From Ktedonobacteria bacterium (GTDB lineage: Bacteria > Chloroflexota > Ktedonobacteria > Ktedonobacterales > JACDGC01), in assembly GCA_027459705.1 (NCBI GenBank), contig DAIDHM010000181.1, forward strand, positions 1 to 37,898: a DNA stretch of 37,898 bases, written 5' to 3'. Each line of letters opens with the position of its first letter. Within the stretch, counting starts at the first letter, position 1. The notes beneath the pieces were generated by a model. The model was not told where the DNA came from. It made no database searches and saw only the letters and a program-made list of their open reading frames with translations. This document shows, one piece after another, positions 1 through 37,898 of the stretch. Both the position numbers and the translations under genes were made by a program.

Positions 1-10
1 TATTCCTTCA

Positions 11-47
11 GTGCGCGATTGTATGGGCAACGGCGAGCCAAGCGCAC
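11..47. repeat. Possible left-end hairpin of the tnpB element
   Basis: GTGCGC (11-16) and GCGCAC (42-47) form a 6-bp inverted repeat just upstream of tnpB. IS200/IS605 elements carry subterminal hairpins, so this could be the left end. The stem is short and the loop long, so support is weak. Confidence 0.2.
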
Positions 48-76
48 AACCACGGCCATTCAGGCCCTGTTAGCAA

Positions 77-1303
77 GTGAGGATCAGGATGCAACTGGTG
101 GAACAGCACCGGATTGATCGCCATGATCCCCGCTTTGCCCCAATTGACGCCGCCGCTTTCGCCAGTAAAAATTTGTACAATGCCACGCTGTATCAGATGC
201 GCCAACAGTTCATCAATGACCATACGGTTATTCTGTATGGTGAACTCGACAAACTAATGCAGCCTACTGAGCAGTACAAAGCCTTGCCAGCCAAGGTGTC
301 GCAGTGGGTGCTCAAGCAGGTATGTCTTGCCTGGAAAAGTTATCTGGCGGCGTGTGCAGCATGGCAATCCGATCCAGGGAAGTTCTTGGGGCATCCTAAA
401 CTCCCCAAATATCTGGACAAGCAAGGACGCAATCTGTTGACCTATACCGAACAAGCGATAAGCAAGGTCAAAATACGCCAGAGGGTTGTCGATTTTTCCG
501 GCATGACCATTGAAATCAAGACACGTCAAGCCCTCCCAGCCCAGGTGCGCATTGTGCCCCATGCCACCCATTACACGGTGGAAGTCGTTTATGAACGGGA
601 AGAAACTCCCGCCGATCTGCATCCTGCCTTGGTGGCAGGGATGGATCTCGGGGTCAACAACTTGGCTACGATAGCATCAAACCAGTCTGGCTTTGTGCCG
701 CTTCTGGTTAACGGTCGTCCGCTCAAGGCGTTGAACCAATACTACAACCAGCAACGCGCCGCTCTGCAAGCCAAACTGCCCCCAGGTCAGTTCAATTCCC
801 ATCGGCTGGACCTCTTGACGGACAAGCGGAAACGCCAGATGGACAATTACCTGCACGTGGCCAGTCGGCGGATTATCGACCTGTTGGTCGAACACGGTAT
901 CGGGACATTGGTGATTGGGAAGAATGTGGGATGGAAGCAGGAAGCAAACATGAGTAAGAAAAACAATCAAAACTTTGTGTTTCTGCCCCATGCACGCTTC
1001 ATCGACCTATTGACCTACAAGGCGCAATTGGTGGGCATCACCGTCATTGTGACGGAAGAAAGCCACACGTCCAAATGCAGCTTTCTCGATAACGAGCCGG
1101 TGGGCCACCATGAACACTACATGGGCAAACGGGTCAAGCGTGGGTTGTTCGTATCGGCAACGGGCAAACAGGTCAATGCTGATGCGAATGGTGCCTACAA
1201 CATTATCACCAAAGTGGTCCCAAACGCCTTTGGCAATGGGAGAGTGGGTGTCGTAGTTCACCCTGTAGGGCTTGCCCTGCGGAACCGGGCTTTGGCGTCA
1301 TAA
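77..1303 (+). CDS. tnpB: IS200/IS605-type TnpB (OrfB) RNA-guided nuclease
   Basis: TnpB proteins are RNA-guided DNA nucleases carried by IS200/IS605-type elements, with an N-terminal OrfB helix-turn-helix part and a C-terminal split RuvC nuclease with a zinc ribbon. Here the three RuvC acidic motifs are visible: D190 in MDLGVNNLA, E327/E328 in VTEESHTSK, and D369 in NADANGAYN. Length (408 aa) is normal for the family. The zinc ribbon is reduced: only C334 (SKCSFLD) is present where two CxxC pairs are usual, a variant I recall in this subfamily. The frame opens at GTG 77; ATG at 89 (MQLVEQHRIDR) is an equally good start. No Y1 transposase (tnpA) is visible, so this is a solitary tnpB or its partner lies outside the window. 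Family assignment is firm; activity is inferred from intact catalytic residues. Confidence 0.95.
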   Translation: MRIRMQLVEQHRIDRHDPRFAPIDAAAFASKNLYNATLYQMRQQFINDHTVILYGELDKLMQPTEQYKALPAKVSQWVLKQVCLAWKSYLAACAAWQSDPGKFLGHPKLPKYLDKQGRNLLTYTEQAISKVKIRQRVVDFSGMTIEIKTRQALPAQVRIVPHATHYTVEVVYEREETPADLHPALVAGMDLGVNNLATIASNQSGFVPLLVNGRPLKALNQYYNQQRAALQAKLPPGQFNSHRLDLLTDKRKRQMDNYLHVASRRIIDLLVEHGIGTLVIGKNVGWKQEANMSKKNNQNFVFLPHARFIDLLTYKAQLVGITVIVTEESHTSKCSFLDNEPVGHHEHYMGKRVKRGLFVSATGKQVNADANGAYNIITKVVPNAFGNGRVGVVVHPVGLALRNRALAS

Positions 1304-1311
1304 CACGCTAG

Positions 1312-1324
1312 AGTTACGGTAACT
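1312..1324. repeat. Possible right-end hairpin of the tnpB element
   Basis: AGTTAC-G-GTAACT is a perfect 6-bp inverted repeat nine bases past the tnpB stop codon. IS200/IS605 right ends have a subterminal hairpin recognised by TnpA, and the omega RNA that guides TnpB covers the 3' end of tnpB and this end. AGGGC-TT-GCCCT at about 1267-1278 could be another stem of that RNA. The boundary itself cannot be fixed without an empty site. Confidence 0.35.
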
Positions 1325-1382
1325 ATGATGACATAGCTGGCGCGGGTCGGCGAGCAGCGAGACTTTGCACGCGCATTTCCCC

Positions 1383-1411
1383 TTTTCATCGCTGCTGATC
1401 TGTGCTACGAT
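1383..1411 (+). promoter_or_regulatory. Candidate promoter of the nuo operon
   Basis: TTTTCA (1383-1388) and TACGAT (1406-1411) are separated by 17 bp and each match the sigma70-type consensus at four of six positions. The predicted leader to nuoA would be about 190 nt. Only a weak match. Confidence 0.3.
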
Positions 1412-1606
1412 CAAGAGGAAGAGTGCAATTCCGCTAACCATTGGTGTGCCCGATGTGGACCAAGGGATCACGGAAGGGCGCGTCACACATCCTGGAGCGG
1501 GACACCATCCCACCACTGCACTTCGGCGCCGCGCGATCTCAGCAAGGCTGATGCAAAACCGTGGCCGCTGAAACGCAGTCCGCGACGTGTCCTTTGCCAG
1601 CGTAGC

Positions 1607-1972
1607 GTGAGTGTGGAAATGGATAACACAACACCCATCTTGATTATGATGGGACTGGCGCTGGCGTTCACCCTGTTGGTGACGGCAGTCACGTTCATTT
1701 TGGGACCAAAAAATCCCTACGCGAAGAAACTGGCGCCGTATGAGTGTGGCATCGAGACGATCGACCCACCGCGAAAACGGTTTCCTATCAAATATTTGGT
1801 CAATGGCATGCTCTTTATCGTCTTCGATATCGAAGCCGCATCCTTATTACCATTAGCGGTGCTTATGCGCCGGTTGGGGGTCACGGGGTTGCTCGAATTG
1901 GTCACTTTTGTGGCGATCTTGCTGATCGCCTTCCTCTATGTCTGGCGCAAAGGAGCCTTCACATGGGACTGA
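1607..1972 (+). CDS. nuoA: NADH-quinone oxidoreductase subunit A
   Basis: NuoA is a small membrane subunit of respiratory complex I, at the junction of the peripheral and membrane arms. The 121-residue protein has three hydrophobic segments at about 10-32, 64-86 and 93-113. The conserved loop between the first two carries YECG (45-48), and the second segment contains FDIE (73-76), both NuoA hallmarks. The frame starts at GTG 1607; ATG 1619 is an alternative, and neither has a strong ribosome-binding site. The stop codon overlaps the start of nuoB by 10 bp, indicating translational coupling. First gene of the nuoA-B-C-dinB-D-E cluster. Confidence 0.96.
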
Positions 1973-2541
1973 TCGACGAACCCCTCCGGATGAATCCCTG
2001 GGAGCCGGTGCAGATCACGACGAATACGCAGACACCGCGTATGCCGCGCAATGTGGAGAACCATTCCGCCAATATCCTGTTGACCCAGGTCAGTAAATTG
2101 GTGGACTGGGGACGCAGTCAGTCGCTCTGGCCAGCGCTCTTTGGTCTGGCCTGCTGCGCCATCGAGATGATGGCTGCTTCGGCATCACGGTTCGATATCG
2201 CGCGCTTTGGCGCCGAGGTCTTTCGTGCCAGTCCGCGCCAGGCAGACCTGATGATTGTGGCGGGACGTGTCTCGGTGAAGATGGCGCCAGTCGTCCGCCA
2301 GATCTATGATCAGATGCCCGATCCTAAGTGGGTAATCTCCATGGGAGCCTGCGCCTCGTGTGGCGGAGTATTCAACAATTATGCCATCGTGCAGGGTGTC
2401 GATAAGATTATCCCCGTCGATATCTTCGTACCTGGCTGCCCACCGACGCCTGAGATGTTGCTTTATGGCTTCAACCAGCTTCAAGAGAAGATCCGTCAGG
2501 GCTTGCCAAACCCGCCCGATCCAATGCGCCCGACGGCCTGA
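1963..2541 (+). CDS. nuoB: NADH-quinone oxidoreductase subunit B
   Basis: NuoB carries iron-sulfur cluster N2, the last cluster of the complex I chain before quinone. All four ligands are visible: the tandem C64-C65 in LACCAIE, C130 in GACASCGG and C159 in VPGCPP. The reading frame is open further upstream, but the start is ATG 1963 ([10 protein letters not shown]): it is preceded by AAAGGAG at good spacing and gives 192 aa, close to the family size. It overlaps the end of nuoA by 10 bp. It acts with NuoC and NuoD, encoded just downstream, at the quinone-binding end of the peripheral arm. Confidence 0.97.
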
Positions 2542-2618
2542 AGCCGTCTGGAGTGCCACCGCGCGCCAGGGCTGCTGAGTTGAACTATTATCCCGCACAC
2601 ACAAAGTGAGAAGAGATC

Positions 2619-3275
2619 ATGTCCGAGCCTGAACTTGCCCCCACCCTCGCGGCGCGCACGGCCGCGCTCGTGCGCGATCGTCTCGGTGACGCGCCGATCG
2701 AAGTGGTGGAGTATCGCGGCGAAATGACAATCATCCTTCCGGTCGAGCATATCGTCCCGGTCTGCCAGATGCTGCGTGACGCACCCGATCTGCGCTATGA
2801 CTTCCTGGCGGACCTGACCGCCGTAGATTGGGAAGACCGTGAACCGCGCTATGACGTTGTCTACCATCTGCTCTCGATGCAGACCCGCGCGGTTGTCCGA
2901 TTAAAGGTGCGCGTCGGTGCGGAAGGCGAAGACCACCCCACCGTACCGACCGTCACGGGCGTCTGGCCAGCGGCAAACTGGTGCGAACGCGAAGTGTATG
3001 ATCTGTTCGGCATTGTCTTCACCGACCACCCAGATATGCGTCGCATTCTCATGCCCGACGATTGGACCAGCCATCCATTGCGCAAGGATTATCCGCTGAC
3101 AGGCATTACGCTGCCAGAACCACACTGGGGCGGTCAGGTGCCGCTGGGCTCGCCTGTTTCGCCCACCCTCTATCGTCAGACCCTCCGGACACCCGGTGGC
3201 ATACCTGGCGAGATCGATCCGCAAGCGGAATCTACCCGACAATCGGTTGAGGGCCAGGGTGACCAGGAACACTGA
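2619..3275 (+). CDS. nuoC: NADH-quinone oxidoreductase subunit C (30 kDa)
   Basis: NuoC is the cofactor-free 30-kDa subunit of the complex I peripheral arm. The 218-aa protein contains the family signature near its middle: WCEREVYDLFG, then DHPDMRRILMPDDW and HPLRKDYPL. It is a separate NuoC and not a NuoCD fusion, since nuoD is its own gene 570 bp downstream. The tail after residue 175 (SPVSPTLYRQT onward) is hydrophilic and low in conservation. Start ATG 2619 follows a purine-rich GAGAAGAG. A 77-bp gap separates it from nuoB. Confidence 0.96.
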   Translation: MSEPELAPTLAARTAALVRDRLGDAPIEVVEYRGEMTIILPVEHIVPVCQMLRDAPDLRYDFLADLTAVDWEDREPRYDVVYHLLSMQTRAVVRLKVRVGAEGEDHPTVPTVTGVWPAANWCEREVYDLFGIVFTDHPDMRRILMPDDWTSHPLRKDYPLTGITLPEPHWGGQVPLGSPVSPTLYRQTLRTPGGIPGEIDPQAESTRQSVEGQGDQEH

Positions 3276-3308
3276 TCAGCATATTCACTATGAAGGGATT
3301 TTTGCACT

Positions 3309-3791
3309 ATGCGCAGTGACGCCGCCGCCGTAACCGACCGACTTGAACGGTCCATTCAGCGGATTACCTGGGCAATGCTGGATTGCGAACCAGCTGACCT
3401 GAATGTCGCGCCCGATGTGAGCGAGTGGTCGCCGATCCAGATTCTGGCGCATCTCAGGGCCAGTAATGACCTGTATGTGTCACGCGTCATGCTGATTCTG
3501 ACAAGTGACGCCCCAACGCTGACGCTGCTTGATGTTGATCGCTGGATGGAGCTTGCGGGCTACACCATAGCGCCGCTGGATCAGACACTGATGGTTTTCC
3601 AGCGACAACGACAAGAGTTGATCTGGCAACTGCGCCATCTCCCCGACATCGGTTGGGACCGCATTGGTCGCCACCCGGAACAGGGAGATCTGACCTTGCT
3701 CGCGATGTTGACAGCGCAGGCTCGTCACGAAGAAGAGCACGTCGAACAGTTGCGCGAACTGCTGGATATCGACGATGAGGATGATGCCTAG
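3309..3791 (+). CDS. DinB-family four-helix protein within the nuo operon
   Basis: DinB/YfiT-like proteins are four-helix bundles that usually bind one divalent metal through three histidines; several are thiol-dependent transferases, others have no known role. The 160-residue protein has the expected triad: H48 in ILAHLRASND, and H140 and H144 in ARHEEEHVEQL near the C-terminus. A very acidic tail (DIDDEDDA) ends the protein. It lies 33 bp after nuoC and about 50 bp before nuoD in the same direction, so it is very probably co-transcribed with complex I genes. Nothing in the sequence links it mechanistically to complex I. Fold assignment is good, function unknown. Confidence 0.85.
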   Translation: MRSDAAAVTDRLERSIQRITWAMLDCEPADLNVAPDVSEWSPIQILAHLRASNDLYVSRVMLILTSDAPTLTLLDVDRWMELAGYTIAPLDQTLMVFQRQRQELIWQLRHLPDIGWDRIGRHPEQGDLTLLAMLTAQARHEEEHVEQLRELLDIDDEDDA

Positions 3792-3842
3792 GGCGTGAGC
3801 CTACGCGTGCTGGCATGATCAATGAAGTGGAGGAATGGGGAT

Positions 3843-5072
3843 ATGCAACTCGAAGAGTCACAGCGATTATTGCTCGACGAGAGCCAGGTGACGCCCGATG
3901 GCCAACGCGTCGATACGATGACCATCAACATGGGGCCGCAACATCCGTCGACGCATGGCGTGTTGCGCCTCATCTTGACGTTGGATGGCGAGACCGTCGT
4001 CAAAGCTGTTCCCGATATCGGCTTCCTGCACACTGGCATTGAGAAGACAGCGGAAAATAAAACCTATTTCCAGGCCCTCGTCGTTACAGACCGCATGGAT
4101 TATCTCGCCCCGCTCTCGAATAATCTGGGCTATTCGTTGGCCGTTGAGCAATTGCTGGGCGTCGAGATTCCCCCTAAAGCGCAGATTGCCCGCGTGGCCC
4201 TGGCGGAATTACAGCGCCTCGCCAGCCATCTCGTCTGGCTTGGCACCCACGCGTTGGATCTTGGGGCGCAGTCGATGTTTCTCTATGCATTCCGCGAGCG
4301 TGAGATGCTGCTGGATATCTTCGAGCTCTGTTCCGGTGTCCGTCTGATGACCAGTTATATCATGCCCGGTGGTCTGCAGGCCGACCTTCCCCCGGGATTC
4401 GATGCGAAGGTCCGCGAGTTCCTGGCAATCTTTCCTGATCGGCTCCGCGAATATCACGATCTGCTGACCTATAACCAGCTCTTCATTGATCGCACCAAAA
4501 ATGTCGCTCCGCTGAATGCCGCTGACTGCATCGCGCTGGGGGCGAGTGGTCCGGTCTTGCGTGCCAGTGGGGTGGCCTGGGATACGCGCAAAGCTTTTCC
4601 GTATTCCAGCTATGAAAAATTCGACTTTGCTATCCCCGTCGGTACCAATGGCGATGTTTATGATCGCTATCTGGTGCGCATGCTGGAGATGGAGCAGAGC
4701 GCGAATATCGTGCGCCAGGCGCTCGACAGCATGCCTGAGGGCCGCTGGAATGTCGCCGATCCGAAGATCATCCCACCGCCCAAATGGGCTGTCGCGACCA
4801 ATATGGAGGCGCTGATCCATCATTTCAAGCTCTATACCGAAGGCTACCGCCCGCCGCGCGGCGAAGTCTACCAACGCATTGAATCACCCAAAGGGGAGAT
4901 TGGTTTCTATGTTGTCAGCGATGGAAGCTCCCGGCCCTATCGTATGCATGTCCGTGCGCCATCATTCGGCAACTTGCAAGCACTCCCCAAGATGATCGAG
5001 GGGCAGCTACTCTCCGATGTCGTCGCGGCGATCGGATCCATCGATATCGTCCTGGGCGAGGTTGATCGCTGA
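3843..5072 (+). CDS. nuoD: NADH-quinone oxidoreductase subunit D (49 kDa)
   Basis: NuoD, related to the large subunit of NiFe hydrogenases, forms most of the quinone-binding cavity of complex I together with NuoB. The signature GPQHPSTHGVLRL is at residues 31-43, and the conserved C-terminal DGSSRPYRMHVRAPSF segment is present. I choose ATG 3843 (MQLEESQRLL) over the in-frame ATG 3822 because GGAGG at 3829-3833 sits 9 bases before it. That gives 409 aa, typical for the family. It lies between the dinB-like gene and nuoE. Confidence 0.97.
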   Translation: MQLEESQRLLLDESQVTPDGQRVDTMTINMGPQHPSTHGVLRLILTLDGETVVKAVPDIGFLHTGIEKTAENKTYFQALVVTDRMDYLAPLSNNLGYSLAVEQLLGVEIPPKAQIARVALAELQRLASHLVWLGTHALDLGAQSMFLYAFREREMLLDIFELCSGVRLMTSYIMPGGLQADLPPGFDAKVREFLAIFPDRLREYHDLLTYNQLFIDRTKNVAPLNAADCIALGASGPVLRASGVAWDTRKAFPYSSYEKFDFAIPVGTNGDVYDRYLVRMLEMEQSANIVRQALDSMPEGRWNVADPKIIPPPKWAVATNMEALIHHFKLYTEGYRPPRGEVYQRIESPKGEIGFYVVSDGSSRPYRMHVRAPSFGNLQALPKMIEGQLLSDVVAAIGSIDIVLGEVDR

Positions 5073-5122
5073 GCGGTGAGGAGATCGCCTGCTATTTCGA
5101 GAACACAGTGAGGAAGTCCAAG

Positions 5123-5614
5123 ATGATCTCTGACGCGATAAAAGCTAAGATGCTGGCCGTCGCGGAACGCTACCCCGAGCGGCGCTCCGCCATGCTTCCC
5201 GCGCTGCACATCGCCCAGGAAGCCGAGGGGTACGTCACCCCCGAAGGTATGCAAGCCGTGGCTGAGGTGGTTGGCTGCAAGGTGGACGAAGTCGAGAGCA
5301 TCGTCTCGTTTTATTCTATGTATTTTGCGCACCCCGTTGGCCAGCGCGTCGTCAAGGTCTGCACCAGCCTCAGTTGCTATCTGCGCGGCTGCGATCGCGT
5401 GATGGCGACATTGGAGCACGATCTGGGGGTGCAACGAGGCCACACGCGCGCTGATGGGGCTTTCACCCTGCTCGGGGTCGAATGTCTGGCCTCCTGTGGC
5501 ACCGCGCCGGTATTGCAATTGAACGATGAGTTCATCGAGCAAGTGACGCCGGAACGCGCCGCTGAACTCGCTCGCGAATGGCAGACCCAGACCGCCGCCC
5601 CGCCCAGTGCATAG
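5123..5614 (+). CDS. nuoE: NADH-quinone oxidoreductase subunit E (24 kDa)
   Basis: NuoE is the thioredoxin-fold subunit of the NADH dehydrogenase module and holds a [2Fe-2S] cluster (N1a). The four cluster cysteines are visible as C80-x4-C85 (CTSLSC) and C121-x3-C125 (CLASC). I place the start at ATG 5123, which has AGGAAG 6 bases upstream; the upstream GTG 5108 lacks such a site. Result: 163 aa. This is the last nuo gene in the window. The partner nuoF that normally follows is absent, and a convergent gene of another family comes next, so the operon is split or continues elsewhere on the chromosome. Confidence 0.96.
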   Translation: MISDAIKAKMLAVAERYPERRSAMLPALHIAQEAEGYVTPEGMQAVAEVVGCKVDEVESIVSFYSMYFAHPVGQRVVKVCTSLSCYLRGCDRVMATLEHDLGVQRGHTRADGAFTLLGVECLASCGTAPVLQLNDEFIEQVTPERAAELAREWQTQTAAPPSA

Positions 5615-5656
5615 GCAGGACTTGAGAGCGTGGACGGCGGCGGGCCCACCCAGCCG

Positions 5657-6352
5657 CTAAACCGTGCGGTTTCGCACGGCGTGAAGCGCCGCGCTCCCCT
5701 CTTTGAGGATCGGGTTCCCATGGCCGAAAACTAGCGCGTCGACATCCAAACTTGCGAGTGCCTGCCCGGTCTGCTGCGCGAGCGTGTCGTCATCATTCAA
5801 GTACGGCGGAGGCACGGACGGTTTGCCACTGAAATTGTTCAATGCATCACCAAGGATCGCCAGTCGTCGCGATGGCAAAATCAGCGAGCAATGCCCCAGC
5901 GTATGACCGGGGGTGAAGATGACGCGCAACGTGCCCAGATCGCCGAGCGCGATCTCTTGGTCTGGCACCAGGGACTCATCCACCTGACAAGACCGCATCG
6001 GAAAGAAGATCGGGGTCATCAGACGCATCGCTGTTCCTACCCCGCCTTTGGGGTACTGATAGGGTGAAGCGCCGCTAATCTGTGCGGCATCCAAAGGGTG
6101 TGCCCAGACGCGGGCGCCTGTGGCGGCGCGTAATCCCGCTGCACCCCCCATGTGGTCGAAATGACGGTGCGTCAGGATTATGCGTTGCACCTCATCGGGT
6201 CGCCGCCCAATCTGTCGCAGATATTTCACGATCGTACGATCGAATTTCGGTGGACCGGAATCGATAATGGTCAGGCCATCACGTTCAGCTATCAGTACGT
6301 AAGCAGTTGAGACAGCATTGGCGATGCGATGCACGCCGGGCAAGATCTCCAT
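5657..6352 (-). CDS. Metallo-beta-lactamase-fold hydrolase
   Basis: A 231-aa metallo-beta-lactamase-fold enzyme, a family of binuclear zinc (or iron) hydrolases acting on thioesters, lactones, phosphodiesters and others. The metal-binding set is complete: H62, H64, D66 and H67 in THRHFDHMGG, then H150 (TPGHTLGH), D169 (LGDA) and H211 (FGHGNP). The start is ATG 6352 (MEILPGVHRI), preceded by AGAGGA; the frame extends upstream to a GTG without a clear ribosome-binding site. It is convergent with nuoE. The substrate cannot be told from sequence; the HxGH close to the C-terminus resembles glyoxalase II-like members. Confidence 0.9.
   Translation of the reverse strand: MEILPGVHRIANAVSTAYVLIAERDGLTIIDSGPPKFDRTIVKYLRQIGRRPDEVQRIILTHRHFDHMGGAAGLRAATGARVWAHPLDAAQISGASPYQYPKGGVGTAMRLMTPIFFPMRSCQVDESLVPDQEIALGDLGTLRVIFTPGHTLGHCSLILPSRRLAILGDALNNFSGKPSVPPPYLNDDDTLAQQTGQALASLDVDALVFGHGNPILKEGSAALHAVRNRTV
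5662..5679. repeat. Perfect 7-bp hairpin between convergent nuoE and MBL gene
   Basis: CCGTGCG-GTTT-CGCACGG lies in the last codons of the metallo-beta-lactamase-fold gene and 48 bp past nuoE. It could slow transcription from both sides, but no T-run follows on either strand. Confidence 0.3.
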
Positions 6353-6609
6353 GCGAGTGGGGTCCTCTCTGATCTGGTGTTCTCTGTGCGCCACCGATCT
6401 TGACAGATACTGGGGTGCTGTGCCCCCAATGAGGATGCTAACGACCCATCCGTATGTTGATCAATAGAATCTCCCTGCAATTCGGGTTGGATCATCGCGT
6501 GGGAAGCGGCCGGAACGCGATTTCGCTGGTGTTCCGCCAACAAAGTTCCATAGGGCAGATCGCGCAATCCATCCAATATCTTGCCCACAAGACAGAAGGA
6601 ACGATGCGT

Positions 6610-7125
6610 ATGATCCTGCCGAAAGAGCGCGATCCTCGTTTCAAGACGATCCGCCGCGGTGGAACCCTCACCAATGCGGATCACCACCTCCTCGCCCTAT
6701 GGGCGGCAACGTGCGCGGAGCACGTCCTTGACCTCTTCGAGTCAGCTCAACCTGGGGACACGCGACCGCGCCAGGCGATCGCGCAGGCTCGCGCCTGGGT
6801 CCGTGGTGAGTGCAACATGACGCTCGCTCGCGCGACTGGCGGCCACGCCATGGGCGCGGCCAGAGATCTGCGTGGGGCACCACGGTATGCCGCCTATGCC
6901 GCTGGCCAGGCCGCATGCGTCGCGCACGTTGCCGCGCACGAGCTAGGTGCAGCAGCGTATGCGATCAAGGCGGCACGTGCCGCCGCGGTGAACGGCGAAG
7001 AGGCGATCGCTGGACGACGTGAGTGCCAGTGGCAACGCGACCAGCTTCCAGAGGAGATTCGCGCGCTCGTACTCGACGACCAGCGGTTGCGCAACAGTAT
7101 CTGCTGGTGGGTGTTCGATTGTTGA
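6610..7125 (+). CDS. Imm5-like putative immunity protein
   Basis: The protein matches from memory a family annotated as putative immunity proteins with an Imm5-like domain: ILPKERDPRF at the start, HHLLALWAA, then an Ala-rich helical stretch with GHAMGAARDLRGAPRYAAYAAGQA and AAHELGAAAYAIKAARAA, ending in DDQRLRNSICWWVFDC. The frame is open from 6454, but the first 50 codons do not look like this family. AAGGA at 6596-6600 is well placed for ATG 6610 (171 aa); ATG 6604 is also possible. Immunity proteins normally protect from a cognate toxin encoded next door. No toxin gene is adjacent here, and the name rests on homology alone, so the true role is open. Confidence 0.75.
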   Translation: MILPKERDPRFKTIRRGGTLTNADHHLLALWAATCAEHVLDLFESAQPGDTRPRQAIAQARAWVRGECNMTLARATGGHAMGAARDLRGAPRYAAYAAGQAACVAHVAAHELGAAAYAIKAARAAAVNGEEAIAGRRECQWQRDQLPEEIRALVLDDQRLRNSICWWVFDC

Positions 7126-7329
7126 GCATGGCACAGGGTGCCCGCACTGGATATCTGTGGGGTGCTGAGGACGAAGCTCATGCTGCTACGCGGGCGTACC
7201 GCATTTCAGAAAACAGCAGTTCCTGATCATCCCGTACACGCCGCGACAGCTTGACACGAGGTTGGAAGATTGCAACGGACGCGCATTGCGCTTAGGGATG
7301 GGCCGAGAGCGTACAAGCTTTCTTTGATG

Positions 7330-7770
7330 CCTATGCCCGCGCCCTGGCGTGCAGCTGACCCGCATCCTGGATATTCGCCATGCCGAGCAGCATCTGTGGG
7401 CGGTGGCCAGTCAGCTCCCCGCCGACCAGCAAGCCGTATGCCTAGCTCAGTCCCTGCCGTTCTTGGAACAAAGCCAGGCCGCTGCTTTACCGCCGACGAT
7501 GCTCCTCCTGACCATCCACCCCGCCTGCTTTCCGAGCGGTCGGCCGGGTACTTTCTCAAGCATGCGGCACACATCGATTCTCTGGATTTCATCGATCCCG
7601 ACTATCAGCTCACCAGCGGCGTGGCGGAGAGCACCTGCAAACGCTTTGGCACCGATCGCATGCTATGGTACGGGTATGCGCTGGAGCGTGACGGTAGCCC
7701 ATTATCTGGCCATCCTCCGCACGCTCGTCCGCAATGGCCGTTGGCCTTCACTCTTGCTGGTTGCTTAGAA
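7330..7770 (+). pseudogene. Degraded ISKra4-like transposase
   Basis: Conserved transposase segments appear in alternating frames. One frame (from 7349) reads RILDIRHAEQHLWAVASQLP. A second (about 7540-7680) reads AGYFLKHAAHIDSLDF then LTSGVAESTCKRFGTDRM. The first frame resumes with GMRWS and AILRTLVRNGRW. The order YF.KH, SGV.E..C, GMRW, LR...NG.W is that of the C-terminal half of ISKra4-type DDE transposases. The gene has at least two frameshifts and lacks its N-terminal half, so it is dead. Family assignment is from motif order; exact group uncertain. Confidence 0.7.
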
Positions 7771-7803
7771 GTCTCCCCTCACTTTAGATTGCACCCCTCG
7801 TTC

Positions 7804-7839
7804 CCGGTCGGGTGTCGTTGAGGGGTTAGGCCCGACCGG
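7804..7839. repeat. 9-bp perfect inverted repeat after the transposase remnant
   Basis: CCGGTCGGG (7804-7812) and CCCGACCGG (7831-7839) are perfect complements around an 18-nt loop, and CCGGTCGG recurs at 7849-7856. The position at the edge of the broken transposase suggests a remnant of an element end or a transcription stop without T-run. Confidence 0.45.
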
Positions 7840-7880
7840 CAAATACTTCCGGTCGGTCGCTGACGAGAGTTAGCCACTAG

Positions 7881-7911
7881 GTATCCACAGGTTGTCCACA
7901 ATTTACCCACA
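7881..7911 (+). promoter_or_regulatory. Three DnaA-box-like 9-mers spaced exactly 11 bp
   Basis: GTATCCACA (7881), TTGTCCACA (7892) and TTACCCACA (7903) each differ by one base from the DnaA box TTATCCACA, lie in the same orientation and start 11 bp apart. Clusters like this bind DnaA at replication origins of chromosomes or plasmids, or act as titration sites. No dnaA, dnaN or rep gene is nearby, so an origin remnant of an integrated element is more likely than oriC. Confidence 0.5.
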
Positions 7912-8065
7912 ACTTGACGATGGTAAATACCGTGATCACACTACTAGATCGGAAGAAAATTCTGGTGAATTTGGTCCCTCTTATGACTCGGTTCATCCCC
8001 ACGCATGTGCGGACGATGGAAGAAATGCTGCTTCCTGTGCCCTAGTACATTGTGCTCTTTTCCCT

Positions 8066-8103
8066 GGAAACAAGAATGGGAGGGTGAAGATGCCTCCTCC
8101 CAT
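8066..8103 (-). terminator. Candidate terminator of dinD
   Basis: On the minus strand ATGGGAGG and CCTCCCAT (8096-8103 and 8076-8083) form an 8-bp stem with a 12-nt loop, followed by TCTTGTTT. It lies about 50 bp past the dinD stop. The U-tract is interrupted. Confidence 0.4.
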
Positions 8104-8149
8104 CCCATCTTGGCGGACTGGCAGGGATGCTCGATGGTCAGCCGATCAC

Positions 8150-9064
8150 TCAGTCATTGTCGGTCGATGTATCCTGTGGTGCGGGCAACTTGGCCCACAG
8201 CCCACGCGCATCTTCTTCTTCGCGCTTCATTCGCTCGTATTCTTCCCTTACTATCTCTTTGTAACTCTTTGTTGGCGTTGGGAGTTGTTCAGGTAAGATG
8301 CCCTCGTGAGCAAGAAATTCGCGTACTGCCTGACCTGACAAATAATGGGTGCGATTGGCGTCCCTTGGAGTCCGTATCCCCTGGTCCTCTAGGCGTCTTC
8401 GAGCAATGATAGCCCGAAGGACATTGGCTATTGTCTCAATCATGCCCATCCAATCACTTATCGCCTGATTGGGCTTTAAACCTTTACGCGCATGAATAGC
8501 ATCCTCCGTTTCGCCAGCATACAGGCCCTTGTATCCCCAGTTCATGAACCGGGCACATTGCTCGGACGTGATGACCCCTGCATCACGAGCGCGGGTCATA
8601 AGTTGCTTGTTTGCCTCTGTCAATTCCTGGCGATGAGCGATGCGTTGAGCGACCTCAACAAAGGGATCGTCACCCACTTCTCGGATGAGTTCGCCTAATT
8701 CTTGTTCCCGCGTTTTTATAGCGAAATAACTTTGCGCGAGCGCGACAATCTCCTTACTGGGGTCTGCGTTCTGCGCAATGAGATAGCACGCATAGCGAGT
8801 GAGACGATAATCATGTACTTGCTGTTGTGCTCCATGTCCGCCAGTGATCGCCTTATTGACATCAATAAAGTGTTCCAAAACAGCGTTGCCGCTACCTTCA
8901 CAAGCTTTCATGGCCTTCTTGATTACCCGCTCGAAATTTTGCCACAGTGCATAATCAAGCAATGTGGCTAACTCACGTGCAAACCAGTGTTCACCTTTGG
9001 CGTCTTTGTGGCGGATCGCGTCGAATGGCGACGTGGGCAGCGCGGGCATGATCTCATCAGACAT
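8150..9064 (-). CDS. dinD: DNA damage-inducible protein D
   Basis: DinD-family proteins are induced by DNA damage in E. coli, where DinD interferes with RecA filaments. The match is clear along the protein: FDAIRHKDAKGEHWFARELATLL near the start, WQNFERVIKKAMKAC, then DYRLTRYACYLIAQNADPSKE and AQSYFAIKTREQEL, and a C-terminal ANRTHYLSGQAVR segment. I start it at ATG 9064 (MSDEIMPAL), which has AGAGGA upstream; the frame opens 16 codons earlier. Length is 304 aa, close to the family. Its promoter region overlaps that of the divergent HTH gene at 9316. dinD is often carried on mobile elements, consistent with the integrase and att remnants nearby. Confidence 0.93.
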   Translation of the reverse strand: MSDEIMPALPTSPFDAIRHKDAKGEHWFARELATLLDYALWQNFERVIKKAMKACEGSGNAVLEHFIDVNKAITGGHGAQQQVHDYRLTRYACYLIAQNADPSKEIVALAQSYFAIKTREQELGELIREVGDDPFVEVAQRIAHRQELTEANKQLMTRARDAGVITSEQCARFMNWGYKGLYAGETEDAIHARKGLKPNQAISDWMGMIETIANVLRAIIARRRLEDQGIRTPRDANRTHYLSGQAVREFLAHEGILPEQLPTPTKSYKEIVREEYERMKREEEDARGLWAKLPAPQDTSTDND

Positions 9065-9212
9065 GGTGTCATCCTCTTTCCACATGCGTTGTTGAGCATA
9101 TCGTGACGACACATGAGCAGCCTTTCATCCATGCAGTGCGGTTGTTCTTGGTCTGCTTCGATGCGCCACAGTGATTTCATTCAGTACGCCATCATTGTGC
9201 AGGCTGATAGCT

Positions 9213-9241
9213 ATGATACCATGGACTTCTACGATATTCAA
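9213..9241 (-). promoter_or_regulatory. Candidate dinD promoter
   Basis: On the minus strand TTGAAT (9241-9236), 17 bp, TATCAT (9218-9213). Predicted start near 9206, leaving about a 140-nt leader before dinD. No obvious LexA palindrome overlaps it. Confidence 0.45.
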
Positions 9242-9266
9242 TGTATTTATAGGTATTCGCCGTATA

Positions 9267-9275
9267 TGCTACAAT
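9267..9275 (+). promoter_or_regulatory. Extended -10 promoter of the small HTH gene
   Basis: TGC followed by TACAAT (9270-9275) is an extended -10 element; no good -35 is present. Predicted start near 9282, about 34 nt before ATG 9316. It lies back to back with the dinD promoter. Confidence 0.45.
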
Positions 9276-9315
9276 CGTGCCAAGATAGAATTCGGTTGCA
9301 GAGTAAGGAGCAGGC

Positions 9316-9579
9316 ATGACACCTGAAGATGCTGAGCGGTATTTACGCGAGTTTCCGGAATTTACCTGGCTCACCGACACTGCGCCTGATCATTGGTACA
9401 AGATCATCGAGGTCGCTGATGCATTACGGCTCGGTGAAACAGCGGTGCGCAACGCCTGTATGCGGGGATCAATCAACGGCGCTATCAATTATGGTCCCCG
9501 TATTGGCTGGCGTATGCCGCGCCGAGGGTTACTGCTCTACTTTGCCGCAAAAAAGCAGCAAAGTAGGCAGAGCGATTGA
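9316..9579 (+). CDS. Small excisionase-like HTH protein
   Basis: An 87-aa protein with a strong ribosome-binding site (TAAGGAG, 7 nt before ATG). Residues about 27-75 (YKIIEVADALRLGETAVRNACMRG through WRMPRRGLLLYFA) look like the MerR/excisionase-type winged helix that reads a tyrosine or glycine-marked wing after the recognition helix. It is divergent from dinD and convergent with a truncated tyrosine recombinase, whose residual frame overlaps its 3' end. A directionality factor or small repressor of a former integrative element is a fair inference; the family cannot be named with certainty. Confidence 0.65.
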   Translation: MTPEDAERYLREFPEFTWLTDTAPDHWYKIIEVADALRLGETAVRNACMRGSINGAINYGPRIGWRMPRRGLLLYFAAKKQQSRQSD

Positions 9580-9584
9580 CAAAA

Positions 9585-10079
9585 CATAAGGCTTTAGCCG
9601 CGCAATCCGTCGCTCTTTCTGCCCCTTCCCGCGACCCAGAATGAGGTCACGCGCAGTGTCATAATCCCCGAGTCGGAGTCCCGTCAACTGGGAGAGACGG
9701 ATCCCCGTGTCATACAACACCCAGAGGATGGCGACATTGCGTTGGGCGATCAAGTCAGCGCTGGATGAGCGGGCGACCTCGATGATATGGGTGAATTCAT
9801 CCGGCTCGATAATGCGGATGAGCGGACGATCGACCAGCGGCAAATCTAGCCACGCGACTAGATCTTCGGACACATACCCGCGGCGCAGACACCATCGCCG
9901 GAAGGCGCGGAGACTGCGCACATACCAGGAAATGGTCCGGCCGGTGCGGTGTTTGCCAACTGTGGTGGTGCGTTGCAGTTGGACCACCCACCGTTGCAGG
10001 TGGTCCAGGGTGAGGTCACTCAGCGTCTCAAGCGCCTGGGTAGTGCAATAGGCCTGCCACTGTTCCAGACAGTGGGTAT
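9585..10079 (-). pseudogene. Truncated tyrosine recombinase (phage-type integrase)
   Basis: Reading the minus strand from 10079, the frame gives a core-binding (SAM-like) domain: LEQWQAYCTTQALETLSDLT, then the helix RTISWYVRSLRAFRRWCLRRG. The beginning of the catalytic domain follows: LYDTGIRLSQLTGLRLGD with the first catalytic Arg, and GRGKGQKERR with the beta-hairpin Lys. It then runs into unrelated sequence. The HxxR box, second His and nucleophile Tyr are all missing, and the 5' end has a stop (TGA at about 10080) with no good start. It therefore cannot recombine. It lies about 380 bp from a 3' fragment of a tRNA-Thr gene, as expected of an integrase next to its attachment site. Confidence 0.8.
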
Positions 10080-10263
10080 GTCAGACAATCGTTTTAGGAG
10101 GACTGCAGATCGCCGCGTGGTGGAGAAGGTAAGACTCAATTGCCGACAGGATGGCAAGCGGTGCCGGTTGCGCAAGCGGCGAAGCGGAGGAATGCTGGTA
10201 GCGAACGGTCATATCGACTCTTCTGTGATCGAAGTGAGAGAGCATCAATGACACCAAATAGAA

Positions 10264-10378
10264 TGGCGGGTGCTCACCCGTGACGAGGAAACCGTCATGG
10301 CAGGTGCTCATCCCGTGAGCATCTGATCATGTGGCGGGAGCTCACTTCCAGATCCATAAAAAAAGAGGCACGTGCTCT
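10264..10378. repeat. Four short direct repeats with exact 34-bp period
   Basis: A core close to TGGCGGGTGCTCAC begins at 10264, 10298, 10332 and, more diverged, 10366. The spacing is 34 bp each time, while the 20 bp between cores are not conserved. Unit two has TGGCAGGTGCTCAT, unit three TGGCGGGAGCTCAC, unit four AGGCACGTGCTCTA. The pattern is that of binding-site iterons or recombinase arm sites and not of a CRISPR array, because the constant part is too short and the spacers too regular. Confidence 0.6.
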
Positions 10379-10454
10379 ACACAGGCAATCTCGATCGGCC
10401 GAGTAAGCAAGAAATCGGCACGAATCGAGTGCTGGAGCGGGTGGCAAGTAGTAA

Positions 10455-10498
10455 GGAGCCGGCGAACAGGATTGAACCGTTGACCCCCCGATTACAAG
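10455..10498 (-). repeat. 3' fragment of a tRNA-Thr(UGU) gene, probable attachment site
   Basis: On the minus strand the sequence starts at the anticodon loop (CTTGTAA, anticodon UGU). It continues through a variable loop, a 5-bp T-stem with TTCAATC loop, the 3' acceptor strand CGCCGGC, discriminator T and CC. The 5' half of the tRNA (acceptor, D-arm, anticodon 5' strand) is absent. Integrases commonly recombine in the anticodon or T-arm of tRNA genes and leave exactly such 3' halves. The truncated integrase nearby supports an att scar. Confidence 0.75.
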
Positions 10499-10889
10499 CA
10501 GTGGATACACCAAAACGTCGCTTACTCGCTGTCATCCCTGCCGTATGCGGACTGCATCTCCGATTTTATTTTAGAATTTTCGCCTGACGGGGGTCTCACA
10601 ACGAGGCCAGATTTGCCGGGCGGGGGGATAGAGTCCAGAAAGTTTGGTAAAAAGTTCGTCGATTGCTAGGTGAAGAGCGATGACACGGGACGGTAACGAG
10701 AGGCCTGGAGCAACCGCCACCAGCATAACATACGATCCCGCCCTTGCGCCACTGTCGGTCGCAAGGGTGCGCCCTGCGGTATGGGCGAGGGGGAGGTGCG
10801 GCTCAAACCTGCGCTTTCCCGGCCACTGCCCGAGCAGCGGCCCACTGATGATAGGCGTCCATCTCCAGGTATTTGTGCCTCGTACTCTA
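10499..10889. other. Gene-free stretch between att fragment and IS256 remnant
   Basis: No gene can be supported. CCCTTGCG (10741-10748) and CGCAAGGG (10760-10767) form a perfect 8-bp inverted repeat. The rest may include the decayed 3' part of the IS256 transposase, but no transposase motif is readable past about 10890. Confidence 0.5.
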
Positions 10890-11631
10890 TGTCGCTCCTT
10901 GAAAATGCTTCTGGGCCGCTTTGACCAGGCCCCGGATGATCATCCGAAACCAGGAAATCAACCCCCTGCAGGCCCCGATCTTTCAGCCAGCCAAAGAAGT
11001 GGCCCCAAATGTTTTCCGACTCACTGTTACCGAGCTGTAAACCCAAGATTTCGCGATAGCCTGCGGCATTGATACCGGTGGCGACCAAGGCGCTAACCTG
11101 GCGCACTTGTCCATCCTCGCGCACTTTAATCACTAAGGCATCCACGATGACGAACGGGAAGGCTTGCTCCGCTCATGATCGCTCATTCCAAGCCTGGACA
11201 GCGGGATCCAACTGTTGGCACAAGGCGGAGACCGTCGATATACTAAATGTTTTCCCACACAGATCTTCGGTAATCCGCGTCACTTTGCGCGTGGATACGC
11301 CCGTGACGACCATCTCCATCATGGCCAACACCAAAGCTTGTTCGCACCGTTGCCACCGGCCAAACAGGTCCGTGGTAAACGCTTCACCCCGCACTTGGGG
11401 CAGCACCAGATGCAATGTGCCGACCCGGGTGGTCAGAACACGCGTGCGGGTGCCGTTACGATAGCCGCGCCGTTGTGCGGTGCGTTCATACTTGTCCGCC
11501 TGCACCTGGTCCGTCACTTCGCCTGGGAGCACTTGATTCACCAGATCTTCGATCCCCTGGCGCATGGCTTGATCATTGGTGAGCAACCCTTGCAGTTGCT
11601 CGGATTCGACGGTAAGCTGGAGTTGGGGCAT
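10890..11631 (-). pseudogene. Broken IS256-family (mutator-type) transposase
   Basis: The N-terminal half reads MPQLQLTVESEQLQGLL, then RRGYRNGTRTRVLTTRVGTL and GVSTRKVTRITEDL, typical of IS256-type DDE transposases. After AWNERS there is an in-frame TGA (11170-11172). The same frame then continues with the conserved AFPFVIVDALVIKVREDG (first catalytic Asp) and GYREILGLQLGNSES. After VSDDH a frameshift is needed to read GLVKAAQKHFQGAT, and the similarity ends. One nonsense codon, one frameshift and a missing C-terminal half make it inactive. Confidence 0.88.
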
Positions 11632-11769
11632 GGTTTGTCCTCACTTTCGATGGTGCACAATGTTTATTGGCTTCACTCTACAGCGACGACAAGCCATGAT
11701 CATTATTTGCTTGTTTGTTATTACTGCAGTTCCTGGACTCTATATCAGATTGCTTTTCAACTCAGGCTA

Positions 11770-11775
11770 TATAAT
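11770..11775 (+). promoter_or_regulatory. Perfect -10 box before the P-loop kinase gene
   Basis: TATAAT at 11770-11775, 41 bp before ATG 11816, in an AT-rich stretch. No -35 at standard spacing is convincing (TTGCTT at about 11751 is only 14 bp away). Confidence 0.35.
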
Positions 11776-11815
11776 ATTTAGGCGGTTCATCACATAACAA
11801 CTGGGAGAAATCACT

Positions 11816-12283
11816 ATGGCGACGCTCCATTTAATGGTAGGACTTCCCTGTTCGGGAAAATCGACACTTGCCAAAAAAATTGAGCGTGAACAATTTGCCC
11901 TTAGACTGACAGTTGATGAATGGCATATTCATCTGTTTGGTCAAGATGCTGAAGAACTGGAACATGACGCCCGGCACAGTCTCATTGAGTTGATGCTTTG
12001 GAACATCGCCAGTCGAGCGCTTGAATTGGGAATGAACGTCATCCTCGATTTCGGTTTTTGGGCGCGCGAGGAACGGGAGGACTATCGCTCTCGAGCGAAG
12101 GCGCTTGGGGCCAGTAGCGAAGTACACTTTCTTGATGTGCCGACTGATGAGTTGATGCGCAGACTCACGGCAAGAAATGCGCAGGCTTCACCATTCTATT
12201 TCTCTATCCCCGAAGCTATGATGACGCCGTGGATTGCCTTCTTTCAAAAACCAACCCCTGACGAGCTTGAGCGCCGAGATTAA
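11816..12283 (+). CDS. P-loop kinase-like ATPase (AAA_33 type)
   Basis: A 155-aa P-loop protein. Walker A is GLPCSGKST (residues 9-17). A lid-like Arg-rich stretch, MRRLTARN, lies at about 114-121. VILDFGFW (75-82), with an Asp at the end of a strand, corresponds to the Walker B-like acidic residue of small kinases. Such proteins phosphorylate small molecules, nucleic acid ends or antibiotics; the substrate is not evident. ATG 11816 follows GGGAGA. The gene stands alone between a dead IS256 copy and tRNA-His, and could have arrived with the mobile DNA, but codon use does not prove it. Confidence 0.8.
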   Translation: MATLHLMVGLPCSGKSTLAKKIEREQFALRLTVDEWHIHLFGQDAEELEHDARHSLIELMLWNIASRALELGMNVILDFGFWAREEREDYRSRAKALGASSEVHFLDVPTDELMRRLTARNAQASPFYFSIPEAMMTPWIAFFQKPTPDELERRD

Positions 12284-12372
12284 CAAGATTTCAGGAGTCG
12301 AGAAGCAAGAGCAGAGCAGCCAACGTTTTTACCTTTTATTGCTTGCTTCAGAAGGTGTCTTGCGCGCGTGTT

Positions 12373-12406
12373 AAAAAAAACAAACCCGCTCGTGGAGCGG
12401 GTTTGT
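12373..12406 (-). terminator. Intrinsic terminator of tRNA-His
   Basis: A perfect 12-bp stem (12380-12391 with 12395-12406) with a 3-nt loop, followed on the minus strand by eight T. It lies 8 bp past the 3' end of tRNA-His. Confidence 0.9.
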
Positions 12407-12414
12407 CGGAGAGG

Positions 12415-12487
12415 GGTGATCGACGGGGCTCGAACCCGCAACCACTAGAGCCACAATCTAGTGCTCTGCCATTGAGCTACGACCACC
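12415..12487 (-). tRNA. tRNA-His (anticodon GUG)
   Basis: A 73-nt cloverleaf on the minus strand. The 8-bp acceptor GGTGGTCG/CGATCACC includes the encoded extra G(-1) paired with C73 that marks tRNA-His. The anticodon loop contains GTG, and the T-loop is GGTTCGAGCC. CCA is not encoded. A strong intrinsic terminator follows. Confidence 0.96.
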
Positions 12488-12524
12488 GTAGGGTGGAGAT
12501 TCCCAGCGAGAGAACTCCAGCCAT

Positions 12525-12554
12525 GTTGTACCACACGTACTACCTGATCGTCAA
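12525..12554 (-). promoter_or_regulatory. Candidate tRNA-His promoter
   Basis: On the minus strand TTGACG (12554-12549), 18 bp, TACAAC (12530-12525). Predicted start near 12518, about 30 nt before the tRNA. It is back to back with the FKBP gene promoter. Confidence 0.45.
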
Positions 12555-12560
12555 GGAAGA

Positions 12561-12589
12561 TTGCGCGAAAAAGGGTTTGCGCGTATACT
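12561..12589 (+). promoter_or_regulatory. Candidate promoter of the FKBP gene
   Basis: TTGCGC (12561-12566), 17 bp, TATACT (12584-12589). Predicted start near 12596, just before the GAGGAGG ribosome-binding site at 12605-12611. Confidence 0.5.
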
Positions 12590-12621
12590 GAGAAACTGAG
12601 AGTTGAGGAGGTTTCCAGCGC

Positions 12622-13473
12622 ATGGCATCCAAAAAAGCAACTAAACGCCCAGCGTCTACCACAACGTCGCGGCCCGCGTCGACCGCGACCCGTGCCAGTA
12701 CGACTTCGCGTCCCCTGACAACCCCAACGCGCACCAGTACCGCTGGATCCGCTAACACCACGAGCCGACCGCTCAAACCATCCAGCAGCAAAAATTCCGA
12801 CAATTCCCTTGAGCGTTCAGCCAGTGAATCCCACGTTCTGCCTGCCGCGCGCCCGGTCAGTGCGGCTCGCTCTGTCGAACAACAGCGGATGTCGCGTCAA
12901 GATGTACGCATGCAACGGCGGGCGGAGATGCGCCGACGGCGCAACACCGTCTCGTTTAGTATCGTCCTGGTCGCGCTGATCGGTATCGTCGCGATCGCCC
13001 TGGCTGTGCTGCAACAAAATGGGGCCTTCAATGCACCGGTGACAAAGCCGAAACCAGTCAGCATCCTGTCGGATTTCCCCAATCAAATCGTCGCGATCAG
13101 CAGCATCAAACCGGCTCCCAAGGTCATTACGACGGCCGATGGTCTGCAATACGTCGATCTGAAAGTCGGCACGGGCGCGACCGCCGCGGCGAACCAGAAA
13201 GTCACCGTCAACTATACGGGCTGGCTCACCGATGGCACGGTCTTTGACTCGTCATTGATTGCGTCGTTCCAACATCAGCAACCGGCATCGTTCAGCCTGG
13301 ATACCAATTCGGTCATCAAAGGCTGGGTAGAAGGCGTGCCCGGCATGAAGGTCGGCGGCATCCGTCGGCTCTGGCTTCCTGCCGCGCTGGCCTATGGCGC
13401 AAACCCGCCATCGACGACGATCCCGGCCAATGCGACGCTCGTCTTCGACATTCAGTTGGTGAGCATCCCATAA
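12622..13473 (+). CDS. Membrane-anchored FKBP-type peptidyl-prolyl isomerase
   Basis: FKBP-type isomerases speed cis-trans isomerisation of prolyl bonds during protein folding. The 283-aa protein has three parts. Residues 1-109 are a basic, Ser/Thr/Ala/Arg/Pro-rich disordered region. A single transmembrane helix spans about 110-130 (VSFSIVLVALIGIVAIALAVL region). A C-terminal FKBP domain occupies about 174-283. The domain retains NYTGWLTDGTVFDSS, VIKGWVEG with the active-site Trp, LAYG and IPANATLVFDIQL, so it is probably active. With positive residues on the N-side, the FKBP domain should face the outside. GAGGAGG sits 10 bases before ATG 12622. Confidence 0.92.
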   Translation: MASKKATKRPASTTTSRPASTATRASTTSRPLTTPTRTSTAGSANTTSRPLKPSSSKNSDNSLERSASESHVLPAARPVSAARSVEQQRMSRQDVRMQRRAEMRRRRNTVSFSIVLVALIGIVAIALAVLQQNGAFNAPVTKPKPVSILSDFPNQIVAISSIKPAPKVITTADGLQYVDLKVGTGATAAANQKVTVNYTGWLTDGTVFDSSLIASFQHQQPASFSLDTNSVIKGWVEGVPGMKVGGIRRLWLPAALAYGANPPSTTIPANATLVFDIQLVSIP

Positions 13474-13611
13474 GAGAGCAAGCGGGCGAAACGAACCATC
13501 TGAACCCGTAAGGACACGGGAGGTGAGGGCCCACCACACGGTAGGAGACCGCCGAGCACCGGCTCATGCGTAGGCTTGTCTGATCAGTGATCTGCCCGCG
13601 ACGGAGGCCAT

Positions 13612-14790
13612 ATGCAGAGTGCGTCACCTTCTCCTCCAAAAATTCTTGTCACTTGCTCTGGAATAACCTATCGGTATCCTCGGGCAAGACGTGCGACGAT
13701 TGATAACCTCTCACTGGAGATCCAGCGTGGCGAATGTTTCGCCTTGCTGGGTCCCAATGGCGCGGGGAAATCCACCTTAGCGCGACTCATCGCTGGCTTG
13801 ATCCTCCCAACCAGTGGATGGGTGACGGTGGAAAACATCGATACCCGCCAGAATCTTCCTCCGTTGCCCGCATCAGTCGCCTACCTCGCTCAACATCCCG
13901 ATCTCCCCGACCATCTCACCGCGCAACAGGCGCTCGTCTTGACGGGCATGCTGCGGGGCATGGCCGCCGATGAGAGTCGCCAGGCCGCGCGCGATGTGCT
14001 GATGCGTGCCGATCTGACCCCTTTGGCGCACCGGACGGTACGCGGACTGCCTCCTGGTACACAACAGCTCGTCCGCTTCTGCGCCACACTGATGGGCTAT
14101 CCCCGCCTCTTGATCCTGGATGAACCAACGACGAGCCTTGATACGGTGCAGCGTCGCTGGGTCTGGGATTTGCTCCAGACGTTGCATCGACAGACCGGTA
14201 TGACCACCCTGGTGATCACCCATGATATCGATGCGATCGATCGGGTCGCGCATCGTATGGCCTATCTGCGCGATGGGCAGATCATTGCCGTCGGATCTTC
14301 GACAACGTTGAAAGAGCAATATGGGCGTGGGCCACGGCTGGAGGTACGGCTGATGGCCGGTGCGGTGCTCGATCCATCGATGCGTGATCGGCTGGTGCGG
14401 TTGGGGCGGCTGCGAGAACATGATGACGCGCTGGGCTTTGTGCTGTACCCCGCCCCCGAGGTGATTGGCCAGTTGGCGCGCTCTATCCCGATGCCGGTCA
14501 CCCCGCCCGTGCCGGTCACACCTGATCCTGCCGCCAGGGGGGCCAAGGCAAAAGCACCACGCGCGCCACGCGGCACGGCCAAAGGCAAGACGGCGACGGC
14601 CCTGGCGGTCGTCGATCCCGCGACGGAATCCTGGTTGCTGGATCGCCAGTTACCGATGCCGGGTTCGTTGGGACGGACGATCGAAGAGATCTTCGCCATC
14701 ATCGGTCATGACCGTATCGCTGAATGCTGGTTCGCGCCGCCCGCGTTAGAAGATGTTGTGCTTCGACTGGGAGGAAGCGACGATGACTGA
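13612..14790 (+). CDS. ABC transporter ATP-binding protein with unusual signature motif
   Basis: The ATPase of a two-gene ABC transporter. Walker A GPNGAGKST is at 47-55, the Q-loop Q94 is in YLAQHP, Walker B LLILDEP is at 166-172, and the H-loop H204 is in VITHD. The signature motif, normally LSGGQ, reads LPPGTQQ (146-152). The 392-aa protein has a long C-terminal extension with a Pro/Ala/Lys-rich linker (about 290-330) and a terminal domain of unknown fold. The stop overlaps the permease start by 8 bp, so the two form a coupled unit, most likely an exporter of the ABC-2 class. Substrate unknown. Confidence 0.9.
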   Translation: MQSASPSPPKILVTCSGITYRYPRARRATIDNLSLEIQRGECFALLGPNGAGKSTLARLIAGLILPTSGWVTVENIDTRQNLPPLPASVAYLAQHPDLPDHLTAQQALVLTGMLRGMAADESRQAARDVLMRADLTPLAHRTVRGLPPGTQQLVRFCATLMGYPRLLILDEPTTSLDTVQRRWVWDLLQTLHRQTGMTTLVITHDIDAIDRVAHRMAYLRDGQIIAVGSSTTLKEQYGRGPRLEVRLMAGAVLDPSMRDRLVRLGRLREHDDALGFVLYPAPEVIGQLARSIPMPVTPPVPVTPDPAARGAKAKAPRAPRGTAKGKTATALAVVDPATESWLLDRQLPMPGSLGRTIEEIFAIIGHDRIAECWFAPPALEDVVLRLGGSDDD

Positions 14791-15544
14791 CTCCTGGCGT
14801 GCGTACCGCGCGCTCGTGGCGATCTGGTTCGCGGAGGCGCGGCCCATCCTCCTGGGCAGTCTCATACTGAGCTTCATGCTGCCCATCGTGGTCACCGGTG
14901 GCCTCCACCTGCTCACCAACGCTGCCAATCCCGCGCGCACCGCCTTACTGGTCGGTGGCAGTGGCGTGCTGGCCACACTGAGTGTGGCATTCTTGACGCT
15001 GCCAGCGTTCGTTGGCCGCGCGCGGGAACGCGGCATCATCGCCTATATCGCCGCGCTACCCGTCACGCGAGTCCCCTGCGTCGCGGCCCTGACGACCATC
15101 GCAGTGTTACTGGCGCTTCCGGCTACCCTGCTCGATCCGATCGTGCTGGCGCGCATCGTGGCGATGCCCATCACATTTACCCCGTGGATGATCATCGTGG
15201 CGACACTCGTCGTGCTGGCCTTCTGTAGTGTTGGCCTGGTGGTCGGCCTGGTGGCGCAGACTGAGCACACCGCGATGATCGCGGGGATTGTGCTGAGCTT
15301 TGTCCTGGTGGCAGGGCCGCTCTTCTTGCCAACTCTGAGGGGGCCTTTGCGCTGGTTGGGGCTCTTCCTCCCCACCGGCGTCGCGGGTGACGCCGCCGCC
15401 GCGGCAGTCCGCCATCAGATGGGGAGCCTCCCGCTGGATATCGTCGTCCTGGCCATCTATGCGATGATCGCTTTTGGCCTGGTCGATCGTGCGTTGCCAT
15501 GGCACCCCGGCGATCGCCGCACCTTCTTCGCCCCACGCATCTGA
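14783..15544 (+). CDS. ABC-2-type transporter permease
   Basis: A 253-aa integral membrane protein with about six hydrophobic segments. They include PILLGSLILSFMLPIVV, ALLVGGSGVLATLSVAFLTL, MIIVATLVVLAFCSVGLVVG, MIAGIVLSFVLVAGPLFL and IVVLAIYAMIAFGLV. This layout fits the ABC-2 permease family that pairs with DrrA/CcmA-like ATPases. The start is ATG 14783 (MTDSWRAYRAL), preceded by GGGAGGAAG inside the ATPase gene's last codons; it overlaps that gene by 8 bp. It probably forms a homodimer with the upstream ATPase. Substrate cannot be inferred. Confidence 0.88.
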   Translation: MTDSWRAYRALVAIWFAEARPILLGSLILSFMLPIVVTGGLHLLTNAANPARTALLVGGSGVLATLSVAFLTLPAFVGRARERGIIAYIAALPVTRVPCVAALTTIAVLLALPATLLDPIVLARIVAMPITFTPWMIIVATLVVLAFCSVGLVVGLVAQTEHTAMIAGIVLSFVLVAGPLFLPTLRGPLRWLGLFLPTGVAGDAAAAAVRHQMGSLPLDIVVLAIYAMIAFGLVDRALPWHPGDRRTFFAPRI

Positions 15545-15552
15545 CTATCGCC

Positions 15553-16191
15553 TCAACGCCAGGCCGTGGGGCCAGAGACAGCCGGGTGACCCTTGAAGTA
15601 GAAGCGCCAGAGGAGATCCGTGCCCTGGCTGATGCCAATGCGTGGTGATGTAGCGATCTGGTAGCCCTCGCCGCGATCCTCATGCGTAGCCAACGCGCGG
15701 GAGTCGCTCAGCCAGAGCACATCACCAGTCAGATCCGCACCGTTCTGGGCGCGGCTGAGTGCGAGCGCGCGGCAGAGGCGACCGGGACCGCGCGCCAGAT
15801 CGCTGACGCGCGCGATCTTGGGAGAGAGGGCTTGCATCTGGTCGATGCCGTGCCAGGGAGAGAGGGCACGGATCAGAACGGCGGCGCTCTGGCCTTCGGG
15901 TTCGCTGACGACATTGAGGCAGTGGTACATGCCATAGGTGAGATAGATATATGCATGGCCGGGCGGCCCAAACATCGTTGCCGCGCGTGGCGATGGGTGG
16001 CGATAATTATGGCTGGCAGGGTCGATCGCAGAGATATACGCCTCGGTCTCGACGATCATCCCGCCCAGGATGCCCGCCGCCGACCGACGCCACAGCGTCT
16101 TGCCCAGCATATCGCGCGCAAGGTCCAGGGTTGGTTGGGTGAAATATTCCAGTGGCAACGGCACTGGCGCCATCATCTCCCCTTCTCGCAT
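15553..16191 (-). CDS. mpg: DNA-3-methyladenine glycosylase (AAG/Mpg family)
   Basis: This base-excision repair enzyme removes alkylated purines such as 3-methyladenine from DNA. The family core is present: VETEAY with the catalytic Glu at 50 and intercalating-loop Tyr, PASHNYRH with H61, MFGPPGHAYIYLTYGMYHCLNVV (residues 73-95), and LARGPGRLCRALAL. Length is 212 aa, as usual. Start ATG 16191 follows GGGAGG; an internal ATG pair (16176/16173) also has a purine-rich site. It is the last gene of the minus-strand cluster, 15 bp after ybaK, and is probably co-transcribed with it. Confidence 0.95.
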   Translation of the reverse strand: MREGEMMAPVPLPLEYFTQPTLDLARDMLGKTLWRRSAAGILGGMIVETEAYISAIDPASHNYRHPSPRAATMFGPPGHAYIYLTYGMYHCLNVVSEPEGQSAAVLIRALSPWHGIDQMQALSPKIARVSDLARGPGRLCRALALSRAQNGADLTGDVLWLSDSRALATHEDRGEGYQIATSPRIGISQGTDLLWRFYFKGHPAVSGPTAWR

Positions 16192-16206
16192 CAGCCACCT
16201 CCCGAC

Positions 16207-16728
16207 TCAGCCTTTCGGCAACGCTGCCTCGACCGCTTGCGCCCCGGTCAGCGCGATGAGATCAGCCACGCGCAACTGCAGGTCCACCCCGCGCTGGCCG
16301 CCACTCACCAGGATCTCCTCGTGGTCCAACGCGCGTTTGTCGATATAGACGACAAACCGACGGTTGAGCAACGCCAGCGCAGAGATGCCCCCGACCCGCA
16401 ATCCCGTCAGCTGTTCAGCCTGGTCATGGGTCGCCATGCGCGCTCTGCGTGTGCCGATGGCGCGGGCGAAGGCGCGCAGGTCCAGTTCCTGGTCGGCCGG
16501 GAGCATGACGAGCAACGGAACCGCGCTATCGGTTGGGAACGGACCATCCGCCTGGCCGGATGCTTCACGCAACACCACCAGGGTCTTATAGACCTGCGCG
16601 GGTGGGTATCCGATACTCGCCGCGACCTGGACGGCATCGCGGATCGTCTCCGGAAACGTATGGACCTGGAAAGGGATCTTGCGAGCGGCGAGCACGCGCA
16701 TCGCCTGCGTTCGCGGCGCTTTGGTCAT
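16207..16728 (-). CDS. ybaK: YbaK/EbsC-type Cys-tRNA(Pro) deacylase
   Basis: YbaK proteins hydrolyse cysteine wrongly attached to tRNA-Pro, protecting translation. The 173-aa protein shows the family features: MRVLAARKIPF, VYKTLVVL with the key Lys (K48), LPADQELDLRAFARAIG, LTGLRVGGISALAL and VDLQLRVADLIALTGA. A loop at residues 58-65 (GQADGPFP), just before VPLLVMLPAD, is encoded by a copy of the dispersed palindromic repeat (16535-16552). The start overlaps the stop of the Rieske gene (ATGA, 16725-16728), so translation is coupled. The cluster order is SDR, Rieske oxygenase, ybaK, mpg, without evident metabolic logic. Confidence 0.92.
   Translation of the reverse strand: MTKAPRTQAMRVLAARKIPFQVHTFPETIRDAVQVAASIGYPPAQVYKTLVVLREASGQADGPFPTDSAVPLLVMLPADQELDLRAFARAIGTRRARMATHDQAEQLTGLRVGGISALALLNRRFVVYIDKRALDHEEILVSGGQRGVDLQLRVADLIALTGAQAVEAALPKG
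16535..16552 (+). repeat. Dispersed palindromic repeat, copy in ybaK
   Basis: GGGAACGGACCATCCGCC, differing by one base from the GGGAGCGGACCATCCGCC found at three other places. The gene reads it on the opposite strand as ADGPFP. Confidence 0.65.
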
Positions 16729-17837
16729 GCCAGCTCCGTATCCGTGGTGGTGGCGGGGACGGTGACGAGATCTCCCTGCTCCGCCGTCGTCGCGGCAGGA
16801 TAGAATTGGCGCGCCCAGCGACGATAGATGCCAATCGGGCCATCGCCCTTCGCCAATGCCGGTCTGGGCAGATAGCGCTTATGCTGCCAGATGTCGAAAT
16901 CTTGTTTGGTATCATGCGTGAATTGCGACAAGACGAAGCGCGCGCCCAGTGAGAAAAAGAGCTTGCGCGGCACCAGGCGGAGCGGCGCCGGCAGGTCAGA
17001 TCCAGGGGAACGATAGGTCCGCAACATCAGCCGCAGCGTCAGTCGCTCGGCATCGATCGGCGTGGGCAACACCCAGAGTCGCGACACCAGCCCGAAGGCC
17101 GGAACGGTTAGCTCAACCAGCGAATAGCCCACCCCATAGATCTGCGTCTCAAAATGAAACGCGACATCGACCTGCCGCCAGATCTGCCCTATCACGGGCA
17201 TGATATGGCGCGCCGCATAGGCGGTGCTCAGGTGCGGCCCGTCGATGGTAGCGGGCCGGAGCTCCTGGACGTCGCGATAGCCATGAATATGCGCGAAATG
17301 GCCAACATCGACGCTATTCTCCGTCGTTTCTTGAGGGTGATCGCGCAGGACATACGATCGCTGGAGCGGGGGCGTCCAGTCGTGCATCGCCAGCTCGGGT
17401 GGTTCCCAATCTGGCACAGCGTCCATGCCCGGGGCGGCATGAAACAGCAGGATCAGACCATTGACGACCCGCAAGGGGATCAGGCTCAGCCGCGCGGTGG
17501 GTGGCGGCGGTGTGCCATAGCCCGTGGCGACGCAGGTCCCCGCTGTGTTGAACCGGAAGCCGTGGAAAGGGCAACGGATCTCCTCGCCCTCGACGCTGCC
17601 GCCATGGCCAAAATGGGCGCCCAGATGGGGGCAGTACGCCTCGCTCGCGCAATATTCACCACGTTGGGTACGGAAGACGACGACCTCGCGTCCCATGAAA
17701 GGGCGCGCCAATAAGGATCCAGGTCGCAGCTCATTGGCGAAACCGAAGGCATACCAACTGGTCGGATAGGGTGGTAACGCGGTGCGAGGCGTCTGCGTTG
17801 GCATCCGAGTGGGGCGTGCCCCCGTGGAGAGTGACAT
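16725..17837 (-). CDS. Rieske non-heme iron oxygenase (KshA/DAF-36-like)
   Basis: A 370-aa oxygenase component. The N-terminal Rieske [2Fe-2S] site is complete: C69-P-H71 and C89-P-F-H92. The catalytic mononuclear iron site reads N174, D177, H180 and H185 (ENSVDVGHFAHIHG), with the third ligand probably in DTKQDFDIW near the C-terminus. Motif layout, the IWQHKRYLPRPAL and DGPIGIYRRWARQFYP tail resemble 3-ketosteroid 9-alpha-hydroxylase KshA and cholesterol 7-desaturase DAF-36, so a sterol or terpenoid substrate is plausible but not shown. No reductase gene is adjacent. I start at ATG 17837, where GGAGG lies 9 bases upstream; the frame is open 36 codons earlier. Confidence 0.9.
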   Translation of the reverse strand: MSLSTGARPTRMPTQTPRTALPPYPTSWYAFGFANELRPGSLLARPFMGREVVVFRTQRGEYCASEAYCPHLGAHFGHGGSVEGEEIRCPFHGFRFNTAGTCVATGYGTPPPPTARLSLIPLRVVNGLILLFHAAPGMDAVPDWEPPELAMHDWTPPLQRSYVLRDHPQETTENSVDVGHFAHIHGYRDVQELRPATIDGPHLSTAYAARHIMPVIGQIWRQVDVAFHFETQIYGVGYSLVELTVPAFGLVSRLWVLPTPIDAERLTLRLMLRTYRSPGSDLPAPLRLVPRKLFFSLGARFVLSQFTHDTKQDFDIWQHKRYLPRPALAKGDGPIGIYRRWARQFYPAATTAEQGDLVTVPATTTDTELA

Positions 17838-17895
17838 GAAAGCAAGGCCTCCGTTGATATGAATGGGTGCGCGAGTTGGGGATTGCTGGTGGCGA

Positions 17896-18669
17896 TCAGC
17901 GCGGCGCCATGCGGATGGCGCCATCGAGGCGGATGACTTCGCCATTCAGCATCTCGTTCTCGACAATGTGCTGGGCGAGCGCCGCATATTCCTCGGGGCG
18001 ACCCAGCCGCGAGGGGAACGGCACCTGCTGGGCCAGCGAGTCGCGCGCGGCCTGGGGTAGCCCCGCGAGCATGGGGGTATCGAACGTGCCAGGGGCAATG
18101 GTCATCACACGAATGCCCGCGCGCGCGAACTCGCGGGCAATGGGCAGCGTCATCGCGGCGACACCACCCTTGGACGCCGCATACGCTGCCTGGCCGATCT
18201 GTCCATCGAAGGCGGCGACCGACGCGGTATTGATGATGACGCCGCGTTCGCCACTACCACCGGGAACGGGGGCATTGGCGAGCATAGCCGCGCCTGCCAG
18301 ACGGATGACATTGAAGGTGCCAATGAGATTCACCTGGATGATCTTGCTGAAGAGCGCCAGCGGATGCGGTCCATCTTTGTTGACCACCGTGCGCGCGGTG
18401 GCAATGCCCGCGCAGTTAATCACGCCACGCAGCGTCCCAAAAGTCGCGACCGCGGCATCAATAGCCTGCTGGACGCTGGTCTCATCCGTCACGTCCGTCG
18501 GGACGTAGATCGCCCGCGTACCCAGTTCTTCGGCCAGCGCCTGCCCCAAAGTCGCATTGAGATCGGCAATGACGACCCTGGCGCCTGCCGCCGCGAAGAC
18601 GCGCGCGCAGCCCGCCCCCAGTCCGGAACTGGCCCCGGTTATGAGAAATGCTTGATCGGTCAACTGCAT
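17896..18669 (-). CDS. Short-chain dehydrogenase, 3-hydroxyacyl-CoA dehydrogenase type II-like
   Basis: A 257-aa classical SDR. The NAD-binding TGASSGLG (11-18), NCAG (85-88), N114, catalytic S150 (NTAS), Y163 and K167 (YAASK) are all present. The segment [29 protein letters not shown] is characteristic of the HSD17B10/type II 3-hydroxyacyl-CoA dehydrogenase group, which oxidises 3-hydroxy-2-methylbutyryl-CoA and related acyl-CoAs, and also some steroids. The start is ATG 18669 ([10 protein letters not shown]), with GGAGGG upstream; the frame continues upstream without start signals. It lies 58 bp before the Rieske gene, same strand. SDR plus KshA-like oxygenase hints at sterol or isoprenoid chemistry (inference). 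Confidence 0.92.
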
Positions 18670-18726
18670 AGCAATCACCCTCCATTGGGATCGGCCACGC
18701 CGCATCCGCGTGACCAGGATACCTGT

Positions 18727-18756
18727 GTTGTACCATCCCATGGCTGCTGGCGACAA
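18727..18756 (-). promoter_or_regulatory. Candidate promoter of the SDR-Rieske-ybaK-mpg cluster
   Basis: On the minus strand TTGTCG (18756-18751), 18 bp, TACAAC (18732-18727). The -10 is identical to that proposed for tRNA-His and the spacing is the same. Confidence 0.35.
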
Positions 18757-18920
18757 GTGGCCTCCCAACAGTTGCCCCATTGGCATTGTGCTCATGCGCG
18801 AGTCACACGTTGATCCGATGTCATCTTCGTGTATTCTGGATTCCATATCCTGGAAATGTGCGGTACAAACAGGGAATTTCGTCGGCCTCCTCACCATGCT
18901 GGGCATTTTTCCATTGCTTA

Positions 18921-18947
18921 TGGTATACTCTCGATACTTGGAGAGTA
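18921..18947 (+). promoter_or_regulatory. Extended -10 promoter with overlapping inverted repeat
   Basis: TGG-TATACT (18921-18929) is an extended -10. A 7-bp inverted repeat, TACTCTC (18926-18932) and GAGAGTA (18941-18947), starts within it and covers the expected transcription start, as an operator would. Confidence 0.45.
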
Positions 18948-18994
18948 ACTATGAGTACCCGATATCCAGTACGGTGAAGGAGGCGCACCCAACT

Positions 18995-20386
18995 ATGTGG
19001 GAATATATCGGGTTTCCTTTTGCGCAGACGGACCCCAGCGATCAGCTCGAAGCTGCAGGTGCACAGGAGTCCGAACGGAGACTGCAGGCAATCTCTGCGC
19101 AATTGAATCAGCTTGTTCGTGCGCCAGATGCTGAAACTCTGCATGGACTCATTGAAGGATTACAACAATTGGAGCGTGAGAGCGTGAGTGGGGCGAGTGG
19201 GAGCGGACCATCCGCCAGCCTCACCCCACGACAGGAAGTGCGACGGTGCTGTCTCCTGGCGATGGTGTACGACCAGCTGGACATGCACGATTGGGCCAGT
19301 CGCTCCGCGGCGCATTGCGTCGAGCGCATCGAGTCAGCCGATGCGCTAACGACGAGCAGCGAGAAACTCCGTGTGCACCTCTATCGCGCGCATCTGGCGC
19401 TCAAGCGCGATCAGCGTCGCAACGCGATCGGGAGCTATGATCGCATCATCGCTCTGCTCATCGCTGAGGGGATCGCTGGCACCATCTTTACAGATGGTGA
19501 TCCACTCTGGTTGCTGGGTTATGCGTATCTTGAGTCGGCGAAAGCCTGGGCAGTGTTAGATGAAGAAGAGCAATCATCGCGTGACGCGCGCGATGCAGTT
19601 GGAGTTCTTCGGCAATGGGTCATTGATCGCCATATGATGACGCAGCAACAACAACTCCACCTGCAGGATGATCAATTCGTGGCGTCTTTTGCCACAATAC
19701 TCAGCAACCAGCAGTTCGTACCCACAACGGATCAGGATATTGACTACATCCGTTTGCTCGTGGATTATCAGCGCTTGCTGGTATTTTATCTCCTCTGGCA
19801 ATACAAACTCCAGCGCCAGACCCTGACTGTGCCATTGGCGATGAGCTGTATGGCGGCGCTGGAACTCGCGATTAGATTGGGTGAGCACTATGATGATCGC
19901 GAACATCAACTACAGAACTATCTGTTAGCCGTGGAAGTTGTCCTGGTATTTCATGAGCGTTTGGAAGATGCACGTAATTGGCTTGCCGATGCGCAGCAGT
20001 ATTTAACCACAATCAAAACGACAAAAATCGGTGGACCTGATGCTGAAGCCTCGATGCCTTCTTTAGTCTGGCTCGCTTTGTATGAAAATCGCGTACAATG
20101 GTACATCGACACAGACTCCGACTATGCCCGCTTATATGGGCCAGTGAAAAGCCTCGCCCACCAAGCGACAAGTCAGGACAAATTACACCTGGCTGGTTGT
20201 TATTATGCGTTGCTCGCCCATGCGCAGTTTCAGGAGGCGCTTGTGAGGCCCGTGGCGGATGCGCAGCAGCAGATCGCAACACACATCCAGCTCGCTCTGT
20301 ATTGTTTTGAGATAACTGATCGCCGTCATGCACTCTACAGCCAGCATACTCGCCGGCAGGCAGAGATCTATAAGGGGTATGCGTAG
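18995..20386 (+). CDS. Helical-repeat (TPR-like) protein of unknown function, first of a pair
   Basis: I do not recognise this 463-aa protein as a named family. It is soluble, largely helical, and has TPR-like helical hairpins, for example RCCLLAMVYDQLDMHDWASRSAAHCVERI (about 86-114) and RVHLYRAHLALKRDQRRNAIGSYDRIIALL. There is no signal peptide or membrane helix. The start is ATG 18995 (MWEYIGFPFA) with AAGGAGG upstream; the frame is open further up but through the promoter. Residues about 66-73 (ASGSGPSA) come from a copy of the dispersed palindromic repeat and lie in a linker before the first helical repeat. It is followed after 6 bp by a paralog. Role as a scaffold or regulator is only a guess. 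Confidence 0.8.
   Translation: MWEYIGFPFAQTDPSDQLEAAGAQESERRLQAISAQLNQLVRAPDAETLHGLIEGLQQLERESVSGASGSGPSASLTPRQEVRRCCLLAMVYDQLDMHDWASRSAAHCVERIESADALTTSSEKLRVHLYRAHLALKRDQRRNAIGSYDRIIALLIAEGIAGTIFTDGDPLWLLGYAYLESAKAWAVLDEEEQSSRDARDAVGVLRQWVIDRHMMTQQQQLHLQDDQFVASFATILSNQQFVPTTDQDIDYIRLLVDYQRLLVFYLLWQYKLQRQTLTVPLAMSCMAALELAIRLGEHYDDREHQLQNYLLAVEVVLVFHERLEDARNWLADAQQYLTTIKTTKIGGPDAEASMPSLVWLALYENRVQWYIDTDSDYARLYGPVKSLAHQATSQDKLHLAGCYYALLAHAQFQEALVRPVADAQQQIATHIQLALYCFEITDRRHALYSQHTRRQAEIYKGYA
19197..19216 (+). repeat. Dispersed palindromic repeat, copy in the first helical-repeat gene
   Basis: GTGGGAGCGGACCATCCGCC, identical to the copies at 21774 and 22602. Read here as SGSGPSA, a different frame from polA. 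Confidence 0.75.
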
Positions 20387-20392
20387 GAAAGG

Positions 20393-21742
20393 ATGCATCA
20401 GCTCATGTTATGGGAATTCTCTTCCTACCCGAATAACCCACTGATAGATACGGACGATCCAGCGCAGTCGCCGCGCTTCGAGCAGTTGCTCCACGCGCTG
20501 GCGGAGGCGGCGCAGGCTGGCGATCGTTCCCAAGCACGGCAACACGCCTATCAGCTCCGCTATGCGATCTCCCGCCATACCTTGCAGCCGTCCGTACGAC
20601 AAGCGGCACGTTGCGCATTTCTCCTCGGGCTGTTCGCGGAACAGGTGGAGGATTGGGAGGAAGCGTATATCGCCTTTCGTGAGTGTCATAGCGCTGTTGT
20701 GCGCGGTCCTCACGATCTCGAAGCCCTGGTGCATGTGTATGATCGCTGGGGGAATGCAGCGTATTTTTTCGCTGACTATGCGTTGGCAATGCGGCATTAC
20801 AGTTGGATAATCGAACATGTGCATCATCAGCAGGATGCCTTTCCACACGCTACGGGATTGCTCTGCAATGCCTATATTGAGCGCGCGAAAATCGAGAGTG
20901 TCTACGGCCACTATCAATCAGCACATCGCGATACCGATCAGGCACTCCGTTTGATTCGCCATTGGAAAGATGCGCTCACCCCTCCACCAGCCGCAATGGA
21001 AGTAGCCGAACCCACAGCGAGCAGCCCCACGGTGCATAAGCGTCCGCTGCTAGATGATCCACTCCCCGCCGCGATTGCCCAAAATGCCCAACCACATACC
21101 GCCAGCTGGTTAGCCTTGTACCTGGCCGCCCATTTCCGCCACGCCTATGTCACCTACTGGCAAGCGAAACTGGACGACCGTCAGCCAGATCAGGCGGAAA
21201 AACATCGATCGTTCGAACGTTCATATACGGTCGCGTATAAAGCGGCCCAGGAAGGCCTCCATATCCCTGGGGCGCAGGGCGAGTCTGCCCGGCTGTATCA
21301 TATCGCCGCTGAAGTTGCTCTGGCCCAAAGCGCATTGTATCATCAGAAACACGAGAAACGCCATTGGTTGCAATTGGCGCGCAAGGCACTCGACGAAGCC
21401 ATTACATTACAGGTCCGCGCCGAGCATGATCCCGAGACACAACTATTGGAATATGATCTGGCGTATCAATCCGCACTGGTGGAAGACCGTACCGAAGAGA
21501 TCGCCGCGATTATGCAACAGGTCGAAGCATTAAGGGAGAGGGCCATGCAACAACGGGTACCGATGATCGTGGGTCGCAGTCTCTTGTTGCTCGGGCGACT
21601 CTTCACGACCAAGGGCGACACCGCGCAGGCGCGTGATCACTACCAGAACGCCCATACCCTCTTTCGTTCGCTGGGGCAGCATGACACGGCGCGTCATTGG
21701 CGCGAAGAGGCGCGGCGCGCGGCGGAGGCGGAGGCGGACTGA
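20393..21742 (+). CDS. Helical-repeat (TPR-like) protein of unknown function, second of a pair
   Basis: A 449-aa paralog of the preceding protein, same strand, 6 bp apart. The clearest shared segment is CNAYIERAKIESVYGHYQSAHRDTDQALRLIRHW here against GYAYLESAKAWAVLDEEEQSSRDARDAVGVLRQW upstream (each split here only by its own conserved spacing); SWLALYL/VWLALYE also match. It consists of TPR-like helix pairs, such as AARCAFLLGLFAEQVEDWEEAYIAFREC and a canonical C-terminal repeat, GRLFTTKGDTAQARDHYQNAHTLFRSLG. No signal or membrane segment. ATG 20393 (MHQLMLWEF) has TAGGA just upstream; ATG 20405 is possible. The function is unknown; the two may form a heteromer. Confidence 0.8.
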   Translation: MHQLMLWEFSSYPNNPLIDTDDPAQSPRFEQLLHALAEAAQAGDRSQARQHAYQLRYAISRHTLQPSVRQAARCAFLLGLFAEQVEDWEEAYIAFRECHSAVVRGPHDLEALVHVYDRWGNAAYFFADYALAMRHYSWIIEHVHHQQDAFPHATGLLCNAYIERAKIESVYGHYQSAHRDTDQALRLIRHWKDALTPPPAAMEVAEPTASSPTVHKRPLLDDPLPAAIAQNAQPHTASWLALYLAAHFRHAYVTYWQAKLDDRQPDQAEKHRSFERSYTVAYKAAQEGLHIPGAQGESARLYHIAAEVALAQSALYHQKHEKRHWLQLARKALDEAITLQVRAEHDPETQLLEYDLAYQSALVEDRTEEIAAIMQQVEALRERAMQQRVPMIVGRSLLLLGRLFTTKGDTAQARDHYQNAHTLFRSLGQHDTARHWREEARRAAEAEAD

Positions 21743-22405
21743 TCAATCGTAGCGGTCCGCGCCAGCGCCACCTGTGGGAGCGGACCATCCGCCTTCCGCA
21801 CGGCCCCAGCGCCAGCGCGACTCAGCCAGATCCTCTGGCGTATTGACGTTGTGGAAAGATCGCAGATCTGGATCAACCTCGCGGACCGTAGCGGCAGTGA
21901 CGTACCGCGTGTGGACCTGATCATACCAGGCGGTCATCTGCAGTTGCCCGGCAGCCAGTTGCCGCTGGATGGCCGCGAGGCACGTACCCCGATAGAGCGC
22001 GACGACCGATTGAGGGCGATCGGCGGCATCCAGCGGCACGATCGCATCCAGCGTGGGATCGCGCTCGGCAATCTCCGCGAGCAAATGGAGCAAGGCGGGC
22101 CGTACGCCAGGCAGGTCGCACGCCAGCAAGAAGGCGCCAGGTGTCGTGAGCGCCGCCAGCCCCGCGGCCAGTCCCGCCAGCGGCCCGGCGCCTAGCTGAT
22201 CGCCAACACATTGCAGGCCGAGCCAGTGATAGGCTGTCGGTGTATTCGTGCTGAGGATGAGCGGATCAGCCACCTGGCGTGCCGCCGCCACGACCAGCTC
22301 GATCAGCGTCGGACCCGCGGGCGCCAGCCGCAGGAGCGCCTTATTTGTCCCCATGCGACGACTCTGGCCACCGGCCAGAATGATGGCGCCCATAGTGGTA
22401 CGCAT
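21743..22405 (-). CDS. mobA: Molybdenum cofactor guanylyltransferase
   Basis: MobA transfers GMP from GTP to molybdopterin, making the guanine dinucleotide form of the molybdenum cofactor. The nucleotide-binding signature AIILAGGQSRRMGTNKALL is at the N-terminus, and GDQLGAGPLAGLAAGL and the metal-binding FLLACDLPGVRP follow. DIVPLD-like (DAIVPLDAADRPQSVVALYR) and the final SFHNVNTPEDLA are also typical. The conserved protein ends there; the last ~20 residues (RWGRAEGGWSAPTGGAG) are an extra tail, part of it encoded by the dispersed palindromic repeat. ATG 22405 follows AGGAGG by 6 bases. It is convergent with the second helical-repeat gene (stops adjacent at 21742/21743) and divergent from polA. 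No molybdoenzyme gene is present. Confidence 0.94.
   Translation of the reverse strand: MRTTMGAIILAGGQSRRMGTNKALLRLAPAGPTLIELVVAAARQVADPLILSTNTPTAYHWLGLQCVGDQLGAGPLAGLAAGLAALTTPGAFLLACDLPGVRPALLHLLAEIAERDPTLDAIVPLDAADRPQSVVALYRGTCLAAIQRQLAAGQLQMTAWYDQVHTRYVTAATVREVDPDLRSFHNVNTPEDLAESRWRWGRAEGGWSAPTGGAGADRYD
21774..21793 (+). repeat. Dispersed palindromic repeat, copy in the 3' end of mobA
   Basis: GTGGGAGCGGACCATCCGCC followed by TTC, identical over 23 bp to the copy at 22602 in polA. mobA reads the complement, giving GGWSAPT in its C-terminal tail. Confidence 0.75.
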
Positions 22406-22425
22406 ACTCTGCCTCCTGTGGAAAT

Positions 22426-22431
22426 ACTATA
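22426..22431 (-). promoter_or_regulatory. Extended -10 of mobA
   Basis: On the minus strand TGC-TATAGT, about 15 nt before the expected start and 21 nt before ATG 22405. No clear -35. Confidence 0.35.
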
Positions 22432-22488
22432 GCATGGCGACGCAGTCATGCTCGTATGGCCACGGACCACTGATGTATTGAACACATG

Positions 22489-22518
22489 TTTCCAACCGCA
22501 ACGATGCTGTCGTATACT
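22489..22518 (+). promoter_or_regulatory. Candidate polA promoter
   Basis: TTTCCA (22489-22494), 18 bp, TATACT (22513-22518), about 50 bp before ATG 22569. Confidence 0.35.
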
Positions 22519-22568
22519 GGAGGGAGCCTGACCAAATCGTCCAGTCCACATGAAAGGATCGATCCGCT

Positions 22569-25520
22569 ATGGCCGCCGCCGACCTGGTACCGGACGTTCC
22601 GGTGGGAGCGGACCATCCGCCTTCTGCCGCGCCGACCTTGCTGCTCATTGACGGGCACGCCTTGATACATCGCGCGTTCCATGCTCTGCCGGAGGACCTG
22701 ACGACCAAGTCTGGTGAAGTGATCAATGCGACCTACGGCTTCGCCTTGATGCTGATGAAAGCCATCGAAGACGTCCATCCAGACTACCTCGCCGTCACCT
22801 TTGACCGACCCACACCAACCTTCCGCCACGCGGCGTTCACCCCTTATAAAGCCCACCGCCCAACCCTCCCTGACCACTTGCGCCCGCAGTTCGGCCGCGT
22901 CCGCCAACTGGTGGAGTCGTTCCATATCCCCATCTATGAACTGGATGGCTTCGAGGCGGATGATGTGCTGGGGACGCTGGCGAAACAAGCCGAAGCCGCA
23001 GGCGCGCGGACGATTATCCTGACGGGTGATATGGACACTTTGCAACTCGTCACCGCCGCCACCAGCGTCATGACCGCGCGCCGTGGAGTGAGTGATATTC
23101 TCGTCTTCGATCCCGCGGCGGTCGTCGCCCGCTATGGCGTCGGACCGGACCGCGTGCCGGACTGGAAAGCGCTGACCGGCGACACTTCGGACAATATCCC
23201 CGGCGTTCCGGGCATCGGCGAGAAGACCGCGACGAAACTCCTGCAGACCTATGGCAAACTGGAAGACGTCCTGGCGCATGTGGCGGAACTCCCGGCGCGT
23301 CAGCGTCAGTTGTTGACGGATTTTGCCGACCAGGCACGCCAGAGCAAATGGCTGGCGACGATCGTCACGGATGTCCCCGTCACCTTGCGGTTGGATGATG
23401 CACACACGATGGATTTTGACCGCGCCGTGACGCGTCAGTTTTTCCGTGAGATGGAGTTCAATAGTCTGATCGATCGGTTGGAACGCCTCGGTCGCACAGT
23501 GACCACGGCGATGCCGACTGATGCGCCATCGGGGGTCGCCACCGACTCCCCCGTCACCACCCCGCTTGCCACATTGCCGGGAGTTCCGCCACATGCGTCA
23601 GCGGAGACCGGCCCGGCGCAGATGGCCCTCTTCGCGCTCCCCGCCATCGAGGATGCATCGCCCTCCGATGCGCCAGCCGTGGCGGTGCCACTGGCGACAC
23701 GGACGATCGTCGTGACGGATGCCGCCACCCTCCAGGTCCTGGCCACGAGTATGCGCCATGCCGATCTCGTGGCGTTCGATGTCGAGACGGACTCGACGGA
23801 TGATCTGCATGCCCATCTGGTCGGCATCTCGCTGGCGCTCGGGGCGGGCGAGGCCTTCTATATCCCCGTCGGTCATCGCGCCACGCCTACTGGCGAGGAA
23901 CCCGGCCCCCAACTCTCGTTGGATCAGGTGCGGACGATGCTGGGTCCGCCATTGGCAGACCCCACCGTGCGCATGGTCGGCCATAATGCCAAGTATGACA
24001 TGAATGTGCTGCACGCCCATGGCATCGACGTGCAGGGAGTCGTCTTCGATACGATGGTCGCGGCCTATCTGATTGATCCAGGGCGACGGGGGTTGGGCTT
24101 GAAAGAGCAAGCCTTCGAGGTACTGGGGATCGTGATGACCCCGATCGTGGAGTTGATTGGCCGCGGCGCGAAGCAGATCACCATGGCCCAGGTCCCCATC
24201 CATACGGCCGCCGCGTACGCCAGCGCCGATGCGGATATGACCTGGCGCCTCGCGGCACCATTAGAGGCAAAAGTACGCGAAGCCGGACTCTGGGATCTGT
24301 TCCAACGGCTGGAGATGCCGCTTATCCCCGTCCTGGCGCGCATGGAACGGGTCGGCATTTTGGTCGATCTGGCGGTCCTGGAGCGCATGTCGGTCGATCT
24401 CGCCGAACAGGTGGCGGCATTAGAGCAAGCGATTTATCAGGCAGTCGGCCATGAGTTCAATATCAATTCGAATAAACAACTGGCGGAGGTGCTCTTCACC
24501 GAGTTGCATTTGCCTGCTGGCCGCAAGCTCAAGACGGGCTATTCCGTGGACGCTGATACGCTGGAGGGGTTGCGTGGCGCGCATCCCGCGCTGGACAATC
24601 TGCTGGAGTATCGGACGTTGATGAAACTGCGCAGTACCTATGTCGAAGGACTCCGCGCATTGCGCGATCCGCGCGATGGCCGCGTCCATACGTCGTTCAA
24701 CCAGACCATCGCCAGCAGCGGGCGACTCAGTTCCTCCAATCCAAATCTGCAGAATATCCCCATCCGGACCGAGCTGGGCCGCAGCATCCGCCGCGCGTTC
24801 ATTGCCGCGCCCGGCCACCAACTGGTCGCCGCCGACTATGCACAGGTGGAACTGCGCATTCTGGCGCACATGACGCGCGAACCCGCCCTGGTGGAGGCGT
24901 TCGCGGCCGATGAGGACATCCACCGCGTCACGGCCAGTCGCCTCTATCACGTGCCGCCGGAGGCGATCACCAAAGATCAGCGCCGCATGGCCAAGACCAT
25001 CACCTATGCCATCATCTATGGCCAATCGCCTTTCGGCCTGGCGCGGACCGCGGGGATGCCGCAGGATGAGGCGCGCCACTTCATTCAAACCTTCGAGGAG
25101 AGCTTCCCGCAAGTCAAGGAATATGTGCGCGCGACGATGCAACAGGCCCGGCAACAGGGGTATGTGCAGACGCTGCTTGGCCGCAAACGCTTCTTCCCTG
25201 GTCTCCTCAACCTCCCGCTGGCGCAGCGCCAGGCCGCGGAGCGCGAGGCGATCAATATGCCCATTCAGGGAACGAATGCCGATATCATTAAACTCGCGAT
25301 GATCTCGTTCGATGCGGCAATCCGCGATCTGAACCTGCGGACGCGCCTGATCTTGCAGGTGCACGACGAGCTTGTCTGCGAGGTGCCTGATGACGAAATC
25401 GAACTGGTGATCAGCCTCATGCGCGCCCATATGGAGGGCGCGCTGGAACTGAGCGTCCCGCTCCGCGTGGAGATCAAGGCGGGGCGGGACTGGTATTCGA
25501 CCGAAGCGGTGGATGGCTAG
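22569..25520 (+). CDS. polA: DNA polymerase I with 5' nuclease and proofreading domains
   Basis: Pol I fills gaps in repair and removes RNA primers. The 983-aa protein has the 5' nuclease domain (LLLIDGHALIHRAFHAL, GFEADDVLGTLA, GDTSDNIPGVPGIGEKTA). A 3'-5' exonuclease follows with all motifs: FDVETDS, GHNAKYDMNVL and YASADADM, so proofreading should work. The polymerase domain has motif A DYAQVELRILAH (D756), motif B RRMAKTITYAIIYG (K809, Y813, Y817) and motif C VHDE (D933, E934). The E. coli F762 position is Tyr (Y813). About 23 residues precede the usual start, including VGADHPPSA encoded by a copy of the dispersed repeat. A linker at about 310-370 is Pro/Ala-rich. GAAAGGA precedes ATG 22569. 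Confidence 0.98.
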   Translation: MAAADLVPDVPVGADHPPSAAPTLLLIDGHALIHRAFHALPEDLTTKSGEVINATYGFALMLMKAIEDVHPDYLAVTFDRPTPTFRHAAFTPYKAHRPTLPDHLRPQFGRVRQLVESFHIPIYELDGFEADDVLGTLAKQAEAAGARTIILTGDMDTLQLVTAATSVMTARRGVSDILVFDPAAVVARYGVGPDRVPDWKALTGDTSDNIPGVPGIGEKTATKLLQTYGKLEDVLAHVAELPARQRQLLTDFADQARQSKWLATIVTDVPVTLRLDDAHTMDFDRAVTRQFFREMEFNSLIDRLERLGRTVTTAMPTDAPSGVATDSPVTTPLATLPGVPPHASAETGPAQMALFALPAIEDASPSDAPAVAVPLATRTIVVTDAATLQVLATSMRHADLVAFDVETDSTDDLHAHLVGISLALGAGEAFYIPVGHRATPTGEEPGPQLSLDQVRTMLGPPLADPTVRMVGHNAKYDMNVLHAHGIDVQGVVFDTMVAAYLIDPGRRGLGLKEQAFEVLGIVMTPIVELIGRGAKQITMAQVPIHTAAAYASADADMTWRLAAPLEAKVREAGLWDLFQRLEMPLIPVLARMERVGILVDLAVLERMSVDLAEQVAALEQAIYQAVGHEFNINSNKQLAEVLFTELHLPAGRKLKTGYSVDADTLEGLRGAHPALDNLLEYRTLMKLRSTYVEGLRALRDPRDGRVHTSFNQTIASSGRLSSSNPNLQNIPIRTELGRSIRRAFIAAPGHQLVAADYAQVELRILAHMTREPALVEAFAADEDIHRVTASRLYHVPPEAITKDQRRMAKTITYAIIYGQSPFGLARTAGMPQDEARHFIQTFEESFPQVKEYVRATMQQARQQGYVQTLLGRKRFFPGLLNLPLAQRQAAEREAINMPIQGTNADIIKLAMISFDAAIRDLNLRTRLILQVHDELVCEVPDDEIELVISLMRAHMEGALELSVPLRVEIKAGRDWYSTEAVDG
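22602..22621 (+). repeat. Dispersed palindromic repeat, copy in the polA N-terminal extension
   Basis: GTGGGAGCGGACCATCCGCC followed by TTC. Read as VGADHPP, upstream of the conserved polymerase I start. Confidence 0.75.
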
Positions 25521-25522
25521 CG

Positions 25523-26821
25523 CTACGGTTTATGCTTGCTGGGTGGCACGATATTCGGCGGGCCAGGCGTCGCGCCGGTCGCGGGGGTGAAGCCCGGGAC
25601 CGGTACGAACTCAATGGCGTCCGCTCCCAATTGCTGCCCTTGCTCGCCGGTGGCGTTGGTCACGCTGACCTTCCCATAGGTGCCGGCGGGAAAATAATAT
25701 GTTCCCAGGCCAATCCAGCGCGGTCCGGTGTTGATCGTCCCAAAGGGACCAGGGAAGATGCCGACGTGTTCCTGGTCGACATAGACGGTCGCTACCTGGG
25801 CGGCGCCAGTGGCCGTCACGGTCGTGATCGTGTAGGGCACCCACTGCGATGAGGCATTGACCGGGTCGATATAGACCCCCGCCTCATAGTAACCCGCCTG
25901 GGTGATCGTCGGATTCCAGGTGGCCGTGGCGGTCCCGGTGCTGGCCGTTGTGGTGTTGGTCCAGCGCATCGATCCGCTGACCATGCCAGGCCCGGTCGCG
26001 CTCTGCCAATTGCCGACGGTGCTGAATCCGGGCGACGTGGTGGTGACGATCGTCGCGTTCTGGTACGCCGCCGTGCCCGTGCAACCCAGGCAGGGCGCCT
26101 GCGTCCCCGCGACTGGATTACTCACCCAGAGATAGTAATCCGGCACGACGTTGGGATCCGTTCCGGTCGATTGCCAGCCGAATGGATCGGTGGGTTGCCA
26201 TTGATTGGCGGTGAAGACGCTGAAGTGCAGATGTGGCCCGGTAGCGGAGCCGGTGGTGCCACTGGTGGCGATCTGCCACTGGGCGCCCACCTGCTCGCCA
26301 ATGGTGACCTGCACGGAACTGAGGTGGCCATAGGCGGTGTAGTAGCCATTGCCATGGTCGATGGCCACCCAGAGGCCGAAGCCATCGCTATGGTTCGACG
26401 GATTATACCACCCCGCACGGATCACCGTCCCGGCAGCGGCGGAGAGCACTGGCTCGAAAAGCAGGTTCAAATCGTAGCCGTTATGCCCGTCATAGCACGA
26501 GACATAGGGTTGGCAGGACGTCGCCGACGACGGGCCGGTGAAGACCTTGCCATCGTAGCGGACGAAGGTGCCATCGCTGGCGTACCACGGCTTGTCGTGA
26601 TCGAAGAGCGAGGCGGCGCGCGAGAGCACCGTCGCCGACCCATAATAAGGGCGATAGAGAAATGCCGTCGGTACCGCCGCGCGTGCGGAGTGGTCAGTTG
26701 TCAGCCCAGTCGCTAAGGCATCGCGCGGCCAGAGGGTGCCGACGATGGCCAATGCACAGATTGCCAGGATGGCGCTGGTCCACATCGTCTGACCGGACCT
26801 GGTGACGTGAAAAACGCGCAT
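25523..26821 (-). CDS. Secreted M23-family peptidase with golvesin-like C-terminal domain
   Basis: M23 (LytM-type) peptidases cut peptide cross-links of cell walls. The N-terminal ~37 residues are a signal peptide or anchor (RSGQTMWTSAILAICALAIVGTL, cleavage possible after DALA). The zinc site is complete: H113 and D117 in HNGYD, and H199 in GPHLHF, with H166 (AYGHLSS) and H197 as catalytic histidines. Residues about 268-420 form a domain like the golvesin/xanthan lyase C-terminal carbohydrate-binding module (AGYYEAGVYI, ATVYVDQEHVG, LGTYYFPAGTYGKVSVTNATG, GADAIEFVPVPG). The frame overlaps the upstream gene by ATGA at 26842, but AGGAG favours ATG 26821 (432 aa). Expected outside the membrane, acting on or bound to the wall. 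Confidence 0.92.
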   Translation of the reverse strand: MRVFHVTRSGQTMWTSAILAICALAIVGTLWPRDALATGLTTDHSARAAVPTAFLYRPYYGSATVLSRAASLFDHDKPWYASDGTFVRYDGKVFTGPSSATSCQPYVSCYDGHNGYDLNLLFEPVLSAAAGTVIRAGWYNPSNHSDGFGLWVAIDHGNGYYTAYGHLSSVQVTIGEQVGAQWQIATSGTTGSATGPHLHFSVFTANQWQPTDPFGWQSTGTDPNVVPDYYLWVSNPVAGTQAPCLGCTGTAAYQNATIVTTTSPGFSTVGNWQSATGPGMVSGSMRWTNTTTASTGTATATWNPTITQAGYYEAGVYIDPVNASSQWVPYTITTVTATGAAQVATVYVDQEHVGIFPGPFGTINTGPRWIGLGTYYFPAGTYGKVSVTNATGEQGQQLGADAIEFVPVPGFTPATGATPGPPNIVPPSKHKP

Positions 26822-26838
26822 AGAGCATTCTCCTGTCC

Positions 26839-28251
26839 TCATGGGACGATCGCAATCAAGCCATTGCTGGGCTGCACTCCCGCGCTTAAGGCGAATAGTC
26901 CGCTCCCAGTCGTGAGTTCGAAATGATCAGCGCTGACTGTCTGGGCTTGCCAGAGATGCGCGGGAACCAGCGCCGCACCCGAAGCATTGCTGGCTGGCAG
27001 TGCATCAAAGATCAGGGATCCCGTGCTCTCCCAGGTGGGCGCGATATTGCGCGGCTGGCCAGTCAATGCGGGACTGGCGACGGTCACCACTGTCCCGGTC
27101 GCGAGCGTGATGCATTGCACGGCACTGACGAGCTGACCGGCCAACGCGTTGGCCGTGCTGTCACCAGCATTCAGACGCGCGACAAACGCTATCTGCTGGC
27201 CGTCGGGCGACCATTGAGCGGACCAGCCGTGCCCACCATCGACCTGCGCCACTTCGCGCCTCTGGCTCCCGTCTGGCGCGGCGAGCCAGAGACCGGCCGG
27301 ACGGTAGGGAACCGTCGAATCAACGAGCGCGGTATAGGCCAGGGTCTGGCCATCTGGCGACCAGGCAAACAGTCCGATCGTAGCGGCGGCGGACCAGAGG
27401 GGTCGTGGATTGCTGCCATCGGTCCCCAACGCCCAGACTGTGCTCCCCTGGCCCACCCCCAGCGTCGTGGAGATGAGGAGTCCCGTGCCGCTGGGGTTGG
27501 CGATGGCATCGATCACCGTGGCGTTGACGCCCGCCGGGTCTGGTATGGACTGGTGCGCGCCGGTGGCAGCATCCACAATCCAGAGGCCCGGCGTCCAGGC
27601 GCCAGTGACAGGACCCTGAGGCAGGAAGGCGCGGAACAAAAAGTGTTCGCCATCCGGGAGCCAGTGCAGAAATGTTCCCAGGGCATCGGGTGGCACCACG
27701 CGCAGATTGGCGGATGGTCCGGCAGTGTCGAGAATCCAGAGAATATCTCCATGGTCGCGTTCCCCATCGATCGCCAGATAGGCGCCGCCAGGGGAAAGAG
27801 CAACGGTGGCGATGGCGTCGGTCGCGTCCTGGCCAAAGTTATCGGGTAGCAAGGCCAGCGGAATGCTAGCGCCGTTGACATCGGAAGCCATCAGGCGGAA
27901 GCCCTCGGCGCGATGTTCGACGAAATAGACCCGCCCATGCGGCAGATCCGCATGCATGGTGGTTGGCGCAAAGACCGGCGCCGGCAAGGCCTGGCTGATG
28001 GGTAACGTCGGTGACACGGAGGCCAACTGCCAGAGCCAGCCCAGCCCTGGCACCAGGACCAACAATGCCGCTAACGCGACCCAGAGGCGGATGGTCCGCT
28101 CCCAGCGGATGGGCCGCTCCCAGCGGATGGTCCGCCCCCAGCGGATGGTCCGCCCCCTCTGGCGCCGCGGCACAGGGGCGCCGCCCTTCCGGCTGAGCCC
28201 ACGATGTGGTCTTTCTGCCGTCTGCTCCCAATTTCGCCGGTTGCCTCGCAT
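26839..28251 (-). CDS. Membrane-anchored WD40/TolB-like beta-propeller protein
   Basis: A 470-aa protein. A basic cytosolic segment (1-56) is followed by one transmembrane helix (about 57-77, [21 protein letters not shown]) and an extracellular beta-propeller. Propeller blades are marked by [36 protein letters not shown] and [14 protein letters not shown], as in TolB/PD40-type repeats. Such propellers bind proteins or ligands; no enzyme site is visible. Residues 33-56 are four copies of a 6-residue repeat (RTIRW type) encoded by tandem copies of the palindromic repeat. The start is ATG 28251, with AGGAGGG 9 bases upstream; the frame is open for 51 more codons. It overlaps the M23 peptidase frame by ATGA, so they form an operon. 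Confidence 0.88.
28087..28158 (+). repeat. Tandem array of four 18-bp palindromic units
   Basis: Four back-to-back copies of GCGGATGGTCCGCTCCCA (units at 28087, 28105, 28123, 28141; variants GGGCCGCTCCCA and GTCCGCCCCCA). Each contains the GCGGA-TGG-TCCGC palindrome of the dispersed repeat. Because 18 is a multiple of 3, the propeller gene reads them as a 6-residue peptide repeat. Confidence 0.9.
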
Positions 28252-28392
28252 CGCCTTGCCCTCCTGTTCGATCCGTGCGCGAAATCTTGTGCATGGATCC
28301 CTCTTGTGTGAATCGGCAAGACTGTACAAGACTTGAGGGGTGGTGGAATCATGGTAAAGGTGGCAGCCTGGCAGGCCAAATAGTCCCGACTT

Positions 28393-28422
28393 TTGCATCG
28401 GCACAAGACGAAAAGATATGTT
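28393..28422 (+). promoter_or_regulatory. Candidate uvrA promoter
   Basis: TTGCAT (28393-28398), 18 bp, TATGTT (28417-28422), with a second possible -10 TATGAT two bases on. Weak. Confidence 0.25.
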
Positions 28423-28494
28423 ATGATTAACAGGTGTTCTATTGTCCCCATGCCACCCAGACCATAGAGCTTATCCTTGGTGGAGGAAACTCGC

Positions 28495-31400
28495 ATGCCA
28501 CTTGACCGGATCATTATTCGCGGCGCTCGCGCCCATAATCTGAAAAACATTGACCTGGAGTTGCCGCGCGACCGTTTCGTCGTGATCACCGGTCTCTCTG
28601 GCTCGGGGAAAAGCAGCCTGGCCTTTGACACGCTCTTTGCGGAAGGCCAGCGGCGCTATGTTGAATCGCTCTCGTCGTATGCGCGCCAGTTTCTGGGGCA
28701 GATGGATAAGCCTGATGTGGACCATATCGATGGCCTCTCACCGGCGATCTCAATCGATCAGAAAAGCACTTCCCACAATCCGCGATCCACCGTCGGCACA
28801 GTGACGGAGATCTACGACTATATGCGTTTGCTCTATGCGCGCATTGGCCATCCCCACTGTCCGAAATGTGGCCGACCCGTCAGCGCGCAGACGGTGCAGC
28901 AAATGGTTGATGCCGTCCTGGAACTTCCTGAGAACACGCGCATCTTGATCCTGGCGCCGATCGTCCGTGGCCGCAAGGGCGAGTATCGCCAGCAATTTGA
29001 TGAACTCCGCCAACTGGGCTATGTCCGCGTCCGTGTCGATGGCACCATTCGCGATCTGAGCGATCCGATCGATCTGGATAAGCAGAAGAAACACACGATT
29101 GAAGTCGTCGTCGATCGCTTGATCATTCACCGTGAGGAGGATCTCCCCGCGATCAGTGCTGGCTCGACGAACGAACTGTTGCGGGTGGCGGAACAGTCGG
29201 CGACCTATGCTGTCGAGGGGTACGGCTCCACTGGCACCGGACTCGCCAGTCTGGCAGATCTGCTTGAGGATGGGCTCCAGGATGACGTGGCTGGGCTTCC
29301 TGGCCAGGTGACGGCGAGTGACCGTCCCTTCGTGATCGTAGCGCGCACGCCGACGTCATCCCTCCCCAATGCCAACCACGCACCGGACCATACTGATGTC
29401 GGCGCCGAGAATCCGCGCCTGATAGACCTACGGCGGCGTGTGTCAGATTCCATCGAGACGGCACTGAAACTGGCGGACGGTATTATCCAGGTGGCGGTGC
29501 TGGGCGATGACGGCACACCAGCCGAGGAGCGGCTCTATTCTGATAAGTTCGCTTGTGTCTATGACAATATCTCGATTGGTGAGATCGAGCCGCGCACGTT
29601 CAGTTTCAACAATCCACAGGGCGCCTGTCCGGATTGCACCGGACTGGGAACCAAGTTGGAGGTGGACCCGGAGCTCCTGGTGATCAACGCCGATCTAACG
29701 CTCGAGGAGGGCGCACTGGGTCCGTGGATGACGATTGCGGGACAAAGTCAGTGGTACGCCAAGCAAGTTGCCGCCATCGGCGAACGCCACGGCTTCACCC
29801 TGCGCCAACGCTGGCGCGACCTTACCGCTGATCAACAGCGGATCATCTTCAATGGCGATCCAGAGGCGATCACCTTCCGGTATCGCAACCAAGCTGGAGC
29901 GACCCGTCAACACAGTACCATCTATGAGGGCATCATCGCGTATGTCGAACGCCGTTACAAAGAAGGCTCTGAGCATATGCGTGGCGAGATGGAACAGTAC
30001 ATGACGGCGCGCGAGTGTCCCACGTGCAAAGGTAAACGACTCCGGCCAGAATCGCTGGCAGTGACGATCGCGGATCAGAGCATCTATGCCGTCGCCTCGC
30101 TCTCCATTGTCAAAGCCAATCAATTTTTCACCAGTCTGGAGACGAACTACCTCAGCCAGCGCGAACAGATCATCGCGCGTCAGATCCTCAAAGAGATTCG
30201 CGCGCGCCTCGGATTCCTGGTGAATGTCGGGCTGGACTATCTGACGCTCTCCCGCACCGCCAATTCGCTCTCTGGCGGCGAGGCACAACGCATTCGTCTG
30301 GCGACACAGATTGGGTCTGGCCTGACTGGCGTCCTCTACATTTTGGATGAGCCGAGTATCGGTTTACACCAGCGCGACAATACCCGACTTATCCATACGT
30401 TGGAACGATTGCGCGATCTGGGCAATACCTTGATTGTCATTGAGCATGACGAAGAGACGATGCGCGCCGCCGACTGGCTGGTGGATATGGGCCCGGGTGC
30501 GGGAGAACATGGTGGGCGGGTCATCGCGCAGGGGACGGTTGCCGAGGTCGAGGCCAACCCGGACTCGATCACTGGTCAGTACCTCAGCGGGATCCGCGCC
30601 ATCCGCCCGCCCGCCCAGCGTCGCGACGGCAATGGTCAGGTTCTGAAGATTCTGGGGGCGCGCGAACACAACCTGAAGGGCATCGACATCGAGATCCCAC
30701 TGGGCACCTTCGTCGCCATAACGGGGGTATCAGGTTCGGGCAAGAGCTCGCTCATCAATGGCATCCTCTATCCGCGACTGGCGCAGGCGCTCAACCGCGC
30801 GCACACGCGCCCCGGTGCGCACACGGATATCGAGGGCATCGCCGCGCTGGATAAGGTGATTGATATCGATCAGTCGCCAATCGGGAGGACGCCGCGGTCC
30901 AATCCCGCGACGTATACGACCGCCTTCACTACCATCCGCGAACTCTTTTCGCAGGTGCCGGAAGCTCGCACCCGCGGCTATGGGCCGGGTCGGTTCTCAT
31001 TCAATGTCAAGGGCGGCCGCTGCGAAGCCTGTAAGGGTGATGGCATCATCAAGATTGAGATGAATTTTCTGCCCGATGTCTATGTTCCCTGCGAGGTCTG
31101 CCATGGCAAGCGCTATAATCGTGAGGCGCTGGAGATCCATTACAAGGGCAAGACAATCGCTGATGTACTGGATATGACGGTGGAGGAGGCCTGTCAATTC
31201 TTCAGTGCCATCCCTTCGCTCTATAACAAGTTCAGTACGCTCCGCGATGTTGGGTTGGGGTACATCCACCTGGGGCAACCGGCCACGACGCTCTCAGGCG
31301 GAGAGGCGCAACGCGTGAAATTGGCGACGGAACTCGCGCGGCGCGCGACCGGTCGGACGCTCTACATCCTGGATGAGCCGACGACTGGTCTGCACTTTGC

Positions 31401-31656
31401 CGATGTCGAGCGGCTCCTGGTGGTGCTGCAGCGGCTGGCTGACGCGGGCAATACGATTGTCGTCATCGAGCACAATCTGGATGTGATTCAATCCGCGGAC
31501 TGGATTATCGATCTGGGTCCGGAGGGCGGCGACCGCGGCGGCGAAATCATCGCCACCGGGCGGCCCGAAGAGGTGGCGCGCAATGCGCGGAGCTACACCG
31601 GCCAGTACCTGGCGAAGCTGGTGCGCGATACGCCCGTGGGCGCGGCCAGCTCGTAG
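28495..31656 (+). CDS. uvrA: Excinuclease ABC subunit A
   Basis: UvrA detects bulky DNA damage and loads UvrB in nucleotide excision repair. The protein has two ABC ATPase modules with Walker [11 protein letters not shown] and [10 protein letters not shown], signature motifs [14 protein letters not shown] and [14 protein letters not shown], and Walker [14 protein letters not shown] and [13 protein letters not shown]. Zinc-binding CPKC, CPDC/CPTC and C-terminal CEAC...CEVC pairs are present. I start at ATG 28495 ([15 protein letters not shown]), with GGAGGAAA upstream. At 1053 aa it is about 100 longer than usual; the excess is an insertion at about residues 213-314, before [16 protein letters not shown]. 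The gene stands alone on the plus strand. Confidence 0.98.
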
Positions 31657-32028
31657 TCCTGGCATACTAGCTCGCCATGCAACGCGAGCATCGTTGCCGT
31701 CACGCGGTCGACCGCGCTCGTGACCGTCTGTGGTGACCGGATGGCAAACGATGCGCGTGGGAGGAAGGCAGGGCGGATACCCGTAGCCACGTGCTTTGCC
31801 GCCCTGCTGCATCATCATCAGGTGAGCACAGGTCAACCATAATCGTGCAGTCGGTTGCATGGTCCCTTTGGGCGCCACACCATCTATTATCCTCGCAGGC
31901 AAGAGCGGCACAAATGGTAAAACGCCATTTGTCTGAGTGGAAAACTGCTTGGCAAGTACCGCCCAAGCTATCCTCTCGTCATTTCTCACCTTTGTCATAC
32001 GAGGCGTGAGCCGTGACGAGCGGAATGC
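31657..32028. other. Gene-free stretch after uvrA
   Basis: 372 bp with no supported gene. It contains the perfect 14-bp palindrome CGCGGTCGACCGCG (31703-31716), nested in a wider GTCACG/CGTGAC stem, and GGTGAGCACAGG (31821-31832), which recurs at 32810-32821. No terminator with a T-run is visible. Confidence 0.5.
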
Positions 32029-32568
32029 TCACGTCGTGGCGTGGAAAGCGAATTGATAGTAGATAATCAGGTCACTGCAGAGCTTGCCTGGCTCGCAGAT
32101 CAGGCGGCGCTCGAATGGCAGAACACCATCCCCCGCCTGCCCGACGGTGAAGCGCCAGACACAGAGTTGGCGCGCGGCGTCAAATGCCCCCGCGGGATTC
32201 TGGATCTGTACCAATGAAGAAACATTGGTCATCAGCCGCCAACGATACGCGGCGGGTAGATCGACCTCGATAGTCTGGCCGACATGTACGTTGGTGATCG
32301 TATTGCCATCAGCGGGAAGGATCGTGACATCCGGGCTGGTGCTCCAGGCGGGATGGGAATCGGGCAATGGACAGCCCAGCGAAGAGAGCGGTGTGCTCGT
32401 ACTGGTCGGCGGGTTGGCCCGCGCGACCAGCGCGGCGATGCCCGCCGTCAGCAACACAATGGCGCCGATGGCGCCGCCGAACAGCCCTATACGCCGCGTG
32501 ATCGTCGCGGAGCGAGGTGGCTGGGGTGGCGGAATGATGGGTTCCGCGCTGGGTGATGGATTCGACAT
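32029..32568 (-). CDS. Membrane-anchored protein with a chagasin-like (I42) domain
   Basis: A 179-aa protein: a short Pro/Ser-rich cytosolic part, one transmembrane helix (about 27-50) and an extracellular domain. The domain has THxGQTIEVDLPAAYRWRL-like order (VHVGQTIEVDLPAAYRW at 95-110), then LCVWRFTVGQAGDGVLPFERR (136-155). This resembles chagasin-type I42 cysteine-protease inhibitors, where VGQ, a GYxW-like loop and a WxF/F strand mark the fold. The NPTTG inhibitory loop is not seen, and four extracellular Cys may form disulfides. GGGAG precedes ATG 32568. The family call is tentative; it may simply be an Ig-like domain. Confidence 0.6.
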   Translation of the reverse strand: MSNPSPSAEPIIPPPQPPRSATITRRIGLFGGAIGAIVLLTAGIAALVARANPPTSTSTPLSSLGCPLPDSHPAWSTSPDVTILPADGNTITNVHVGQTIEVDLPAAYRWRLMTNVSSLVQIQNPAGAFDAARQLCVWRFTVGQAGDGVLPFERRLICEPGKLCSDLIIYYQFAFHATT

Positions 32569-32702
32569 GCGGGGTGATCTCCCTCTGGATCCGGCTAGGC
32601 GTCTAAGCGTCTCTCTACACAGAAGACGATCTCGGCGGCTAAGAGTGCCAGAATTTTCGGGGTGATCAGGGGAAATGTGAGACAGTTCACCAGAGAGGGA
32701 GC

Positions 32703-32737
32703 GCGGCCGATATGGACCTGAGCGAGGAATCGGCCGC
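32703..32737. repeat. 9-bp perfect inverted repeat
   Basis: GCGGCCGAT (32703-32711) and ATCGGCCGC (32729-32737), 17-nt loop, followed on the plus strand by TGTATTTT. It lies between the chagasin-like gene and the KGG gene, both minus strand; a terminator role would fit only plus-strand transcription. Confidence 0.4.
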
Positions 32738-32842
32738 TGTATTTTGCTGCATCACCGTGTCTGCCCGCGAAGACGCATGGCGTTCCCGCGAATCACGCCT
32801 GCGAACATACGGTGAGCACAGGCACTTCTCGATATGCCAGCG

Positions 32843-33043
32843 TTAGGATGCGGTCTCTGAGCGCGATGGTGCGCGTCGATTGGTGGCTCCGCCTTTACGG
32901 CCAGCGGCGCGTGCTTCATCCGAGTTCCACTCGTGGGCACTCCCGACCTGGTGGGCAGCTCGACCACCTTTACTGGCAATGAGACGTTGTTTCTCGCGAT
33001 CCATTGATGCAAATCCGCGACCGCGCCCTTTAGCTTCTGACAT
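32843..33043 (-). CDS. KGG-repeat stress-induced protein
   Basis: A 66-aa hydrophilic protein with the KGG motif arrangement typical of general stress proteins such as GsiB and plant LEA-like proteins: GFASMDREKQRLIASKGGRAAHQ, then EWNSDEARAAGRKGG (second copy). These proteins are thought to protect against dehydration or other stress; no enzyme activity is known. GGAGG sits 8 bases before ATG 33043. The Lys/Arg-rich, Ala/Gly-rich composition fits a disordered protein. It lies downstream of a perfect 28-bp palindrome (33156-33183), which may be part of its control region. Confidence 0.88.
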   Translation of the reverse strand: MSEAKGRGRGFASMDREKQRLIASKGGRAAHQVGSAHEWNSDEARAAGRKGGATNRRAPSRSETAS

Positions 33044-33155
33044 CCGATCTTCCTCCGTTCGTGACGATATACCACCAGTCTACACAATGCTGGGCTGGAA
33101 GCCCTTCAGATGCTAGTGGCGGCATGCTTCACGCACGAAATGTGCCAGATGCTGA

Positions 33156-33183
33156 GCTCATCTCATGCATGCATGAGATGAGC
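33156..33183. repeat. Perfect 28-bp palindrome
   Basis: The two 14-bp arms (starting GCTCATCTCATGCA) are exact reverse complements with no loop. It lies 113 bp upstream of the KGG gene and 30 bp past the end of the two-HTH gene. No T-run on either side, so an operator is more likely than a terminator. Confidence 0.8.
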
Positions 33184-33212
33184 CGACAATTCGCAGCACG
33201 CGTCCTTTGTGG

Positions 33213-33689
33213 TCATTCCATCAGTGGGGCAATTGCCATGGATGGGGGTGGGGCAATGCGGCGCGGACGGGGGTTCTGACGGGTGATCTGCGGCGCCTGC
33301 GCCATCTTTTCGCGGATCAGAGCGATCTGGGCGTGGACAGCCTGGCGGGTTTGGTTTTGCTGGCGGGCGATATCGGCGGGGCGGCTGCCAGCAGTAAGCG
33401 CTTCGCAGATGGCGTGTTGCCGGGGGGTGAGGGCCAGATGAGGTGATGAGAGGGCGGTACGCGCGAGTTCGAGAATTTCGCCTGATTTTGTAGAGCGCCG
33501 GTAGACGTCGAGATCCTCTTGGGTGAAGAGCCAGCGATCCAGGATGCGAATGCCGTGAATGCGTTCATCTTCGACGAGGTGCATGAAATGCCAATAACTC
33601 ATATTCAGGTGGACAGCGGCTTCACGGGTTGTGAGATACCCTGCGAGGTGGCTCAAATGGTACGGGAGCGCGGAACTGCTCAAAGCCAT
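33213..33689 (-). CDS. Regulator with two different helix-turn-helix domains
   Basis: A 158-aa protein with two DNA-binding-type domains. Residues about 19-65 (YLTTREAAVHLNMSYWHFMHLVEDERIHGIRILDRWLFTQEDL) look like a MerR/excisionase-type helix-turn-helix. Residues about 87-128 (LTPRQHAICEALTAGSRPADIARQQNQTRQAVHAQIALIREKM) look like a LuxR/sigma-region-4-type helix-turn-helix. The basic, Pro-rich tail (NPRPRRIAPPPS) may be disordered. AAGGAGA precedes ATG 33689. A good promoter with a palindrome over its -35 lies about 90 bp upstream, suggesting autoregulation. Targets unknown; the adjacent KGG gene with its palindrome is a reasonable candidate. Confidence 0.78.
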   Translation of the reverse strand: MALSSSALPYHLSHLAGYLTTREAAVHLNMSYWHFMHLVEDERIHGIRILDRWLFTQEDLDVYRRSTKSGEILELARTALSSPHLALTPRQHAICEALTAGSRPADIARQQNQTRQAVHAQIALIREKMAQAPQITRQNPRPRRIAPPPSMAIAPLME

Positions 33690-33775
33690 CGAGGTCTCCT
33701 TTCAGGCGACACCGGTGGATACGTTTCACGATGTATCGGGGGCGTGCATCCCGCCGGTACGCTTGTGTCATTAAG

Positions 33776-33804
33776 ACTATACCATATTTTGCGGGAGGAT
33801 TCAA
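33776..33804 (-). promoter_or_regulatory. Promoter of the two-HTH regulator
   Basis: On the minus strand TTGAAT (33804-33799), 17 bp, TATAGT (33781-33776). TTCAA-GCATTT-TTGAA (33800-33815) is an inverted repeat that overlaps the -35, a likely operator. Confidence 0.6.
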
Positions 33805-33958
33805 GCATTTTTGAACAAATATTCTTATTTCACGCTCGGCTTGTCCATTCTTGTCCGTCCGCTCTGACGGCGGGCGATACGCGACAGCAAAGTTTTTCCT
33901 GATCGCGCTCGTGATCCACCGTCAGCCGCGGCTTTTCTGATCTGCTTTCCTGCCTGGA

Positions 33959-34858
33959 CTAGCTCCCCTGCCGCACGAATTGAGTGACGAGATTCGCCAC
34001 CGACGTCGGCGCATCATGGAGGATCAAATGGCCAGCCTCAGGGACAACCTCAAGCCGACTTGTGGGCATCGTCCGTTTGAGGAATTCTCCCCACCGTAAG
34101 GGAAGAATCGTATCTTGTTCGCCCCAGATAACCAGGGCCGGACAGTCCAGATTTTTGAGATCCGCGCCGACCGCGTTTTGATACGAGGGGATCAGGGCAC
34201 GAACTTGTTGAAAAAACAATTCCTTCCCTAACTCATCGATCCAGGGCCGTACGAAGCTCTCCAGGACGGCGCCGCTGATACTCGCTGGTTTGGCAGATCC
34301 CTGAGGAATGGTCTGGCGCAACGACGCTTCGAGCTCAGCGAGCTGAGTATGATGAGGCGCGTCGGGATCCTGACGCTTCGCCATGTCTGGCAATGGCCAG
34401 TTGGGATTGAAAGCCATCTGGAAAGCGGTACTATCCACCAGCACAAGACCGCGCGTCAAGTCGGGCGCCAGGCGCGTCGCCAGCACCTGCGCGACCCCAC
34501 CCCCCAGGCCATAGCCGACCAGGATGACATTGCGCAACCCCAAACTTCGGAGTGCGCCATTCACCGTATCCGCGTGGCCCCAGACGGTGACATCCGCTGG
34601 CCAGGGATGGTCAGACTGCCCGAAGCCCAGCATGTCGAATGCGAGCGCTGGTGTGCTCCCTAAGGACTCTAAGGTTGGCTGCCAATCGGTCGCGTCACCA
34701 GGGAAACCGTGCAGCAATACGACCGTCACCGCCGCTGGATCGAAAGATGCTTCGTTGCCAGCCTGCGTGAGATAGCTTAGATTGTAGTGAATCGTATGGA
34801 CCACGCCGCGGGTGAATGCGGCTGGATCGCGCGGACGAGTGAGCGTTGGTTTGGACAT
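33959..34858 (-). CDS. Alpha/beta hydrolase-fold protein lacking the usual nucleophile
   Basis: A 299-aa alpha/beta hydrolase-fold protein. The oxyanion-side HGFPGDATDW (50-59), the Asp of WGEQDTILPL and the His of PEAGHLILHDAP are all in place, as in epoxide hydrolase/haloperoxidase-like members. The nucleophile elbow, however, reads VGYGLGGG: Gly117 stands where Ser, Asp or Cys is required (codon GGC, one base from AGC). As read, the enzyme cannot use the standard mechanism. I start at ATG 34858 (MSKPTLTRPR). It is transcribed divergently from the M16 peptidase gene and could be a recently inactivated enzyme or a binding protein. Confidence 0.88.
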   Translation of the reverse strand: MSKPTLTRPRDPAAFTRGVVHTIHYNLSYLTQAGNEASFDPAAVTVVLLHGFPGDATDWQPTLESLGSTPALAFDMLGFGQSDHPWPADVTVWGHADTVNGALRSLGLRNVILVGYGLGGGVAQVLATRLAPDLTRGLVLVDSTAFQMAFNPNWPLPDMAKRQDPDAPHHTQLAELEASLRQTIPQGSAKPASISGAVLESFVRPWIDELGKELFFQQVRALIPSYQNAVGADLKNLDCPALVIWGEQDTILPLRWGEFLKRTMPTSRLEVVPEAGHLILHDAPTSVANLVTQFVRQGS

Positions 34859-34926
34859 GGCGCGTTCGCACCCTCTTTTCGATGGGGTTGGCACCTCGCG
34901 TCGCGACACAGTGCCAGATCAGAGAT

Positions 34927-34955
34927 AGTATAGCGCAACGCAATGCCAGCGACAA
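34927..34955 (-). promoter_or_regulatory. Candidate promoter of the alpha/beta hydrolase gene
   Basis: On the minus strand TTGTCG (34955-34950), 17 bp, TATACT (34932-34927), about 70 bp before ATG 34858. Confidence 0.5.
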
Positions 34956-35031
34956 TGCGGCGCAAGGTCGTTGGTGTTGCCAAATGCCCTGTCGATATGC
35001 ATTGATGCAAAGAAAAGGAAATCTGAAACTC

Positions 35032-36300
35032 ATGGAGATAGCGCAATCCACCTTGTCCAATGGTATCACCCTCGTGACAGCATCAATGCCTCACACTCGA
35101 TCGGTCAGTGTGTATTATTCTTTTCGTGTCGGCGCGCGCTATGAACCACCAGAATTGGCGGGTATCTGCCATTTTATTGAACACATGCTCTTCAAAGGGA
35201 CGGTCAATTATCCTGCCGCGCGTCTGCTCTCCGAGGCGATTGAGAATGTTGGCGGTGATTTCAATGGCAGCACCGGTAAGGAATCCACTGAATATAGCGT
35301 GAAGCTCGTCAAAGAACACCAGGATCGCGCCTTCGATGTGCTGACCGATCTCGTGCGGCGGCCCCTCTTCGATCCTCAGGAGATCGAGAAAGAACGTCGG
35401 GTCATTATCGAAGAGTTACATATGTATCACGACACACCTCAAGATTGGGTGCAGGTCTTATTAGATGAGGTGGTGTTTCCAGAACATCCGCTGGGACGGG
35501 AGGTTATTGGTACAGCCGAAACGGTGGGGGCCATCACTCGCGAGCAGATGCTGGAATTCATGGCGACGCACTACGTCCCCTCAGCCCTCATCATCAGTGT
35601 CGCAGGTGACATTCGCCACGCGGATGTCCTGGACGCGATACGCCAGCGTTTGGAGGATTGGCCGGACGCACCTGCGCCACACTTCGCGCCGTATACGGCG
35701 ACTCCATATAGCAAGCGCGTGCGCGTCGACCAGCGCAAGACCGAGCAGACCAATCTCTGCCTGGCATTCCCCAGCCTCGGCTATGGCGATCCTGACTATG
35801 ACGCGCTGACGGTGCTCAGCGCGATCCTCGGTGAGGGGATGAGTTCACGGCTCTTCCAGTCTGTCCGTGAAGATCTGGGCCTGGTCTATGATATCAACAG
35901 CGCGGTCATTGGCTTTCATGAGACCGGCTTGTTCGAGATTACGGCGGGGTGCGAGCCTGCCCAAGCCGATGCGGTCATTGCGGCAACAGTGGCGGAGGTC
36001 CGGCGCATACAAGCCGAACCGCCGCGCGCGGCCGAGGTCCGGCGCATCAAAGATTACGTGCGGGGTCGACTGGCTATCAGTCTGGAAGATACGGGCAGTG
36101 TCGCCTCCTGGCTCGCCAGCCAGCTCACCCTGCGCGGCGCAATCCGCCCGTTGGAAGTGATGCTCGCGCAGATCGACGCGGTCGAGGTCGATGATCTCGT
36201 GCGTGTGGCCCAGCGTCTCATTGTCCCGAAGCGCCTCTGTCTGGCCGCGATCGGTCCGCTCCTCAAGATGAGCCACTATGTGCCCATAGTCACCTGGTAA
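35032..36300 (+). CDS. M16-family zinc peptidase (processing peptidase-like)
   Basis: M16 peptidases carry the inverted zinc motif HxxEH: here H47-F-I-E50-H51 followed about 76 residues later by E127/E128 in RRVIIEEL, the third ligand. The N-terminal LSNGITLVTASMPHTRSVSVYYSFRVGARYEP and the C-terminal half-domain with LGEGMSSRLFQSVREDLGLVYDI match the mitochondrial-processing-peptidase-like bacterial group. At 422 aa it is a single-chain two-domain form. The start is ATG 35032, with AAGGA 12 bases upstream; ATG 35005 is possible. No signal peptide, so it is probably cytosolic, degrading short peptides. It is divergent from the alpha/beta hydrolase gene. Confidence 0.95.
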   Translation: MEIAQSTLSNGITLVTASMPHTRSVSVYYSFRVGARYEPPELAGICHFIEHMLFKGTVNYPAARLLSEAIENVGGDFNGSTGKESTEYSVKLVKEHQDRAFDVLTDLVRRPLFDPQEIEKERRVIIEELHMYHDTPQDWVQVLLDEVVFPEHPLGREVIGTAETVGAITREQMLEFMATHYVPSALIISVAGDIRHADVLDAIRQRLEDWPDAPAPHFAPYTATPYSKRVRVDQRKTEQTNLCLAFPSLGYGDPDYDALTVLSAILGEGMSSRLFQSVREDLGLVYDINSAVIGFHETGLFEITAGCEPAQADAVIAATVAEVRRIQAEPPRAAEVRRIKDYVRGRLAISLEDTGSVASWLASQLTLRGAIRPLEVMLAQIDAVEVDDLVRVAQRLIVPKRLCLAAIGPLLKMSHYVPIVTW

Positions 36301-36381
36301 ATCGCAATCGCGTGCGTCCTCGATCTCGGGCATCGCGAGATCTCATATGGCGCCTGGCTCGCGGTGACTGCGCACGCTCGC

Positions 36382-36411
36382 TTGACAGCGCGCCTGGCAA
36401 TTGGATATACT
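36382..36411 (+). promoter_or_regulatory. Strong tRNA-Glu promoter
   Basis: TTGACA (36382-36387, perfect), 18 bp, TATACT (36406-36411). Transcription should start about 4 bases before the tRNA. Confidence 0.85.
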
Positions 36412-36421
36412 ATCTAGGCGA

Positions 36422-36498
36422 GGCGCATTGGTCTAGCGGCCTAGGACGCCGCCCTCTCAAGGCGGAAACCACGGGTTCGAATCCCGTATGCGCTACCA
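36422..36498 (+). tRNA. tRNA-Glu (anticodon CUC)
   Basis: Cloverleaf with acceptor GGCGCAT/ATGCGCT (G1-U72, usual for tRNA-Glu), anticodon loop CTCTCAA with CUC, T-arm CGGGTTCGAATCCCG, discriminator A and encoded CCA. Preceded by a near-consensus promoter and followed by a terminator. An integrase remnant pointing toward it lies about 90 bp downstream. Confidence 0.97.
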
Positions 36499-36514
36499 AA
36501 TGTCTGTACTATCG

Positions 36515-36546
36515 GCGTCGCTCCTTGTGAGCGGCGCTTTTGTTTT
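36515..36546 (+). terminator. Intrinsic terminator of tRNA-Glu
   Basis: A 9-bp stem, GCGTCGCTC/GAGCGGCGC with a 5-nt loop, followed by TTTTGTTTT. Confidence 0.88.
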
Positions 36547-36589
36547 CCCTGCCATCCCATGACTCATTGCGAACTGGGGACCAATTCAG

Positions 36590-36810
36590 ACTATGCTACC
36601 CTCGCTCCCATCTGCCCGTCAGGGATAACGTGCGAGTAGATATCGGACAGTATACTCATGGACGAGTGCCCGACCATCTCAGCCACCATGCTGGATGAGG
36701 CCTCGCCGCGGCATAAGCGTCGCGACCGTGTGGCAAAGATCGTGAAAGCGGGTAAGTGGCCGGCCTAGCTGCTTAAAATTACAGCTAATCGGTCGCTGGA
36801 GGTTGTGGCT
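36590..36810 (-). pseudogene. C-terminal remnant of a tyrosine recombinase next to tRNA-Glu
   Basis: On the minus strand one frame reads FKQLGRPLTRFHDLCHTVATLM, the HDLRHT box of phage-type integrases with the catalytic Arg changed to Cys. After a frameshift near 36710 a second frame reads SSMVAEMVGHSSMSILSDIYSHVIPDGQ, which contains the second His box and the nucleophile-region Tyr. The N-terminal part is absent. Substitution of the Arg and the frameshift make it inactive. Its 3' end faces the 3' end of tRNA-Glu, the usual position of an integrase at its tRNA attachment site. Confidence 0.8.
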
Positions 36811-37052
36811 GGCGCGCAACGGTCCCCAAGTAGCCTCTGAATGGAGGAGTTGCGTGCACAATTTTCCGCGCCTGGTGTCGTTGGCAGCCGCCGTACAAAA
36901 GAATGGGAACGTTGAGATATACGTATAATTGACGCAGACGCTCCCCCCCTCAGATTCCCGTGGTGGGGGAGCGTCATCGCGCTTACATACAATCCCCTGG
37001 CATTGACAGCGTTTCCGTTAGCATTGCGAAGGCCGTCAACGCCAGCGCCATC
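36811..37052. other. Gene-free stretch with a strong hairpin
   Basis: No gene can be supported. GACGCTCCCCC (36937-36947) and GGGGGAGCGTC (36965-36975) form a perfect 11-bp stem with a 17-nt loop, 78 bp past the end of the minus-strand gene at 37053. It could stop transcription of that gene, though no clean T-run follows. Confidence 0.6.
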
Positions 37053-37364
37053 CTAGTGTCGCCCACCAAGATGTTTGTCCGCTTCGTACGTAGCAAATCC
37101 GCCCAAGATGCCGGTCACGACGGGGTGCTTCATCACGTCGCCCAGCACGCCAGGGTGCTGGGAGGCAGCGTAGTGATGCATCTCCGCCAGTTGGCCGGGA
37201 GACACCGCGTTGGGGTCAAGGTGGGCGTACTGCTGTGACTGTGGATCCTGCTCCCGGGCAAACCGTTGAATGAATGTCTGGGCGACCTGGGACCGTTGCC
37301 CTTGATCAAGCTGGCTGTACGCGGTACCCGGGTCTTGTGGTTGGTCCTGGTTGAAATTGAACAT
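37053..37364 (-). CDS. Small Gln/His-rich protein of unknown function
   Basis: A 103-aa protein starting MFNFNQDQPQDPGTAYSQLD at ATG 37364, with AGGAGG about 10 bases upstream. It is hydrophilic and Gln-rich in the first half, with LDPNAVSPGQLAEMHHYAASQHPGVLGDVMKHPVVTGILGGF in the second half; a short apolar Gly/Val stretch (about 82-93) may be a helix. It resembles small Gln-rich proteins I have seen in Chloroflexota and Cyanobacteria genomes, but I cannot name a family. A perfect GCGACAATTGTCGC palindrome lies 126 bp upstream. Likely real because of the ribosome-binding site and composition. Confidence 0.65.
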   Translation of the reverse strand: MFNFNQDQPQDPGTAYSQLDQGQRSQVAQTFIQRFAREQDPQSQQYAHLDPNAVSPGQLAEMHHYAASQHPGVLGDVMKHPVVTGILGGFATYEADKHLGGRH

Positions 37365-37489
37365 CTTCTCGTCTCCTCCTTGCATGGTTTCACAGCTGTA
37401 CAGTGCGACTGTGCGCCGCTACCATATCCGGGATGCACATTGGGTGCCACATCGAATACAGGAACGGGGAATATCATAGCGTCGATCAG

Positions 37490-37503
37490 GCGACAATTGT
37501 CGC
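37490..37503. promoter_or_regulatory. Perfect 14-bp palindrome upstream of the Gln-rich gene
   Basis: GCGACAATTGTCGC is fully palindromic. It lies in the presumed promoter region of the gene at 37364 and may bind a dimeric regulator. Confidence 0.4.
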
Positions 37504-37645
37504 GGCCAGCGAGGAGGGGATATGTTTCCACGACGTTCCTGGAGCCTGTCCTAAACTACAGGGCAACTGGAGCAACCGATGCAGCATCAAATACATGAAG
37601 GTCGGAAAGGGAAATCATGCCTCGGTTTCAGATAGACATATGCAA

Positions 37646-37810
37646 TCACGCGCCATGCGACGGCAGCGCGCAGTCCAGGCAAACCCGTGCTCGACGACCC
37701 AGTGTTTGGGCAGACACATGAAACCTGCCTGGAACCTGGGCGGCGGACAGCATGGTCATTTCGGCGAGCTGCTGCATCAGGTGGCCATACCCGCCTTCAT
37801 AATCGTTCAT
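37646..37810 (-). CDS. Possible small protein at the window edge
   Basis: A frame on the minus strand extends to 37888, but ATG 37810 (MNDYEGGYGHLMQQLAEM) looks the better start, giving 54 aa: a helical first part and a C-terminal RRARVCLDCALPSHGA with CxxC. The ribosome-binding site is weak and no family is recognised. It could be spurious. Confidence 0.3.
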   Translation of the reverse strand: MNDYEGGYGHLMQQLAEMTMLSAAQVPGRFHVSAQTLGRRARVCLDCALPSHGA

Positions 37811-37898
37811 CGTCTCACCGTCTGCATCGCCAGCCAGGCTACGCTTCCCGAGGAGGTAGCGGAGATCATGGCACGCGAGCGGCGGCAAGTGCCGAACC

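Follow-up and report, generated by a model that had tools for sequence, protein, structure and literature searches.

The DNA analysed here, hereafter the window, is a stretch of 37,898 nucleotides from the genome of a Ktedonobacteria bacterium. On its minus strand, positions 26839-28251 encode a 470-aa membrane-anchored beta-propeller protein with PD40 repeats (Pfam PF07676), whose start is placed by the Shine-Dalgarno sequence AGGAGG at 28260-28265 on the same strand, 8-9 nt ahead of the ATG at 28251. The gene is divergent from uvrA, and an M23 peptidase gene lies downstream. Within its 5′ part, positions 28087-28158 comprise four 18-bp units arranged head-to-tail, recognized both with TRF and by reading the sequence. 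TRF delimits the repeat at 28087-28157, with a period of 18, 3.9 copies, a 94% match and a score of 121, against 47 for the second-best tandem array of the window. On the plus strand, unit 1 (28087-28104, GCGGATGGTCCGC-TCCCA) has a perfect 5-bp stem and a TGG loop, unit 2 (28105-28122, GCGGATGGGCCGC-TCCCA) has a stem with one A.G mismatch, and the palindrome is exact again in unit 3 (28123-28140, GCGGATGGTCCGC-CCCCA) and unit 4 (28141-28158, GCGGATGGTCCGC-CCCCT). The initial annotation, which described four palindromic units, was therefore essentially correct in coordinates and peptide but not in taking the palindrome GCGGA-TGG-TCCGC as intact throughout, since it is exact in three of the four and unit 2 is the exception.

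Given the Shine-Dalgarno sequence and the ATG at 28251, the array is translated, from the minus strand, as residues 34-57 of 470. As first described, it forms an RTIRW-type hexapeptide array that adjoins a predicted transmembrane segment (28024-28080, minus strand), called by reading the sequence and following straight after the array, and the unit length keeps the frame, 18 bp being a multiple of three. Two further traces of the unit are found in the same gene, both on the plus strand: a degenerate unit near the C-terminus of the protein, read in another frame as GSGLFA (26891-26908), and, with low confidence, a 13-bp core lacking the spacer, GCGGATGGTCCGG (27710-27722). A search of the window with the 13-mer core, at most two mismatches being allowed, gives 14 matches compared with 3.1 expected, a number reached by none of 100 shuffles.

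The home genome is a GC-rich draft of 4.6 Mb and the single representative of its genus in the comparison; its census combines pattern searches with a 0.49-Mb sample, for which one contig in four was taken as far as C160, and with additional targeted stretches. A loose 13-mer scan gave 45 matches but also 30 in a reversed-text control, and an 18-bp definition with a Markov control was therefore adopted. With up to three mismatches, the 18-mer has 186 matches genome-wide against nine for the reversed control, while the core is present in 42 exact copies (one for its reversed control) and a sister version of it, CCGGATGGTCCGG, in 78 (one in the control). The 0.49-Mb sample, not picked for copies, contains 33 of them, compared with 0-3 in Markov-4 sequences, which extrapolates to about 300 copies per genome. 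A two-unit tandem pattern matches 41 times in the home genome and not once in 399 other genomes of the phylum. Relatives hold 0-4 copies of each core, five genomes of the same family having 0 or 1, and the 14 matches to a 19-mer among GTDB contigs, with one unit per locus, are close to chance. No array was found in the viral contigs, plasmids and phages searched.

When singletons are aligned, conservation spans positions -1 to 18 and none is seen beyond. The 18-bp unit consists of a 5-bp stem, a 3-nt loop and a 5-nt spacer, with the consensus [GC]CGGA for the first stem arm, NRG for the loop, TCCG[CG] for the second arm and T[CG]CC[AG] for the spacer, and it falls into a 7-bp module L ([GC]CGGANG) and an 11-bp module R (GTCCG[CG]TNCC[AG]). 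Because it is free of stop codons in all six frames and its length is divisible by three, its insertions preserve the reading frame. The spacing between same-strand copies is 18 bp in 46 pairs and each other value is seen in three pairs at most, and ten opposite-strand pairs within 120 bp are scattered. The earlier proposal that the repeat can multiply locally is supported genome-wide, where a slightly looser pattern recovers 42 direct tandem pairs at exactly 18 bp, by far the commonest same-strand spacing, in arrays of 2-5 units. The halves also multiply separately, the 7-bp GCGGATG and the 11-bp GTCCGCTCCCA both being found as runs, and they can form nested structures such as CCGGATG-GCGGATG-GCGGATG//GTCCGCTCCCA-GTCCGCTCCCG-GTCCGGTGCCA. 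In the 12 nested L-L-R-R cores of the genome, the inner pair matches in all 12 and the outer pair in 10; the outer and inner ends are of unlike type in five of them, three of which match, so that with five informative cores the nesting of L and R halves is suggestive only.

It is the hairpin, that is, the base pairing between L and R, that is kept in this family, and not the encoded peptide. Covariation was assessed with the two bases of a given stem pair free to vary and all other positions of the unit kept constant. Of 104 cases, 89 have a Watson-Crick combination at stem pair 1, almost always G-C (46) or C-G (40), and three have C.C or G.G, whereas the maximum reached in 10,000 shuffles is 61; stem pair 5 is A-T in 89 cases and G-C in 13. 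As pairing is tighter within a unit (86 versus 3) than between a unit and its neighbour (33 versus 9), the conserved object is the single-unit hairpin. Template switching at replication homogenizes hairpin arms and yields double changes without selection on function, so the covariation is no proof of an RNA function (PMC8794818). The process resembles what is found here in that paired arms are formed or kept by double changes, but alone it gives no account of the dispersal of an 18-bp unit.

Genes were called with our own simple codon model, and the counts of frames and terminal positions are accordingly approximate; some N-terminal copies may sit in 5′-UTRs, and the model trimmed the propeller start past the array, which thus lies outside the 59 independent intragenic loci counted. 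The 33 copies of the 0.49-Mb sample are split between spacers (16, against a non-coding fraction of 18%, p=5e-5) and the inside of called genes (17). Within proteins, 22 of the 59 loci lie no more than 25 aa from an end (14% expected, p=3e-5). Copies occur on both strands and chiefly in four frames (a1 16, a2 16, s0 12, s1 12, a0 2 and s2 1), the peptide readings being GADHPL (16), GSGPSA (16), PADGPL (12), GWSAPS (12), RTIRWE (2) and RMVRSQ (1), so that the RTIRW frame of the propeller array is among the two rarest. Four other copies of the window, all on the minus strand, are read as GADHPP in DNA polymerase I, where the unit lies in an N-terminal extension missing from orthologues (22603-22620), GWSAPT in a MobA-like NTP transferase, within its C-terminal tail (21775-21792), GSGPSA in a 482-aa protein with no Pfam match (19198-19215) and ADGPFP in an aminoacyl-tRNA editing domain protein (16534-16551). 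The DNA polymerase I gene itself occupies 22569-25520. Elsewhere, domain maps place copies in the linker of a pyruvate-dehydrogenase-type E2 acyltransferase, at the C-termini of NuoJ and a glycosyltransferase, in the tail of a TetR-type regulator and at the N-termini of an export protein and a T2SSF protein. The C-terminal tail of one TetR-type regulator (L023 4646-5536, contig C233) is made mostly of units, with nine copies in several frames.

Comparison with related proteins indicates that such copies have been added. A 633-residue protein aligned with a 54%-identical relative shows a gap of exactly six residues at the unit, which at the protein level leaves no room for a target-site duplication. 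This is the one clean single-unit boundary, the remaining cases being larger or messier: the N-terminus of PolA that holds the unit is longer than in orthologues, the tRNA editing protein exceeds its orthologue by nine residues at this point, and Hsp90 has a low-complexity insertion of about 56 extra residues with one unit within. MITEs are characterized by a target-site duplication and by terminal inverted repeats around a longer body. As for the propeller protein, its clear orthologues belong to several other genera, and some of them share uvrA and/or the M23 gene as neighbours. In all of them a short, basic N-terminus precedes the membrane segment and none has the RTIRW repeat, so that the array is a lineage-specific addition.

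Taken together, these observations favour, with a probability of roughly 0.8, a reading in which the array represents one of the loci of a dispersed, modular (7+11 bp) hairpin repeat that is specific to this lineage, has multiplied locally and is tolerated in proteins. The 5′ part of the propeller gene would have acquired one unit once the lineage had separated from its relatives, and tandem multiplication would have followed, most likely through replication slippage helped by the hairpin, while template switching between the stem arms could keep them complementary; slippage and template switching as the engine, like the neutrality of the peptide, are what we infer from the pattern of copies. 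Insertions would persist at sites that can take extra residues without damage. Membrane anchors ordinarily accept basic residues on their cytoplasmic face, in keeping with the positive-inside rule. The RTIRW frame is probably tolerated in the propeller protein in this way, its basic stretch placing positive charge on the side of an N-in anchor that is predicted to be cytoplasmic.

The family provides a clear natural case in which a DNA-level repeat adds small in-frame segments to many proteins of one lineage, including DNA polymerase I, Hsp90, the linker of a pyruvate-dehydrogenase-type E2, NuoJ and a tRNA editing protein. Selection on protein, selection on RNA or DNA structure and copying can be separated here, because the unit has a length divisible by three, contains no stop codon in the six frames and is conserved as a hairpin. 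It also carries a warning, namely that the DNA should be checked before a function is assigned to a repetitive peptide.

The unit could instead be a non-autonomous element of the REP/REPIN type, whose single-strand hairpin would be recognized in trans by a Y1 (IS200/RAYT-like) transposase inserting single units, with tandems formed later. REPs and REPINs are, like the unit, short lineage-specific palindromes in many copies, some of them in coding regions including that of DNA polymerase I (PMC3733652, PMC3116915). In other bacteria, DNA polymerase I and Uvr genes are among the REP-tagged genes (PMC3733652), and 5-bp stems are known, as in Thauera GTAG-1 (PMC3733652, PMC3116915). The sharp unit ends and the exact 18-bp insertion of a short, many-copy hairpin would fit such an origin, and eight Y1_Tnp matches, two of them full length, are present in the genome. 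However, REPINs sit beside their RAYT (PMC3116915), whereas the flanks of about 1.5 kb around each of the eight Y1 matches hold no unit core, and the GTAG/CGTC tag is missing from the unit ends in the singleton logo. Moreover, REPs are mostly intergenic and their dimers mainly inverted, while about half of the 18-bp units are intragenic (17/33) and direct pairs prevail over opposite-strand pairs (46 versus 10). On all these points membership in the REP (GTAG/CGTC) superfamilies was rejected, and a transposase-driven origin of this type is possible but unlikely. The genome yielded a single RVT_1 reverse transcriptase gene (G000:C232:36721-37371, L134), and its flanks contain no unit core either.

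Other known repeat systems resemble the dispersed hairpin repeat in part. CRISPRs are regular arrays with unique spacers; here the units abut at 18 bp or lie dispersed, and this class was rejected. In cyanobacteria, the small dispersed repeats (SDR) and the tandem heptanucleotides (STRR), reportedly described by Elhai et al. in 2008, are very small, dispersed and apparently mobile, as is the unit, whose 7-bp module is also found in tandem, but they appear to differ from it in sequence, and the host is another. Rickettsia palindromic elements (RPE) are inserted in frame in unrelated protein genes, as found here, but measure about 100-150 bp (review PMC10969869), whereas the unit is 18 bp long, its conservation stops there and it forms tandem and nested arrays, so that assignment to the RPE fails on element length. 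The family is best described as a coding-tolerant palindromic repeat, RPE- or SDR-like in its working, and is filed neither as REP nor as RPE because defining features of both are lacking despite this likeness. We regard as rather doubtful the proposal that it represents a minimal modular mobile repeat of one lineage, in which 7-bp and 11-bp half-units would be copied and combined into tandem (LR)n and nested LnRn hairpins by hairpin-guided copying, with genes and spacers as landing sites and no REP-type transposase.

Each unit could also be a functional DNA or RNA motif, such as a binding site or an RNA hairpin acting on expression or chromosome organization. The stem covariation and the enrichment in spacers are consistent with this, as is one copy located directly upstream of the Shine-Dalgarno sequence of a valyl-tRNA synthetase gene. 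Yet about half of the copies are intragenic and in either orientation, the motif is absent from all relatives searched, the fold of the propeller array on the mRNA (minus) strand is ordinary, being no better than that of shuffled sequence (z -0.58), and Rfam recognizes two tRNAs in the window and nothing at the unit, all of which makes such a function quite improbable.

The initial annotation had further suggested a role of the basic, Trp-containing hexapeptides at the membrane surface, that is, a selected protein repeat. It is true that the repeat is in frame and adjoins the transmembrane segment, and that the N-terminal part of a sortase gene has a similar reading, SWYRTIRIR. Such a role is nevertheless unsupported and very improbable, since orthologues lack the array, the RTIRW-type frame accounts for two of the 59 independent loci and four further frames are used to read the unit DNA in unrelated proteins. 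The absence from orthologues equally speaks against a plain protein repeat, for which a constant copy number and conserved amino acids across relatives had been put forward, and a conserved protein repeat was rejected on this ground. PARCEL elements are, like the array, tandem palindromic repeats within coding sequence, of variable copy number, but they encode 25-residue domains with conserved hydrophobic residues (PMC2996958), whereas the 18-bp unit specifies six residues in several frames with no single peptide conserved; they were rejected by unit length and frame independence.

Chance, base composition or an assembly artefact, which the GC-rich genome and the ending of contigs C14, C29, C146 and C214 in arrays might have suggested, can practically be dismissed, as controls are near zero, about 9.7 kb separate the array from the closer end of its contig and the units are not identical to one another. 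Contigs C14 and C29 both start in the 18-bp repeat and their ends overlap; copies of it also stand at the start or end of C146, C214 and C125. Arrays thus probably break the assembly and, with several contigs ending in them, long arrays may be under-assembled.

Other repeated words, for example GGACGCACTCCACAAGCCGCACTAC and AACGGCAGGGCATGGCCAAC, occur in the home-genome sample about five times per ~0.5 Mb. A relative of the same family (G004; e.g. L138, L139 and L151) has its own, unrelated palindromic dispersed repeats, and four of its stretches that hold them have no Rfam match. The 18-bp core of one of them, GACAGACAGGAATGTCTGTC, is present 86 times in 1.5 Mb, and the 14-bp core of another, GGGCGGTTGAAACCGCGCC, 81 times. 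Every lineage seems to possess palindromic repeats of its own.
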